From assembly GCF_001006005.1 (NCBI RefSeq), contig NZ_CP011254.1:4464001-4528000 (forward strand): a DNA stretch of 64,000 bases. Reading direction: 5' to 3'. Positions 1 through 64,000 of this stretch are shown here, in pieces. This DNA comes from Serratia fonticola. GTDB taxonomy: Bacteria > Pseudomonadota > Gammaproteobacteria > Enterobacterales > Enterobacteriaceae. The position numbers were made by a program, and so were the translations under genes. Every line of letters starts with the position of its first letter. Within the stretch, counting starts at the first letter, position 1. The notes under the pieces are model-generated. The model worked only from the letters and a program-made list of their open reading frames with translations, made no database searches and was not told where the DNA came from.

Positions 1-207
1 GAGAACCATGACGATGATGCTACGCGCCTGAAACGTATTAATGAGCGTCTGGAGCGTGAGGGTAAGAAACCGCTGAAGTCCTTGGAAGATCTGCCAAAGG
101 ACTACAAGGAACCGGATCCGTATCTGGATGAAACGGTCAAGATCGCACTGGATCTGGCCAATAACGAAAAGCAGCAGCCATCACAACAGACGGCCGCCGC
201 CAAGTAA
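1..207 (+). CDS. prc: Tail-specific protease Prc, C-terminal end (partial)
   Basis: The first 68 codons are open in frame 1 and end at TAA 205-207. They read as the charged C-terminal tail of the periplasmic tail-specific protease, ending in a Gln/Ala-rich stretch. The gene's start and catalytic PDZ/protease domains lie outside the window. Prc cleaves proteins with nonpolar C-termini in the periplasm, including FtsI and Spr/MepS in E. coli. The assignment rests on this tail plus the following htpX-yebQ-kdgR order, which matches E. coli. Confidence 0.85.
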   Translation, partial: ENHDDDATRLKRINERLEREGKKPLKSLEDLPKDYKEPDPYLDETVKIALDLANNEKQQPSQQTAAAK

Positions 208-232
208 GTTATTTGCGTATAAAATGTTATTG

Positions 233-260
233 AGCGCACCTTCGGGTGCGCTTTTTTTTT
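233..260 (+). terminator. Rho-independent terminator of prc
   Basis: An 8-bp stem (AGCGCACC / GGTGCGCT) with a TTCG tetraloop is followed by a run of T. It lies 26 bases after the prc stop codon. Confidence 0.9.
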
Positions 261-352
261 CGCTATACCCGCACTAAAATTTCTGTTGAGGTCTCCACCC
301 TGGGCTCCGAGATCGTTTACACTTTGTAAAACCCTTGTTTCTTCGTGACTTT

Positions 353-367
353 GTAAAGTTACGTATT
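353..367 (+). promoter_or_regulatory. Possible CpxR site upstream of htpX
   Basis: GTAAA-GTTAC-GTATT resembles the CpxR tandem GTAAA-N5-GTAAA; the first half is exact and the second has 3 of 5 bases. E. coli htpX belongs to the Cpx envelope-stress regulon, so the position about 110 bases before the htpX start makes sense. The match is modest. Confidence 0.4.
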
Positions 368-474
368 TTTAGTGGGTTAATGGCCTGCCAATCTTGAAAT
401 TGTGACCAATGCCCATAAGATCTGGGTATCTGAGGTCGCGTTTTGTTAACAAATAACGAGGAAGTAAACATTCT

Positions 475-1353
475 ATGATGCGTATAGCTTTGTTCCTGCT
501 CACCAACCTGGCGGTGATGTTGGTTTTCGGGCTGGTGCTTAGCCTGACAGGGATCCAATCCAGTAGCGTTCAAGGCCTGATGATCATGGCCGGTCTGTTC
601 GGTTTTGGCGGTGCGTTTGTTTCACTGCTGATGTCCAAATGGATGGCGCTGCGCTCCGTCGGTGGGGAAGTGATTGAACAGCCGCGTAACGAAACCGAGC
701 GCTGGCTGTTGGACACGGTGCGCCGCCAATCGCAGCAGGCGGGTATCGCCATGCCGCAGGTGGCCATCTACCAGGCACCGGACATCAACGCCTTTGCGAC
801 CGGCGCACGCCGCGATGCATCGCTGGTGGCGGTCAGTACCGGCCTGCTGCAAAGCATGAGCCGTGATGAGGCGGAAGCGGTGATCGCCCACGAAATCAGC
901 CACGTTGCCAATGGCGACATGGTGACCATGACGCTGATCCAAGGGGTGGTGAACACCTTCGTGATCTTCGTGTCGCGCCTGATTGCTCAGGTGGCCGCCG
1001 GTTTCCTGGGTAACCGTGATGGGGAAGGCGAAGGTAACGGCAACCCGATGATCTACTTCGGCGTGTCGATGGTGTTGGAGCTGGTATTTGGTATTCTGGC
1101 CAGCATTATCACCATGTGGTTCTCACGTCATCGTGAATTCCACGCCGATGCGGGTTCAGCCAAACTGGTCGGCCGCGAGAAGATGATCGCTGCGCTGCAA
1201 CGTTTGAAAACCAGCTATGAACCGCAGGAAGCGGGCACCCTGATGGCTTTCTGCATCAACGGCAAATCCAAGTCGTTCAGCGAGCTGTTTATGTCACACC
1301 CGCCGTTGGACAAGCGTATCGAAGCGCTGCGTTCCGGCCAGTATCTGAAATAA
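475..1353 (+). CDS. htpX: Heat shock membrane metalloprotease HtpX
   Basis: The 292-residue protein is close in sequence and length to E. coli HtpX (about 293). It is an inner-membrane M48 zinc protease that degrades damaged membrane proteins together with FtsH. Two N-terminal membrane segments lie at about 4-24 and 34-54. The zinc motif HEISH is at 139-143, and a downstream EFHADAGSA segment supplies the third ligand. Two further hydrophobic segments lie between them. The double ATG at 475 is preceded by an AACGAGGAAG ribosome site. The gene stands alone between two terminators. Confidence 0.97.
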
Positions 1354-1367
1354 CCCTGCATCAAACA

Positions 1368-1390
1368 AACCCCGGCTCGCCGGGGTTTTT
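1368..1390 (+). terminator. Rho-independent terminator of htpX
   Basis: The stem AACCCCGG / CCGGGGTT with a CTCG loop runs into five T. It starts 15 bases after the htpX stop. Confidence 0.9.
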
Positions 1391-1401
1391 GCTGTTTAAA
1401 T

Positions 1402-1500
1402 GGGCGCAGCATGCGGCGCCCCTACGAGGTGGCTAGGTTGATATCAGCAGTTTCAAACCCTCACCGGGCTTATGGCGTAGGGGCGCTGCATGCTGCGCCC
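1402..1500. repeat. Paired inverted copies of a GC-rich palindromic repeat
   Basis: A 25-base unit at 1402-1426 (starting GGGCGCAGCATGCGGCGCCC) is the reverse complement of the unit at 1476-1500 with one mismatch. The two units are separated by about 50 bases. A further copy of the core GGGGCGCTGCATGCTGCGCC occurs at 9203-9226. The units are self-complementary and sit between convergent genes, like REP/BIME elements. Confidence 0.75.
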
Positions 1501-1524
1501 GATACCCGCGTTCTGCCCGATAAG

Positions 1525-2916
1525 CTAGTTACCAGGTTCAGCGAGGTTCGCGCGGGGTTGAGTGATACGTAAGCAACTCACTACGGCCGCGACGCTGGCG
1601 AAGATCCCCGCCAACACCAACGAAGCGTGTGTGCCGCTGGTGGGGAACAGGTTGAACATCAAAGCCACCAGTGCCGCGCCAGAGGTTTGCCCCAATAATC
1701 GTGCAGTGCCCAACATGCCACTGGCTCCGCCGCTGCGGTGGCGTGGGGCGGCAGAAATAATGGTGTGATTGTTAGGCGACTGGAATAACCCAAAGCCCGC
1801 ACCGCACAGTAGCATGCGCCAGATAATATCCAGATCCGTCGGGTTATGTGGCAACAGCGCCAGCAGGAACAAACCGAGCGCGAAGGTCGCCAAACCAATC
1901 CCTCCCAGTAACCCTGCATGAACACGCTCCACCAGGCGGCCTGCAATCGGTGCCATCACGATAATGGCCAACGGCCAGGGAGTTAACAGCAAACCTGTCG
2001 CTACCTCGTCACGGCCCAGAGAGGCCTGTAGGAAGAAGGGTAACGACACCATGGCCAGCATCTGGGCGGCAAAAGAGCAGATCGAGGTGCCCATCGACAG
2101 CGCAAAAATAGGGATGCGCAGCAGATCCACCGGCAGTAAAGGGGATGTCTGCCGCAACTGACGGCGCACAAAGAAGTAACCAATCACCAGCAACGCCGCG
2201 ATTTCAGCGGCAATCAGCAGCAGGCTTTGCCCTTGGGCAAAACCGCTAATGGCGGTGATCAGCAGGCCAAACGTCAGGGCATTCATCACCGCACTGGTAG
2301 GGTCAAAGCGCTGATTAGTGCTTTTCTGGCTGTTAGCTGGCAGGTATTTCATTCCCAGCATCAGTGCGACGATGCCTATCGGCAGGTTGATGGCAAAGAG
2401 CCACTGCCAGGAGGCCACGGATAAAATGGCGGCGGCGACAGTAGGCCCGGCGGCGGAAGAGAAGGCTACGATCAGCGAGTTTATCCCGATGCCTCGGCCA
2501 AGATAGCGTTGCGGATAGATAATGCGGATCAGAGCGGTGTTAACGCTCATAATCGCCGCGGCACCAAACCCTTGCAGCACGCGGGCAATCGTTAGTGTTA
2601 ATAGCGAATCGGACAGTGCGCAGAATAGCGAGGTAATGCTGAATACCAGTAGACCAGCCTGATAGATACGGCGATAGCCAATCAGATCGCCCAAGGATGC
2701 CAGCGATAGCAACGAGATGGTGATCGCCAACTGATAGGCATTGACCACCCAGATCGAGCTGGCTGGGCTGGCGTTAAGATCGCGGGCGATGGTCGGCAAG
2801 GCCACGTTGGCGATCGCCCCGTCAAGCACCGAAACGGTAATGCCTAGCGCAATGGCCAGGATCGCTCCGTAGCGTTGCGGGACGGGTAAGCCGTCGGAAT
2901 GAGCAAGCGTTGTCAT
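1525..2916 (-). CDS. yebQ: MFS drug-efflux-type transporter YebQ (DHA2 family)
   Basis: The 463-residue, very hydrophobic protein is of the 14-helix DHA2 type. The motif-C-type segment LDGAIANVALPTIARDL is near the N-terminus and an LGDLIGYRR loop lies between early helices. It aligns along its length with remembered E. coli YebQ, including the ALGFGLFQSPNNHT-like region. I chose ATG 2916 because it aligns with the E. coli start (xxxxxDGLPVPQRYGAIL). A longer frame from 2949 is also open, and neither start has a strong ribosome site. The substrate is unknown. It lies between htpX and kdgR, as in E. coli, and is divergent from kdgR. Confidence 0.9.
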   Translation of the reverse strand: MTTLAHSDGLPVPQRYGAILAIALGITVSVLDGAIANVALPTIARDLNASPASSIWVVNAYQLAITISLLSLASLGDLIGYRRIYQAGLLVFSITSLFCALSDSLLTLTIARVLQGFGAAAIMSVNTALIRIIYPQRYLGRGIGINSLIVAFSSAAGPTVAAAILSVASWQWLFAINLPIGIVALMLGMKYLPANSQKSTNQRFDPTSAVMNALTFGLLITAISGFAQGQSLLLIAAEIAALLVIGYFFVRRQLRQTSPLLPVDLLRIPIFALSMGTSICSFAAQMLAMVSLPFFLQASLGRDEVATGLLLTPWPLAIIVMAPIAGRLVERVHAGLLGGIGLATFALGLFLLALLPHNPTDLDIIWRMLLCGAGFGLFQSPNNHTIISAAPRHRSGGASGMLGTARLLGQTSGAALVALMFNLFPTSGTHASLVLAGIFASVAAVVSCLRITQPRANLAEPGN

Positions 2917-3144
2917 GGAGGTATTTATTAAACAGGGGGAATATTGCAATGCTAATCATATTTCCCGCCGAATGCACCCGCCGTTTCTGTGCTAAATGTA
3001 AAAGTAGTGGGATGTCTGCCGCTAATCCCATCAATAATGGCGAATATTGCGCAACTTCCATTGCATGGGGTGAAATGTTCCGATTATACTGAAACTCTTG
3101 TTCAAATTTCCTAAAACAAAAATAGTTAAGTTAAGGTATTAACC

Positions 3145-3936
3145 ATGGCTAACGCAGATCTAGACAAACAACCGGATTCCGTTTCATCAGTGCTGAAAGT
3201 GTTTGGCATCCTGCAGGCACTGGGTGATGAGCGCGAGATCGGCATTACCGAGCTTTCACAGCGGGTAATGATGTCCAAAAGTACCGTTTACCGTTTCCTG
3301 CAAACCATGAAGTCGCTGGGTTATGTCTCACAGGAAGGGGAGTCGGAGAAATATTCGCTGACCCTCAAGCTGTTTGAACTGGGTGCCAAATCGCTGCAAA
3401 ACGTTGATTTGATCCGCAGCGCGGACATCCAGATGCGTGAACTGTCTAACCAGACGCGTGAGACCATCCACCTGGGGGCGCTGGATGAAGACAGCATCGT
3501 CTATATCCACAAAATCGACTCCATGTATAACCTGCGTATGTATTCACGCATCGGTCGCCGCAACCCGCTGCACAGTACTGCGATTGGTAAAGTCCTGCTA
3601 GCCTGGCGCGATCGCGGCGAAGTGGAAGAAATCCTGTCCCACGTCGAGTTTACCCGCAGCACTCCGCACACCATCGCCAGCGCTGCAGAGTTACTGCCGC
3701 TGTTGGATAAGGTACGTGAGCAGGGGTTTGGCGAAGATATCGAAGAACAGGAAGAAGGCTTGCGCTGCATCGCGGTGCCAGTGTTTGACCGTTTTGGCGT
3801 GGTGATCGCGGGCTTGAGCATCTCCTTCCCGACCATCCGCTTCTCCGAAGAAGGCAAAGAGGGCTACGTGGCGCAGTTGCATACCGCCGCTCGTCTGATT
3901 TCAGAGCAAATGGGTTATCACGACTATCCGTTTTAA
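3145..3936 (+). CDS. kdgR: Transcriptional regulator KdgR (IclR family)
   Basis: The 263-residue protein is nearly identical to E. coli KdgR at both ends (start MANADLDKQPDSVSSVLKVF, end QMGYHDYPF). It has an N-terminal winged helix at about 15-75 (SKSTVYRFLQTMKSLGYV) and an IclR ligand domain. KdgR represses pectin and hexuronate catabolism and is released by 2-keto-3-deoxygluconate. A matching operator lies before kduD in this same window (10140-10158). The gene is transcribed away from yebQ and converges on the SMP-30/SDR cassette. Confidence 0.97.
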   Translation: MANADLDKQPDSVSSVLKVFGILQALGDEREIGITELSQRVMMSKSTVYRFLQTMKSLGYVSQEGESEKYSLTLKLFELGAKSLQNVDLIRSADIQMRELSNQTRETIHLGALDEDSIVYIHKIDSMYNLRMYSRIGRRNPLHSTAIGKVLLAWRDRGEVEEILSHVEFTRSTPHTIASAAELLPLLDKVREQGFGEDIEEQEEGLRCIAVPVFDRFGVVIAGLSISFPTIRFSEEGKEGYVAQLHTAARLISEQMGYHDYPF

Positions 3937-3949
3937 GCCTGCCGTAGTT

Positions 3950-3979
3950 GTAGGGGGCCGAACATAGCTTCGCCCCTAC
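3950..3979. repeat. Palindromic repeat between convergent genes
   Basis: The segment starts GTAGGGGGCCGAA and ends TTCGCCCCTAC, forming an imperfect hairpin. It belongs to the same GTAGGGGC-ended family as the units near 1402, 1476 and 9203. It follows kdgR and may work as a bidirectional terminator with that of the SMP-30 gene. Confidence 0.6.
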
Positions 3980-4034
3980 GCTTTCTCGCCCAACCTTCGA
4001 AATATCCCCTCGGTTTATAAAATCCAACCGTCTG

Positions 4035-4928
4035 CTATTGGCCTATCTTGCACTCTTTGAACAAGTGACGTGGAACACCAGCAATGGCTGGACGAATAGC
4101 AAAGAGGTCACCAGAATCAGGGTATTCAGCCAGTTCTGCGGGCGTCATGGCATAGCGCGCCGTGGTGATGAATAAGGTTTCCAGACCTTCCCCGCCAAAG
4201 CAGCAACTGGTGGGGCGCGGCACGGGCATGGCGACGCGCTCGCTCAGGTTGCCGTTACTGTCGTAGCGCAGCAAACATCCTCCGTTGAACATACAGACCC
4301 ACAATTCTCCGGCTCGATCCAGGGCGATACCATCGGGACGTCCCAGTTCTGCCGGGGTTTCGGCGAAGCACATTACGGCCTCCAGTTCCCCGTTGGGAGT
4401 GTATGCGGCCCGAAATATTGAACGTGCGATGGAATCGACAAAGAACAGCGTGTGGCCATCTTCCGACCAGGCCAGGCCATTAGGCAGCGCGATATTCCTC
4501 TGGATCGCTTGGGCGTTCAGTTCACCGTCATAGCGGTACAGCGCTCCGGCCTCACGGTTCGGCCCCTCGTGCATCAGGCCGGTGATAAAGCGCCCTTGCG
4601 GATCGCAGGCCCCGTCGTTGAACCGATAGCAGCCTTTGTTATGGGCAGCGGTAGAGTGCGTGCGGACCACGCCTTCCTTGGGATCCAGAATGGCAACCCG
4701 CGTATCTTCGGTGAAGATCAGATTGCCTCTATCCGTAAGGGCCAGGGCACCGATGCGCGCCGTCGATTGATAGACGGTTGCCACTCGTGCTTGCGGGGTC
4801 ATGACGTTAATCTTGCCACCAGAGATATCGACGAAGTACAAAAGGCGGTTGTCTTTATCCCAGACTGGACTCTCGCCAAGGTCGGCACGGACTTCGGCGA
4901 TCTTGTGCAGACGACACTCGTCACGCAT
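4035..4928 (-). CDS. SMP-30/gluconolactonase-family lactonase
   Basis: The 297-residue protein has the SMP-30/LRE signature features. These are the N-terminal GESPVWD acid for metal binding, RFNDGACDPQGRF with the conserved Asn-Asp, PNGLAWSEDG, and RPDGIALDRAGELWV near the end. Members are six-bladed propellers that hydrolyse sugar or other lactones with a divalent metal. The ATG at 4928 is chosen because AAGGAG lies 8 bases before it. It overlaps the upstream dehydrogenase stop by 8 bases, implying coupled translation. The lactone substrate cannot be named; a product of the neighbouring dehydrogenase is a reasonable guess. Confidence 0.88.
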   Translation of the reverse strand: MRDECRLHKIAEVRADLGESPVWDKDNRLLYFVDISGGKINVMTPQARVATVYQSTARIGALALTDRGNLIFTEDTRVAILDPKEGVVRTHSTAAHNKGCYRFNDGACDPQGRFITGLMHEGPNREAGALYRYDGELNAQAIQRNIALPNGLAWSEDGHTLFFVDSIARSIFRAAYTPNGELEAVMCFAETPAELGRPDGIALDRAGELWVCMFNGGCLLRYDSNGNLSERVAMPVPRPTSCCFGGEGLETLFITTARYAMTPAELAEYPDSGDLFAIRPAIAGVPRHLFKECKIGQ

Positions 4929-5796
4929 CGCCAAACTCCTTGATGCGCGGCCAATTGTGGGCGACATCCTCCACGCTGGCACACTCAATTCGCGCCAGAT
5001 CCGTAGGATAGGTTACGCCGGGGTTTTCACAAAAGCGGGTTGCAGTGAACTGGCCGTTGCTGGCGCGCAGGATAACGCCTGTGTCCTGGCATAACGAGCT
5101 GGCCAGATATAGCAAGCCCGGCACCACCCACTCGGGCTTTAGGTCTGTGGGTGGCTGTGTGATCCCCCACATGCGGGTCTTGGCTACTGGAGAGATGGCG
5201 TTGACCAGAATGCCGTCCGGTTTTCCTTCCATACTCAGAACATTCATGATGCCCACTTGGGCCATCTTGCCAGCGGCGTAGGCCGTCAGGCCTGGCTGCG
5301 CGTAGCGTTGATACATGGCACGGTCAGAGGTTGTCAGCACGATCCGTGGTGATGGGGAAAGCTTGAGATGTGCCCAGGCGTGCTTGCTCAACCAGATCGG
5401 CGTACGCACGTTGATGCCAAGGGAGCGCTCAAGGAATTCCTCTTCCTGTGTCTCAATGGGCTGATAGCCGACCCAACCCGCGTTGTGGATCAGGATATCC
5501 AGCGCGCCGAATTGCTCGATGGCCAGCGCCACGAGTTGTTGGCAGCCATCCTCGTTATCCAGGCGCCCGCTGTGGGTGATGAACGATCCACCGTCGACCT
5601 GCAAGGCATGTATCGCCTCGCTCATCATGTCTGGGTCAGTCCCGTCTCCGGTAAGGCTGGTTCCCAGGTCGCTAACGATTACCCGTGCGCCACGCTCCAA
5701 GAGGGCCTTGGCGTAAGCGTTCCCAAGCCCCCGGCCACCGCCAGTGACAATCGCTACCTTGTCTTTGAACGGCTCGTTTAAGCGTCGATCTGTCAT
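4921..5796 (-). CDS. Short-chain dehydrogenase/reductase (SDR)
   Basis: The 291-residue protein has the classical SDR layout. The cofactor motif TGGGRGLG is near residue 20, followed by NNAG-like HNAGW, a catalytic Ser in LTTSD, and YAAGK for the Tyr/Lys pair. The N-terminal part resembles the MFE-2/hydroxyacyl-CoA-type SDR subgroup (GGGRGLGNAYAKALLERGA), but the substrate is unknown. Two adjacent ATGs (5799 and 5796) follow GGAGGT; 5796 has the better spacing. The gene overlaps the lactonase start. The pair suggests oxidation of a cyclic sugar or alcohol to a lactone, then hydrolysis. This is inference. Confidence 0.85.
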   Translation of the reverse strand: MTDRRLNEPFKDKVAIVTGGGRGLGNAYAKALLERGARVIVSDLGTSLTGDGTDPDMMSEAIHALQVDGGSFITHSGRLDNEDGCQQLVALAIEQFGALDILIHNAGWVGYQPIETQEEEFLERSLGINVRTPIWLSKHAWAHLKLSPSPRIVLTTSDRAMYQRYAQPGLTAYAAGKMAQVGIMNVLSMEGKPDGILVNAISPVAKTRMWGITQPPTDLKPEWVVPGLLYLASSLCQDTGVILRASNGQFTATRFCENPGVTYPTDLARIECASVEDVAHNWPRIKEFGDA

Positions 5797-5881
5797 CATG
5801 TACCTCCGTTTGGCAATAGCACGATGATGGAGCGACCACTCCTGAGTGTAAAATATCTTATTTGTACCGAAACAAGACTTA

Positions 5882-6802
5882 TCAGGTTTCAATCAAGGGC
5901 GCCGATGCCATGGCATCTCGCACCTCATCGATCAGTTTGTCTCGAATAGGACAAGGCGAGTGCGGGTTCCAAGCCATCAGCAATTCCACATGCCGTAGTG
6001 CGTCTGGTGCATTGACCTGGATTGGCCGGAATACCACGTCTTTGCGACCCTCCTGCGCCAGCGACGCGGGCAACAGTGCAACGCCGAAGCCGCTGGCCAC
6101 CAAAGCAACCAGAGTTTGCAGCTGCCGCGCCTGTTGGGCAATGCGTGGTATGAACCCTGCCGCTGCGCAAAGCTGAACCAGCTGGTCATGGAAGCCCTGG
6201 CCCAGGTGTCGTGGTGACGATACGAAGGCGTCATCTCGCAGTGCGGCCAGTGCAATGATCTCGTGGCACGCGAGAGGGTGTGTGGCTGGCAGGCCAATCA
6301 TGATGGGTTCTCGCAGAATGGACTCGAAGCGCAGTTCCGGAGCCGTCCTGCCCGGTGGCCTCATGAAACCGAGCTCGGCGTGGCCATGTTCCAGTGCCTC
6401 GACCTGCTCTTGAGTCGTGGCCTCACGCATGGTGAAGGAGATGGCGGGGAATGCAGAGCGGAAGCGCTGCAATGCGCCTAGTAATGCGTCATAGGGGGCG
6501 ATATTGATGAAGGTTAACGTGAGATGGCCTTCGATGCCTTGCGCTACTCGCCTGGTCTGTTCGACGCCTTCATCAAGCAGGCGCAACACCTTTCTTGCCG
6601 TTGCCAGAAAGTCGGTTCCAGCAGGCGTGAGCGACACGCTGCGATTGGTGCGTTCAAACAGCGGAGCGCCGATCTCATGTTCCAGCCGACGAATAGCCTG
6701 ACTCAACGGGGGTTGTGCCATATGCAGCCGTTGCGCTGCGCGATTGAAGTGCAATTCCTCGGCGACGGCGATGAACTGATGTAGCAGGCGTGTTTCAATC
6801 AT
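5882..6802 (-). CDS. LysR-family transcriptional regulator
   Basis: The 306-residue protein has the LysR N-terminal helix-turn-helix (LHFNRAAQRLHMAQPPLSQAIRRLEHEIG) and an effector domain rich in small hydrophobic residues. ATG 6802 is favoured over GTG 6814 because GGAG lies 6 bases before it. It is encoded on the same strand as, and 85 bases upstream of, the SDR gene rather than divergently. It could therefore be co-transcribed with the two enzymes it probably controls. The motif AATGAGATATCATT at about 6841-6854 upstream is an imperfect palindrome that could be its site. Confidence 0.9.
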   Translation of the reverse strand: MIETRLLHQFIAVAEELHFNRAAQRLHMAQPPLSQAIRRLEHEIGAPLFERTNRSVSLTPAGTDFLATARKVLRLLDEGVEQTRRVAQGIEGHLTLTFINIAPYDALLGALQRFRSAFPAISFTMREATTQEQVEALEHGHAELGFMRPPGRTAPELRFESILREPIMIGLPATHPLACHEIIALAALRDDAFVSSPRHLGQGFHDQLVQLCAAAGFIPRIAQQARQLQTLVALVASGFGVALLPASLAQEGRKDVVFRPIQVNAPDALRHVELLMAWNPHSPCPIRDKLIDEVRDAMASAPLIET

Positions 6803-6869
6803 AATGGGCTCCACGGATCCTATTTGCTACACACTAATACTAATGAGATATCATTGGCAGTCCTGGTGA

Positions 6870-6897
6870 AAAAAAACCGGCGCCTGGGCGCCGGTTC
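6870..6897 (-). terminator. Rho-independent terminator of tcyP
   Basis: Read on the minus strand, the stem AACCGGCGCC / GGCGCCGGTT is followed by eight T. It lies just after the tcyP stop. Confidence 0.9.
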
Positions 6898-6917
6898 AGT
6901 TGCAAATCCGTCTAGGG

Positions 6918-8309
6918 TTACCGGTGAGCCAGTTCCGCTTCGTCTTCGCTGTCCATAATGGTTTTGTCGGTCTGCTTCATCAGTTGGCTGGTGACGGTAC
7001 CTGCGGTCATCGAACCACTAACGTTCAGCGCGGTGCGGCCCATGTCGATCAACGGTTCAACCGAAATCAGCAGGGCGACCAGAGTCACCGGCAGGCCCAT
7101 CGCTGGCAGTACAATCAGTGCAGCGAAGGTCGCGCCGCCACCCACACCGGCAACGCCAGCTGAACTGACGGTAACAATGCCGACCAGCGTTGCGATCCAC
7201 AGTGGATCCAGCGGGTTGATGCCCACGGTTGGCGCAACCATCACCGCCAGCATTGCCGGGTAGAGACCCGCGCAACCGTTCTGACCAATAGTGGCACCAA
7301 AGGAAGCCGAGAAGCTGGCAATCGACTCCGGCACGCCCAGACGGCGAGTCTGCGCTTCGACGTTCAGCGGGATGCTGGCAGCGCTGGAACGGCTGGTGAA
7401 GGCAAAGGTCAGCACCGGCCAAGCCTTGCGGAAGAATTTCAGTGGATTAACGCCGGTGAAGCTCAGCAGCAGGCCGTGAACCACGAACATGATCGCCAGA
7501 CCAAGGTAAGACGCAACCACAAAGCTGCCCAGCTTGATAATGTCGTGGATATTGGAGCCAGCAACGACCTTGGTCATCAACGCCAGTACGCCGTAAGGAG
7601 TCAGTTTCATCACCAGACGGACCAGCTTCATCACCCAGGCTTGCAGGGTATCGATAGCTACCAGCACGCGCTGGCCTTTCGGTTGGTCATCTTTAAGCAG
7701 TTGCAGAGAAGCCACACCGAGGAAGGCAGCGAAAATCACCACGCTGATGATTGACGTTGGGTTAGCCCCGGTCAGATCGGCAAACGGGTTTTTCGGCACA
7801 AATGACAGGATCAATTGTGGCACACTCAGATCGGCCACTTTACCTGCGTAGTTGGTTTCGATCGCCGACAAACGAGCCGTTTCTTGTGTGCCCTGGACCA
7901 GACCCTCTGCGGTCAACCCGAACAGGTTGGTGACCAATACGCCCACCAATGCGGCGATCAGAGTGGTAAACAGCAGGGTACCAATGGTCAGGAAGCTGAT
8001 TTTGCCCAGCGAAGAAGCGTTATGCAACTTGGCTACCGCGCTCAGGATAGAGGCGAAAACCAGCGGCATCACGATCATTTGCAGCAGCTGTACATAGCCG
8101 TTACCGACGATGTTAAACCAGCCGATGGACTCTTTCAGCACCGGGTTGTCCGAGCCGTATACCAGTTGCAGTGCCAAACCGAACACCACACCCAGTGCCA
8201 GGCCAACCAGCACTTTTTTAGCCAGGCTCCATTGCTTATGGCGGGTTTGCGCCAACAGCAAAAGGAGGGCGGCAAAAACCAGCACGTTTAATACGAGCGG
8301 TAGATTCAT
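6918..8309 (-). CDS. tcyP: L-cystine/sulfocysteine symporter TcyP (YdjN)
   Basis: The 463-residue protein belongs to the dicarboxylate/amino acid:cation symporter (DAACS) family. It has about 9-10 hydrophobic segments, a re-entrant [16 protein letters not shown] serine-rich loop near 310, and the segment [16 protein letters not shown]. It matches E. coli YdjN, a cystine importer, in length and sequence feel. Its neighbour ydjM is also its neighbour in E. coli, which supports orthology. In E. coli the gene is in the CysB sulfur regulon; I could not identify a CysB site with confidence in the 183-base upstream gap. Confidence 0.92.
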
Positions 8310-8492
8310 CCCCAGTTCTCCAATCTTGTTTTCTTATAATAAAAGGTGCCACGCACCGATGTAATGCGATGTAAATATCCTAACAGTTTGCGGTGCAGCG
8401 CACTTATATCCAAAAAGAATTTAATATAACTTTTGGCTTAAAATCGTTGATGTAATGAGCGGAAAGGTGGGGAAATAGACGATTTTTTGTGA

Positions 8493-9041
8493 TCACAGTC
8501 GGATATTTTTTATTTGCTCAAAATACGACTGCAAGGGAAAGGTGTAATCCCCTTGCCAGTAGATGGCGAAAGCCACCAAAACTATACACAGTACCCGCTC
8601 CAGCTGGTTGCCTTTTTGTGAGTTCAATATCGGCAGGCAGAAGCGCCAGCGGCAGGGCCAAAGCAACGGCACGCCGGCAGGGGTGAGCATATCGGCCAGC
8701 AGGTGGCTGAAATAACCGATAATCATGGCGTGTAGCACGTCTGCGGGGATAGGCCAACCGCGCGGCACTTCTAGCTGAAATAGCCACATGCCGCCGACGA
8801 TCGCCAGCAGGCTATGGGTGAAACCACGGTGGCCAAAGGCGCGTGAGATCGGGATTGCGATCCAGCGCAGGCGCTGGCCCAGGATGGATTTAGGGTGATC
8901 GATATCGGGTAATAGCGACGTCAGCAGCGCGGCAGGAATGATGTGCCACCAATCGCCAGAGGCGAGCACGGGAGTCACCTCCGCTTTCTTGGCAAAGATC
9001 GCGCAGGCAACAGAAAATATGAGATGTCCTTCCGCGGTCAT
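8493..9041 (-). CDS. ydjM: LexA-regulated membrane-associated metal-dependent hydrolase YdjM
   Basis: The 182-residue protein carries the DUF457/YdjM signature residues, LLPDIDHP, HRGFTHS and YFSHLLADMLTPAG. These histidines and aspartates probably bind metal. Three to four hydrophobic segments place it in the inner membrane. E. coli ydjM is an SOS gene, and a LexA box lies 24 bases upstream of the start here. The biochemical substrate is not known. The gene order tcyP-ydjM-(kduD)-hxpB follows E. coli, with kduD inserted. Confidence 0.92.
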   Translation of the reverse strand: MTAEGHLIFSVACAIFAKKAEVTPVLASGDWWHIIPAALLTSLLPDIDHPKSILGQRLRWIAIPISRAFGHRGFTHSLLAIVGGMWLFQLEVPRGWPIPADVLHAMIIGYFSHLLADMLTPAGVPLLWPCRWRFCLPILNSQKGNQLERVLCIVLVAFAIYWQGDYTFPLQSYFEQIKNIRL

Positions 9042-9064
9042 GTTGCTATATTCCGGCCACTAAA

Positions 9065-9080
9065 CTGTTAATTTATCCAG
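9065..9080 (-). promoter_or_regulatory. LexA box upstream of ydjM
   Basis: CTGGATAAATTAACAG (minus strand) fits the SOS box CTG-N10-CAG exactly at both ends and has an AT-rich centre. A weaker second copy, CTGTAAAAATTCCCAT, lies at 9084-9099. E. coli ydjM is a known LexA target with two boxes, so the arrangement is expected. Confidence 0.85.
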
Positions 9081-9202
9081 TATATGGGAATTTTTACAGT
9101 TACGGAAGCGGTTACCCTGTAACGATTTGTTAATTTTACGCCGTTTTACAAAGGGTTGAAACCTCATGCCTTACGAACGTGGGATACAGGCAGACTCATT
9201 AT

Positions 9203-9226
9203 GTAGGGGCGCTGCATGCTGCGCCC
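9203..9226. repeat. Third copy of the GGGGCGCTGCATGCTGC repeat
   Basis: It is the same 24-base unit as at 1477-1500, starting GTAGGGGCGCTGCATGCTGC. It lies 15 bases downstream of the kduD stop, where it may act as part of a transcript end. Confidence 0.75.
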
Positions 9227-9240
9227 GTGACGAGTTGGAA

Positions 9241-10002
9241 TTAGCGAGCCAGCCAGCCGCCGTCTACTGCGAGCGTGTAGCCATTAACGTAGTCGGATGC
9301 TGCCGAGGCAAGGAACACGATCGGGCCCATCAAGTCATCCGGAGTGCCCCAGCGCCCTGCGGGGATGCGTTCGAGGATCTGCTGGCTGCGGTCTTCATCG
9401 GTACGCAGCTGTTGGGTGTTGTTGGTGGCCATATAGCCCGGTGCAATGGCGTTAACGTTAATCTGGTATTGTGCCCATTCATTGGCCAATAGCCGGGTGA
9501 CGCCGAGTACTGCGCTTTTCGACGCGGTGTAAGACGGTACGCGAATGCCGCCCTGGAAAGAAAGCATCGAAGCAATATTGATAATTTTACCGCCACTGCC
9601 CTGGCTGATGAACTGTTTGGCCACCGCCTGTGCCATAAAGAACAGGGTCTTGATATTGACGTCCATCACCTCATCCCAGTCTTGTTCACTGAAATTCAGG
9701 GCGTCTTCGCGGCGGATAATCCCTGCGTTGTTCACCAGGATATCGATTCTGCCAAACGCCTCAACGGCGGCGGCTAGCAGAGAAGGGATGGCGTCGATAT
9801 TGCCGAGATCGGCGTTCAGATTCAGGAATCGGCGCCCGGTCTGGGTGACTTTGCTCATGGTCTCAAGGGGCTGACTGCGGTTCACGCCGATAATATCGCA
9901 ACCGGCCTGCGCCAACCCAATTGCAATGCCTTGCCCCAGGCCGGTATTGCAGCCGGTGATCAGCGCCACTTTGCCCGTTAAGTCGAAGGAATTCAAAATC
10001 AT
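9241..10002 (-). CDS. kduD: 2-dehydro-3-deoxy-D-gluconate 5-dehydrogenase KduD
   Basis: The 253-residue SDR has TGCNTGLG at the cofactor site, NNAGIIRRED, catalytic Ser in IASML, YTASK, and an end of VDGGWLAR typical of KduD. KduD interconverts 2,5-diketo-3-deoxygluconate and 2-keto-3-deoxygluconate, the last step that feeds unsaturated uronates from pectin into the Entner-Doudoroff route. ATG 10002 gives the family length. A KdgR operator lies about 140 bases upstream, and kdgR itself is 6 kb away. kduI is not adjacent, unlike in many enterobacteria. Confidence 0.93.
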   Translation of the reverse strand: MILNSFDLTGKVALITGCNTGLGQGIAIGLAQAGCDIIGVNRSQPLETMSKVTQTGRRFLNLNADLGNIDAIPSLLAAAVEAFGRIDILVNNAGIIRREDALNFSEQDWDEVMDVNIKTLFFMAQAVAKQFISQGSGGKIINIASMLSFQGGIRVPSYTASKSAVLGVTRLLANEWAQYQINVNAIAPGYMATNNTQQLRTDEDRSQQILERIPAGRWGTPDDLMGPIVFLASAASDYVNGYTLAVDGGWLAR

Positions 10003-10139
10003 AGCTTTGCTCTCTTGCCGTGAGGGAAGAAAGCACCGGGCTTTCGATGGCAACCGCGTGGCAGTGACAGTGTCACCGATTCGCCCGGTGTTTTCTTTAT
10101 GCAACTAGCATAATTTGAATGGTGTCTTAATTCAATAAA

Positions 10140-10158
10140 AATGAAATGGCGTTTTATT
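10140..10158 (-). promoter_or_regulatory. KdgR operator upstream of kduD
   Basis: AATGAAATGGCGTTTTATT fits the published KdgR pattern (AATGAAA-N5-6-TTTCATT, near-palindromic) at about 14 of 18 informative positions. It is the only such strong site I saw in the window, and it sits before a canonical KdgR target. Confidence 0.75.
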
Positions 10159-10213
10159 TATTTTGTGGTGCAGGGGAGGGAAAAGGGCACCGGCGGGGCC
10201 GATGCCGTCAAGA

Positions 10214-10879
10214 TCAGGCTAGATGGGCGGCAGTCAACTGCTCGAGGCTTTGCAACTTAAGGTCGGCCAAGGCCCAGCGTGGATCCTGACTGTATTCGTG
10301 CGCAGGGATCACGATCGATTTCATACGCGCCGCTTTGGTGGCAATCATACCGTTGAAGGAGTCTTCCAGAGTAATACAGTGCTGTGGATCGCTGCCCAGG
10401 CGTTCTGCGGCGATCAGATAGACTTCTGGGTGCGGTTTGCTGTAGGGCAGGTATTCGGCCGAAACCAACTGATCGAAATAGCTCTCCAGATCGAACATCT
10501 TCAGCACCTGCTGCTGCATATGTAGCGGAGAGGCGGAGGCCAGCCCAATATTCAAATCCAGGCTACGGCACAGTTCCAGCGCTTGTTGCACCCCAGGCAG
10601 CAACGGGCGCTTTTCCCGTACCAACTCGATGGCCCGCTCGATAATGCGGCCAGCGACTTCCTCCTGAGAGGGTCCTTGCCACGGCATGGCCTGGAACCAC
10701 ATCCGCACCACCAGATCGATGCGTAAACCTAGCGTATCCGGAAGTTTGTGACGGTCAGACAGATCCAGCCCCAATGAGCTGAAGATGTCCATTTCCGCCT
10801 GTAACCACAGGGGTTCAGAGTCGATCAGTAGACCGTCCATATCAAAAATTGCGGTTGCTATGCGTTGCGAATAAGCCAT
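10214..10879 (-). CDS. hxpB: Hexitol/2-deoxyglucose-6-phosphate phosphatase HxpB (YniC)
   Basis: The 221-residue HAD-superfamily phosphatase has the nucleophile motif FDMDGLLIDSEP, the ASASPLHM motif II Ser and YSKPHPEVY with the conserved Lys. LEDSFNGMIATKAARM carries the acidic motif. It closely resembles E. coli YniC, which dephosphorylates 2-deoxyglucose-6-P and several sugar and hexitol phosphates in the cytoplasm. ATG 10879 gives the expected length. A TTG at 10885 is slightly nearer to the AGGAG ribosome site and cannot be excluded. It is followed divergently by yniB, as in E. coli. Confidence 0.93.
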   Translation of the reverse strand: MAYSQRIATAIFDMDGLLIDSEPLWLQAEMDIFSSLGLDLSDRHKLPDTLGLRIDLVVRMWFQAMPWQGPSQEEVAGRIIERAIELVREKRPLLPGVQQALELCRSLDLNIGLASASPLHMQQQVLKMFDLESYFDQLVSAEYLPYSKPHPEVYLIAAERLGSDPQHCITLEDSFNGMIATKAARMKSIVIPAHEYSQDPRWALADLKLQSLEQLTAAHLA

Positions 10880-11093
10880 TAACAATTAACTCCTGCAGCA
10901 CCAGTAAAAGAAAATGTTTTCGCCACTCTATCATTTTTGTTCAGGCACCTGCACCCTTCGGGCCCGGGGTGTTTTCCCAAAGTACAGGATCTCTCTGGAA
11001 CTGAGGGGGAAGATAAAGAAAACGGTGGGCGAGTTTCATTAACTACAGGTAGACTTAGCGCAACAACGGTTACGTCACTTACAAGGGGAACAC

Positions 11094-11654
11094 ATGACGT
11101 ATCAACAGGCTGGGCGCGTTGCCATACTGAAACGCATTTTCGGATGGGTCGTTTTCATCCCGGCGTTACTTTCAACGCTGGTTTCACTGCTGGGTTTTGT
11201 TTATCAACACAGTGAGAAGTCCAGAGGGATCAACGCCGTGATGCTGGATTTTGTCCACGTCATGGTCGACATGGTGCGCTTCAATACGCCATTCCTGAAT
11301 ATTTTCTGGTACAACTCACCCGTACCGGACGTGGATAAGAGCCTGTTTAGCGGCGCTAATCTGATGTTTATCATTATCTATTTCCTGATTTTTGTCGGCC
11401 TGGCATTGCAGACTTCCGGTGCGCGCATGTCGCGTCAGGTGAAGTTTATCCGTGAAGGATTGGAAGATCAGATGATCCTGGAACAGGCCAAGGGCAGCGA
11501 AGGGCACACGCGTGCGCAATTGGAGGAGCGTGTGACGTTGCCGCACCACACCATTTTACTGCAATACTTCCCGCTCTATATCTTGCCGGTGGTGATCGCC
11601 GTAGTGGCTTATTTCGTGCTCAAGCTGCTAGGGCAAATGGCCGGAGTGGCGTAG
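11094..11654 (+). CDS. yniB: YniB-family membrane protein
   Basis: The 186-residue protein has about four hydrophobic segments, near 16-36, 60-80, 88-106 and 160-180. It closely resembles E. coli YniB, an inner-membrane protein of unknown function. ATG 11094 is preceded by ACAAGGGG. It lies between hxpB and yniA in the E. coli order and converges on yniA. Confidence 0.88.
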   Translation: MTYQQAGRVAILKRIFGWVVFIPALLSTLVSLLGFVYQHSEKSRGINAVMLDFVHVMVDMVRFNTPFLNIFWYNSPVPDVDKSLFSGANLMFIIIYFLIFVGLALQTSGARMSRQVKFIREGLEDQMILEQAKGSEGHTRAQLEERVTLPHHTILLQYFPLYILPVVIAVVAYFVLKLLGQMAGVA

Positions 11655-11663
11655 ATCTGTAAT

Positions 11664-11683
11664 GGGCGCCACTTGCGGCGCCC
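11664..11683. terminator. Hairpin between convergent yniB and yniA
   Basis: GGGCGCCACTTGCGGCGCCC forms a perfect 8-bp stem, flanked by AAT on one side and ATTATATT on the other. It lies only 9 bases from each gene's end and could serve both strands. Its bases resemble the GGGCGC palindromic repeats elsewhere. Confidence 0.6.
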
Positions 11684-11689
11684 ATTATA

Positions 11690-12559
11690 TTACAGCGTTT
11701 CTGGATGGAGCAGCTTGTCGATGGCCCGCTGTGCCATGACCAGATGTTGGCCGCCAAACAGGTTGCTGCGGTTGAGCAGGTAATAAAGCTGATACAGCGG
11801 CTGCCGTTCGATAAACCCGGCCTCAAGTGGCCACACGCTCTGATAGCCGTCATAAATCTGGGCGGGCAATTCAGGATAAAGCGGCAGCATCGCTAAATCA
11901 CACTCTCTGTCGCCCCAGTAACAGGCTGGATCGAACAGCAAAGGCCCATCCGCGGCCTGAGCACAGTTGGCAGGCCACAGATCGCCATGCAGCAGGGAAG
12001 GCTGTGGCTGATGGTGTTGCAACCTCAGATATACCACGTCGATAATTTCGTCGATATCACCGAAGGTCATGCCCTTTTCCGCCGCCAGCTGTAGCTGCCA
12101 GCCGATGCGTTGCTCGGCAAAAAATTCCGCCCAGCGGCGTTGCCAGGCGTTGGGCTGCGGCGTGGTGGAAAGGTCGTTATCGAAGTCGAGACCGAACTGC
12201 GGTTGTTCGCTCCACTGGTGCAGGCGGGCCAGTTGTTGCCCGAGGCAGTGCGCTCCGTGCGCATCCAGCGGCTTAAGGGGTTGATACTCCAGCAGCAGGA
12301 AACTGTAATCGCGATCGCTGCCAACCCCATACACTTCGGGGACACGCACGGTCTTACTGCGTGCCAACAGCGCCAGTTGGTCTGCCTCTGCGGTGAATAT
12401 CGGCAGCATTTCGCGGGCATCACATTTAACAAACACCTCGCTGTCACCGTAACTCACGCGCCACGCCGGGTGGATTTCTCCCCCGGGCAGTTCAGTCCTT
12501 TCGCGGATTTCTGCGCTGCCAAGATGTTCACTCAACAGACGGCTAACGGCTTGCCACAT
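11690..12559 (-). CDS. yniA: Fructosamine kinase-family protein YniA
   Basis: The 289-residue protein is a predicted kinase of the fructosamine-3-kinase/aminoglycoside phosphotransferase fold. It has GGEIHPAWRV in the nucleotide loop, VKCD for the Lys, the catalytic motif LLHGDLWPANC, and FDPACYWGDRECDLAM as the DFG-like acid. ATG 12559 is preceded by AAGGGG. Family members phosphorylate ketosamines on glycated proteins, leading to deglycation; E. coli YniA's substrate is less clear. Confidence 0.92.
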   Translation of the reverse strand: MWQAVSRLLSEHLGSAEIRERTELPGGEIHPAWRVSYGDSEVFVKCDAREMLPIFTAEADQLALLARSKTVRVPEVYGVGSDRDYSFLLLEYQPLKPLDAHGAHCLGQQLARLHQWSEQPQFGLDFDNDLSTTPQPNAWQRRWAEFFAEQRIGWQLQLAAEKGMTFGDIDEIIDVVYLRLQHHQPQPSLLHGDLWPANCAQAADGPLLFDPACYWGDRECDLAMLPLYPELPAQIYDGYQSVWPLEAGFIERQPLYQLYYLLNRSNLFGGQHLVMAQRAIDKLLHPETL

Positions 12560-12791
12560 AGTAATCCCCTTCTGTGTTGCCTGCGATTTCATTAGGTTAG
12601 CGTCTTTCCTGCGGCGAAAACACGATGTGGCGCACAGCTGCGCCATCTATTGACGAAAATATCATCGCCGCGTGTCTGGTCAAAGTATATACGCTATTGA
12701 TTAATTTAAGTACGCTTATGCTGAATGCTGCCTGGTTCAGGCTAACTTGCCGAGTTCCTTGTTACACGGAAAACGTCATAGTAGGGATTTT

Positions 12792-12977
12792 CCCCTCACC
12801 CCAACCCTCTCCCACAGGGCGAGGGAGCTGGTGCGGAGCCGTGGGCAGGTGCAGGAGTCAGTCTGCGGCATGTACAGTGCTCTCTGGCGAGGGAGCTGGT
12901 ACGGAGCTTGGGTAGGTGCAGGAGTCAGTCTGTGGCACATTCTGTTCCCTCTCCTGGGGGAGAGGGTTAGGGTGAGG
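12792..12977. repeat. Inverted-repeat-bounded element with an internal 68-base tandem duplication
   Basis: The element starts CCCTCACCCCAACCCTCTCC and ends with its near reverse complement GAGAGGGTTAGGGTGAGGG, a repeat widespread in gamma-proteobacteria. Inside, a unit beginning GGCGAGGGAGCTGGT at 12818 recurs at 12886 with about 68-base spacing and shared GCAGGAGTCAGTCTG segments. It fills most of the space between yniA and sitD. The remaining 12560-12791 is otherwise featureless apart from the yniA promoter region. Confidence 0.8.
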
Positions 12978-12982
12978 GCGGC

Positions 12983-13840
12983 TTAATGGTTTTTAACTAC
13001 GGTGATTTCGTGACGTTGCACGGGTTTGAAGTGGCTATAGAGCAGGGCGATGACAAACAGCAGCGCCTGCACGATCACGATGCACGGCCCGGTTGCGCCG
13101 TCGATATGAAAACTGATTAACGTGCCCAGCACGCAGGAAAAAACCGAAGCGATGGTGGCGACGATCAGCATCCGGTTGAAACTGCGGCACAGGGTGAATG
13201 CAATGATCCCCGGTGCGATCAGCATCGCAATCACCAGGATCACCCCCACCGCCTGTAGCGAGGCAACAATGGTTAACGCCAGCAGGCAGAGTAAGCCGTA
13301 GTGCAGTAACTTCACCGGCAGACCAATGACGCGCGCATGGTTCGGATCGAAACAGTAAAGCATAAAGTCCTGGCGCTTGAGCAGTACGATCGCCAGCGTG
13401 ATCCCGGCGATCCACAATGTTTGCTGTAGTTCACCGTCGGTGATCCCCAGCATATTGCCGAACAGGATATGGCTGAGGTGTTGATCGGTATCGATGCGGG
13501 CAAACAGCACCAGCCCAAAGGCAAACATGCCGGAGAAGACGATCCCCATCACCGTATCTTCCTTTACCCGGCTGTGTTCTTTCAGATAGCCCGTCGCGAC
13601 CGCGCAGAAAATGCCGGAAAGAAATGCGCCAATCGCCAGTGGAATGCTGAACACAAAGGCCAACACAATGCCGGGAAGCACGGCGTGAGAAATGGCATCC
13701 CCCATCAGTGACCAGCCTTTCAACACCAGATAGCAAGACAGCACGGCGCAGACGACACCGGTGACGATAGCCGCGATGATGGCGCGTTGCATAAAGGGAT
13801 AGGCGAACGGCTCTGAGAACCATTGCAACAGGAGTTCCAT
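12983..13840 (-). CDS. sitD: Manganese/iron ABC transporter permease SitD
   Basis: The 285-residue protein is an ABC-3 family membrane permease with about eight hydrophobic segments and the signature GDAISHAVLPGI. It is the last gene of the sitABCD (yfeABCD) operon and shares one base with the sitC stop region. With SitC it forms the channel for Mn(II)/Fe(II) import from the periplasm. The length fits YfeD/SitD (about 285-297). Confidence 0.93.
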   Translation of the reverse strand: MELLLQWFSEPFAYPFMQRAIIAAIVTGVVCAVLSCYLVLKGWSLMGDAISHAVLPGIVLAFVFSIPLAIGAFLSGIFCAVATGYLKEHSRVKEDTVMGIVFSGMFAFGLVLFARIDTDQHLSHILFGNMLGITDGELQQTLWIAGITLAIVLLKRQDFMLYCFDPNHARVIGLPVKLLHYGLLCLLALTIVASLQAVGVILVIAMLIAPGIIAFTLCRSFNRMLIVATIASVFSCVLGTLISFHIDGATGPCIVIVQALLFVIALLYSHFKPVQRHEITVVKNH

Positions 13841-14703
13841 CAGTTGCCCTCCGGAGAGTTGCCACGGGTGACGCGGCGTTTTGAGGCTAACAGCCCGTGC
13901 TTCGGTGCGAACAGGAAGGCCGCCAGGAACACTAGTGTCTGCAGTGTGACGATCACGCCGCCGGTTGCACCGTCGACGAAGAAGCTGAGGTAGGCACCCA
14001 GTCCGCTGGTCAAGGCACCGATGGCGATGGCAATAATCACCAGCCGGCCAAAACGGTCGGTCAGCAGATAGGCGGTGGCACCGGGGGTTATCACCATGGC
14101 GATCACCAGAATGGCACCGACGGTTTGCAGCGCGGCCACGGTACAGGCGCTAAGCAGGGTAAAGAACAGGATCTTCAACTTTAGTGGCGAAAGCCCGATC
14201 GATACCGCGTGGTTTTCATCGAAAAATACCGCCAGCAGGTCTTTCCACACCAGGCATAAGATCAGTAACGAAACACCGATAATAATCTCCACCTGTAACA
14301 CGTCTTCATCTGCGATACCGAGAATGTTGCCGAAGATGATTGACTGCACGTTCACCGAGGTTGGATTGAGCGAAATGATCAACAGGCCGACGGCGAAAAA
14401 GGTGGAGAAAATAAAGCCGATAATCGCATCTTCACGCAGGCGGGTAACGTGGCGTACCAATGTCATCGCCAGCGCGGCCAGCATGCCGGTGAAAAACGCA
14501 CCAGCTGCATAGGGCAGACCGAGGGCATAGGCACCGGCCACGCCAGGCACCACGGAGTGGGAAAGCGCATCCCCCATCAACGACCAGCCTTTCAGCATCA
14601 GATACGCCGACAGAAAAGCGCAGGCCGCACCGACAATGGCGCTGACCCACATCGCCTTGACCATGTAGTTGTAGTTGAACGGTTGCAGCAGGATCTCGAG
14701 CAT
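13840..14703 (-). CDS. sitC: Manganese/iron ABC transporter permease SitC
   Basis: The 287-residue ABC-3 permease has GDALSHSVVPGVAGAYALG and multiple membrane segments. It is a paralog of SitD and translation appears coupled, because its ATG at 14703 overlaps the sitB stop. It pairs with SitD as the transmembrane channel. Confidence 0.93.
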   Translation of the reverse strand: MLEILLQPFNYNYMVKAMWVSAIVGAACAFLSAYLMLKGWSLMGDALSHSVVPGVAGAYALGLPYAAGAFFTGMLAALAMTLVRHVTRLREDAIIGFIFSTFFAVGLLIISLNPTSVNVQSIIFGNILGIADEDVLQVEIIIGVSLLILCLVWKDLLAVFFDENHAVSIGLSPLKLKILFFTLLSACTVAALQTVGAILVIAMVITPGATAYLLTDRFGRLVIIAIAIGALTSGLGAYLSFFVDGATGGVIVTLQTLVFLAAFLFAPKHGLLASKRRVTRGNSPEGN

Positions 14704-15593
14704 CAGGGGTTATTCTCCTTTTGCTGACTTTGCGCCGGAGGATCGCTCTTGGTATGACCATAAAACACCGCAGGGCGCTCGTCATCGGTGATTACCGTCA
14801 CGGTGCGGGGATCGTTGTCATCGTGTAGATCGGGCCCGGAGAGGTTGATATGGCGCAATACGCCACCGAACGCCAGTTCCAGATTGCTTTGCGTGAACGT
14901 GGTCTCGAGCGGGCCGGCAGCAAGCACGGTACGATTAATCAGGATCACTCGATCGCAAAACTCCGGTACGCTGCCGAGGTTGTGGGTCGATACCAGGATC
15001 AGGTGCCCCTCATCGCGCAGCGAACGTAACAGCTCGATAATGGCGTTCTCGGTTTTGACATCCACGCCGGTAAAAGGCTCATCAAGCAGCAGCACCGTCC
15101 CCTGCTGAGCCAGGGCACGGGCCAGGAATACGCGCTTTTTCTGCCCGCCGGAAAGCTCGCCGATCTGTCGGCTACGTAGCTCACTCAAGCCTACGCGCTC
15201 CAGCGCCTTATCGACCCACAGGCGATCTTCCTTGGTAGGAATGCGCAGGAAGTTCATTTTGCCGTAGCGGCCCATCATCACCACGTCTTCCACCAGCACC
15301 GGGAAGTTCCAGTCAACCTCTTCGGTCTGCGGCACGTAGGCGATAATATTTTTCTTCAGCGCAGCGACAACCGGTTGCCCGCTCAGCGTCACCTGGCCGG
15401 ATGTCGGTTTTACCAGGCCCATGATGCTTTTGAAGAGGGTCGATTTTCCGCTGCCGTTAACCCCCACCAGCGCACAGATCGAGCCACCGCTAAGGGTAAA
15501 ACTGGCGTTATGGATCGCGGTATGGCCGTTGTTATAGGTGACCGATACGTCATCCACGCTAAGTTCGGGGCGGATAAAGGTCTCTACACTCAT
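14703..15593 (-). CDS. sitB: Manganese/iron ABC transporter ATPase SitB
   Basis: The 296-residue ATPase has Walker [10 protein letters not shown] near residue 45, signature [15 protein letters not shown], Walker [11 protein letters not shown] and the switch His in STHN. It powers the SitCD channel. The C-terminal extension after the ATPase core ([19 protein letters not shown]) is typical of YfeB/SitB. Its ATG overlaps the sitA stop in ATGA. Confidence 0.94.
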
Positions 15594-16528
15594 TGATTGA
15601 ATCCTTTGGCGATGGTTTGCACGGTGGCATTGAGCAGATCGATATAGGTGGGCACCGGCCCGTCGGCGGCAGAAAGCGAATCGACGTACAGCACGCCGCC
15701 GTATTGCGCGCCGGTTTCTTTGGCCACCTGCTTGGCCGGTTTATCCGAAATGGTGCTTTCGCTGAACACTACCGGAATGTGGTTGGCCCGCACGGTATCA
15801 ATCACCCGACGCACCTGCTGCGGTGAGCCCTGTTCGTCGGCATTGATCGGCCACAGGTAGACTTCTTGCAACTGATAGTCTTTGGCCAGATAACTAAAGG
15901 CGCCTTCGCTGGTTACCAGCCAGCGCTGGGCTGCCGGAATACGCGACAAACGCTCGCGTAGCGGGGCATCCAGCGCCGCGATTTTTTCAGCGTAGGCTTT
16001 GGCATTGCGGTTATAGGTTTCGGCGTTATCAGGATCGTGCTGTACCAGCGCTTTGCGGATGTTCTCGATGTAGATCAGCGCATTGCTTGGCGACATCCAG
16101 GCATGGGGGTTTGGATTACCGTTATACGGGCCCTCGTGGATCGGCAGCGGGGTGATCCCTTCGGTCACCACGGCGGCGGGCACCTGTTTGATATTTTCGA
16201 AGAAGCGTTGGAACCAGCGCTCCAGGTTCATCCCGTTCCATAAAATCAGATCGGCGTGCTGTGCCTTAACGATATCGCGCGGCGTGGGCTGATAGTCGTG
16301 GATTTCCGCCCCAGGCTTGGTGATGGACTCTACCACGGCGGCGTCGCCTGCCACGTTCTGGGCGATATCCTGGATAATGGTGAAGGTTGTCACCACGCGC
16401 AGTTTTTCTTTTGCCAAAGCCGGTTGGCTCACAGCAATAACGCTGAGGCATACGCAGAGCAGGGCAAGGGGGCGAAAGTGGGACAAACTAAAACGACGAC
16501 GAGTAAATACGTTGTTTTTCATTAGCAT
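15590..16528 (-). CDS. sitA: Manganese/iron periplasmic binding protein SitA
   Basis: The 312-residue protein is a cluster 9 metal-binding protein (ZnuA/PsaA-like). It has a signal peptide with cleavage expected after ALA at about residue 39. The metal-binding loop [11 protein letters not shown], the segment YQPTPRDI with its His before it, and a later Glu/Asp pair fit the family. ATG 16528 has AAGGAG 8 bases upstream. A Fur box lies about 25 bases before it. It starts the sitABCD operon. Confidence 0.94.
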
Positions 16529-16550
16529 GATGACGTCTCCTTATTCAAAT

Positions 16551-16569
16551 GAAAATGATTATCAATATC
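16551..16569 (-). promoter_or_regulatory. Fur box upstream of sitA
   Basis: Minus strand GATATTGATAATCATTTTC matches the 19-bp Fur consensus at 17 of 19 bases. It lies directly before the sitA ribosome site, consistent with iron repression of Sit/Yfe systems. Confidence 0.9.
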
Positions 16570-16657
16570 AATTGAGCGGAAGTCAAGCATCACCAAGCTT
16601 TGCCAAGGGGTTATTTTGTTGTTAATGAAATAGTACCGCCGTGTGAGTTATAACATT

Positions 16658-16957
16658 TTATGTATCGGGATGTAACCGCTTAAAGTAGTCACTGCCTGTG
16701 ACTATCTCCACTTCGGGTTTTGCCCCCAATGCCACCTCGCCCAAGCCTTGTGCCAACTGTTTGACATCTTCTTGATTTAAGGGCGTTGTTAGCGAAAAAC
16801 TGTTGATCCCTAGCTCATGAGGAACGCCATTGCTGTCGCTGAGCATGGTGGAAAAACCGGCCAGCGTCATTTGTCCGGTTAATTTAGCTAAATCGGTTAA
16901 GCTCTGTTCCGGATAGGTGAAAGACACCACAAATCCTATGGACGAAGATTGACTCAT
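16658..16957 (-). CDS. GhoS-like (DUF2622) protein, no GhoT toxin visible
   Basis: The 99-residue protein resembles E. coli GhoS, the endoribonuclease antitoxin of the GhoT/GhoS type V pair, from memory. Shared segments are FVVSFTYP, DSNGVPHELGINSFSLTTPL and DYFKRL, against GhoS YVVSFDYP, DEYGIPRQLNENSFAITTSL and DYFRQF. ATG 16957 is preceded by AGAGGTG. GhoS normally follows the short membrane toxin GhoT in one operon. No such gene lies before or after this one; it stands alone between the sit promoter and divergent emtA. A housekeeping homolog in this family (such as YdiZ) is an alternative. Activity is unproven. Confidence 0.6.
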   Translation of the reverse strand: MSQSSSIGFVVSFTYPEQSLTDLAKLTGQMTLAGFSTMLSDSNGVPHELGINSFSLTTPLNQEDVKQLAQGLGEVALGAKPEVEIVTGSDYFKRLHPDT

Positions 16958-17066
16958 AAATCACCTCTTGGTATATGGATAGCCTGAGAATAGACCAAAA
17001 AAGTTATGCAGGTATCCTTACCAGTTGTATATGCTACGCAACTCATTGAAAGGAGTGAGGGATTCT

Positions 17067-17729
17067 GTGAAAACAAAAATAGGTTGCCTGATGGCAATCG
17101 TACTATTAGCCGGTTGTGCGAAAGATCCGCAAACTACCGGCAACCAGGCAGGCAGTGGCACTTCGGGCGGTTGGCTAAAAACCCCACCGCAAACACCAAG
17201 CAACCGTACCGGGACACCGGTCGCTTATAACGATTATATTCGTCAGGCCGCCAGCAACTATGGCGTCGACGAAACGCTGATTAAGGCGATCATTCAGGTG
17301 GAGTCCGGGTTTAACCCGAATGTGGTCAGCACCTCGAATGCCGTGGGGCTCATGCAGCTGAAAGCCTCAACCGCTGGACGCGATGCTTACCGTATGAAGG
17401 GAAAGAACGGGCAGCCAAGTTCACGCGAGTTGAAGGATCCGGCGGTCAATATTGATCTGGGAACAGCCTATATCAATATTCTTCAAAGCCAGCAGCTAGC
17501 CGGGATCACCAATCCACAAACGTTACGCTATGCCACCATCGTTTCCTATGTGAACGGGGCAGGCGCGATGTTACGGACCTTCTCATCAGATAAACGTGTG
17601 GCGGTTAACCGCATCAATCAGATGAGCCCGGACGAGTTTTATCAGCATATCCAGAAGAAGCACCCGGCACCGCAAGCGCCGCGTTACTTGTGGAAGGTTA
17701 CCACTGCTTATCAAGCGATGGCCGACTAG
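17067..17729 (+). CDS. emtA: Membrane-bound lytic murein transglycosylase EmtA (MltE)
   Basis: The 220-residue lipoprotein begins at GTG 17067 (VKTKIGCLMAIVLLAGC) with GAGGG 5 bases before it. The lipobox LLAGC gives a lipidated Cys at about residue 17. An earlier in-frame ATG at 17025 would put 14 residues before the signal and is less likely. The SLT domain has the catalytic Glu in QVESGFNP, GLMQLKAST and AYINIL motifs, and NHPAPQAPRY-like KHPAPQAPRY near the end as in E. coli MltE. It cleaves peptidoglycan glycan strands endolytically from the outer membrane. Confidence 0.92.
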   Translation: MKTKIGCLMAIVLLAGCAKDPQTTGNQAGSGTSGGWLKTPPQTPSNRTGTPVAYNDYIRQAASNYGVDETLIKAIIQVESGFNPNVVSTSNAVGLMQLKASTAGRDAYRMKGKNGQPSSRELKDPAVNIDLGTAYINILQSQQLAGITNPQTLRYATIVSYVNGAGAMLRTFSSDKRVAVNRINQMSPDEFYQHIQKKHPAPQAPRYLWKVTTAYQAMAD

Positions 17730-17746
17730 CCTCAGATTACCTACAG

Positions 17747-17770
17747 CCGGCCCCAATAAAGGGCCGGTTT
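17747..17770 (+). terminator. Terminator of emtA
   Basis: CCGGCCC / GGGCCGG with a seven-base loop and a short T tract follows the emtA stop by 17 bases. Confidence 0.75.
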
Positions 17771-17893
17771 GGCTATTTCTTGCCGGTAAAAATGTGCTCC
17801 ATATCCCATTTCCGCTGTTCTCCCGCCTTTTGAACTAAAAAACCGCACAAATTGTTAATTTTACATTAACAAAGAAAACTTTACGTTCAATCA

Positions 17894-17912
17894 AATAGTT
17901 ACCGGTAACATT
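17894..17912. promoter_or_regulatory. GntR-type operator before the gluconate dehydrogenase operon
   Basis: The 12-base perfect palindrome GTTACCGGTAAC lies in AATAGTTACCGGTAACATT. It matches the half-sites of the E. coli gluconate repressor GntR (ATGTTACC-GGTAACAT type). Its place about 125 bases before a gluconate-oxidising operon supports function. The rest of the 307-base gap is AT-rich promoter DNA. Confidence 0.7.
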
Positions 17913-18036
17913 GCTGCCAAAGCTCACATTCTGACCTTCAAAAAATAAACAATTACGTAACAATATATGTTTAAACTCCGTATAGACCGCGAGGTTGAGG
18001 TTAAATAGTTGTGATTTTTTTTGGAAGGAATGTGCT

Positions 18037-18762
18037 ATGTCGAACGATAAAACCAACAACTCCCGGCGTGATTTCTTGCTGAAGTCGATGACGCTGATCC
18101 CCGCAGCCGTTATCGGTGGCAGCGGTGTGAGTGCCCTGACGGCGCCCACACCCGCGCTTGCCGCTAGCGATACTCCCAAGCAGGCAGAGTATCAACCGAC
18201 CTTCTTTACCCCCGAAGAGTGGGCCTTTGTTCAGGCGGCGGTCGCGCGATTGATCCCTGCGGACGAGCGCGGCCCGGGCGCTTTGGAAGCAGGCGTGCCG
18301 GAGTTTATCGATCGGCAGATGAATACGCCTTATGCCACCGGTTCAATCTGGTACATGCAAGGGCCGTTCAATCCAGATGTCGCACCGGAAATGGGTTATC
18401 AACTGCCGTTGGTGCCGAAACAGATTTATAACCTGGGTATCAGCGACGCGGATGCCTACAGCAAGAAAACGGCAGGTAAAGTATTCGCCGAGCTGGATGG
18501 CGCACAACAGGATACGCTGTTGCAGAAATTTGAATCCGGTGAGGCCGAGTTTGTGCAACTGCCTGCCAAGCTGTTCTTCTCTTACCTGTTGCAAAACACC
18601 CGTGAAGGTTTTTTCAGCGATCCAATCCATGGCGGTAACAAAGAAATGGTGGGATGGAAGCTGATTAATTTTCCGGGCGCGCGCGCCGACTTTATGGACT
18701 GGGTTGAGCGAGGGGAACGTTATCCCTTCCCACCGGTATCGATTCGTGGGGAGAGGGGGTAA
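18037..18762 (+). CDS. Gluconate 2-dehydrogenase subunit 3 (gamma), Tat-exported
   Basis: The 241-residue protein starts at ATG 18037 after GAAGGA. It carries a twin-arginine leader ([11 protein letters not shown]) with a hydrophobic stretch ending in PALAA at about 43. It is the small chaperone-like subunit of membrane-bound FAD gluconate dehydrogenase, which guides the flavoprotein through the Tat system. It is translated just before the large subunit, with a 2-base gap. It has the [20 protein letters not shown] region typical of the family. Confidence 0.93.
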
Positions 18763-18764
18763 TT

Positions 18765-20549
18765 ATGGCAACGGTAATGAAGAAGCAGGATGTGGTGATC
18801 GTCGGTTTTGGTTGGGTTGGTGCCATTATGGCCAAGGAGTTGACCGAGGCCGGGCTGAACGTGGTGGCGCTTGAGCGTGGCCCGATGCGCGATACCTACC
18901 CAGACGGTTCCTACCCGCAAGTGATCGATGAACTGACCTATAATATCCGCCGCAAGCTGTTCCAGGACCTTTCCAAAAGTACCGTGACCATCCGTCACAA
19001 CACCAGCCAAACCGCAGTGCCTTATCGCCAGTTGGCGGCTTTCCTGCCGGGCACCGGCGTGGGCGGAGCTGGGCTGCACTGGTCTGGCGTGCATTTCCGT
19101 GTCGATCCTATCGAGCTGCGTATGCGCAGCCATTATGAAGAACGCTACGGAAAAAGCTTTATTCCAAAAGACATGACGATCCAGGATTTTGGGGTGAGCT
19201 ACGACGAGCTGGAGCCGTTCTTCGATAAGGCCGAGAAGGTATTCGGCACCTCAGGCACTGCCTGGTCGGTGAAGGGGCAGTTGGTGGGTAAAGACAAAGG
19301 CGGAAACCCCTTTGCACCAGACCGTTCCGACCATTTCCCTCTGCCAGCGCAGAAAAACACCTTCTCCGCTCAATTGTTTGAAAAGGCCGCGCGTGAGGTG
19401 GGTTATCACCCTTACAATCTGCCCTCCGCCAATACCTCAGATTCTTATACCAACCCCTATGGCGCGCAGATGGGGCCTTGTAACTTCTGCGGTTATTGCA
19501 GCGGCTATGCCTGCTACATGTATTCCAAGGCGTCGCCGAACGTCAATATCTTGCCAGCACTGCGGATGGAGAAGCGCTTTGAGCTGCGCACCAACGCTAA
19601 CGTGCTGAAAGTTAACCTGACCGCTGACAAAAGCCGGGCGACCGGGGTCAACTATATCGATGCCCAGGGGCGCGAGATTGAACAACCTGCCGATCTGGTG
19701 ATCCTAGGTGCCTTCCAGTTCCACAATGTGCATCTGATGCTGCTCTCCGGTATTGGCAAACCTTACGATCCACAGACCGGCGAAGGGGTGGTTGGGCGTA
19801 ATTTTGCCTACCAGAACATGACTACCATCAAAGCGTTCTTTGATAAGGACGTCCACACCAACCCGTTTATTGGCGCGGGCGGTAACGGCGTCGGCGTGGA
19901 TGATTTCAACGCGGATAACTTTGACCACGGCAAAGAGGGCTTTGTCGGTGGCTCACCGTTCTGGGTCAACCAGGCGGGTACCAAACCGATCTCCGGCCTG
20001 CCAACGCCTCCTGGCACTCCAGCCTGGGGCAGTAAGTGGAAAGCTGCGGTGGCGGATGCCTATACGCACCATGTCTCTATGGATGCGCATGGCGCGCACC
20101 AGTCCTATCGTAGCAACTACCTCGATCTCGATCCGACCTACAAGAACGTCTTTGGCCAACCGCTGCTACGCATGACCTTCGACTGGCAGGAAAACGACAT
20201 CAAGATGGCGCAGTTTATGTTTAACAAGATGGCCCCGATCGCCAAGGCGATGAACCCGAAACTGATTTCCGGCAGCCCGAAAAACGCCAACAGCCATTTC
20301 GATACCACCAGCTACCAAACTACGCATATGAACGGCGGTGCGGTGATGGGAGAAGATCCCAAGACCAGCGCGGTAAACCGTTATCTGCAAAGCTGGGACG
20401 TGCATAACGTGTTCTCGATCGGCGCATCGGCCTTCCCGCAGGGGCTAGGCTACAACCCGACCGGCACCGTTGCCGCGTTGGCCTACTGGTCTGCCCGCGC
20501 CATTCGCGAGCAGTATTTGAAAAACCCAGGCCCATTGGTGCAGGCATGA
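18765..20549 (+). CDS. Gluconate 2-dehydrogenase flavoprotein subunit (alpha), GMC family
   Basis: The 594-residue protein has the FAD motif GFGWVG at 14-19. Cys residues at 239, 242, 245 and 250 (CNFCGYCSGYAC) resemble the iron-sulfur ligands known in related FAD-dependent sugar dehydrogenases. A C-terminal GMC segment ends NPTGTVAALAYW. It oxidises D-gluconate to 2-ketogluconate in the periplasm and passes electrons to the cytochrome subunit. Export relies on the Tat leader of subunit 3. The downstream cytochrome gene is separated by an insertion element, but this reading frame is intact. Confidence 0.95.
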   Translation: MATVMKKQDVVIVGFGWVGAIMAKELTEAGLNVVALERGPMRDTYPDGSYPQVIDELTYNIRRKLFQDLSKSTVTIRHNTSQTAVPYRQLAAFLPGTGVGGAGLHWSGVHFRVDPIELRMRSHYEERYGKSFIPKDMTIQDFGVSYDELEPFFDKAEKVFGTSGTAWSVKGQLVGKDKGGNPFAPDRSDHFPLPAQKNTFSAQLFEKAAREVGYHPYNLPSANTSDSYTNPYGAQMGPCNFCGYCSGYACYMYSKASPNVNILPALRMEKRFELRTNANVLKVNLTADKSRATGVNYIDAQGREIEQPADLVILGAFQFHNVHLMLLSGIGKPYDPQTGEGVVGRNFAYQNMTTIKAFFDKDVHTNPFIGAGGNGVGVDDFNADNFDHGKEGFVGGSPFWVNQAGTKPISGLPTPPGTPAWGSKWKAAVADAYTHHVSMDAHGAHQSYRSNYLDLDPTYKNVFGQPLLRMTFDWQENDIKMAQFMFNKMAPIAKAMNPKLISGSPKNANSHFDTTSYQTTHMNGGAVMGEDPKTSAVNRYLQSWDVHNVFSIGASAFPQGLGYNPTGTVAALAYWSARAIREQYLKNPGPLVQA

Positions 20550-20560
20550 GGATGCGAGTG

Positions 20561-20700
20561 TTGACTGCTCCCCGCCCTAAAGGGCGAGGACTCCCACTTC
20601 ACAGAGCCGAACCTAAGCCGCGTGCTGCGATTCAGGATTTACAGGCTCTCCGTGGGCTAACACTGCCAGCCCGGCAGCTTTGATATTGCGCGCCGCGTTG
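20561..20700 (-). ncRNA. Predicted TnpB guide RNA (omega RNA) scaffold
   Basis: In TnpB elements the guide RNA overlaps the 3' end of tnpB and finishes at the right end. Here that region contains the CGCCCT hairpin and finishes ...CAGTCAA. The guide would then read into flanking DNA, the minus strand of about 20541-20560, which is the last codons of the GADH flavoprotein gene. The 5' boundary is a guess. Confidence 0.45.
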
Positions 20701-21743
20701 ATATCTCGATCATGCTCAGCACCGCACTCAGGGCAGTGCCAGTTTCGAACATCAAGTGGCATTTTTTCCATGATGAAGCCGCAACAGCTACAGCGTTTTG
20801 ACGACGGGAAAAACTGATCTATGGCAACGACAGAACGTCCAGACTCTTTCGCCTTGTACTGTAGCTGCCGCACAAATTCACCCCATCCGGCATCGGATAT
20901 CGCTTTCGACAGTTTGGGATTACGGATCATGTTTTTCACTTTCAGGGATTCAACGCAAACAACTTGGTTCTCGTTTATCAGTTTGCGGGACAACTTATGC
21001 AGGCTGTCCATTCGGCAATCAGCAATTTTAGCGTGGAGCTTTGCGACTTTTAATCTTGCTTTAGCACGGTTCCTTGAACCTTTTTGCTTCTTGCTCAATC
21101 GGCGCTGTAACAACGCTAAACGTTTCGCGTACTTCGCCGTGTGGCGGGGATTGCCGGTTTTAAATCCGCTATCTGTGACGAACAAATCTTTTAAACCCAT
21201 ATCAATGCCCGTCATTTTTGCGGTAACAGGCAGTGATTTTGATTCAAATTCGCACAAGCAGGACACGAAATATCGACCTGATGCGTCTTTGGAAATGGTG
21301 ACGGTTGAAGGTGTCGAGGGGAGTTCACGACTCCAGCGAACATGGAGTGGCGTTGTGCTTTTAGCCATGTACAGCGTGCCGTTACGGTATTTAAAGGCAC
21401 TCGCCGTAAATTCAGCAGATTGTTTGTGGTGTTTGCTTTTGAATGCTGGGTACCTGGCACGCCCCGCAAAGAAGTTAGAAAAGGCGGTCTGTTGGTGGCG
21501 AAGAGTCTGCTGTAACGGGACGCAGGAAACATCATTCAGCCAGGTCAATTCAGGCTCTTTTTTTAGGGCGGTTAGTCGGGCATTGGCCTGAATGTAGCCG
21601 ATCTTCTCCTGCCGTTCGCGGTACGCATCAGTTCGCCAGCGAAGAACTGAATTGTAGACAAAACGCACACAGCCGAAGGTGTGAGCTAAAAACTCAATCT
21701 GATCCTGTGTTGGATAAAACCGATATTTGTAGGCGCGTTTCAT
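20613..21743 (-). CDS. tnpB: RNA-guided endonuclease TnpB (IS200/IS605 family)
   Basis: The 376-residue protein starts at ATG 21743 with the N-terminal helix-turn-helix segment MKRAYKYRFYPT. All three RuvC acids are present: D181 in TGIDMGLKD, E265 in VCVESLKV and D347 in HDRDINAARN. The zinc finger has C318/C321 and C337/C340. It therefore looks catalytically intact. TnpB cuts DNA matching its guide next to a short target motif and favours retention of the element. It is opposite in direction to the host operon and has no TnpA partner here. Longer upstream frame 21744-21872 is the element's end, not coding. Confidence 0.93.
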   Translation of the reverse strand: MKRAYKYRFYPTQDQIEFLAHTFGCVRFVYNSVLRWRTDAYRERQEKIGYIQANARLTALKKEPELTWLNDVSCVPLQQTLRHQQTAFSNFFAGRARYPAFKSKHHKQSAEFTASAFKYRNGTLYMAKSTTPLHVRWSRELPSTPSTVTISKDASGRYFVSCLCEFESKSLPVTAKMTGIDMGLKDLFVTDSGFKTGNPRHTAKYAKRLALLQRRLSKKQKGSRNRAKARLKVAKLHAKIADCRMDSLHKLSRKLINENQVVCVESLKVKNMIRNPKLSKAISDAGWGEFVRQLQYKAKESGRSVVAIDQFFPSSKRCSCCGFIMEKMPLDVRNWHCPECGAEHDRDINAARNIKAAGLAVLAHGEPVNPESQHAA

Positions 21744-21850
21744 ATGTACAAAATTACAGGAGTTATAGTGAAAAGACAAAAAGAAGTTAGCTTGAAAACC
21801 GCCTCCTTTCCTCCCCGGCCTAAAGGCCGAGGTTTCCCGGAGGCAATCTG

Positions 21851-23185
21851 ATGAAAGCTTTGGTTCCCGCACTGGTTCTCAGTGCACTGAGTTTTTCCGT
21901 ATTGGCGCAAGACGCGACGGTCAGCAGCGAATTGCTCAAACGCGGTGAATATCTGGCACGTGCCGGTGACTGTGTGGCCTGCCACACCAATGGCAAAAGC
22001 GGCGTGCCCTTTGCTGGTGGTTTGGCGATGGAAACGCCGATTGGCACTATCTATTCCACCAACATCACCCCGGACAAAACCACCGGCATTGGCGATTACA
22101 GTTTTGAAGATTTCGACAATGCGGTACGCAAAGGCGTCGCCAAGAGCGGCAGCACCCTGTACCCGGCGATGCCTTATCCTTCGTTTGCGCTGGTGAAAGA
22201 GGAGGATATGCGTGCCATGTATGCCTATTTCATGCACGGCGTGCAGCCAGTCGAACAAGCGAACCAAGACTCCGATATTCCCTGGCCGCTGTCCATGCGT
22301 TGGCCACTGCACATCTGGCGTTCGATGTTTGCACCAACACCGGCCGATTTTGCGGCCAATGCCAACGCCGATCCGGTTATCGAACGTGGCCGCTATCTGG
22401 TCGAAGGGTTGGGGCACTGTGGTGCATGCCATACGCCGCGTAGCCTGACCATGCAAGAGAAGGCGTTGAGCAATACGGAAGGGGATGATTACCTGTCCGG
22501 CAGCAACGCGCCGATCGACGGTTGGGTGGCATCCAGCCTGCGTGGCGACAATAAAGATGGTCTAGGTACCTGGAGCGAGAGTGAACTGACCGAGTTCCTG
22601 AAAACTGGCCGTAACGATAAGTCGGTGGTATTTGGTGGCATGAGCGACGTGGTCGAACATAGCCTGCAATATCTCAGCGATGAGGATTTGAGCGCGATTG
22701 CCCGCTATCTGAAAACCTTGCCGCCGAAAGACGGTAAACAGCAGGCCGCCCCGGTTGAAGACAGCGTCGCCAAAGATTTGTGGCGTGGTAACGACAGCAA
22801 GCCCGGCGCCGCGCTGTATGTCGATAACTGTGCCGCTTGCCATCGTACCGATGGAGTTGGTTACAAGCGTGCCTTCCCGGCGCTGAAGGGCAACCCGGTG
22901 GTGCAGACCGAAGACGCGACCTCGCTGATCCACATTGTGCTGGTCGGCAATACTACGCCAGCGGTGAAAGGGGCGGTTTCCAACCTCACCATGCCGCCGT
23001 TTGGCTGGCGCTTGAACGACCAGCAGGTAGCGGACGTGGTGAATTTTATCCGTTCCAGTTGGGGTAACAACGCCAAAGCTATCAGCGCCTCCGATGTGGC
23101 TGACGTGCGTAAGGATCGTTCAATAATTCGCGATGAGAAGGCGATGGGCAGCTCTGCTGTCCCAGAGCCAGTGGGTGCCAAGTAA
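21851..23185 (+). CDS. Gluconate 2-dehydrogenase cytochrome c subunit (triheme)
   Basis: The 444-residue protein has a Sec signal (cleavage after about VLA-19). Three heme motifs follow: CVACH 41-45, CGACH 190-194 and CAACH 327-331. It carries electrons from the FAD subunit to ubiquinone at the periplasmic face of the inner membrane. The ribosome site GGAGG 7-8 bases upstream lies exactly at the TnpB element's end. Because the element and its hairpins separate it from the rest of the operon, its transcription may be reduced or driven from the element. Confidence 0.94.
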   Translation: MKALVPALVLSALSFSVLAQDATVSSELLKRGEYLARAGDCVACHTNGKSGVPFAGGLAMETPIGTIYSTNITPDKTTGIGDYSFEDFDNAVRKGVAKSGSTLYPAMPYPSFALVKEEDMRAMYAYFMHGVQPVEQANQDSDIPWPLSMRWPLHIWRSMFAPTPADFAANANADPVIERGRYLVEGLGHCGACHTPRSLTMQEKALSNTEGDDYLSGSNAPIDGWVASSLRGDNKDGLGTWSESELTEFLKTGRNDKSVVFGGMSDVVEHSLQYLSDEDLSAIARYLKTLPPKDGKQQAAPVEDSVAKDLWRGNDSKPGAALYVDNCAACHRTDGVGYKRAFPALKGNPVVQTEDATSLIHIVLVGNTTPAVKGAVSNLTMPPFGWRLNDQQVADVVNFIRSSWGNNAKAISASDVADVRKDRSIIRDEKAMGSSAVPEPVGAK

Positions 23186-23192
23186 TCTTCCC

Positions 23193-23217
23193 AAGGGCCT
23201 CGTTCGAGGCCCTTTAA
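23193..23217 (+). terminator. Terminator of the gluconate dehydrogenase operon
   Basis: The ten-base stem AAGGGCCTCG / CGAGGCCCTT with a TT loop is followed by T-rich DNA, 8 bases after the stop. Confidence 0.85.
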
Positions 23218-23477
23218 TTATCTTAATTATCCTTAAATAAGTTAGATTTGTTAATCATTTCACAGTGTGTGATTTTTAATCACCTTTAACGGTGCATTCC
23301 TGGGGTTTTAAACTATTTGATCTGATATTGTTATCTTTCTGCGAGATATTACACTTCATATTTGTGCTATGTCACTGTTATTGATTGGATTATTGTGATT
23401 TCATTTATTGGTGAATAAAAATTTCATTAATGTTATTAATGTTAATCGCAAGGGAGCGTTGAAACCAAAGGGAGGCT

Positions 23478-23651
23478 ATGGGCGTGATGGTAATAGTTTT
23501 ATTGATGGTGGTGTACATTTCCATCGCTTTTGAGGTTGATAGACGTAAGCGCATCTGTATTAGTCTTGGTCGAAAATATACCTACAGAAAGCGCATCAAG
23601 TTCAAAAGGAAATGTGCGAGGTTAATCGATACGCTGCTTTTCCGAACATGA
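23478..23651 (+). CDS. Small basic membrane protein, 57 residues
   Basis: The ATG at 23478 follows a strong GGGAGG ribosome site. The protein has a hydrophobic N-terminus (MGVMVIVLLMVVYISIAF, about 3-18) and then a very basic tail (DRRKRICISLGRKYTYRKR, KFKRKCARL). A terminator follows at 23701. The upstream 290 bases are AT-rich and contain short repeats, CATTAATGTTATTAATG at about 23426-23442. I recognise no family. One-membrane basic peptides can be regulators, toxins or subunits; nothing here decides. Confidence 0.6.
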   Translation: MGVMVIVLLMVVYISIAFEVDRRKRICISLGRKYTYRKRIKFKRKCARLIDTLLFRT

Positions 23652-23700
23652 TGTGTTGTGGTTTGCCATCTTTGGCAAAAAAAGCAAATTTCATCAGGTG

Positions 23701-23727
23701 AAATGCCCCGGAAAAGTGGGGCATTTT
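23701..23727 (+). terminator. Rho-independent terminator after the 57-residue gene
   Basis: AAATGCCCC / GGGGCATTT forms a stem around GGAAAAGT, with a T-containing tail. It follows the small gene by 49 bases and supports that it is transcribed. Confidence 0.8.
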
Positions 23728-23939
23728 AGATGGATGACCAAGTAGCCGCAGCGATTTGGCACCGTCAATGCCTGTTAACAGTCTGCACCGTTATCGATCT
23801 CGTCAACATGTCGATCTACACCCCGTGAGCGGACCCACGCTTTTGTGATCCTGACGATAAAAAGTATCAAATCCGCTGTATGCATTCAGGGGCGGCTTTA
23901 GTATGGTCTTGGTTTGAGCATTCGCCAAAGGACATTGCC

Positions 23940-24824
23940 ATGGAAAAAATCGACCTGCATATGCATTCCAACTACAGCGATGATGCAGACTTCCCGGTTG
24001 AGACGGTGATTGCACGCTGCCTGGCCAACGGCATCAGTACGTTGGCGGTGACCGACCATAATAATGCCAACTCGGTGCCGGAAGCCAAGGCGCTGGCATC
24101 GTCCAGCCTCAATGTCCTGTCTGGTATCGAGATCGACTGCACCTTCGCTGGGCGCAACTTCCACCTGTTGGGCTATGGGTTTACCCCCAGCAATGACTTT
24201 GTTGAAATCTATAACAATTTCAGTGCCATTCAACGGGAACTGACGCCGCAAAAGTTTGCCAAGCTGCGTGGAGTGAAATTCCATCTGGATGAGCAACGCC
24301 TGGAGCAGGTATGCGGTGGCGCTATCCCGCAGGAAGAGCAGATGGGCGAGGTGATACTCGAAGACCCACGTAATGATGGGCATCCGTTGCTGATGCCTTA
24401 TCGCCCCGGTGGTGAAAGAGCTGATATGCCGTTAATCAACTTCTACTGGGATTTCTTTGGCCCAGGGAAGGTGTGCTATATGCCGGTTACCTATCCCGCC
24501 ATGAGCCGCATGGTGGAGGTGATCCGCCATAATGGGGGGATCCCGATCCTGGCGCATATCGGTGCCAACGTTAAACAGGACCATACCCAAATCATCGATG
24601 AAATGTTGAAGATTGGTGTGATGGGGGTCGAGGTGTTCTCAAGCTATCATTCACCTGAATTGGCCAGCCAGCTGTATGAGTTTACCGTTGGTCGTTCAGC
24701 TTTTGTTACCTGCGGCAGCGACTTCCATGGGCGTAATAAGCCAAAAATAGAAGTAGGGCAATGTGCTTACGGCCCGCAGCATATCGGCGAAATACACCGG
24801 TTTGTGGCCGCCGCCAGCGCCTAG
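23940..24824 (+). CDS. PHP-domain metal-dependent phosphoesterase
   Basis: The 294-residue protein starts at ATG 23940 with AAAGGA 7 bases upstream. PHP motifs are LHMHSNYSDD (H7, H9), VTDHNN, GIEIDC, AHIGAN and GSDFHGRNK. These bind a trinuclear metal site used to hydrolyse phosphoesters. PHP proteins include histidinol phosphatase, nucleoside-3',5'-bisphosphate and 5'-3' RNA phosphatases. This one differs in sequence from E. coli YciV/RnaM and its substrate is not clear. It is a single-gene unit. Confidence 0.85.
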   Translation: MEKIDLHMHSNYSDDADFPVETVIARCLANGISTLAVTDHNNANSVPEAKALASSSLNVLSGIEIDCTFAGRNFHLLGYGFTPSNDFVEIYNNFSAIQRELTPQKFAKLRGVKFHLDEQRLEQVCGGAIPQEEQMGEVILEDPRNDGHPLLMPYRPGGERADMPLINFYWDFFGPGKVCYMPVTYPAMSRMVEVIRHNGGIPILAHIGANVKQDHTQIIDEMLKIGVMGVEVFSSYHSPELASQLYEFTVGRSAFVTCGSDFHGRNKPKIEVGQCAYGPQHIGEIHRFVAAASA

Positions 24825-24957
24825 ACATTGTTTCATTCCATATGGCTCGTGAGCGGCATCGGCTGCTCACGAAGCGCGCAGTTAACCGCCGAAATATAGA
24901 CCATTCCAGAGATTTTCTTTATCCTTTGCCGTCCTTTTATCAGGTAGGTGAACTTCT

Positions 24958-25080
24958 ACCCTATGGATTTCAAGTTGCAGCTAGGCGACAAGCTTACTCA
25001 TCCCCAGGAGCTTACTTTTGTAAGTGACTGGGGTGAGTAAGTGCAGGTAACAACGCTGCAATTTGAAAGACGACGGGTAT
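24958..25080. repeat. ERIC element (intergenic repeat unit)
   Basis: The core carries both classical ERIC arms: ATCCCCAGGAGCTTACTT at 24999-25016 and GTAAGTGACTGGGGTGAG at 25020-25037. They form one long hairpin. Outer arms GGATTTCAAGTTGCAG and CTGCAATTTGAAAGACG also pair. At about 123 bases it matches the usual ERIC length of about 126. It occupies much of the 355-base gap between the PHP gene and the permease. Confidence 0.88.
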
Positions 25081-25179
25081 TTCTCGCCATTAATATCCTG
25101 TTTTACATAAACATTCTACGGAGAAGGGAGTTTCCGTCGGGCGCAATCGTTGGCGCTGTAGATTAAGGTAAGCTGTCTC

Positions 25180-26463
25180 ATGAGTACGATTTCTCCAGAT
25201 CAGGGCAGGTTGGCCATTGCTCAACCTGCCAAATGGAACAAGACCGACACCGTCTGGATGTTCGGGCTTTACGCCACGGCCGTGGGTGCCGGCACCTTGT
25301 TTCTGCCGATCAATGCCGGTCTGAATGGCCCGCTGGTGCTGCTATTGATGGCACTGTTCGCCTTCCCTCTGACCTATTTACCCCATCTGGCGCTAACCCG
25401 CTTTGTTCTTTCCGGCTCCAGCCGTGATGGCAACATTCAGGACGTGGTGGTTGAGCATTTCGGCGTGTTAGCCGGTAAGATCATTATGGTGCTGTATCTG
25501 ATGGCGTTTTTCCCCATCGTGCTGGTCTACAGTATTTCCATCACCAACGCGTTGGACAGCTTCCTGACTCACCAATTTCACTTCGCCCCGGTACCCCGCA
25601 TCTGGCTGAGTTTGGCGGTGGTGGTGGTGCTCAATCTGGTGCTGTTGCGTGGAAAGGATACGATCGTGGCCGCGATGGGCGTTCTGGTATTCCCATTGCT
25701 GGTGTTTCTGATGGGGATTTCGCTGTATCTGGTACCCACCTGGCAGACCGAGAACTTTGTCAGTGGTTTGGCCAATACCCAATTTGACAGCCCCGAGCTG
25801 TGGCATTCGCTGTGGTTGGCGGTCCCGGTGATGGTATTTTCCTTTAGCCATGCGCCGATCATTTCGTCGTTCGCTTCCACCCAGAACAGCTTATACGGTG
25901 ACAAGGCCGAGCGCCGTTGTGCGCGGATTATGCGTTACAGCTACCTGCTGATTTGCGTCACCGTGTTGTTCTTCGTGTTCAGCTGCGTGCTGAGCCTTTC
26001 GCACCAGGAGATGGAGCAGGCGAAAGCGCAGAACATCACGGTGTTGACCACTTTGGCCAACAAGTTCTCCAACCCGCTGATAGCTTATCTTGGGCCGGTG
26101 ATGGCGATGTTGGCGATGGCAAAGTCCTATCTTGGCACTTCATTAGGCGTAACCGAAGGGGCAACCAGCCTGATTGATGGGCTAACACGTGCCGTTGGCA
26201 AACCGCTCAGTGCCGTGACGACCCATCGTATCTCTGGCGTGGTGCTGTTTTTGCTGACCTGGGCGGCCACCGTCTGGAATCCGAGCGCCTTGCATATCAT
26301 TGAAACTATCAGCGGTCCGCTAATTGCGGTGATCCTGTTTATTTTGCCGATGTATGCGGTGCGCGCGGTTCCGGCTATGCGCCGTTATCGTGCCTTGAGT
26401 AATGTCTTTGTACTGGTGATGGGGCTGATTGCGCTTTCCGCTTTAGTTTACGGTTTGGCATAG
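25180..26463 (+). CDS. HAAAP-family amino acid permease (SdaC/TdcC/DlsT-like)
   Basis: The 427-residue protein has about 11 hydrophobic segments and the family's AVGAGTLFLPINAGLNGP segment near 33-50, plus SHAPIISSFA in the middle. The family moves serine, threonine or cysteine/aromatic amino acids with protons. Closest remembered types are the serine transporters SdaC, DlsT and YhjV, but I cannot choose between them. ATG 25180 follows TAAGG weakly. It is a single-gene unit ending at a bidirectional terminator shared with marC. Confidence 0.85.
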   Translation: MSTISPDQGRLAIAQPAKWNKTDTVWMFGLYATAVGAGTLFLPINAGLNGPLVLLLMALFAFPLTYLPHLALTRFVLSGSSRDGNIQDVVVEHFGVLAGKIIMVLYLMAFFPIVLVYSISITNALDSFLTHQFHFAPVPRIWLSLAVVVVLNLVLLRGKDTIVAAMGVLVFPLLVFLMGISLYLVPTWQTENFVSGLANTQFDSPELWHSLWLAVPVMVFSFSHAPIISSFASTQNSLYGDKAERRCARIMRYSYLLICVTVLFFVFSCVLSLSHQEMEQAKAQNITVLTTLANKFSNPLIAYLGPVMAMLAMAKSYLGTSLGVTEGATSLIDGLTRAVGKPLSAVTTHRISGVVLFLLTWAATVWNPSALHIIETISGPLIAVILFILPMYAVRAVPAMRRYRALSNVFVLVMGLIALSALVYGLA

Positions 26464-26470
26464 AGATCAA

Positions 26471-26497
26471 ATTGGCCCCGCGACTGCGGGGCCGGTT
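26471..26497. terminator. Bidirectional terminator between permease and marC
   Basis: GGCCCCGC / GCGGGGCC with a GACT loop lies 10 bases after the permease stop and just before the marC stop, which converges on it. Flanking T or A tracts are short. Confidence 0.7.
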
Positions 26498-26500
26498 GGG

Positions 26501-27187
26501 TCAGGCAACAGGCACGTAGGTAGAGATCAGCTCCAACACGCCGTTGATAATAAACTGTACGCCCATACACACCAGCAGGAAGCCCATCAGGCGCGAAATG
26601 GCCTCGATACCGCTTTCGCCAACCAGTTTCATGATCGCCGTGGAACTGCGTAAACAGACCCACAGAATGATCGCTATCGACAGGAAAATGGCCACCGGTG
26701 CGGCCAGCAGCACCCAGTGGGCAAAGCCCAGCGTATTTTCGTGGACGCTGGATGCGGTGCTGATGATCATGGCGATAGTCCCCGGCCCGGCGGTACTTGG
26801 CATGGCCAGTGGGACAAAGGCGATATTGGCCGAGGTTTTCTTGTGCAGTTCTCTGCTTTTGGATTCTACCTCTGGTGCTTCATCGGCACTTTGCTGCGGA
26901 AACAACATGCGAAAACCGATAAAGGCGACAATCAAACCCCCGGCGATCCGCAGGCCGGGGATGGAAATCCCAAAGGTGCTCATCACTAGCTGACCGGCAT
27001 AGAACGCCACCGTCATGATGCTGAACACGTAGACCGAAGCCATCAGCGACTGATGGTTGCGCTCTTCGTTGGTCATATTTCCCGACAGACCAAGCAGCAA
27101 CGCCACGGTGGTAAGCGGATTGGCCAGTGGCAACAGTAGGGCTAGCCCCAGCCCTATGGCCTGAAACAACTGCAGAATACTCGACAT
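26501..27187 (-). CDS. marC: MarC-family inner-membrane protein
   Basis: The 228-residue protein is very similar to E. coli MarC, sharing [67 protein letters not shown] and the C-terminal [27 protein letters not shown]. It has about six membrane segments. MarC was once linked to multidrug resistance but deletion has no such effect; its function is unknown. In E. coli it is divergent from marRAB, which is absent next to it here. ATG 27187 gives the family length. Confidence 0.93.
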
Positions 27188-27259
27188 AAAACAAACCCCA
27201 GCATGAGAATGAAATGGGGGCGCAGTCACTACGCCCAAAAAGTATTGTGACTATCAGCG

Positions 27260-28624
27260 TCAGACCAGACGCTCAATTTTTCTGTGTCGCCATACCAACC
27301 TATAAAACGTTGTCTGCAATGCCAGCATTGTTAAATAGGCGATAGGGAACGCCATCCACACCCCCTCTAATCCGAAGTGATTGCTGAGCAGATAGGCCGC
27401 TGGCAACTGTACGGCCACGATGCAGAGAATGGAGATTGTCACCGGTACCAACACCACGCCGCTGGCGCGCATGATGCCGCCAACAATCGCCTGGAAACCA
27501 AATACCAGCATGCTCCAAAGCATGATATGCAATAAATGCTCCGCTTCTGCCAATACTACCGGGCTGGTCAGGAACAAGCCCAGCAGCCAATGTGACAACA
27601 GATAGACCAGAATAATCAACGAACCGGTCAGCCAGAGGTTGATATACAACCCGGTACGCAGGATGGGGGCAATGCGTTCGGTTTTGCCAGCGCCGATAGC
27701 CTGAGCACCCAAAATAGAGGCGGTGATGGCAATCGACAGGGCAGGGAATTGTACATAGTTAACGATCTGTGTCACTGCGCCGTAGGCTGCCGTAGCATCC
27801 GAACCGTGGCGGTTGACCAACGTCAGGATGATCAGTTCAGAGATAGAAATTACCACCATTTGTAAACCGGTGGGCAAGCCAATACGTAACACTTTGCGCA
27901 GCACCACCGTATCCAGCTTGAGCGCGGCCAGCATGGCTCGGTCAGGGGCTAGCACATGTTTTTTGCGGCGCAGGCGCAATGTCAGATACACCATCGCCAG
28001 TGCGTTACCGACCATACCCGCCAGAGCCGCGCTCTGTATGCCCATGGGGGCAAAGCCCAGCCAGCCACGGATCAGGGCCGGGGTGAGCAGCAAGCCGACG
28101 ATGGTAGACAGCAGCAGGGCCAAGAGTGGCGAGACCGTGTCGCTGACGCCGCGCAGCAACTGGGTGAACAACACAAATACCAGCAGTAACGGCATAATCA
28201 GCATCATGATACGGGCGTAAGAGACCGCCTCTTCCAGCACGTCAGCTGGTGTGCCTAGCGCTTGTAGCGCCTGGCGGGCAAACAGGCTGCCAAATACCGC
28301 CGCCAGTAAGCCAAGCGTCACGCCCAGCATCAAGGCCGTACCGGCAATGGTTTTGACTTTTTCTGGTTCATTCGCGCCCCATGCCTGCCCAATCAGCACC
28401 GAGGCACCGGCACCAACGCCAATCACCAGTGAGATAAAGAAGAACACTACAGGGAACATACCGGAGATGGCGGCCAGCGCATGGGTGCCGAGCATCTGGC
28501 CGATATAGATGCCGTTCAGCGTGCCTGAAAATCCTTGCAGGAAGTTGGACAGCACCATGGGCACTAAAAAGATCAGATAGATGCGCCAAAGCGGTGGCTG
28601 CTTGTGCTGCGGACGGGTTTGCAT
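27260..28624 (-). CDS. MATE-family multidrug efflux transporter
   Basis: The 454-residue protein is of the MATE/NorM superfamily, with about 12 hydrophobic segments. It has GTLNGIYIGQMLGTHALAAISG near 33-54 and the duplicated helix ALSIAITASILGAQAIGAG, typical of the two MatE domains. Members export cationic drugs in exchange for Na+ or H+. A paralog of DinF or NorM is possible. ATG 28624 has weak ribosome-site support. It is followed on the same strand by nothing before marC. Confidence 0.88.
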   Translation of the reverse strand: MQTRPQHKQPPLWRIYLIFLVPMVLSNFLQGFSGTLNGIYIGQMLGTHALAAISGMFPVVFFFISLVIGVGAGASVLIGQAWGANEPEKVKTIAGTALMLGVTLGLLAAVFGSLFARQALQALGTPADVLEEAVSYARIMMLIMPLLLVFVLFTQLLRGVSDTVSPLLALLLSTIVGLLLTPALIRGWLGFAPMGIQSAALAGMVGNALAMVYLTLRLRRKKHVLAPDRAMLAALKLDTVVLRKVLRIGLPTGLQMVVISISELIILTLVNRHGSDATAAYGAVTQIVNYVQFPALSIAITASILGAQAIGAGKTERIAPILRTGLYINLWLTGSLIILVYLLSHWLLGLFLTSPVVLAEAEHLLHIMLWSMLVFGFQAIVGGIMRASGVVLVPVTISILCIVAVQLPAAYLLSNHFGLEGVWMAFPIAYLTMLALQTTFYRLVWRHRKIERLV

Positions 28625-28701
28625 TTAATCGTTTTTCCTGCGCTTTAAAGGCGTGTAAAGAGCTCCAGTGATACTGAGACTCATAGGTAGGGGCACCGCA
28701 A

Positions 28702-29280
28702 TCACTGGGGGAATGCATCCCGAGTCATCCAGGCCAGATGCACCTGAATATCGGCAGGCCAGTGCGCAATTCGCTCGGCAAACAGTTTACCATCGTGGCC
28801 AAACAGCGCGCGTGTGGCCTCTTCATAGCCTGGCAAAGCACCGGCGATGGCGCTCATAAAGCGGTAGCTGTTCTCTTTGATACGGCGCTCATTGTCTTGC
28901 TCGATCGTAGTACGCCGGGCTTCATCAACCAGGCGACGTAGTGCCGCAGAGGCTCCACCACGCTGTTGTGCCAGCCATTCCCAATGACGGGGCAGGAGGG
29001 TCACTTCGCGGGCTACTACGCCGAGCTTGGGCCGACCAACCGAGGGCTGAGCTGCCGGTTCGCTGTCAAGCTCAGCGACATCGCCACCAGGCTGAGGGCA
29101 AACGTATCCTGCTGGCCAAGGGTAATCCACCTGGGAACCGGTGGCATCATCAAACACTAACAACCCACCGGCAGTAAGATCCATCGCAGCAAGCGCCTGA
29201 GCGACATCGGCATAAGACCCGGCAGCCACTCGTTGATGCTGCAAGAAGGCGGTGCAGCTTGGCGTACTGATAGTTTTCAT
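28702..29280 (-). CDS. DUF2239-family protein
   Basis: The 192-residue soluble protein contains the segment GRPKLGVVAREVTLLPRHWE near 80-100 and ASAALRRLVDEARR near 108-122. These are the family hallmark as I remember it. The function is unknown. The second segment looks like a short ribbon-helix-helix, which would suggest DNA binding, as seen in DUF2239 predictions; this is inference. The gene is preceded by two CCCGGG-centred palindromes within 40 bases of its start, which would suit autoregulation. Confidence 0.8.
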   Translation of the reverse strand: MKTISTPSCTAFLQHQRVAAGSYADVAQALAAMDLTAGGLLVFDDATGSQVDYPWPAGYVCPQPGGDVAELDSEPAAQPSVGRPKLGVVAREVTLLPRHWEWLAQQRGGASAALRRLVDEARRTTIEQDNERRIKENSYRFMSAIAGALPGYEEATRALFGHDGKLFAERIAHWPADIQVHLAWMTRDAFPQ

Positions 29281-29288
29281 GTGTTTTA

Positions 29289-29317
29289 TACCCGGGTTAA
29301 ATTGTTTTACCCGGGTA
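29289..29317. promoter_or_regulatory. Paired CCCGGG-centred palindromes upstream of DUF2239 gene
   Basis: TACCCGGGTT (29289-29298) and TTACCCGGGTAA (29307-29318) are two palindromes with centres 19 bases apart, about two DNA turns. They lie 9-37 bases upstream of the DUF2239 start. Such spacing suggests two dimers bound on one DNA face. The binding protein is unidentified. Confidence 0.55.
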
Positions 29318-29444
29318 ATTTGGCTGAGTTATCGTGGTAAGTCAAGTGCGATCAATTATGCAGCAGGGTAAACTGCGCTTTATTTATCCTCCACAGTTTT
29401 AATGTTACTATTCGCAAGGCTGTGAACAGCCACTGGAGGTTCGC

Positions 29445-29510
29445 GTGTTACTAACGGACCAAGTTGTGCGTCAATCTGGCAATTGTGGGCGAGATATGAC
29501 GCATAACTGA
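29445..29510 (+). CDS. Possible 21-residue leader peptide upstream of thrS
   Basis: GTG 29445 is preceded by GGAGG with five bases of spacing and opens a 22-codon frame, VLLTDQVVRQSGNCGRDMTHN, ending at TGA 29508. The thrS start follows 75 bases later. It includes two Thr codons (ACG), too few for classical attenuation. It could be a chance frame, so confidence is low. Confidence 0.25.
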   Translation: MLLTDQVVRQSGNCGRDMTHN

Positions 29511-29539
29511 CTCAACACTAACCAAAATATCTGTACTGC

Positions 29540-29584
29540 ATGTGATCTGTCGTGTGGGTCACCACTGTAGATAAGGAATTATGA
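29540..29584 (+). promoter_or_regulatory. thrS translational operator region
   Basis: The 45 bases before thrS contain TGTCGTGTGGGTCACCACTG and an AAGG ribosome site. The same bases occur in the E. coli thrS leader as I remember it. There threonyl-tRNA synthetase binds tRNA-like stem-loops and blocks translation of its own mRNA. The GTGG-GTCA-CCAC hairpin is visible, but I cannot draw the whole fold by eye. Confidence 0.55.
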
Positions 29585-31513
29585 ATGCCTGTTATTACTC
29601 TTCCTGACGGAAGTCAGCGTCAATACGACCATGCCGTTTCCCCGATGGATGTTGCCCGTGATATTGGCCCTGGCCTTGCCAAAGCCTGTATCGCCGGCCG
29701 CGTTAACGGTGAACTGGTCGATGCCAACGATGCCATCGAAGCCGATGCACAGCTGGCCATCATTACCATCAAAGATGCCGAAGGCCTGGAAATCATGCGC
29801 CACTCCTGTGCGCACCTGCTGGGTCATGCGATCAAACAGCTGTGGCCAGACACCAAAATGGCCATTGGTCCGGTGATCGACAACGGTTTTTACTATGATG
29901 TTGACCTCGACCATACCCTAACGCAGGAAGATCTGGATCTGCTGGAGAAGCGGATGCATGAATTGGCCGACAAAGATTATGACGTCATCAAGAAAACAGT
30001 GAGCTGGCAGGAAGCCCGCGACACCTTCGCAGCCCGTGGCGAAAGCTACAAGGTGGCGATTCTGGATGAAAATATCAGCCATGACGATCGCCCAGGCCTG
30101 TATCATCACGAAGAATACGTGGATATGTGCCGTGGCCCGCATGTGCCGAATATGCGTTTCTGCCACCATTTCAAACTGCAGAAAACCTCCGGTGCCTACT
30201 GGCGTGGCGACAGCAAAAACAAAATGCTGCAACGTATCTACGGCACTGCCTGGGCAGACAAGAAGCAGCTGAACGCCTACCTGCAACGCCTGGAAGAAGC
30301 GGCCAAGCGTGACCATCGCAAGATCGGCAAGCAGCTCGACCTGTATCATATGCAGGAAGAAGCCCCTGGCATGGTGTTCTGGCATAACGACGGCTGGACC
30401 ATCTTCCGCGAACTGGAAGCCTTTGTGCGCATGAAGCTCAAAGAGCACCAGTATCAGGAAGTGAAAGGGCCGTTCATGATGGACCGTGTGCTGTGGGAAA
30501 AAACCGGCCACTGGGAAAACTACAAAGACGCCATGTTCACCACTTCTTCAGAGAACCGTGAATATTGCATCAAGCCGATGAACTGCCCGGGCCACGTGCA
30601 GATCTTCAACCAGGGCCTGAAGTCTTACCGTGATCTGCCGCTGCGTATGGGCGAGTTCGGTAGCTGCCACCGTAACGAGCCATCAGGTTCGCTGCATGGC
30701 CTGATGCGTGTGCGTGGCTTCACCCAGGACGATGCCCATATCTTCTGTACCGAAGATCAGGTGCGTTCCGAAGTGAACGACTGCATCAAAATGGTCTACG
30801 ATATGTACGGTGTCTTTGGCTTCGAAAAGATCGTGGTGAAACTGTCCACCCGTCCAGAGAAGCGCATTGGGACTGACGAAATGTGGACTCGAGCCGAAAA
30901 CGATCTGGCCGCTGCGCTGACTGAAAACGGGATTCCGTTTGAATATCAGCCGGGTGAGGGCGCTTTCTACGGACCAAAAATTGAATTTACCTTGCATGAT
31001 TGTTTGGATCGCGCATGGCAATGTGGTACCGTGCAACTCGATTTCTTCTTACCGGGCCGTTTAGGCGCGTCGTATGTTGGCGAAAACAACGAACGCGTGG
31101 TCCCGGTAATGATACACCGTGCTATTCTTGGCTCCATGGAGCGCTTCATCGGTATCCTTACCGAAGAATATGCCGGTTTCTACCCAACCTGGATTGCTCC
31201 AGTGCAGGTAGTGGTGATGAATATCACCGACAGCCAGTCTGATTACGTCCAGCAATTGACCAAAAAACTGCAAGATGCAGGCATTCGGGCAAAAGCGGAC
31301 TTGAGAAACGAGAAGATTGGCTTTAAAATTCGCGAACATACTTTACGACGGGTTCCATACATGTTGGTGTGCGGTGATAAAGAGGTCGAATCAGGCAAAG
31401 TTGCCGTTCGTACCCGCCGTGGCAAAGACCTGGGGAGCCTGGACGTACAAGAAGTCGTAGACAAGCTGCTACATGAGATACGCAGCCGAAGTCTTCATCA
31501 ACTGGAGGAATAA
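29585..31513 (+). CDS. thrS: Threonyl-tRNA synthetase
   Basis: The 642-residue class II synthetase begins [10 protein letters not shown] as in E. coli. It has an N-terminal TGS domain, an editing (TSA) domain with the HxxxH-type [10 protein letters not shown] near 80, and a catalytic core. A zinc site includes Cys in KPMNCPGH. An anticodon-binding domain follows. ATG 29585 is preceded by AAGG. It charges tRNA-Thr in the cytoplasm. infC starts 3 bases after its stop, so the transcript is shared. Confidence 0.98.
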
Positions 31514-32068
<555 letters not shown>

Positions 32069-32141
32069 GGCTTCCAAGTAATCGAACCCACGCCGTGCAA
32101 GCGTGCGTGGGTTTTATTCGCCTCACTGATTCGTTGTTTAA

Positions 32142-32363
<222 letters not shown>

Positions 32364-32388
32364 GCCACATTTTTTGAATCTAGAATAA

Positions 32389-32763
<375 letters not shown>

Positions 32764-32771
32764 GCTAGTTG

Positions 32772-32799
32772 AAAAGAGGGAGCTTGCTCCCTCTTTTAC
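32772..32799 (+). terminator. Terminator after rplT
   Basis: AAAGAGGGAGC / GCTCCCTCTTT with a TT loop ends in TTTT. It closes the thrS-rplT transcript before the pheM leader. Confidence 0.9.
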
Positions 32800-32881
32800 T
32801 GTTTGTTCCCAATACAGATATTGACTTTTTTGGCTGGCGCTTTAACACTGGTTGCCACTCTATCGACAAGGTATCACCAAC

Positions 32882-32926
32882 ATGCACGCTGTTATTTTCC
32901 GCTTCTTTTTTTACTTTAGCGCCTGA
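32882..32926 (+). CDS. pheM: Phenylalanyl-tRNA synthetase operon leader peptide PheM
   Basis: The 14-residue peptide reads [14 protein letters not shown], with five Phe among the last nine residues. E. coli PheM is [14 protein letters not shown], so it is a clear ortholog. When charged tRNA-Phe is scarce the ribosome stalls on the Phe codons. This prevents the terminator 48 bases downstream and allows pheST transcription. Confidence 0.95.
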   Translation: [14 protein letters not shown]

Positions 32927-32973
32927 CTTCAGGAGGCTTTGCGCGTAAGAAAAGAAACGGAAAGTAGCGCCCA

Positions 32974-32998
32974 AGCCTCCCAAGTGGAGGCTTTTTTG
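32974..32998 (+). terminator. pheST attenuator terminator
   Basis: AGCCTCC / GGAGGCT with a CAAGT loop is followed by six T. It lies between pheM and pheS, the attenuator position. Confidence 0.92.
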
Positions 32999-33055
32999 TT
33001 TTTGGCCACCTTCTGCGCCTTTCGGGCCCGCGGCACTTGCTTGGCTACGGCTTGA

Positions 33056-34123
<1,068 letters not shown>

Positions 34124-34137
34124 GGCGGGAATATCAC

Positions 34138-36525
34138 ATGAAATTCAGTGAACTCTGGTTGCGCGAGTGGGTAAACCCGGCCATCAGCAGCGAAGCATTA
34201 TCCGATCAAATCACCATGGCTGGCCTGGAAGTAGACGGCGTTGAGCCGGTGGCTGGCGTGTTCAACGGAGTAGTCGTGGGCCACGTGGTGGAGTGCGGTC
34301 AGCACCCGAACGCCGACAAACTGCGTGTAACCAAAGTCGACGTGGGCGGTGAACGCCTGTTAGACATCGTTTGTGGCGCGCCAAACTGCCGTGCTGGCCT
34401 GAAAGTAGCCGTTGCTACCGTCGGTGCCGTGCTGCCGGGCGACTTCAAAATCAAAGCCGCCAAGCTGCGTGGCGAGCCTTCTGAAGGCATGCTGTGTTCG
34501 TTCTCAGAGCTGGCGATTTCAGACGATCATGACGGCATCATTGAGTTGCCGCAAGATGCACCGATCGGCACCGATATCCGTGACTATCTGCAATTGAACG
34601 ATAGCGCGATCGAAATCAGCGTCACGCCGAACCGTGCCGATTGCCTGGGCATCATTGGCGTCGCGCGCGACGTTGCCGTGCTGAACCAACTGCCGCTGAC
34701 CGAGCCGGATATGAGCCCGGTTGCTGCCACTATCTCCGACACCCTGCCAATCCGTGTAGAAGCCCCTCAGGCCTGCCCACGTTACCTTGGCCGCGTAGTG
34801 AAAGGCATCAACGTGAAGGCACCTTCACCGTTGTGGATGCGTGAGAAGCTGCGCCGCGCAGGTATTCGCTCGATTGATGCCGTGGTTGATGTGACTAACT
34901 ACGTGCTGATGGAACTGGGTCAGCCAATGCATGCCTTCGACCTCAATCGTATTGAGGGCGGTATCGTGGTGCGTATGGCCCGCGAAGGTGAAACCCTGCG
35001 CCTGCTGGATGGTAACGAAGCTAAACTCAAGGCAGACACCCTGGTGATTGCCGATCAGCAAAAAGCGCTGGCCATGGGCGGCATTTTTGGCGGTGAACAC
35101 TCTGGCGTGAATGACGAAACCCAGGATGTGCTGCTGGAGTGCGCTTTCTTCAGCCCGCTGTCGATTACTGGCCGTGCTCGCCGTCATGGCCTGCATACCG
35201 ATGCTTCACATCGTTACGAGCGTGGCGTAGACCCGGCACTGCAACATAAAGCGATGGAACGTGCTACACGCTTGCTCATCGACATCTGCGGTGGTCAGGC
35301 TGGCCCAATCATTGACGTTAGCGATGAGAGCACCTTACCGAAGCGTGCCACCATTGCACTGCGTCGTGAAAAGCTGGACCGTCTGATTGGCCACGTAGTG
35401 CCAAGCGAGCAGGTGAGCGATATTCTGCGTCGCCTGGGTTGCCAGGTTACCGAACAGGGCGACAACTGGCTGGCGGTGGCGCCAAGCTGGCGTTTCGATA
35501 TGGAAATCGAAGAGGATTTGGTAGAAGAAGTGGCCCGTGTCTATGGCTACAACAACATCCCGGATGTGCCAGTGCGCGCCGATCTGGTGATGACAAAACA
35601 CCGTGAGTCCGATCTGACCCTGAAGCGCGTGAAGACCATGTTGGTCGATCATGGCTATCAGGAAGCAATTACTTACAGTTTTGTTGACCCGAAAGTGCAG
35701 GCGTTGCTGCACCCAGGTGAAGAGGCCCTGATCCTGCCAAGCCCTATCTCGGTAGAGATGTCCGCCATGCGTCTGTCCCTGTGGACCGGCCTGCTCTCGG
35801 CGGTGGTATACAACCAGAATCGCCAGCAAACTCGGGTGCGCCTGTTTGAGAGTGGGCTGCGCTTTGTCCCTGATACTGCGGCAAATCTGGGTATCCGCCA
35901 GGATGTCATGCTGGCTGGCGTGATTGCCGGGCATACCCATGATGAGCATTGGGATCTGGCAAGAAAGCCGGTGGACTTCTATGATTTGAAAGGGGATCTG
36001 GAATCGGTATTGGAGCTGACCGGTAAATTATCCGAAATTCAGTTCAAGGCAGAGTCCAATCCCGCCCTGCATCCTGGGCAAAGTGCGGCCATTTATTTAC
36101 ACGGCGAGCGTGTCGGTTTCATCGGTGTGGTTCACCCAGAACTTGAACGTAAACTGGATCTTAACGGCCGTACTGTGGTATTTGAATTGGAGTGGAACAA
36201 GCTCGCAAGCCGCGCCGTGCCTCAGGCCCGTGAGGTTTCTCGCTTCCCTGCAAACCGTCGCGATATCGCCGTTGTAGTGGCTGAAAACGTCGCCGCAGAA
36301 GATATTTTGGCAGAGTGTAAGAAAGTTGGCGCAAATCAGGTAGTTGGCGTAAACTTGTTTGATGTGTACCGTGGCAAGGGCGTAGCTGAGGGTTATAAGA
36401 GCCTGGCTATCAGTCTGGTGTTGCAGGATACCGCCCGTACACTGGAAGAAGAGGAGATTGCCGCTACCGTTGCAAAATGTGTAGAGGCTCTAAAACAGCG
36501 ATTCCAAGCATCCTTGAGGGATTGA
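34138..36525 (+). CDS. pheT: Phenylalanyl-tRNA synthetase beta subunit
   Basis: The 795-residue protein begins [20 protein letters not shown]. It contains the OB-fold tRNA-binding domain ([21 protein letters not shown], about 43-63), B3/B4 editing domain, B5 and the C-terminal ferredoxin-fold anticodon domain. The length fits E. coli (795). It lies 14 bases after pheS and 4 bases before ihfA. Confidence 0.98.
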
Positions 36526-36529
36526 ACCT

Positions 36530-36826
36530 ATGGCGCTTACTAAAGCTGAAATGTCAGAACACCTGTTTGAGAAGCTAGGGCTTAGCAAACGGGATGCCAA
36601 AGACCTGGTAGAACTGTTCTTTGAAGAGGTCCGTCGAGCTCTGGAGAATGGAGAACAGGTCAAGCTGTCTGGTTTTGGCAATTTTGATTTGCGAGACAAG
36701 AACCAACGTCCGGGACGCAACCCGAAAACCGGTGAGGACATTCCGATTACGGCGCGCCGCGTGGTCACTTTCCGTCCGGGACAGAAACTGAAAAGCCGGG
36801 TGGAGAACGCCAGCCCGAAAGAGTAG
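36530..36826 (+). CDS. ihfA: Integration host factor alpha subunit
   Basis: The 98-residue DNA-bending protein begins [20 protein letters not shown]. It has the arm motif [25 protein letters not shown] with its intercalating Pro. It is nearly identical to E. coli IhfA. It starts 4 bases after pheT and ends the operon at a terminator. Confidence 0.98.
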
Positions 36827-36840
36827 GTTACACAACGCCA

Positions 36841-36867
36841 AAAAGGCCGCGCAAGCGGCCTTTTTCT
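36841..36867 (+). terminator. Terminator of pheST-ihfA
   Basis: AAAGGCCGC / GCGGCCTTT with a GCAA loop is followed by TTCTTTT. Confidence 0.9.
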
Positions 36868-37072
36868 TTTGGGCGCGCACCAACCTCACTGGGCCAGCGC
36901 TGTATGCTGTTCCCGTCTATTACCATCATCGCACCGATGACCGGCAGTGCCAGCCGCTGTTTTCCCAACCATTCGATGACTCAGTCCTTCCCCTAAGCGC
37001 CCGAACCTCCTACTATTTGCTGCAAGACGTTATTTTCAGGCCGCTATCGGCCAGTAGGGAAGTTGTGTAGTT

Positions 37073-38080
37073 ATGCCGAGCAGTCAGACCTTCACTTTGT
37101 TACAACAGCATCAACACCGCCGCGATAAACGCTATTTGACCTGGCTGACGCTGGGCGTCGTGCTGGCATTTGCCTTCAGTCTGAGCGCCGGGGATCTGTG
37201 GATCTGGCCTGCGCAGTGGTTGAGTGAGCCTGCACAGCTGTTTGTCTGGCAATTGCGCCTGCCACGAGCGCTGGCGGTGATGCTGGTGGGGGCAAGCCTG
37301 GCGGTGGCCGGTGCGGCGATGCAGGCTCTGTTTGAGAACCCGCTGGCGGAGCCTGGACTGCTTGGCGTATCCAACGGTGCCGGAGTGGCGCTGGTGCTGA
37401 CGGTGCTGTTCGGTAACGGCCTGCTGCCGGTGGCGCTGATGAGCATGAACGCCATCGCAGGCGCCCTGGTGATGACCTTCCTGTTGCTGATTTTTGCCCG
37501 CCGTCGCCGGTTGAGCAACGCACGCTTGCTGCTGGTGGGGGTAGCGCTGGGGATTGTGTGCAGCGCGATTATGACTTGGGCCGTCTATTTCAGTTCGAGC
37601 CTCGACCTGCGGCAGCTAATGTACTGGATGATGGGCGGTTTCGGCGGGGTGGATTGGCGGCAGAAATGGCTGTTGTTAGCCCTGTTGCCGGCGCTGCTGT
37701 GGTTATGCGCGCAAGGCAAGGTGCTGAACTTGATGGCGCTTGGCGAAATGCAGGCCCGGCAGTTGGGCCTTTCCCTGCACGTATGGCGTAATCTGCTGGT
37801 GCTGGCCATCGGCTGGCTGGTGGGCACCAGCGTGGCCTTGGCGGGCGTGATTGGTTTTATCGGCCTGGTGATCCCGCATATTTTGCGCCTCAGTGGTTTG
37901 ACCAACCAACGTTACCTGCTGCCTGGCTGCGCCTTGGCAGGCGCGGGCGTATTGTTAGTGGCGGACGTGGTGGCGCGAATTGCGCTGTTTTCGGCGGAAT
38001 TACCCATCGGCGTGGTCACTGCAACGCTGGGAGCGCCTCTTTTTATCTGGTTACTGGCGCGGACAAAAAGCGTAAGGTAA
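37073..38080 (+). CDS. btuC: Vitamin B12 ABC transporter permease BtuC
   Basis: The 335-residue FecCD-family permease has about ten hydrophobic segments and the conserved [18 protein letters not shown] and [16 protein letters not shown] segments. In E. coli it forms the BtuC2D2 channel for cobalamin from BtuF. It follows ihfA as in E. coli. The 246-base gap 36827-37072 shows only the ihfA terminator and an unmarked promoter. btuF is not in the window. Confidence 0.95.
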
Positions 38081-38150
38081 ACCGGCTGCCGGTAATGTCC
38101 GGCGGCGTTTTTCTGTCTCACCTGCAAATAAAACCAAAGGAAAACATCTG

Positions 38151-38702
38151 ATGAGCAACCCCATTTATGCCATTCCCCTGCAAACCATTGAGAACCAATC
38201 TACCACGCTGAACGCCTATGCTGGCAAGGTGCTGCTGGTGGTCAACGTAGCGTCGGAATGCGGCCTGACCAAGCAATACGAAGGTCTGGAAAAGCTTTAT
38301 GAAACCTGGCGTGAGCAGGGTTTTGCGGTATTGGGTTTCCCCTCCAATGAGTTTCTTGGCCAGGAGCCGGGCAGCAATGAAGAGATCCTGGCGTTTTGCC
38401 GTGGCACCTTTGGCGTCCAGTTCCCGATGTTTGCCAAAATTGAAGTCAATGGTGAGGGCCGTCATCCGCTGTATCGGGAACTGATTGCCGCACAGCCACA
38501 GGCCGTCGCACCAGAAGGCAGTGGTTTCCTGGAGCGGATGAGCAGCAAAGGCCGTGCGCCGAAGCACACCGGTGATATCCTGTGGAACTTTGAGAAATTC
38601 TTGATTGGCCGTGATGGTCAGGTGATCCAACGCTTCTCGCCTGATATGACGCCAGAAGATCCACAGGTGTCCGAGGCCATCAAACAGGCTTTGGCCAAGT
38701 AA
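38151..38702 (+). CDS. btuE: Glutathione/thioredoxin peroxidase BtuE
   Basis: The 183-residue protein has the glutathione peroxidase motif NVASECGLTKQYEGLEKL with peroxidatic Cys at about 37, and WNFEKFL with the catalytic Trp/Asn. BtuE is a nonspecific peroxidase of the oxidative stress response and is dispensable for B12 uptake in E. coli. It lies between btuC and btuD and overlaps nothing. A second, shorter peroxidase of the same family lies at 57954. Confidence 0.95.
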   Translation: MSNPIYAIPLQTIENQSTTLNAYAGKVLLVVNVASECGLTKQYEGLEKLYETWREQGFAVLGFPSNEFLGQEPGSNEEILAFCRGTFGVQFPMFAKIEVNGEGRHPLYRELIAAQPQAVAPEGSGFLERMSSKGRAPKHTGDILWNFEKFLIGRDGQVIQRFSPDMTPEDPQVSEAIKQALAK

Positions 38703-38718
38703 AGGAGCGAACAGAACC

Positions 38719-39474
38719 ATGCTGCAACTCAGTGAGGTAGGGGTAGAAGGGCGATTGGTGCCGTTTTCTGGGCAGATCGCCGCTGGGTTGCAGGTGCACC
38801 TGATCGGCCCTAACGGCGCAGGTAAGAGCACGTTGTTGGCCAGATTGGCGGGAATGTTGCCAGGGCTTGGCGAAGTTCGTCTGTCTGGGCGTTTGCTGGA
38901 AGCGTATACGGGGAACGAACTGGCAAGGCACCGGGCTTATCTGTGTCAGCAGCAGCCTCCGGTTGCGCTAATGCCGGTATTTCAATATCTCGCCTTACAT
39001 CAGCCCGCCGGGGCGGAAGAAAGCGAGCTGGAAAAAGCCATCCTGTATTTGGCACGTAGCCTAAAGCTGGCGGATAAATTATCCCGCATGTTGACTCAAC
39101 TCTCCGGGGGGGAATGGCAACGGGTGCGGCTGGCCGCTGTGTTGTTACAAGTTTGGCCAACGGTTAACCCGCTAAGCCAATTACTGCTGCTCGATGAACC
39201 GACCAACAGCCTGGATGTGGCGCAAAAGGTGGCGCTCGATCGCCTGCTGCGCGAATTTTGCCAAAGTGGCCGCAGCGCTCTGGTCTGTGCTCACGATCTC
39301 AATCATACCTTGCAACAGGCCGATCGGGTCTGGTTGCTGCAAGCCGGGCGGTTGGTCGCCGAGGGGGATACCCACGAGGTAATGGAGCCGGGGTTATTAT
39401 CCAAGGTTTATGACGTGGATTTTCATTTGCAGGCGGTGGGAGAACAGCGCTGGATTATGACCAAAACGGCCTAG
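38719..39474 (+). CDS. btuD: Vitamin B12 ABC transporter ATPase BtuD
   Basis: The 251-residue ATPase has Walker [10 protein letters not shown], signature LSGGEWQRVRLA, and Walker B QLLLLDEPTNSLD. It powers BtuC. Its ATG at 38719 follows AAAGGAGCG, 16 bases after the btuE stop. A large intergenic region with the arn operon replaces the direct btuD-nlpC junction known from E. coli. Confidence 0.95.
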   Translation: MLQLSEVGVEGRLVPFSGQIAAGLQVHLIGPNGAGKSTLLARLAGMLPGLGEVRLSGRLLEAYTGNELARHRAYLCQQQPPVALMPVFQYLALHQPAGAEESELEKAILYLARSLKLADKLSRMLTQLSGGEWQRVRLAAVLLQVWPTVNPLSQLLLLDEPTNSLDVAQKVALDRLLREFCQSGRSALVCAHDLNHTLQQADRVWLLQAGRLVAEGDTHEVMEPGLLSKVYDVDFHLQAVGEQRWIMTKTA

Positions 39475-39512
39475 CGGTGTTTACACGTTATTTAACCGAT
39501 AAAATGTAGCTA

Positions 39513-39814
39513 AACGAAAAGTAAACGTTCTCGAGATAATTATCCAATAATGGCACAAATCCTGCCGGTAATCTCACAAAATAAGATGGAAATCCCACGA
39601 TGGCCTGCTAGCTCATCGGATTGAAAAAGAATTAAGTAAAAATTCACAACAATATAACTCTTTGATTATATATAAAATTATTCTTCTCTTAATGAGAAGG
39701 TATTACAGAAAGTTTCCTGGTAATAATTTATCCCTTAAGGTTTAGTTAAGCTTGCCCACGTACATTGGCAATTAATCCACCAAGGATCATTCTTTGTGAC
39801 GTTTACTTTTCGTT
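39513..39814. promoter_or_regulatory. arn regulatory region with inverted 16-base repeats and PmrA-like box
   Basis: The 16-mer AACGAAAAGTAAACGT (39513-39528) occurs as its exact reverse complement at 39799-39814. Read on the other strand it holds CGTTTA-N5-CGTTTA, near the PhoP direct repeat TGTTTA-N5-TGTTTA. CTTAAG-GTTTA-GTTAAG at 39734-39750 resembles the PmrA box (YTTAAK-N5-YTTAAK) in one half and partly in the other. These lie in the 395-base AT-rich gap before arnB. In enterobacteria PhoP/PmrA control arn, so the motifs are suggestive. Confidence 0.55.
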
Positions 39815-39869
39815 AAATGTAAAAGTCATACAGTGGCTTAATGAAAATCGAGACGTTTGGGGTTTAATT

Positions 39870-41024
39870 ATGGATCAATTTCTGCCTTTTTCACGCCCGG
39901 CCATTGGGGATGAAGAAATTGCTGCGGTAGAAAAGGTGTTGCGATCCGGCTGGATCACCACCGGGCCGCAAAACCAGCAGTTGGAAAGCGAGTTTTGCCG
40001 AACCTTCGGCTGCAAGCATGCGATTGCCGTCTGCTCTGCAACGGCGGGGATGCACATCACGCTGATGGCTCTGGATATTGGGCCAGGGGATGAAGTCATT
40101 ACCCCCTCTCAAACCTGGGTTTCCACTCTCAATATGATCGAATTGCTTGGCGCTACGCCAGTGATGATCGATGTTGACCGTGACACGCTAATGGTCAGCG
40201 CAGCCGATGTTGAGGCGGCCACCACCGCACGTACCAAAGCGATCATTCCCGTTCACTATGCGGGCGCACCATTACCGATGGATGAGCTGCGCGCAGTGGC
40301 TCAACGCCATAATATTCCCCTGATTGAAGATGCGGCTCACGCCGTGGGCAGCCGTTTCAATGGTGAATGGGTGGGTGCACGGGGTACCGCGATTTTCTCT
40401 TTCCATGCCATTAAGAACCTGACCTGTGCGGAAGGTGGTCTGATCGCGACCGATGACGATCAACTGGCCGATCGCGTCCGCTGCCTGAAGTTCCACGGCC
40501 TGGGCGTTGACGCTTTTGACCGCCAACTGCAGGGGCGTAAGCCGCAGGCAGAGGTGGTTGAACCTGGCTACAAATACAACCTGTCAGATATTCATGCGGC
40601 GATCGCCGTGGTGCAACTGGCGCGTTTGCCAGAGTTGAACGCCCGGCGCAAGGTGCTGGCGGAACGTTACCTGGCCGCGCTGCAAGACTCGCCTTTCCAG
40701 CCGTTGGGGTTGCCAGATTATCCGCACGATCACGCCTGGCATCTGTTTATGGTGCGTGTTGATGAACAACGTTGCGGCATTGGGCGCGATCAACTGATGG
40801 AACGGCTGAAAGAAGTTGGGGTTGGTACCGGTCTGCATTTCCGCGCCGCCCATACACAAAAATTCTACCGCGAACGTTACTCACAGCTGTCACTGCCTAA
40901 TACCGAATGGAATTCGGCACGCCTGTGCACTTTACCGCTGTTCCCGGATATGACCGAAGCCGATGTCGATCGCGTGGTCAATGCCTTATCTTCCGTATTG
41001 GAGTCTTCCCGTGTCTCGCGCTGA
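39870..41024 (+). CDS. arnB: UDP-4-amino-4-deoxy-L-arabinose aminotransferase ArnB
   Basis: The 384-residue PLP enzyme has [20 protein letters not shown], the PLP-Lys motif [14 protein letters not shown] and [15 protein letters not shown]. It makes UDP-L-Ara4N from the 4-keto sugar. ATG 39870 ([16 protein letters not shown]) aligns with the E. coli start region. An open frame extends upstream to 39765 but has no homology. It opens the arnBCADTEF operon. Confidence 0.96.
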
Positions 41025-41991
41025 ACCTATTAGCAAAGTTTCGGTGGTGATCCCGGTGTTCAACGAGCAGGAGAGTTTACCTGCCTTGTTGGAGCGCACC
41101 ACCGCCGCCTGTAAACAACTATTGCAACCTTATGAAATTATTCTGATTGACGATGGTAGCAGCGACAACTCTGCCGCCATGCTGACCGCTGCGGCGGAAC
41201 AACCAGGCAGTTGCATTATTGCCGTGCTGCTGAACCGTAACTACGGCCAGCATTCCGCCATCATGGCGGGTTTCAATCAGGTCAGCGGCGATCTGGTGAT
41301 CACCCTGGATGCCGATCTGCAAAACCCGCCGGAGGAGATCCCTCGTCTGGTTAGCGTCGCGGAAGAGGGTTATGACGTGGTGGGTACCGTGCGTGCCAAC
41401 CGTCAGGACTCCTGGTTCCGCAAGACGGCCTCCCGCATGATCAATATGATGATCCAGCGCGCGACCGGTAAATCCATGGGCGACTATGGATGCATGCTGC
41501 GTGCCTACCGCCGCCATATCATTGAGGCGATGCTGCACTGCCATGAGCGCAGTACCTTTATTCCGATCCTGGCCAACACCTTTGCTCGACGTACCACGGA
41601 GATCGAGGTGCGTCACGCTGAGCGCGAGTTCGGTGACTCCAAATATAGCCTGATGAAGCTGATCAACCTGATGTATGACCTGATCACCTGCCTGACCACC
41701 ACGCCGCTGCGTCTGCTCAGCGTGGTAGGCAGCGTGATTGCACTGTCAGGCTTCGTGCTGGCGGTGTTGTTGATCGTGCTGCGCTTGGTCCTGGGGCCGG
41801 AATGGGCGGCAGGCGGAGTGTTCACGCTGTTTGCGGTGTTATTCACCTTTATCGGTGCTCAGTTTGTCGGTATGGGATTGTTAGGGGAGTACATCGGCCG
41901 GATTTATAACGACGTCCGCGCTCGTCCCCGCTATTTTGTCCAGAAAGTGGTCGGTGCTAAACCAACCCAAAATACTCAGGAAGAAGAATGA
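41011..41991 (+). CDS. arnC: Undecaprenyl-phosphate Ara4FN transferase ArnC
   Basis: The 326-residue GT2-family enzyme starts at GTG 41011 with GGAG 7 bases upstream, overlapping arnB by 14 bases. It has [22 protein letters not shown] and [12 protein letters not shown] motifs, plus two C-terminal membrane helices near 233-255 and 268-290. It loads formylated L-Ara4N onto undecaprenyl phosphate at the inner membrane. Confidence 0.96.
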
Positions 41992-43973
41992 TGAAAGCTA
42001 TTGTATTTGCATACCATGATATCGGCTGCGCGGGTTTGAAAGCGCTGACAGAAGCGGGCTATGACGTACAGGCCGTATTTACCCATACCGATGATCCAGG
42101 TGAAAACAACTTCTTCTCTTCCGTTGCTCGCCAGGGCGCTGAACTGGAGCTGCCGGTGTATGCACCGGAAGATGTCAATCATCCGCTGTGGGTGGAGCGT
42201 ATCCGTGAGCTGCAACCGGATATTATTTTCTCTTTCTACTACCGCAATATGTTGAGCGATGAGATCCTGTCTCTGGCTCCAAAAGGTGGTTTTAACCTGC
42301 ATGGTTCACTGTTGCCACGCTACCGTGGTCGCGCACCGATCAATTGGGCGCTGGTGAACGGCGAAACCGAAACCGGCGCTACGCTGCACAAGATGGTTAA
42401 ACGCCCGGATGCCGGCGATATCGTCGGTCAGCATAAAGTGGCGATTTCCCAGCAGGACACCGCACTGACGCTGCACAAAAAGGTGTTGGAAGCGGCGCAG
42501 GTGGTATTGAAAGAACAACTGCCGAAACTGAAAGACGGCACGGCTAGCTTAACTGAGCAAAACGAAGCGGATGCCAGCTATTTTGGCCGCCGTACTGCTG
42601 CCGACGGTGAGATCCAGTGGCACAAGTCTGCTCATGAAATCAACAACCTGGTGCGTGCCGTCACCGAACCTTATCCGGGCGCCTTCAGCTATCTGGGCCA
42701 GCGCAAGGTGATCGTTTGGCGCGCACGCGTGCTGGATACCGCACATGATAAGCAGCCTGGCACGGTGCTGAGCACCACTCCACTGGTGATTGCCTGTGGT
42801 GAAGGGGCGCTGGAAATCGTAGCTGGCCAAAGCGAGTCTGGTTTGTATGTGCAAGGTAACCGTCTGGCCGCGGAAATGGGCATGGTGAGCGACGTACGTC
42901 TGGCTGCCAAGCCAAGCTCGGTGATGAAGCGCCGGACCCGCGTGTTGATCCTGGGCGTTAACGGCTTTATCGGTAACCATCTCACCGAACGCCTGCTGCG
43001 CGAAGATCGTTACGATATCTATGGCCTGGATATCGGCTCTGATGCCATCAGCCGTTTCCTGGATAACCCGCGCTTCCACTTTGTGGAAGGGGATATCAGC
43101 ATTCATTCGGAGTGGATCGAATATCACATCAAGAAGTGCGACGTGGTATTGCCGCTGGTGGCGATCGCCACACCGATCGAATACACCCGCAATCCGCTGC
43201 GCGTGTTCGAGCTGGATTTCGAAGAAAACCTGAAAATCGTTCGCGACTGCGTGAAATACAACAAACGCATCATCTTCCCGTCCACCTCCGAAGTTTACGG
43301 CATGTGTGACGATAAAGAGTTTGATGAGGACACTTCGCGTCTGATCGTCGGGCCAATCAACAAACAGCGCTGGATCTATTCGGTCTCCAAACAGCTGTTG
43401 GACCGGGTTATCTGGGCTTATGGGGCTAAAGAAGGCCTGAAGTTCACGCTGTTCCGTCCGTTTAACTGGATGGGGCCACGTCTGGACAACCTGGATGCGG
43501 CGCGTATCGGCTCATCGCGCGCGATCACCCAGTTGATCCTGAACCTGGTTGAAGGCTCACCGATCAAGCTGGTGGACGGTGGGGCGCAGAAACGTTGCTT
43601 TACCGATATCAACGATGGTATTGAAGCGCTGTACCGCATTATTGAAAACCGCGACGGTCAATGCGATGGTCAGATCGTCAACATCGGCAACCCGACCAAC
43701 GAAGCAAGTATTCGTGAGCTGGCGGAAATGCTGCTGGCCAGCTTCAATGAGCATCCGCTGCGCGGCAATTTCCCGCCGTTTGCCGGTTTCAAGGACGTGG
43801 AAAGCAGCAGCTACTACGGCAAAGGATATCAGGACGTTGAGCACCGTACACCAAGCATCAAGAACGCGCGCCGCCTGCTGGGCTGGCAGCCGACGATCGC
43901 CATGCAGCAAACCGTTGCCGAGACGCTGGACTACTTCCTGCGTACTACGGTAAAGGAAGGTGATGGTGCATGA
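41991..43973 (+). CDS. arnA: Bifunctional UDP-glucuronate decarboxylase/Ara4N formyltransferase ArnA
   Basis: The 660-residue protein joins an N-terminal formyltransferase (about 1-305, motif [19 protein letters not shown]) to a C-terminal SDR-type decarboxylase. The decarboxylase (from about 315) has [20 protein letters not shown] and YSVSKQ. It oxidatively decarboxylates UDP-glucuronate and later formylates UDP-L-Ara4N. Two ATGs at 41988 and 41991 follow CAGGAAGAA; 41991 matches the E. coli start. It overlaps arnC and arnD. Confidence 0.97.
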
Positions 43974-44881
43974 AGAAGGTCGGCCTGCGAGTTGATGTAG
44001 ACACCTTTAGCGGTACCCGTGAAGGGGTGCCGCGCCTGCTGGAACTGTTTGCCAAATACGATATTCAGGCCAGCTTCTTCTTCAGCGTCGGGCCGGACAA
44101 CATGGGGCGCCACTTGTGGCGCCTGCTTCGTCCCCAATTCCTGCTGAAAATGCTGCGTTCCAAGGCGGCGTCTCTGTACGGCTGGGATATCCTGCTGGCA
44201 GGGACCGCGTGGCCTGGGCGGAATATTTCCCGACCTTTGGGGCCGTTGATGAAGCGCACGTTGGAAATGGGCCACGAAGTAGGGTTGCATGCCTGGGATC
44301 ATCAAGGGTGGCAGGCCAAGGTGGGGCAGTGGTCCAAACCCGAGTTGACGCGTCAGGTTCAGTTGGGCGTTGATGCACTGGCCAATGCGATCGGACAACC
44401 GGTCCGATTTTCGGCGGTGGCGGGGTGGCGTGCCGATCAGCGCGTGGTGGAGGTGAAGCAAGGTTTTGGTTTCGAGTATAACAGTGATTGCCGTGGCACC
44501 CATCCGTTCCGTCCGCTATTAGAGAACGGCCAGCCGGGCACGGTGCAAATCCCCGTGACGCTCCCCACCTTTGATGAGGTGATTGGCCGTGAAACCAGCA
44601 TGGCCGATTTCAATGATTATATTCTGCGAGCGATAGAAAACGATGGTGGTGTGCCGGTGTACACCATACATACCGAGGTGGAAGGTATGTCGCAGTCGGC
44701 CATGTTCGAACAGTTGTTACAGCGTGCAAAACAGCAAGGCATCGAGTTCTGCCCGCTGAGCGCGTTGCTGCCCCAAGACGTGTCATCACTGCCGCTAGGC
44801 CGCATTATACGCGCACCATTTCCTGGCCGAGAAGGCTGGTTGGGTTATCAAACCGAAGTTGGGGGAGAAAAGGTTTCATGA
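43970..44881 (+). CDS. arnD: 4-deoxy-4-formamido-L-arabinose-phosphoundecaprenol deformylase ArnD
   Basis: The 303-residue protein is a NodB-type metal-dependent deacetylase with the Asp in [13 protein letters not shown] and the His pair in [15 protein letters not shown]. It removes the formyl group from the lipid-linked sugar on the cytoplasmic side. Its ATG overlaps the arnA stop (ATGA), and its stop overlaps arnT. Confidence 0.95.
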
Positions 44882-46542
44882 AAGCGTTGAAAGGATCCTG
44901 GGCCATCGTATTGTCCATTTTTTTTGCCCTGGTGTATCTGCTGCCGGTGAATGGGCGGTTGCTGTGGCAGCCGGATGAAACCCGCTACGCCGAAATCAGC
45001 CGTGAAATGCTGGCGCGCGGAGATTGGGTAGTGCCTAACCTGCTCGGCCTGCGCTATTTTGAAAAGCCGGTCGCCGGTTACTGGTTTAACAACATTAGCC
45101 AGTGGTTGTTCGGCGATAGCAACTTTGCCGTGCGCTTTGGTTCGATATTCAGCACCGGTATGACCGCCTTGCTGGTCTTTTCCCTGGCCTGGCTGATGTG
45201 GAAAAATGCGCGTCGTGCCAGCCTGGCAGTGCTGATCTTCCTGTCGATGGTACTGGTATTCAGTATCGGCACTTACAGCGTGCTCGATCCGATGATCTCG
45301 CTGTGGCTGACGGCAGCCATGGTCAGCTATTACCTGACGCTGAAAGCCACCACCGCCAAAGGTAAGCTGGGGGGCTATGTGTTGCTCGGGCTGGCCTGTG
45401 GCATGGGTTTTATGACCAAAGGCTTTCTGGCGCTGGCGGTGCCGGTGATTGCCGTTATCCCCATTGTTATTCAGCAGCGTAAAGTTAAAGATCTGTTCTG
45501 CTACGGGCCAGTGGCTATCGTGGTGGCGGTACTGCTCAGCCTGCCGTGGGCGCTGGCGGTGGCCCAACGCGAGCCGGACTATTGGAACTACTTCTTCTGG
45601 GTGGAGCATATTCAGCGCTTTGCCGAAGATAATGCCCAGCATAAGGCCCCCTTCTGGTATTACATCCCGATCCTGATCGCTGCGGTACTGCCGTGGTTGG
45701 GGTTATTGCCAGGTTCCCTGCTCAAGGGATGGCGCGAGCGTATGCAGCGCCCGGAGCTGTTTTTCCTGTTGAGCTGGGTGGTGATGCCGTTGATCTTCTT
45801 CAGCATCGCCAAAGGCAAGCTGCCTACCTATATTCTGCCATGTATGGCGCCGTTGGCACTGCTGATGGCGGCTTACGCCGAGGATTGCGCAGGGCAGTTA
45901 CGTACTCGGGTCTTCAAGGTGAATGCTCTACTGAATGGCCTGTTTGGTCTGATTGGCATTATCGCGTTGTTGCTGATCGGCTCCGGTGTGTTGCATAAAG
46001 TGCATCTGTTTAACGCCGATGAGTGGCCGAAAATCGTGCTCGGCCTGATTGCCTTTGGTGGTTGGCTGCTGTTTGCCGTGGTTTCCGCTCGCGATAACGC
46101 AAAACGCTGGACCTGGGCGGCCGCCTGCCCGCTGCTGCTTTGTCTGTTGATCGGCTACGCTATTCCACAGCAGGTGATCGACTCCAAGCAGCCGCAAAAC
46201 TTCATTCGTGACAATATCGCCACGCTCAGCCAGAGCCAGTTTGTATTGGCCGATCGCGTGGGTATCGCCGCTGGCCTGGCCTGGGAACTGAAACGCAGCG
46301 ATGTGCTGATGTACGGTGAAAAAGGCGAGCTCTCTTATGGTTTGGCGTATCCTGATGTGCGCGGTCACTATATCGGCGAAGAGGATTTTGCTGGCTGGTT
46401 GGCTCAGGCTCGTAAGCAGGGGGATGTGTCACTGGTAATGCAACTCTCCCGTGGTGAGCACGTACCGACAGATTTGCCACCGCCAGACAGCGTGGTCGAG
46501 ATGCATCGCATGGCATTGGTATGGTATAAGCAGCAACCATGA
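44878..46542 (+). CDS. arnT: Lipid A L-Ara4N transferase ArnT
   Basis: The 554-residue GT83 glycosyltransferase has about 12-13 membrane segments. It also has the periplasmic acidic motif [15 protein letters not shown] near 31-45 with catalytic Asp/Glu. It moves L-Ara4N from undecaprenyl phosphate to lipid A phosphates, giving resistance to polymyxin and cationic peptides. It overlaps arnD and arnE in ATGA junctions. Confidence 0.96.
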
Positions 46543-46883
46543 TGGCGTATTTATTGGTGATCCTGGTTAGCCTGTTCACCTGTGCGGGGCAGCTGTGTCA
46601 GAAACAGGCTGCCCTTACCTGGCAACAGGCTGGCGATCGGCGGCGGGCTTTAACGCTGCGCTGGTTGGCGCTGGCGGTGCTGCTAATGGGGCTGGGCATG
46701 CTGGTGTGGCTAAATGTGTTGCAGCGCCTGCCGCTCAGCCTGGCCTATCCGATGCTGAGCCTCAATTTTGTCCTGGTGACGCTGGCGGCACGCTGGTTGT
46801 TTAACGAGCCGACTACGGTGCGTCACTGGTGCGGCGTGGCGTCGATCATGCTGGGGATCCTGCTGATGAGTCTGCAATCATGA
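46539..46883 (+). CDS. arnE: Ara4N-phosphoundecaprenol flippase subunit ArnE
   Basis: The 114-residue, four-helix EMR/SMR-like protein contains [24 protein letters not shown] and ends at a TGA overlapping arnF. With ArnF it flips the lipid-linked sugar to the periplasmic side. Confidence 0.93.
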
Positions 46884-47269
46884 AAGGTTATCTTTGGGGG
46901 GCGGGCAGCGTTCTGTTAGTGACGTTGGCCCAGTTGCTGATGAAATGGGGCATGGGACAAATCCCGCTGTTGTCCTTTGCCGATGTCACCTGGCCGTTAC
47001 TCAACCAGTACGGAATGGCCTTGATAGCGGTGGCCGTTGGCATCTTCGGCTATGCATTATCAATGCTATGCTGGTTCTTCGCGCTACATTATCTGCCGCT
47101 GAACCGGGCTTATCCGCTACTGAGCGTCAGTTATGCGCTGGTTTACCTGGCGGCGGTGATCCTGCCCTGGTTTAATGAATCTGCCACCTTGCTCAAAACG
47201 CTGGGGACGCTGTTTATTCTGTTCGGCGTGTGGTTGATTAACAGCCATCGGGCGGCAAAAAACCGTTAA
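46880..47269 (+). CDS. arnF: Ara4N-phosphoundecaprenol flippase subunit ArnF
   Basis: The 129-residue SMR-like protein has four hydrophobic segments and [18 protein letters not shown] in the same place as ArnE. Its ATG 46880 overlaps the arnE stop by four bases. It ends the arn operon; a 168-base gap precedes nlpC. Confidence 0.93.
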
Positions 47270-47437
47270 TAGCGGAAAAAAACGTTGTCGATTCGAATAT
47301 CTCATGGACAAAACTTGCCTTTTTATTAACTTGAGCGATAAATTAATGCCAAACAGCATTCTCCTTACCTGGGGGGGCGTGGTGAAATATCGCAGGCGGT
47401 TGATCTGCTTCGGTGTTCAAGTGAAAGGTAAAATGCG

Positions 47438-47896
47438 ATGCGTGTGTGGTTTCTATTAGCCAGTTTAATTCTCGCCGGTTGCAGCAGCCATGCGCCGCCG
47501 CCGAGTGGCCGTTTGTCCGATTCCATCGTGGTGGTAGCGCAATTGAACGAGCAGCTGCGTCAATGGTATGGCACCCCGTATCGCTATGGCGGGCTGGATC
47601 GCGGCGGTGTCGACTGTTCCGGCTTTGTCTATCGCACCTTCAGCGATCGTTTTGATATGCAATTACCGCGATCCACGGCGCAGCAAACCGGGCTGGGGAC
47701 CAAAGTCTCGCGTGACGAGCTGATGCCGGGCGATCTGGTGTTCTTTAAAACCGGCAGCGGAGAGAATGGCCTGCATGTGGGGATCTACGATACCAACGAC
47801 GAGTTTATTCATGCCTCTACCAGCAAAGGTGTGACGCGTTCCTCACTCAACAACGTCTATTGGCGCAAGGTGTACTGGCAGGCGCGCCGGATTTAA
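47438..47896 (+). CDS. nlpC: NlpC/P60-family lipoprotein NlpC
   Basis: The 152-residue lipoprotein has the lipobox LILAGC with lipidated Cys15 and an NlpC/P60 hydrolase domain. The catalytic Cys60 is in GGVDCSGFV, with His113 in GLHVGIY and a third polar residue near H125. It is a predicted peptidoglycan D,L-endopeptidase. In E. coli it follows btuD; here arn lies between. ATG 47438 follows TTCAAGTGAAAGG. Confidence 0.93.
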   Translation: MRVWFLLASLILAGCSSHAPPPSGRLSDSIVVVAQLNEQLRQWYGTPYRYGGLDRGGVDCSGFVYRTFSDRFDMQLPRSTAQQTGLGTKVSRDELMPGDLVFFKTGSGENGLHVGIYDTNDEFIHASTSKGVTRSSLNNVYWRKVYWQARRI

Positions 47897-47953
47897 CGCC
47901 CCAAACCCCCTATCTGGTGTATTATGGCAGCACTGCATGATGAGGTGACTGCC

Positions 47954-48967
47954 ATGAATTCCTTACGTTTATTGATTTCCGATTCCTACGATCCCTGGTT
48001 TAATCTGGCGGTAGAAGAGTGCATCTTCCGCGAAATGACCTCGCAAAAAATCCTCTTCCTGTGGCGTAATGCCGAAACCGTAGTGATCGGCCAGTCGCAG
48101 AACCCGTGGAAAGAGTGCAATACCCGGCGGATGGAGCAGGATGGCATTCGTCTGGCACGGCGCAGCAGCGGCGGCGGGGCGGTGTTTCACGACCTGGGCA
48201 ATACCTGCTTTACCTTTATGGCCGGTAAACCTGGTTACGATAAAACCGTTTCTACCGGCATTATTCTGGCGGCGCTGAAACAGCTGGGTGTTGATGCTTC
48301 GGCTTCCGGGCGTAACGATTTGGTGGTCGAAACGGCCGACGGAGTGCGCAAGATCTCCGGCTCAGCCTACCGCGAAACTCAGGATCGTGGTTTTCATCAC
48401 GGTACGCTGCTGTTGAATGCCGATCTCAATCGCCTGGCGGATTATCTCAATCCCGATCCGAAAAAATTGCAGGCGAAAGGCATTACCTCCGTGCGTTCCA
48501 GGGTCGCCAACCTGGCCGAGTTTGTGCCTGAAATCGACCATCAGCAGGTTTGTGACGCCGTCATTCAGGCTTTCTTCGCTCATTATGGTGAAACGGCACA
48601 GCCGGAAGTGATCTCCCCGGATGTCTTCCCAGACCTGCCCGATTTTGCCCAGCAATTTGCCAAGCAGAGCAGTTGGGAATGGAATTTTGGCAAAGCGCCA
48701 GCGTTTAGCCACTTGCTGAATGAGCGCTTTACCTGGGGTGGGGTGGATATCTTCTTTGACGTGGAGAAGGGCGCGATTGTACGCGCGCAGATCTTCACCG
48801 ACAGCCTTAACCCTGCGCCATTACAGACTTTGGCCGAAAAGCTGGTGGGCTGTGCCTATCGCAGCGAGGCGTTGGCAGACTGTTGTGCACAGCTGGTAGC
48901 GCAATATCCGCAGCAGGAGAGCGAGCTTAGTGAGTTGCGGCGTTGGCTGTTGGAAACCATTAAGTAG
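47954..48967 (+). CDS. lplA: Lipoate-protein ligase A
   Basis: The 337-residue protein begins [22 protein letters not shown]. It has [15 protein letters not shown] at the lipoyl-AMP site and KISGSAYRE with the catalytic Lys. It attaches lipoate to E2 and glycine cleavage proteins from free lipoate and ATP. ATG 47954 aligns with E. coli LplA; 47924 gives an unlikely extension. Its placement next to nlpC is not the E. coli order. Confidence 0.95.
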
Positions 48968-49266
48968 TGCTGTGTGGTAAATAAATTGGGAATTTTATTA
49001 ATAAAATCAGGTGGTCGCCGTATCACCTGATCGTTAAACATAAAAAATAATTCACCTATTGCGTAAAGCTTTTAATTTGTAACGATACATGCCGCAAATT
49101 AAATTCACGCACCTGACTGCCTGTACAAAAAACATCGCTAAAACTATCAATTACTTGGCAACGCCGGGTTAATCACATTACTATTTCTGAACTATCTCCC
49201 AGGGATTGATCGGTATAACTTATTGTTATACGATGGTTTGCACGCCATTAAGCCTCTGGCATTAAA

Positions 49267-50004
49267 ATGAATATTCAATCTGACGTTGATTTTATTAGTC
49301 AGTACGTCTTCCTGCCGATTTACGCCATGACGGGAAGATTACTGGCGGTGGAACTTCTCACCCGTTTTACTGGCTCGGGCGACAACCTGGCGATGCCTAC
49401 GGAGATCGGCCTGCGGTTATTAACCCCAGAACAAAGGATTGAGTTATTCACCGATCAACTCACGCTGGCTGAAAAGCACGCGTCATGGTTTGTTGCCAAC
49501 GGGGTGACATTGACCATTAATATCGAAGAAACGGTTGTCGATTGGCTGCTTGGCAGTGAAACACGTCGTCAACGAGTGCAGCAGCTGCCGTTTATTGCTT
49601 TTGAAATCAATGAGATTTTCCCCAACCTTTCCGCTGGGAAAGACAATGTGAAAATACGCTCGTTAAGTGACTATTTTTCGCTGTGGCTCGATGGTTTCGG
49701 TTCTGGCAAAGCGACGTTGACCGCGTTGTACGATGGTTTATTTGATTTTGTGAAGATCGACAAACGCTTTTATTGGCAATTGGTTACCCAACAGGGATAT
49801 GACCTGGTTATCGATTCACTGCTTAAGAATATCAATCAACTTTGTAAGGGAGTTATTGTTTGCGGCATTGAGAAACATGAGTATTTCAATAAACTGACCA
49901 ACACCGGTGTTTTAGGGCTACAGGGGTTTTTATGGCCTGCCATCAGTGTGGATAATCTGCGTTCTCTACGCAGGATTGCTGAAGAGTTCGATAATAATAG
50001 CTGA
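49267..50004 (+). CDS. rflP: EAL-like anti-FlhDC factor YdiV/RflP homolog
   Basis: The 245-residue protein resembles E. coli YdiV: YVFLPIYAMTGRLLAVELLTRF, SAGKDNVKIRSLSDYFSLWLDGFGSGKATLTALYDGLFDFVKIDKRF and LQGFLWPA. The EAL signature has degenerated to ELL and the metal-binding residues are mostly lost, so phosphodiesterase activity is unlikely. In E. coli YdiV binds FlhD and represses flagellar genes. It sits between nlpC/lplA and selO as ydiV does between nlpC and ydiU. The 299-base gap 48968-49266 is AT-rich with no clear motif. Confidence 0.88.
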   Translation: MNIQSDVDFISQYVFLPIYAMTGRLLAVELLTRFTGSGDNLAMPTEIGLRLLTPEQRIELFTDQLTLAEKHASWFVANGVTLTINIEETVVDWLLGSETRRQRVQQLPFIAFEINEIFPNLSAGKDNVKIRSLSDYFSLWLDGFGSGKATLTALYDGLFDFVKIDKRFYWQLVTQQGYDLVIDSLLKNINQLCKGVIVCGIEKHEYFNKLTNTGVLGLQGFLWPAISVDNLRSLRRIAEEFDNNS

Positions 50005-50030
50005 TTTTTTCTTACACACCGGGGTAAATA

Positions 50031-50150
50031 GTGGACTGGATGATTTTTACCGTGATCCCAGTACTGATAATTATTGTCGCTCTATCATTGATAAAGCACT
50101 TTAGCCATGCGCGTAGTAGGTCATTAAAAGACTCACGCCGCCGGCGTTAA
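50031..50150 (+). CDS. Small membrane protein, 39 residues
   Basis: GTG 50031 follows GGGG with six bases of spacing and encodes MDWMIFTVIPVLIIIVALSL as one membrane helix. A basic tail ends RRRR (about 27-39). The stop is TAA 50148. It begins 26 bases after the rflP stop and so could share its transcript. No family is recognised. Its hydrophobic helix followed by an Arg-rich end makes it a plausible real protein. Confidence 0.5.
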   Translation: MDWMIFTVIPVLIIIVALSLIKHFSHARSRSLKDSRRRR

Positions 50151-50288
50151 ATAACCAAGCTAATAAGGCTCACCGCCGCTTTTTAGTGTACCACGCCCCT
50201 TCAGGTTATCAGCCAGGGGCGAATCCCTTGTAAATCCTCCGTGTTAATCCGCACCTTCAGGCTCTACACTAAACGTTACGGAGGGCCT

Positions 50289-51731
50289 ATGCCGCAATTT
50301 GAAAACGCTTATTACCAACAGCTGCCCGGTTTTTATACCGCACTGCCACCGACGCCGCTTAAAGCAGCCCGTCTGCTGTATTACAGCCAGCCGCTGGCTC
50401 AGGAACTGGGGCTGGACGCAAGCTGGTTTACCCCAGAGAAAACGCCAATTTGGGCAGGTGAAACCCTGTTACCCGGCATGCAGCCTTTGGCGCAGGTTTA
50501 CAGCGGCCATCAGTTTGGTTCCTGGGCGGGGCAATTGGGAGATGGCCGGGGGATCCTGCTGGGCGAACAGCGGCTCGCGGACGGCCGCAGTATGGACTGG
50601 CATCTGAAAGGCGCTGGGTTGACGCCGTATTCCCGCATGGGTGATGGGCGGGCGGTGCTACGCTCGGTGATCCGTGAATTCCTGGCCTCCGAGGCGCTAT
50701 ACCATTTGGGGATCCCGACGACGCGGGCCCTGACGATAGTCACCAGCGAACATCCTGTCTTCCGTGAACAACCGGAGCGCGGGGCAATGCTGCTGCGGGT
50801 GGCGGAAAGCCATGTCCGCTTTGGCCATTTCGAACATTTCTATTACCGCAAACAGTCGGAACAGGTCAGGCAACTGGCGGACTTCGTTATTGCGCGCCAC
50901 TGGTCGCAATGGATTGATGAACAAGATCGCTATCTGCTGTGGTTTACCGACGTGGTGGAACGCACCGCACGTATGATTGCCCATTGGCAGTGCGTGGGAT
51001 TTGCCCACGGCGTGATGAATACCGACAATATGTCGATCCTCGGCCTGACGATGGATTATGGCCCTTATGGTTTCCTTGATGACTACCGGCCCGATTATAT
51101 CTGCAATCACTCCGATCATCAGGGCCGTTATGCGTTCGATAACCAGCCAGCCGTGGGGTTATGGAACCTGCATCGATTGGCGCAAACGCTATCCGGTTTA
51201 CTGAGTGCCGAGCAGTTACAGCAGGCACTGGCCGCCTATGAACCGGCGCTGATGCAGGCTTATGGCGAGCAAATGCGTGCCAAACTGGGCTTGTTTACCC
51301 AGTCGAAACAGGATAACGATCTGCTGACCGGCTTATTGAGCCTGATGGCGCAAGAGGGGCGTGACTACACCCGGACCTTCCGTTTATTGAGCGACGTTGA
51401 GCAGCAGCAGGCGCAAACGCCAATGCGCGACGAATTTATCGATCGCGATGCGTTCGACGGCTGGTATCAAAAATATCGCCAGCGCTTACAGTTTGAACAG
51501 GTGAGTGATGCCGAGCGCCAGCAAGCGATGAAGCTGGCTAATCCTAAACTGATTTTGCGTAATTATCTGGCGCAGCAGGCCATCGAAGCGGCAGAGCAGG
51601 ACGATGTCAGCAAGCTGGCACGTTTGCACCAGGCGTTGCTGCAACCTTTTGCCGATGATGCTCAGTATGACGATCTGGCGGCCTTGCCGCCGGATTGGGG
51701 CAAGCACCTGGAAATTTCCTGTTCGAGCTGA
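50289..51731 (+). CDS. selO: Protein adenylyltransferase SelO (YdiU)
   Basis: The 480-residue pseudokinase begins [24 protein letters not shown]. It has [35 protein letters not shown] and a [23 protein letters not shown] motif. SelO binds ATP flipped and AMPylates Ser/Thr/Tyr of proteins in redox stress. ATG 50289 has GGAGG 5-6 bases upstream. It follows rflP as in E. coli ydiV-ydiU. The expected C-terminal Cys near the end (SCSS) is retained. Confidence 0.95.
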
Positions 51732-51758
51732 ATGCAGCAAGCCCTCCATGGCTTACCG

Positions 51759-52544
51759 TTACTGCCGTAAAAACACCTGCGGCAGTGCGGTTTCCGGGTG
51801 GGCGGTGACACCGAGATCGGCCTGATACCAACGTGTCAGGATATCCGTCTGTAATACCTGCTGCGGGGTACCGGAAGCGACCAGGCGGCCCTGATGCAAC
51901 AACAGAATACGATCGGCGTACAGCGCGGCCAGATTAAGATCGTGCAATACGCAACAGACCGCCAACGGTTGCTGACGCGTCAGGGAGCGCAGCAGGCGTA
52001 AGGTATGCTGCTGATGATACAGATCGAGCGCCGAGGTAGGTTCATCAAGGAATAACCAGGATGGTGCGGGTTGCGGCTGCCACAACTGCACCAATACTCT
52101 GGCCAGTTGCACCCGCTGCTGTTCCCCGCCGGATAGCTGGCGGTAATCGCGTTGGGCCAGGCTGGCGCAATCGGTCTGTTCCATCACCTGTTGGATCGCC
52201 CGTTTGGCATCGCGCCCGCTATGCGGAGAGCGTCCCATGGCAACCACTTCTTCTACGGTAAACGGAAAGGCCAGCTCGCTGTGTTGACGCATTACCGCCC
52301 GAACCTTAGCCAACTGCTGCGGTTGCCACTGCTCAAGCGGTTTACCTTGCAGGCGGCACTCGCCACAGTCTGCGGCCAGATAACCGGTAAGTAAGCGAAG
52401 CAGGGTCGACTTACCCGCGCCGTTGGGGCCGATAATCGCCACCATCTCACCGCTGGCGATGTTGAGGGAAACATCGGTGATCAGCCGGCGCTCCCCCAGG
52501 TTGTAACGCAATTGCCGTGCTGTCAGCGTTGATGAATCATCCAC
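51759..52544 (-). CDS. hmuV: Hemin ABC transporter ATPase HmuV
   Basis: The 261-residue ATPase has Walker [12 protein letters not shown], signature [15 protein letters not shown] and Walker [13 protein letters not shown]. It starts at GTG 52544 with GGGAG upstream and overlaps hmuU by 8 bases. It drives heme import through HmuU in the inner membrane. It is last in the operon and converges on selO with a 27-base gap. Confidence 0.95.
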
Positions 52545-53541
52545 CCGTGCGCTCCCGCTGGCGCATCACCAGCCACAGAAAATAGGGACCACCGATCAGG
52601 CTGGTCATCAGGCCTACTGGCATTTCTGCCGGGGCGACCAGCGTACGTGCCAGCGTATCGCTCACCAACAGCAGGCAGGCACCGCCGAGGGCAGAGGCTG
52701 GCAACAACCAGCGGTGATCGCCCCCAAGCCGCATACGCACCAGGTGGGGAACCACCAGGCCAATAAAACCGATGACGCCGCTCATCGCTACCGCGGCCCC
52801 AATCAGCAAGGCGCTCAACAGTAGCAACTGTAGCTTGGCGCGTTGCACATTAACCCCAAGGTAATGTGCCTCTTCATCGCCCAGCTGTAGCAGATTCAAA
52901 CGACGAGCCTGTAACAGCGTCAGCAATGCGGCTGGCAGGATCAGCGAAGCGGACACCACCAGGGTAGGCCACTGTGACTGGCTAAGGCTGCCCATCATCC
53001 AGAGTGAAAACTGACGTAATTGCTGATCGCTACTGAGGTACGACAGTACGCCAATCGCCGCCATGCACAGCGCATTGATGGCGATACCGGCCAGCAACAG
53101 CCGCGACAGGCTGCCGTGTCCGCTGCGGCTGATGCCGTAGATCAGTATCGAAACCAGCAGGCTGCCAAGAAATGCCGCCAGCATATGGCTGTACAGAGCG
53201 ATGAGCGGGGGCAGGGCCAGCGGCATGACGATCACCAGGGCGACGAACAGTGCGCCGCCGCTGCTGATCCCCAACAGGCTGGGATCGGCCAAGGGGTTGC
53301 GGAACAGCCCCTGCATCACCGCACCGGAAACCGCTAACGCGCAGCCGATCACCACGGCCAATAGCACGCGAGGCAGGCGAATGTTCAGCCAGATATGCCA
53401 GGAGGCATCGCTGAGAGGAGCCTGCCACAGGGTGCGAAATGACAGTGTCAACGCCCCCAGGTTAGCGGCCCCAAGCGCCAGGACCGTCAGCAAGATCAGC
53501 AGGCTGCCGATCGCCAGGCGGGGTGAGGTTCGGCATCGCAT
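52537..53541 (-). CDS. hmuU: Hemin ABC transporter permease HmuU
   Basis: The 334-residue FecCD-family permease has about ten hydrophobic segments and the motifs [18 protein letters not shown] and [15 protein letters not shown]. It moves heme from HmuT to the cytoplasm. ATG 53541 shares one base with the hmuT stop (TAATG). Confidence 0.95.
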
Positions 53542-54371
53542 TACTTTTGCTCCGCCGCTTTACGCAACAGACCCAGCGCCTGCGGTGTTTCCAGACCAAA
53601 ACCAAGCAGTGCCATATCATCAACGATCAGCACGCGGCGGTTTTTCCCCGCCGGTGTCAGAGCCATGCCGGGCAACAGCCACAGGTTTTCCTGGCCACCG
53701 ATGGAGCGAACGCCATCGGTAGTCACCAGCAGCAAGTCTGGTTCACTGGCAATCACGCCCTCTTGCGATAGTGGGCGGTAACGGCTGAAACCTTGCATCG
53801 CGTTTTTCAACCCAGCCGCTCTGATAATGGCATCTGCCGCGGTTTGTTGGCCCGCGGCCATGGGGGTGATACCTCCGTGACTCATCACGAACAGCACTTT
53901 CACCGGCAGCGGCGTATTGGCTACCGCTGCCAACTGTTGCTGATAGCGTTCGGCCAACTGCTTGCCTTGGCTACTGCGGTGGATGGCATCGGCTATCACG
54001 CTGATTTTTTTAGGCACCGCCTGCACGGTGGTATCCCCTGGGATACGCACCACCTTCACGCCACTGTCTTCCAATTGCTTAAGCACCAACGCGGGCTCTG
54101 CCAATTCGGTGGTCAGGATCAGGGTGGGGTTCAGCGCCAGGATCCCTTCGGCATTCAGTTGGCGCATATAGCCGACGTCGGGCAATTTCTGCACCGCAGC
54201 AGGGTGCAAACTGGTACTGTCTCGTGCCACAACTTCATCGCCCGCGCCCAGCGCGAAGGCAATTTCGGTCACGTCACCGCCTATTGAGACAATCCTCTCG
54301 GCCGCCACGGCGGCTAATGGAAACGCCAGGGCGATGCACAGCGCCAGGCGACGGGGCAAAGAAGCTATCAT
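53541..54371 (-). CDS. hmuT: Periplasmic hemin-binding protein HmuT
   Basis: The 276-residue protein has a signal peptide ending near AVAA-24 and a cluster 8 binding-protein fold. A Tyr in [11 protein letters not shown] near residue 68 fits the heme ligand region. Its ATG overlaps the hmuS stop by four bases. It shuttles heme from the outer-membrane receptor to HmuUV. Confidence 0.94.
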
Positions 54372-55402
54372 GCGGCGACTTCCTTCGGTTCAAGTGCAGC
54401 AACCTGCTCACGCCACTGGAGCTGCTCCGGTTGGCCTTCGGTACGCTGCCCGTAAAGTTGGGCGATCTGGGTGCCATCGGCAGCAAACAGCTCCAGGCTG
54501 GTGACCATGCCATCTTTAGTTGGTTTGCGGGTGATCCAGCTTTCGGCGATCGCCCCTTCAATCAGGTGCAGGGTAAAGTGGCGGTTGAAGATGTTGACCC
54601 AGCCGTCCTGCGGCATCAGGCGCTCAATCTGGCCGGTAAAGATCTGCACACAGCCCCGATTGCCGACGAAGATCATGATTTCGTTTTGCGCAGACTTGGC
54701 GGCTTCCAGGATCGCCGTCAGCGCGCTGTTGTCCACGCGGTAGGCCAGATCGTTGCCCACGGCGCGGAAGGCCTGTTGGCGGGTCAGATTATTGCGGCTC
54801 AGCAGTTGGAAGAACTGGTGGACATCGGTCATGGCCCGCCACTCGGCATCGATTTTGGCGGTATCTGGCGCGCCGTTACTCTCTTTAATCTCGGCCGGTT
54901 GCAGCTCAAGTATCGGGTTTTCCGCACTTTGATGGCGCTCGACCAGGGCGAACCAGGCAGCGAGATCGGTTTCGTCGGTGGTGTAGACCTTATGCAGCGC
55001 GTCGCCTTGATGATCAAAGAACTGAATGCTGTGGCGCACGCCACGCTTGTTGGTTTCACTCAGGGCAAAAACGCTGGCCCATTGGTTGAGGAACAGGCGC
55101 AGATCCAGCTCGCGCGGGTTGAGGATCAGCCCGGCATGGCCATTGAGATGCTGATTCTGATAACGCCCAACCTGCTCGTGTACCGCATAGCTGTTACGAG
55201 TAATGGACTTGGTGACGCCAACCTGTTCCAGTTCGGTCAGCAGCGTACGGGCATCGGCTTGCAGGCGACGAGCATCGTGGCCGACGCGGGCGTGGGTCAG
55301 TTCGGCTTCGCTGATACCCAACAGCTCGGCCAGATCGCGGGCATATTTACCTGGGTGATCAATTTTCGCCTGCTCATAACGTTGGTATAGAGTCTCGCTC
55401 AT
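54368..55402 (-). CDS. hmuS: Hemin-degrading factor HmuS
   Basis: The 344-residue cytoplasmic protein has duplicated HemS halves and [17 protein letters not shown] plus [14 protein letters not shown] segments. HmuS/HemS/ChuS bind and break down heme or pass it on. ATG 55402 follows AGGAAG with 8-base spacing; the longer open frame upstream is not coding. It lies between the receptor and HmuT. Confidence 0.95.
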
Positions 55403-55469
55403 TATTTTGCTTCCTGTAATTGTGGGTGAGGAGCGGGCAAAAACGGTCTGCCCGCTGTGGTTCAATGGG

Positions 55470-57509
55470 TTACCACTGATAGCTGACCAGCAGTTTGGCA
55501 TTACGACCATCCTGCGGAATGCCCTGTGGTGAGTAATATTCTTTATCGAAGGCGTTCCCCAGTACCACGGTAGTGGTGACGCCCTGCAGGTTTTCACGGC
55601 CTTTATAGCTTAGGTAGAAATCGTTCACGCCATAACCGGCTTGCTTACTACTTCCCTCGCTAACATGGTTGGTGCTTTGCGCCAGCGTTGCGACCCAACC
55701 GGCAGAAAGTCCGGTGGTGGCGATTGGGATGTCCAGCGTACTGGTCACGGTATCCGGCATGGTAGTTGACAACCACTGGCCACTATTACCATTCAGCTCA
55801 CCTTGGCTCGAGCGATCTTTGGCTCGGGTGCGGTTGTAAGCCAGATCCCAGTCGAACCAGTGGGTCTGATAGCTCATTGATGCATCCCAGCCCCAAATTT
55901 TGGCGCGGGAGATATTTTGTGAGTAAGTTTTGCGACCACGAATATCCACGTACAGATTGATGTAATCGCGGGCGTCGGTATCGAAATAGCTGGCTTTGAA
56001 CTGCAGGTTATCGTCTGCCAACACCAGGTTGTCGAATCGCAAGCCCAGGCCGAACTCTGTGGTGCCGCTGGTTTCAGGCCTCAGGTTGGGATTGGGTACC
56101 CAATAGTTACCAGGGAAGTGCATTGAGTCGTTATACATTTCCCCCATGGTGGGGGCACGAAACGCCTGAGCATAAGAGCCAAACAGCATTAACCAATCTG
56201 TTGGCGATACCGTAATCGCTCCCCGAGAAGACCATTTGTCCGCGTTGACGTCGTCATGGCCCTGGCTTTTGCCTTGGTAGTTATCATAACGGGTGCCAGC
56301 AAGGATGGAGATCGGCAGGTCACGCAAGGTGATCTCGTCTTGTAACCAACCAGAGGCAAAGTTGATTTTTGCATCGGGGAAACTGGTGGTGGCTCCGCCA
56401 GGCCGCTGCTTCTGCTCGTACGCCTCGGAACCATAAGTCAGCAAATGCGCGGCGAAACTGTCAGTAAACAGGTTGGTACGGTTTTCCAATTTGCCGCCAT
56501 TGGTAGTTTGCTTGCGGAATTCATCGGTTTTACCCTCATTGCGGGCATTGATCTTGACTTCTGAGGTATACACTTTCGCTACTGCATTTACCCAGTCTTG
56601 ACCCTGTGGGTTCAGTTTATAACTGAGGGCCGCATCGCGTTGTATGGTAGAGCGGTCGGTCGTCGGATTGCTGGTGGAGGCCGCCGGCGTTTGTGGGTTC
56701 TTTGGTTGTTGTGCACTGTTGTTGTAATAGCGCAAATCGCCGCTTAGCGATTGATTGTTGTCGATGTTCCAGGTGCCTTTGGCTAGCACATTGCTGATGG
56801 TTTCGCTGTTTGGGGCATCAAAACCGTTGCTCTGACGGATATCGCCGACATCGCGGGTGCCGAAAGAGATCAGACCATCGAGATCATCGGTTTTACCGTA
56901 AGCGCTGGCGCCCATGCCCAGGCTATGATCGCCGCTAGCCGCTGTGCCGAACACTCGATAACCGGTGCTGTGGCCTGGCAACAGCAGATCGGCTGCGTCG
57001 ACAGTTTCATAGGCGATAACCCCGCCGAGAGCACCGCTGCCATACAACAGCGCGGCCGGGCCACGAACGATTTCGATACGTTTTACCAAACCAGGATCGA
57101 TGAAGGTCGCTCCAATATGGCCAGTATCGGTACCTTGGCGGATCCCATCAACCAACGTTAGTACACCGTTTTTACCATAGCCACGCATTGACACGTCTTG
57201 GCCGTTACTACGACCTGTACCGTTAACGGTAACCCCAGGCACATGACGCAGCATATCGCCGGCGGTGGTGGCGGTTTGGCTCTGAGGGCTGTTGCCGTTG
57301 ATCACCGTCACCATCATCGGCGCTTCAAAACTGCTGCGCTGATTACCGGTGGCGACCACGGTCATGGTCTCATCTTTGTTTTTTTCTTGTGCCTTGGTGG
57401 TAGCGGAAACACTGGTGTCGGTCTGGGCAAAAACCACCGTAGGCAAAGCGCAGGCAATGGCCAGGCTTAATGCGGATAAACGCAGCCGGGAGGCAAAAAT
57501 GGCAGGCAT
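55470..57509 (-). CDS. hmuR: TonB-dependent hemin receptor HmuR (HemR)
   Basis: The 679-residue outer-membrane receptor has a signal peptide ending near FAQ-29 and a TonB box (ETMTVVATG). The plug contains RGYGKNGVLTLVDGIRQGTDTGHIG, and a long barrel ends in Trp. It contains the heme-receptor hallmark FRAPTMGEMY with NPNLRPETS, and a His between them (DSMHFPG). ATG 57509 has GGAGAG upstream; a longer frame to 57536 is open but less likely. Confidence 0.96.
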   Translation of the reverse strand: MPAIFASRLRLSALSLAIACALPTVVFAQTDTSVSATTKAQEKNKDETMTVVATGNQRSSFEAPMMVTVINGNSPQSQTATTAGDMLRHVPGVTVNGTGRSNGQDVSMRGYGKNGVLTLVDGIRQGTDTGHIGATFIDPGLVKRIEIVRGPAALLYGSGALGGVIAYETVDAADLLLPGHSTGYRVFGTAASGDHSLGMGASAYGKTDDLDGLISFGTRDVGDIRQSNGFDAPNSETISNVLAKGTWNIDNNQSLSGDLRYYNNSAQQPKNPQTPAASTSNPTTDRSTIQRDAALSYKLNPQGQDWVNAVAKVYTSEVKINARNEGKTDEFRKQTTNGGKLENRTNLFTDSFAAHLLTYGSEAYEQKQRPGGATTSFPDAKINFASGWLQDEITLRDLPISILAGTRYDNYQGKSQGHDDVNADKWSSRGAITVSPTDWLMLFGSYAQAFRAPTMGEMYNDSMHFPGNYWVPNPNLRPETSGTTEFGLGLRFDNLVLADDNLQFKASYFDTDARDYINLYVDIRGRKTYSQNISRAKIWGWDASMSYQTHWFDWDLAYNRTRAKDRSSQGELNGNSGQWLSTTMPDTVTSTLDIPIATTGLSAGWVATLAQSTNHVSEGSSKQAGYGVNDFYLSYKGRENLQGVTTTVVLGNAFDKEYYSPQGIPQDGRNAKLLVSYQW

Positions 57510-57603
57510 GTGGCAACTCTCCGTATGACTCAACATATCAATAGATTTGCTGGCTGCCTGGATCGCAAAATCGGGGTGGCTGGCGTTAAAAGGAACTAAG
57601 ACG

Positions 57604-57798
57604 TTATTTGGTTAAGATCAATTTTCCCGCTTTGGTTTGGCGAAGTTGATAGCGTTGCCCTTGATGGATGATCACCGCCAGCCCATCAGTGCCCAGCAAC
57701 TCGGCACTGTCGAAACAGGGCGGTAAAGCGGCAGGAGCACTGCCGTCAGGGGTAACCAAAGCGTTGTTGGACTGTTGGCAATTATTGAGATTGTCCAT
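57604..57798 (-). CDS. hemP: HemP/HmuP small protein
   Basis: The 64-residue protein ends with GLAVIIHQGQRYQLRQTKAGKLILTK, the HemP family core. HmuP-type proteins activate heme-receptor gene expression in some bacteria. It is first in the operon, 94 bases before hmuR, with a Fur box 30 bases upstream. E. coli K-12 keeps only an orphan hemP (ydiE) between selO and aroH. Confidence 0.93.
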   Translation of the reverse strand: MDNLNNCQQSNNALVTPDGSAPAALPPCFDSAELLGTDGLAVIIHQGQRYQLRQTKAGKLILTK

Positions 57799-57827
57799 AA
57801 ATTCAACCGATAAATGGTAATTAATAT

Positions 57828-57846
57828 CAAATTGATAATCATTATC
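57828..57846 (-). promoter_or_regulatory. Fur box upstream of hemP-hmuRSTUV
   Basis: The bases CAAATTGATAATCATTATC match the 19-bp Fur consensus at 16 positions, including an unbroken GATAATCATTATC. The position before hemP fits iron repression of heme uptake. The site is palindromic, so strand is nominal. Confidence 0.9.
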
Positions 57847-57953
57847 ATGTGAACGAAAGGTTACATCAAGGGAAATTTTCTTACCGATGGAACCTTTTTG
57901 TCGTCATGCTTACCGGAGCTAGATTGACTGCGATCAATTTGCTGATAAAACGG

Positions 57954-58439
57954 CTATTTCAACAGGGTTTCGATACGGCTGAACAGGCGCTCAGGTTTGG
58001 TGATGGGGGCAAAGCGTGTGATGCGCTCGCCATCGGCGGTGAGCAGGAATTTGGTGAAGTTCCACTTGATACGTTGGCTGCCTAACAGACCGGGAGCACG
58101 GCGTTTTAACTCGCTGAACAGGGGATGCGCCTGCGCGCCGTTGACGTCGATCTTGCTGAACAGCGGAAAGCTGACGCCATAATTGAGGGTGCAGAAGTTG
58201 GCAATCTCCAGCGGGTTGCCCGGCTCTTGCCCGCCAAACTGATTGCAGGGGAAGCCCAGCACCATCAACCCGCGTGAGCGATAATACTGCCACAGTTTTT
58301 CCAAGCCTGCATACTGTGGGGTAAAGCCACACTTGCTGGCGGTATTGACCACCAGGTAAGCTCGCGCCGGAAAGTCGGCCAGCGTTTTATGTTCCCCTTG
58401 CAGGGTGATACAGGGAATGGACAGCAGTGAATGGTTCAC
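57954..58439 (-). CDS. Glutathione peroxidase family protein
   Basis: The 161-residue protein has NTASKCGFTPQYAGLEKLW with peroxidatic Cys near 37, LGFPCNQFGGQEPG and IKWNFTKFLL. It is a thiol peroxidase of the GPx family using Cys not Sec. The start is GTG 58439 with GGAG about 9 bases upstream. It is shorter than BtuE (183) and differs in sequence, so the window encodes two members. It precedes the hemP promoter on the same strand. Confidence 0.92.
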   Translation of the reverse strand: MNHSLLSIPCITLQGEHKTLADFPARAYLVVNTASKCGFTPQYAGLEKLWQYYRSRGLMVLGFPCNQFGGQEPGNPLEIANFCTLNYGVSFPLFSKIDVNGAQAHPLFSELKRRAPGLLGSQRIKWNFTKFLLTADGERITRFAPITKPERLFSRIETLLK

Positions 58440-58695
58440 AGAAGAGGGCTCCAGATCGGTTTAGCTCGGATGTTTGGCAAGTATAGCTGAATGACGTAAG
58501 AATACTTCGTAGAATATGGCATCAATAACCTGATTTAGGTGATGAAAATCCGATAATGCAGTGTTTAAAATCCCCACTTACTCGTTGAAAAGCAATAATT
58601 AAATTAAAGTCAGCATCACATGTAAATGCCATGTTATATTGAAAATGTTTAATTGATTAAGTAATAATAGGTGTTCAGCTTTTATTTTACAGGCA

Positions 58696-58725
58696 TTGAC
58701 GCTTGGGTTTTTGAATGTGTAATAT
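58696..58725 (+). promoter_or_regulatory. Sigma-70-type promoter for the AT-rich orphan gene
   Basis: TTGACG (58696-58701) and TAATAT (58720-58725) are separated by 18 bases, a near-consensus promoter. It lies about 60 bases before the orphan gene start. The rest of the 348-base gap 58440-58787 is AT-rich with no other motif I can support. Confidence 0.6.
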
Positions 58726-58787
58726 TATTTTTGTGGTATCTACGTAAATAGGGAAAGTATGAGTTAGTTGTTGCATAGGGAGATGGT

Positions 58788-59099
58788 ATGAATGTGTTAA
58801 GTGTGGGATTTCTAATATTATCAGTATGTTGCCACTTTCTTGTGGGTTCGAGAGTATTTCCAGATGTTAAGAGAAGTACAATGATACTTGCCTCTTTGAT
58901 GCTTTTGTTTGCAGGGGTATCTAGTGGCTATAAGATTTCCACTGCAAATTTTTGCATTATTCTCATGCTATTGGCTTGTGCAATACGGTGGGTTAAAGGA
59001 AAGAAGCGTCTAAAAGAAATAGATAACATAGGTATATTGTACGTAACTCTTTCTTTCATACCTTTTTTGGTTTTTATGATTGAGTGGATGAATTATTGA
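58788..59099 (+). CDS. AT-rich orphan membrane protein, 103 residues
   Basis: The ATG at 58788 follows GGGAGATGGT. The protein has three hydrophobic segments, about 3-22, 32-66 and 82-100, with a basic loop VKGKKRLKEID between. Base composition is much richer in A/T than neighbours and codons such as ATA and AGA are used, signs of recent transfer. No family is recognised. It sits between a peroxidase gene and aroH, divergent from the first and convergent with the second. Confidence 0.7.
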   Translation: MNVLSVGFLILSVCCHFLVGSRVFPDVKRSTMILASLMLLFAGVSSGYKISTANFCIILMLLACAIRWVKGKKRLKEIDNIGILYVTLSFIPFLVFMIEWMNY

Positions 59100-59181
59100 G
59101 TTTTCAATCCCATTACGAAAGTGATACTGAGTGAACGGATAAATGAGAGCCAGCAGGCCAAAAGCATGCTGGCTAAAATAA

Positions 59182-60228
59182 TCAGAAGCGGGTATCTACC
59201 GCATCGGCCAGCATAGCCAGCAACTGCTCGCTGTCCGACCAGCTCAGGCAAGGGTCGGTAATGGATTGGCCGTAGGTTAGTGATTGGCCAGCCACGATCT
59301 TCTGCGTGCCTTCCACCAGGAAGCTTTCGGCCATCACGCCAGCCACGGCCACGGAGCCCGCACGGATCTGTTGGCAGACGTTTTCCGCCACTTCCAACTG
59401 GCGGCGATGCAATTTCTGGCAGTTGCCGTGGCTGAAGTCGATCACCAGTTGTTCAGGTAAATCGAACTCGCGCAGGCTATCACAGGCGGCAACCACATCG
59501 GTCGCGTGATAGTTTGGCGTCTTGCCGCCGCGCATGATGATATGGCCATAAGGATTGCCGCTGGTCTGGTAAATGGTCATCTGGCCGGTTTTGTCTGGCG
59601 ACAGGAACATATGACCAGCGCGCGCGGCACGGATGGCATCAATGGCGATGCGGGTGTTGCCGTCGGTACCGTTTTTGAAACCGACCGGGCAGGAGAGCGC
59701 CGAGGCCATTTCACGGTGGATCTGGCTTTCGGTGGTGCGAGCGCCAATCGCGCCCCAGCTGATCAGGTCGGCAATATACTGGCCGATCACCATATCCAGG
59801 AACTCGGTCGCCGTTGGCAGGCCAAGTTGGTTCACTGACAATAGCAGCTTGCGCGCCATCTCAATGCCACGGTTGACCTGATAGCTGCCGTCCAGATCGG
59901 GATCGGAAATCAAGCCTTTCCAGCCGACCACGGTGCGCGGTTTTTCAAAATAGGTGCGCATCACGATTTCCAGGCGGTCCTGATAGCGCTCGCGCAGTGC
60001 GTTAAGGCGGGTGGCATAGTCCATCGCCGCATCAAGATCGTGAATGGAGCAGGGGCCAATCACCACCAACAGGCGCTTGTCTTCGCCGGTGAGGATTTTT
60101 TCAATACGTTTACGTGACGCTGTCACGTTATCGGCTACCGATGCTGAGATCGGCAACTTCTCTGCCAGCGCCTGAGGCGTGACCAAGCTGTCGATGCGCG
60201 CGGTCCGCAGTTCATCTGTTTTGTGCAT
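59182..60228 (-). CDS. aroH: 3-deoxy-7-phosphoheptulonate synthase, Trp-sensitive AroH
   Basis: The 348-residue DAHP synthase starts at ATG 60228 (MHKTDELRTARIDSLVTPQ) and matches the E. coli AroH length of 348. It has GPCSIHDLDAAMDYA, TEFLDM, GARTTESQIHREMASALSCPVGFKNGTDGN and IDFSHGNCQK. It condenses PEP and erythrose-4-phosphate, the first step of the shikimate route. I did not find a TrpR operator by eye. ppsR/ppsA next door supply PEP. Confidence 0.96.
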   Translation of the reverse strand: MHKTDELRTARIDSLVTPQALAEKLPISASVADNVTASRKRIEKILTGEDKRLLVVIGPCSIHDLDAAMDYATRLNALRERYQDRLEIVMRTYFEKPRTVVGWKGLISDPDLDGSYQVNRGIEMARKLLLSVNQLGLPTATEFLDMVIGQYIADLISWGAIGARTTESQIHREMASALSCPVGFKNGTDGNTRIAIDAIRAARAGHMFLSPDKTGQMTIYQTSGNPYGHIIMRGGKTPNYHATDVVAACDSLREFDLPEQLVIDFSHGNCQKLHRRQLEVAENVCQQIRAGSVAVAGVMAESFLVEGTQKIVAGQSLTYGQSITDPCLSWSDSEQLLAMLADAVDTRF

Positions 60229-60396
60229 GATTATCTCTAAAACTGTTCTTCGCGACGGCAGGAATACCGGGAAGTGATGGCGATCACAATAACGCAAAAA
60301 CCGCTGAATTCAACCGTAGAGATTGTGATCGGATGATTAAAATCGGTAAAAAAGCACAAAAAAGGGGCATAGACGACTGTCCGCCAGCCCCTACTA

Positions 60397-61218
60397 TCAG
60401 AACATCCGCCGGCTCATTCCGAGGATATCGAGGATCTTGGTGGAGATCTCCTCCACCGAATAGTTGGTGGTATTGAGATAGCGGATCTGGTTTTTGCGAA
60501 ACAGCGCTTCCACTTCGGCAACTTCCATCCTGCATTGGCGTGGCGAAGAGTAACGGCTGTTTTCGCGGCGTTCTTCGCGGATCGCCGTTAACCGCTCTGG
60601 GTTAATTGTCAACCCAAATAATTTATGTTGAAACGGTTTTAGCGCGGCGGGTAGCTGCAAATTATCCATATCATCGGCGGTAAACGGATAGTTGGCCGCG
60701 CGGATACCAAATTGCATCGCCAGATACAGGCTGGTGGGGGTTTTACCGCAGCGGGATACGCCGAGCAGGATCACCTGCGCCTGATCAAGATTGCGCAGCG
60801 ATATGCCGTCATCATGGGCCAGGGTGTATTCAATAGCCGCGATCCGGGCGTCATATTTGCCCAGGTTGTTTTCGGTCAGTCCGTGGGTGCGATTAGGTAC
60901 CGGCGTTGGATCCACCGCTAATTCCCCCTGTAGCGGGCCAACCAGGGCCTGCACGATATCCTGACAGAACCCTTCACTTTGGGTGATCACCTGGCGCACT
61001 TCCGGCGAGATAATCGAATAGAACACCAGTGGGCGCACGCCAGTCTGCTGGTAAATATCATTGATCTGCTGGCATACGCCCCGCGCACGCGCTTCGGTTT
61101 CCACAAAGGGCAGAGTGAAAGTGGTGGCCTTGACGGGAAACTGTGACAGCACCGCATGCCCCAAAACTTCGGCGGTAATGGCCGTGCCATCCGAGATATA
61201 AAAAACGCTTCTTTCCAC
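60397..61218 (-). CDS. ppsR: PEP synthase regulatory protein PpsR
   Basis: The 273-residue bifunctional kinase/pyrophosphorylase has the P-loop [15 protein letters not shown] and the C-terminal [23 protein letters not shown]. It regulates PpsA by ADP-dependent phosphorylation and Pi-dependent dephosphorylation. GTG 61218 has AAGGAG 6 bases before it; the open frame beyond is not coding. It is divergent from ppsA across a 473-base gap. Confidence 0.95.
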
Positions 61219-61571
61219 CCATAACTCCTTAATGCCTGAAACGACTGATAGCAACATCATGGTCTGCATACCCACATACGGTAAAGAGGGGGACAGAAAT
61301 TTTGTGACGCTGGGAATCATTCGCGGCAATTAAATATATTTAATAAAACCTAATTTCATTTTTAATAAAATGAAGAGTGCTATTTTAGCTACCTGCTCAG
61401 ACGCAAATTGGCGCTATTTTCGTCAAATCAATCACTAAAAATATGGGTATTTAAGCAAAAGTTTAAATAATACATAATTTGTTGAATTGTAAGCTTTTAG
61501 CCAGTGAGGGAACGATCCCTAATAAAATTGTGCCCGCTGGAATTCTCTTAATTGCTATTTTCTTCATTGGC

Positions 61572-61585
61572 TTGATCGATTCACC
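61572..61585 (-). promoter_or_regulatory. Cra (FruR) site upstream of ppsA
   Basis: Minus strand GGTGAATCGATCAA fits the Cra consensus RSTGAAWCSNTHHW at every position. Cra activates ppsA in E. coli from such a site. It lies 107 bases before the ppsA start. The rest of the 473-base divergent gap 61219-61691 is AT-rich, with TTAAATATATTTAA near 61331-61344, and I assign nothing more. Confidence 0.75.
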
Positions 61586-61691
61586 TGTCCATTGTCTATG
61601 GATCATTGTGCTAGTGTGGGTGGGTGCCGTTTTTTGCGGTACGAGTCAAAAATCCGTCAATACCCTACTGATAGCAATAAGGATTGTCTCG

Positions 61692-64000
61692 ATGTCTAAC
61701 AATGGCCCAGACTTGCGTAATGTGCTTTGGTACAACCAGCTTGGCATGCACGACGTTGACCGTGTCGGTGGCAAAAATGCCTCCCTCGGTGAAATGATCA
61801 CCAATCTCTCCGATTTGGGCGTGGCCGTACCCAACGGTTTTGCCACCACCGCCCAGGCATTTAACGATTTTCTTGAGCAAAGTGGGGTTAACCAGCGCAT
61901 TTATCAGCTGCTGGATCAGACTGACGTTGACGATATTGCTCAACTGTCCAAGGCCGGTGCGCAAATTCGCCAATGGGTGATCGATACGCCTTTCCACGCG
62001 GAATTTGAACGTGAAATTACCCTGGCGTACCAACAACTCTCCGAGGGCGAAAGCGAAGCCTCCTTTGCCGTGCGTTCTTCCGCCACCGCCGAAGATATGC
62101 CAGACGCCTCGTTTGCCGGCCAGCAGGAAACCTTCCTCAACGTGCAGGGCATTGATGCGGTGATGGTGGCGATCAAACACGTCTTCGCCTCTTTGTTTAA
62201 CGACCGGGCCATCTCCTACCGTGTGCATCAGGGTTACGATCACCGTGGCGTGGCGCTTTCCGCCGGTGTACAGCGCATGGTGCGCTCCGACCTGGCTTCC
62301 TCTGGGGTGATGTTTACCATCGATACCGAGTCCGGTTTTGATCAGGTGGTATTTATTACCTCGGCGTTCGGCCTGGGGGAAATGGTGGTGCAAGGTGCGG
62401 TCAATCCGGATGAGTTCTATGTCCATAAACCGACGCTGCTCAAGGGCAAACCAGCCATTGTGCGCCGGAACCTTGGCTCGAAAAAAATCCGCATGGTGTA
62501 CGCACCTTCACAGGATCATGGCAAGCAGGTCCGTATCGAGGATGTGCCAGAAGAGCAACGCAATCGTTTCTCTTTGACCGATGATGAAGTTCAGGCACTG
62601 GCGCATCAGGCGTTGCTGATTGAAAAACACTACGGCCGCCCGATGGATATCGAGTGGGCCAAAGACGGCCACACCGGCAAGCTGCTGATAGTCCAGGCGC
62701 GGCCAGAAACCGTGCGCTCCAATGAGCAGGTGATGGAACGCTACCAACTGAACGGTAACAGCACCGTGCTGGTGGAAGGGCGAGCTATTGGCCATCGCAT
62801 TGGGGCAGGCCCGGTGAAGGTCATCCACAATATCAGCGAAATGGATCGCATCGAACCGGGCGACGTATTGGTCACCGACATGACCGACCCGGATTGGGAA
62901 CCGATCATGAAGAAGGCAGCAGCGATCGTTACCAACCGTGGCGGGCGTACCTGCCATGCGGCGATCATTGCCCGCGAACTGGGGATCCCTGCTGTTGTAG
63001 GCTGTGGCCACGCAACGGACCTGCTGAAAGAAGGGCAGAAAGTCACCGTCTCCTGCGCCGAAGGCGACACCGGTTTTGTCTACAGCGACATGCTGGAATT
63101 CAGCGTACAAAGCTCGGAAGTCACTGAACTGCCCGAACTCCCGTTGAAGATTATGATGAACGTCGGAAACCCTGACCGTGCGTTCGACTTCGCTCGCTTG
63201 CCAAATGAAGGTGTGGGGCTGGCCCGGTTGGAGTTTATTATCAACCGCATGATCGGCGTACACCCGCGTGCCCTGTTGGAGTTCGACCAGCAAACCCCGG
63301 AGCTGCAGGCAGAAATCAAGACGCTGATGCTGGGTTATGACGATCCGGTCGAGTTCTATGTCGGTCGTTTGACCGAAGGGATCGCTACGCTTGGCGCTGC
63401 ATTCTGGCCGAAGCGCGTCATCGTACGCCTTTCCGATTTCAAATCTAACGAATACGCCAACCTGGTCGGCGGCGAGAAATATGAGCCGCACGAAGAAAAC
63501 CCGATGTTAGGTTTCCGTGGCGCGGGTCGTTACGTGGCAGACAGTTTCCGCGACTGCTTCGCCATGGAATGTGCCGCGATGAAGCGGGTACGTAATGAGA
63601 TGGGCCTGACCAACGTTGAGGTGATGGTGCCGTTTGTGCGTACCGTGGCTCAGGCGGAGGCCGTGGTGGCAGAGTTGGGGCGCCAAGGGCTCAAGCGCGG
63701 CGAGAACGGGCTGAAAGTGATCATGATGTGTGAGATCCCATCCAACGCTTTGCTGGCCGATCAGTTCCTTGAGCACTTCGATGGCTTCTCTATCGGTTCC
63801 AACGATATGACGCAGCTCACGCTGGGGCTGGATCGCGATTCCGGAGTGGTCTCTGAGCTGTTTGACGAGCGCAATGAGGCGGTCAAGGCGCTGCTTTCCA
63901 TGGCGATCCAGGCGGCCAAGCGTCACGGCAAATATGTCGGCATCTGTGGGCAAGGCCCGTCAGACCATGCGGACTTTGCCGAGTGGCTGATGGATCAGGG
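61692..64000 (+). CDS. ppsA: Phosphoenolpyruvate synthase (partial, runs off the end)
   Basis: About 769 codons are present from ATG 61692 ([21 protein letters not shown]). The N-terminal nucleotide-binding domain, the phosphohistidine domain with [15 protein letters not shown] (His422), and most of the PEP-binding barrel are visible. The gene continues past 64000. PpsA makes PEP from pyruvate and ATP in gluconeogenesis and is controlled by PpsR, encoded divergently. Confidence 0.97.

Follow-up and report, generated by a model that had tools for sequence, protein, structure and literature searches.

A TnpB-only IS200/IS605 element with a start-codon target and a putative translation-start region in its left end

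We analyzed a window of 64,000 nucleotides from Serratia fonticola (positions below are numbered along it), in which a TnpB-only IS200/IS605 element lies directly 5' of a cytochrome c gene. The probable explanation is that this mobile element targets the start codon and that its left end supplies translation initiation, making the insertion tolerable. The evidence comes from the ends of the element, empty sites in relatives, the target, a Shine-Dalgarno (SD) site and a leader frame, the conservation of these features, and the contrast with sister elements. More broadly, it is reasonably likely that RNA-guided TnpB elements forming a large clade have acquired a translation-start region that moves with them, in which the start codon serves as target and SD and spacing are combined, by subtype, with a leader cistron or a three-way junction. 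This region would be lost or gained with a switch of target (TCAT versus TTAT/TTAC) and would act as camouflage at the level of translation.

The element, its empty sites and its TnpB

The element is 1290 bp long (20561..21850, minus strand), as defined by genome copies and empty sites in relatives. Three near-identical copies in the genome (the other two are 98.6% and 98.1% identical to the window copy) fix its ends at 20561 (TTGACTG...) and 21850 (...GGAGGCAATCTG). It interrupts a plus-strand operon that we name from Pfam domains alone (Gluconate_2-dh3, GMC oxidoreductase, cytochrome c). The operon comprises a gluconate 2-dehydrogenase subunit 3-like gene (17995..18762 as the ORF is listed, although translation may begin at an ATG further downstream), a flavoprotein gene (GMC oxidoreductase; 18765..20549, stop TGA 20547-20549), and the cytochrome c gene (21851..23185). 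Three operon-bearing relatives, with flavoproteins 97-99% identical, have the empty site GCGAG(T/C)G|ATGAA, so the comparison with relatives lacking the element proposed in an earlier, sequence-only reading does reveal an unoccupied site. Its claim of a precise TnpB-only insertion into the operon is likewise confirmed by the genome copies and empty sites, which also show that there was no target duplication. It had placed the start of the element about 12 bases after the flavoprotein stop, which we refine to 11, and the end about 6 bases before the cytochrome c start, where in fact there is no gap: the element touches the ATG at 21851. No coding sequence is cut, as that reading had held. All three genome copies sit directly 5' of a conserved start codon, each with an empty site in relatives. 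At the window locus, the empty sites point to GAGGA (20548..20552, plus strand) as the site that probably served the cytochrome gene for ribosome binding originally; the element now separates the two.

The tnpB gene (20613..21743, minus strand) is intact and encodes 376 aa with Pfam matches above cut-off to PF12323 (N-terminal HTH), PF01385 (OrfB RuvC), and PF07282 (TNB zinc ribbon). NCBIfam guided_TnpB also scored above its cut-off, and IS200_TnpB fell below its threshold (397.6 versus 425 bits). The catalytic residues D181, E265, and D347 and the zinc cysteines C318/C321/C337/C340, whose retention had been noted before, are invariant in 12 aligned sequences, including that of the window. The element has no Y1 transposase, also as first read; the three Y1 genes of the genome all lie elsewhere, two of them scanned and found to be IS200-type and the third identical to one of these. 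The exact end motifs searched for do not occur in the 3.3-kb loci that surround these genes, and we therefore rejected a nearby Y1 partner. Used as a tblastn query against the loci collected at that stage, one genome Y1 matched these three loci and a single further one, L222, where a 50%-identical element has a different Y1 nearby. TnpB domains, the lack of a Y1 TnpA in the element, subterminal hairpins, and a GAAA guide with a TCAT target together place it in the IS1341 type of IS200/IS605 elements.

TldR-type exapted TnpB proteins are defined by the loss of RuvC catalytic residues. That this TnpB has been domesticated into a TldR-like RNA-guided repressor of the operon or its alleles is extremely improbable: it does adjoin a host gene, and the flank guide, as judged from its position, would point to the empty site, but the D/E/D triad is unchanged throughout the alignment and the genome holds three near-identical dispersed copies. 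With these residues kept, TnpB is putatively active and may perform RNA-guided cleavage with a right-end RNA.

The right end terminates in TTGA (20561..20564, minus strand; TCAA on the tnpB strand), as seen in the genome copies and relatives, and the IS608 right cleavage site is also TCAA (PMC5934647). Inside the terminus, an inverted repeat forms the right-end hairpin (20569..20590, minus strand). The 16 nt of flank outside the element (20545..20560, minus strand), which lie beside TCAT in the empty site, are by position the expected guide of the right-end RNA; the ISDra2 reRNA ends in ~16 nt of flank (PMC8612924). In some relatives, the TGA of the terminal TTGA is the stop codon of the upstream gene. 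We rejected TTGA as a special adaptation because it is common to sister elements too. At the left end, the hairpin finder identified IP-L (21813..21832, minus strand), next to which lies the left guide GAAA (21833..21836, minus strand); under the guide-target pairing rule of IS608 (PMC5934647), the predicted target is TCAT. Genome copies and empty sites give the target motif as TTCAT (21851..21855, minus strand). Its core, TCAT, reads ATGA on the coding strand, i.e., a start codon plus one base, so insertion will often fall exactly between a ribosome site and its ATG. An Rfam scan of the window found no family at the element; Phe_leader was the sole match in the window.

Ribosome site and leader frame in the left end

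The left end carries an SD site, GGAGG (21839..21843, plus strand), 7 nt before the host ATG, which also occurs in the genome copies and relatives. The sequence-only reading had seen a GGAGG abutting the element hairpin and suggested that expression of the cytochrome subunit may depend on the element; the gene's ribosome site does now depend on it, and the motif is inside the element. What had been missed is that GGAGG is element-borne, that the start codon is within the target, that elsewhere, too, start codons of other hosts are preceded by this arrangement, and that a leader frame overlaps the ATG. In the E. coli ybhB copy, the native AAGGAGG is parted from its ATG, and the element's own GGAGG is placed there.

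The leader frame (21768..21851, plus strand) has 27 codons, a GTG start with its own ribosome site (AGGAG, 21758..21762, plus strand), and a TGA stop that shares its A with the host ATG. This TGATG junction is present in all three genome copies. Our count of leader frames covers enterobacterial left ends (n = 15). The overlap of leader stop and host start occurs in 15/15 of the left ends with a boundary (3/18 had none), and all 15 have an SD-like motif upstream of the leader GTG/TTG. The leader frame is open in all 15 and the other plus-strand frames in three and zero; two minus-strand frames are open in 10/15 each, so the leader is not the sole open frame. Synonymous changes make up 30% in the leader frame, a modest excess over the 17% and 23% of the remaining plus-strand frames, from pairs that are not independent.

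In the predicted fold, an outer stem (21801..21844, plus strand) pairs GCCTCC (21801-21806) with GGAGGC (21839-21844) and would hide the ribosome site in the mRNA. The 67-nt core of the left end is predicted to fold at -24.7 kcal/mol (z -3.0), the fold of the whole 137-nt left end is not unusual (z -1.27), and the SD is paired in the predicted stem in 4/4 enterobacterial left ends folded.

From these features, we infer how the SD, the leader, and translational coupling may function. By inserting at TCAT, a TnpB-only element would often part the ATG of a gene from the native ribosome site, and its left end would compensate with a host-strand SD at working distance. In the enterobacterial subtype, this SD would be folded into a stem crossed by a leader frame that has a separate ribosome site and start codon. 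Since the frame runs across the stem as far as the host ATG, leader ribosomes should open the stem and then re-start there. At the other end, TTGA would give a stop in the frame on which an ATGA overlap would have relied. An insertion of this kind would mimic an operon junction, and hence be tolerated, while the flank-guided TnpB would keep the copy in place.

Because the predicted stem would conceal the SD, cytochrome expression could vary with leader translation. This is one argument for a second explanation, that the element modulates the respiratory operon by making expression of its cytochrome subunit regulated or polar. Another is the presence of three terminator-like sites on the plus strand inside the tnpB stretch (20663, 21068, and 21142), which may reduce read-through transcription whatever happens in translation and so leave room for transcriptional polarity; the region has seven such sites on both strands, versus 2.5 (sd 1.7) in shuffles. 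Against it, a search of the plus strand between 20400 and 21950 for promoter-like sites gave none, which also led us to reject an outward promoter in the left end. Only one of the seven genus genomes searched, the window's own, carries the element, and the same end structure precedes unrelated genes in other hosts, so it was not made for the cytochrome operon. We consider this explanation quite unlikely.

Start codons and SD motifs among relatives

The start-codon target is common to relatives from Enterobacterales to Streptomyces. We surveyed 74 elements with a TCAT guide, 11 of which lack ATGA at the element end, leaving 63 distinct insertions for counting; 77 loci for which the hairpin finder returned no guide of the three classes were dropped beforehand, and the count uses a first-ATGA rule devised in this analysis. 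From the terminal ATGA, 51/63 insertions run into an ORF of at least 50 codons and 12/63 do not; one flank ATGA drawn at random per locus gave a mean of 29.4 and a maximum of 42 in 20,000 draws. Among loci below 60% GC (n = 29), 21 start an ORF of 100 or more codons, versus 19/175 control ATGA sites outside long ORFs (Fisher p 1e-11), a control that corrects only in part for purifying selection against insertions within genes. In fetched regions, an annotated CDS begins exactly at the element end in 8/12 and 7/10 cases (10 distinct sites).

By one rule, 58/63 elements carry an SD (39 near, 19 bridged), versus 0/9 elements with another target. The near-SD rule alone finds 39/63 insertions versus 173/916 flank ATGA sites, the bridged rule having been applied to elements only. 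Of four well-supported independent pairs on the tree, 3.2 have the SD changing together with the target and none the opposite, but a sign test of this association is not significant (median p 0.25).

In the bridged subtype, the SD lies beside a covarying three-way junction. The alignment holds 24/32 candidate left ends (two lacked a boundary, and six were omitted by eye as harder to align), and 10/21 pairs have two-sided changes, with covariation of 0.322 versus 0.115 in shuffles (0/500). On the mRNA strand, G-U pairs outnumber A-C pairs eight to two, and extra pair types in the alignment are not unusual (121/500 shuffles). Single predicted folds are weak (z -1.46 and -1.42), so structural support comes from covariation; for L207, the SD is partly paired at minimum energy and free in the centroid. 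IS608 has counterparts of both hairpins, P3 and P2 (PMC5934647). P3, and probably P2 as well, acts at the DNA level during transposition, so their covariation is no proof of RNA function. By eye, a P1-like stem seems to be present in sister elements without an SD as well.

A third explanation takes this for an ordinary IS with a TCAT target, whose survivors lie at gene edges through selection and whose G-rich motif is a by-product of hairpin and transposase recognition sequences, with no role in translation. An IS608-type guide rule does account for target and hairpins, sister elements share the right-end TTGA, and there are exceptions such as L039, an insertion without a following gene. We nevertheless find it unlikely, given that the SD is confined to elements with the TCAT target in the comparison above, that the motif differs in position between subtypes, that the start-codon excess persists against non-spanned ATGA sites, and that the leader frame is kept together with its SD and start. 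The ends look as if they were made to let translation of the following gene continue, and because relatives in many bacteria share this design, such an element may enter operons without silencing the next gene.

Relation to known systems and significance

The element resembles other IS1341-type TnpB-only IS200/IS605 elements in its HTH/RuvC/zinc ribbon TnpB, subterminal hairpins, guide-coded target, and precise insertion without duplication. It differs in its start-codon target, in a left end with a ribosome site and, in the window subtype, in a leader frame. Solved TnpB relatives are 8bf8 and 8h1j, both of which we take to be ISDra2 TnpB. ISDra2 and IS608 both have TnpA, unlike the window element, and according to PMC5934647 and PMC8612924, their targets (TTGAT and TTAC, respectively) are not start codons; IS608 shares the pairing of left guide with target, the TCAA right end, and a second left-end hairpin (PMC5934647). 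The gipA element of Gifsy-1 (L040) is 78.3% identical in DNA over the whole element, has the same end type, with a perfect 20-bp hairpin as its stem, and lies directly 5' of the start of a lambda gpU homolog; records call its gene a virulence factor or a transposase.

At TGATG and ATGA junctions, translational coupling works by re-start on the overlapping ATG, and phage T4 genes 25 and 38 have hairpin-bridged ribosome sites, in which a fold brings the SD near the ATG. The devices proposed here are similar but travel on a mobile element. In the PMC literature searched, which lacks most subscription papers, we found no report of start-codon targeting by a TnpB element or of an element-borne ribosome site.

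The element seems to pair its target, the start codon, where a genome is especially sensitive to insertion, with a built-in repair. If true, this would explain the presence of tnpB genes inside working operons. It also serves as a warning that host genes can have ribosome sites borne by a mobile element, and the subtypes offer a series, made by nature, of translation-start regions with structure, whose presence can be compared with a switch in transposon target.

Target site and host start codons

The window carries a known kind of element, a TnpB-only IS200/IS605 element (20561-21850, tnpB on the minus strand), and its anatomy is firm. Its TnpB is related to solved TnpB proteins and retains the catalytic residues. 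Based on the role of TnpB as described in PMC8612924, the protein should cleave its empty site next to TCAT (ATGA on the host coding strand), and the element would thereby be kept. A TnpB element at another locus, L222 (50% identical), has a Y1 transposase gene nearby and is possibly a fuller relative.

The same 6.0 Mb genome holds three copies that have both ends in common and diverge in sequence beyond them; comparison in pairs over 1295 aligned positions gives 18, 25, and 23 differences. All three are directly followed by ATGAA. The sequence-only reading had called for a search for the empty site in Serratia relatives, and it was found in three relatives for the cytochrome gene. Same-genus relatives also provided empty sites for a ClC channel gene (n = 3; named by Pfam match) and a carbonic anhydrase-like gene (n = 6; named from our own reading of the sequence). 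At all three genes, the ATG position is unchanged between empty and filled sites, and no base is doubled, i.e., there is no target duplication. At the cytochrome gene, the probable native GAGGA has been displaced to 1.3 kb, and an element-borne GGAGG now lies 7 nt from the ATG. The window's own genome also encodes a second flavoprotein paralogue (L011, G000 C1:4380419-4382191; 59% identical), and the sole Rfam match in the window is a phenylalanine leader peptide (Phe_leader, 32876-33000; 79 bits, gathering score 55).

The same design occurs in other genomes. Relatives with query coverage of 80% or more are present in 382 of 5426 E. coli genomes, with 345 of 388 places chromosomal; among the matches listed, they are ~80% identical, and ybhB is named in 20 of 20. 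We compared one empty ybhB site (L233), which reads AAGGAGGGTTC followed directly by ATGAAACTC, with one filled site (L034), which reads AAGGAGGGCTC, the element, and then ATGAAACTC; the element end carries GGAGGCATTCTA. An annotated gene start coincides exactly with the element end in 8 of the 12 regions fetched first (ybhB, traX twice, trbC, gpU twice, a Klebsiella hypothetical gene, and a P1-like head gene). The same is true for 7 of 10 plasmid regions, hand-picked mostly for presence of annotation among the 40 matches listed of 145 records (rfbB three times, an FAD oxidoreductase, a LysR regulator, a hypothetical gene, and the P1-like head gene again). Together, the two sets include 10 distinct sites of this kind; in one rfbB case, the start codon at the element end is TTG, not ATG. 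Among the fetched regions, L039 has no gene at the element end and L247 has no annotated gene there; at L042 and L043, the next annotated gene lies farther off. The annotated start at L041 is 21 nt upstream of the ATG and in frame with it. L251 and L253 lack an annotated start at the element end, and their left ends resemble another target type.

Leader frame and stem-bridged left ends

The left end of the window element contains a 27-codon leader frame, which starts with GTG at 21768, after AGGAG, and stops at a TGA whose A is the A of the host ATG. We inspected 18 enterobacterial left ends, 15 of which have a clear boundary. The leader frame is open in all 15 (compared with 3 and 0 for the remaining plus frames and 10, 10, and 3 for the minus frames), and all 15 have a Shine-Dalgarno (SD)-like motif ahead of GTG or TTG. 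In L035 and in the group of L038, the leader stops, in frame, at the TGA within ATGA; thus, any ATGA target closes the leader frame. The L038 leader aligns with one base deleted and one inserted, jointly restoring the frame. Outside these 15, the small ORF_58 annotated in L041, a Klebsiella phage record, has as its last base the A of the ATG that follows.

In all four left ends folded, the GGAGG is predicted to pair with a C-rich arm (window, -24.7 kcal/mol, z -3.0; L034, z -2.7; L036, z -4.2; L040, a 20-bp stem, z -9.9). A ribosome completing the leader would open the stem holding GGAGG. Many relatives have a TCACAT...ATGTGA inverted repeat adjoining the tnpB start, kept only partly in the window (21744-21775); in E. 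coli-type left ends, it surrounds the leader's SD.

Elements of the Halomonas, Azotobacter, and phage types have stem P1 between the two signals: GGAGG, ~80 nt away from the ATG, adjoins P1 on its 5' side, and the ATG follows P1 by ~10 nt. When 24 of these left ends (23 distinct, from 32 candidates) were aligned, they gave a three-way junction in which 96.5% of cells are paired and 10 of the 21 pairs show two-sided changes. Part of this covariation may come from constraint on the DNA, since P3 corresponds to the transposase hairpin and P2 resembles the second hairpin in the left end of IS608. Read on the mRNA strand, the alignment contains more G-U (8) than A-C (2) pairs.

Target class, ribosome sites, and downstream frames

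Genome, viral, and order-level searches (best 80 of 553; best 80 of 130; 27 places across 19 of 394 genomes), combined with earlier loci, gave 206 loci with a tnpB match; loci with <120 nt past the tnpB start were excluded. Targets were predicted from the tetranucleotide on the 5' side of the left hairpin by the IS608 rule, which PMC5934647 gives as GL AAAG pairing with CL TTAC, A+16 with T-3, and A+17 with T-4. We left out 77 loci that yielded no guide belonging to the three classes; on visual inspection, several of them end clearly in ATGA but have a misplaced hairpin. The remainder represent 86 distinct flanks, 74 with predicted TCAT and 12 with predicted TTAT or TTAC. The expected ATGA is present at the element end in 63 of the 74 (at least two pairs, L140/L128 and L162/L174, being alleles of one site), and the other targets in 9 of the 12.

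Our fixed SD rule required a motif 3-11 nt before the ATG, or one that adjoins the 5' side of a stem with its opposite arm before the ATG. By this rule, the 63 comprise 39 near, 19 stem-bridged, and 5 neither, while none of the nine elements with ATAA or GTAA in place has a near or bridged SD. On a tree of 78 rows (six labelled by eye), target class changes ~8 times, at least four on supported branches. L046, L050, and L158 (labelled by eye) group with the window element in one supported clade, so gain or loss occurred within that clade. On this tree, the SD-target association is unidirectional, but the independent pairs are too few for the sign test to reach significance.

Sister elements that end in ATAA or GTAA (TTAT or TTAC when read along tnpB) and lack an SD there include L046, L050, L057, L158, L187, L211, L061, L088, and L098. 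Those with ATAA might favour gene ends because ATAA includes a stop codon. L066 is consistent with a TGAT target under the IS608 guide rule. L053, L201, L203, L228, L210, and L043 have a TCAT-type left end, yet GTAA, ATAA, ATGT, ACGT, or GTGA replaces ATGA; this may reflect a relaxed target, later change, or rearrangement. In viral contig L148, the left hairpin continues into GGGGAGCAGTCA, resembling the right-end terminus, and it looks as if one of the ends was replaced.

The ORF opened at the element end reaches at least 30, 50, 75, and 100 codons in 53, 51, 49, and 46 of the 63; for 1482 ATGA sites in the flanks, the values are 55, 41, 31, and 25%. When 20 of the 44 downstream ORFs of 100-520 codons were searched against Pfam, 18 matched a family at E 0.001 (counting L084 and L112, though these are below the family cut-off) and two had none. 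Four have a domain starting at residue 1 or 2 (SelB, UDP-glucose dehydrogenase, MerR, and phage gpZ), and in a further three it starts no later than residue 10 (EamA transporter, LysR, and thiolase).

Right end, transcription, and host expression

At the right end, TTGA corresponds to the established TCAA cleavage end. If the gene upstream had a four-base ATGA overlap, the element's TGA supplies the stop again, in the same frame. A frame of at least 100 codons that has a start codon and terminates at this TGA is present in 20 of 63 (other two frames, 14 and 8), a weak contrast in hosts of high GC content.

No promoter-like site was found on the plus strand over 20400-21950. Terminator-like sites, identified as consensus matches, number 7 on both strands versus 2.5 (sd 1.7) in shuffles. 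Plus-strand sites lie in the tnpB stretch at 20663, 21068, and 21142, and two fall at the beginning of the cytochrome gene, inside its first 41 bases; there are none in the element's two ends. These sites suggest that cytochrome gene mRNA could be reduced even with translation retained. An earlier report of the start-codon and ribosome-site trait was not found in the literature searched. We think that this trait is functional, and we infer that the host gene is translated via the element-borne site.
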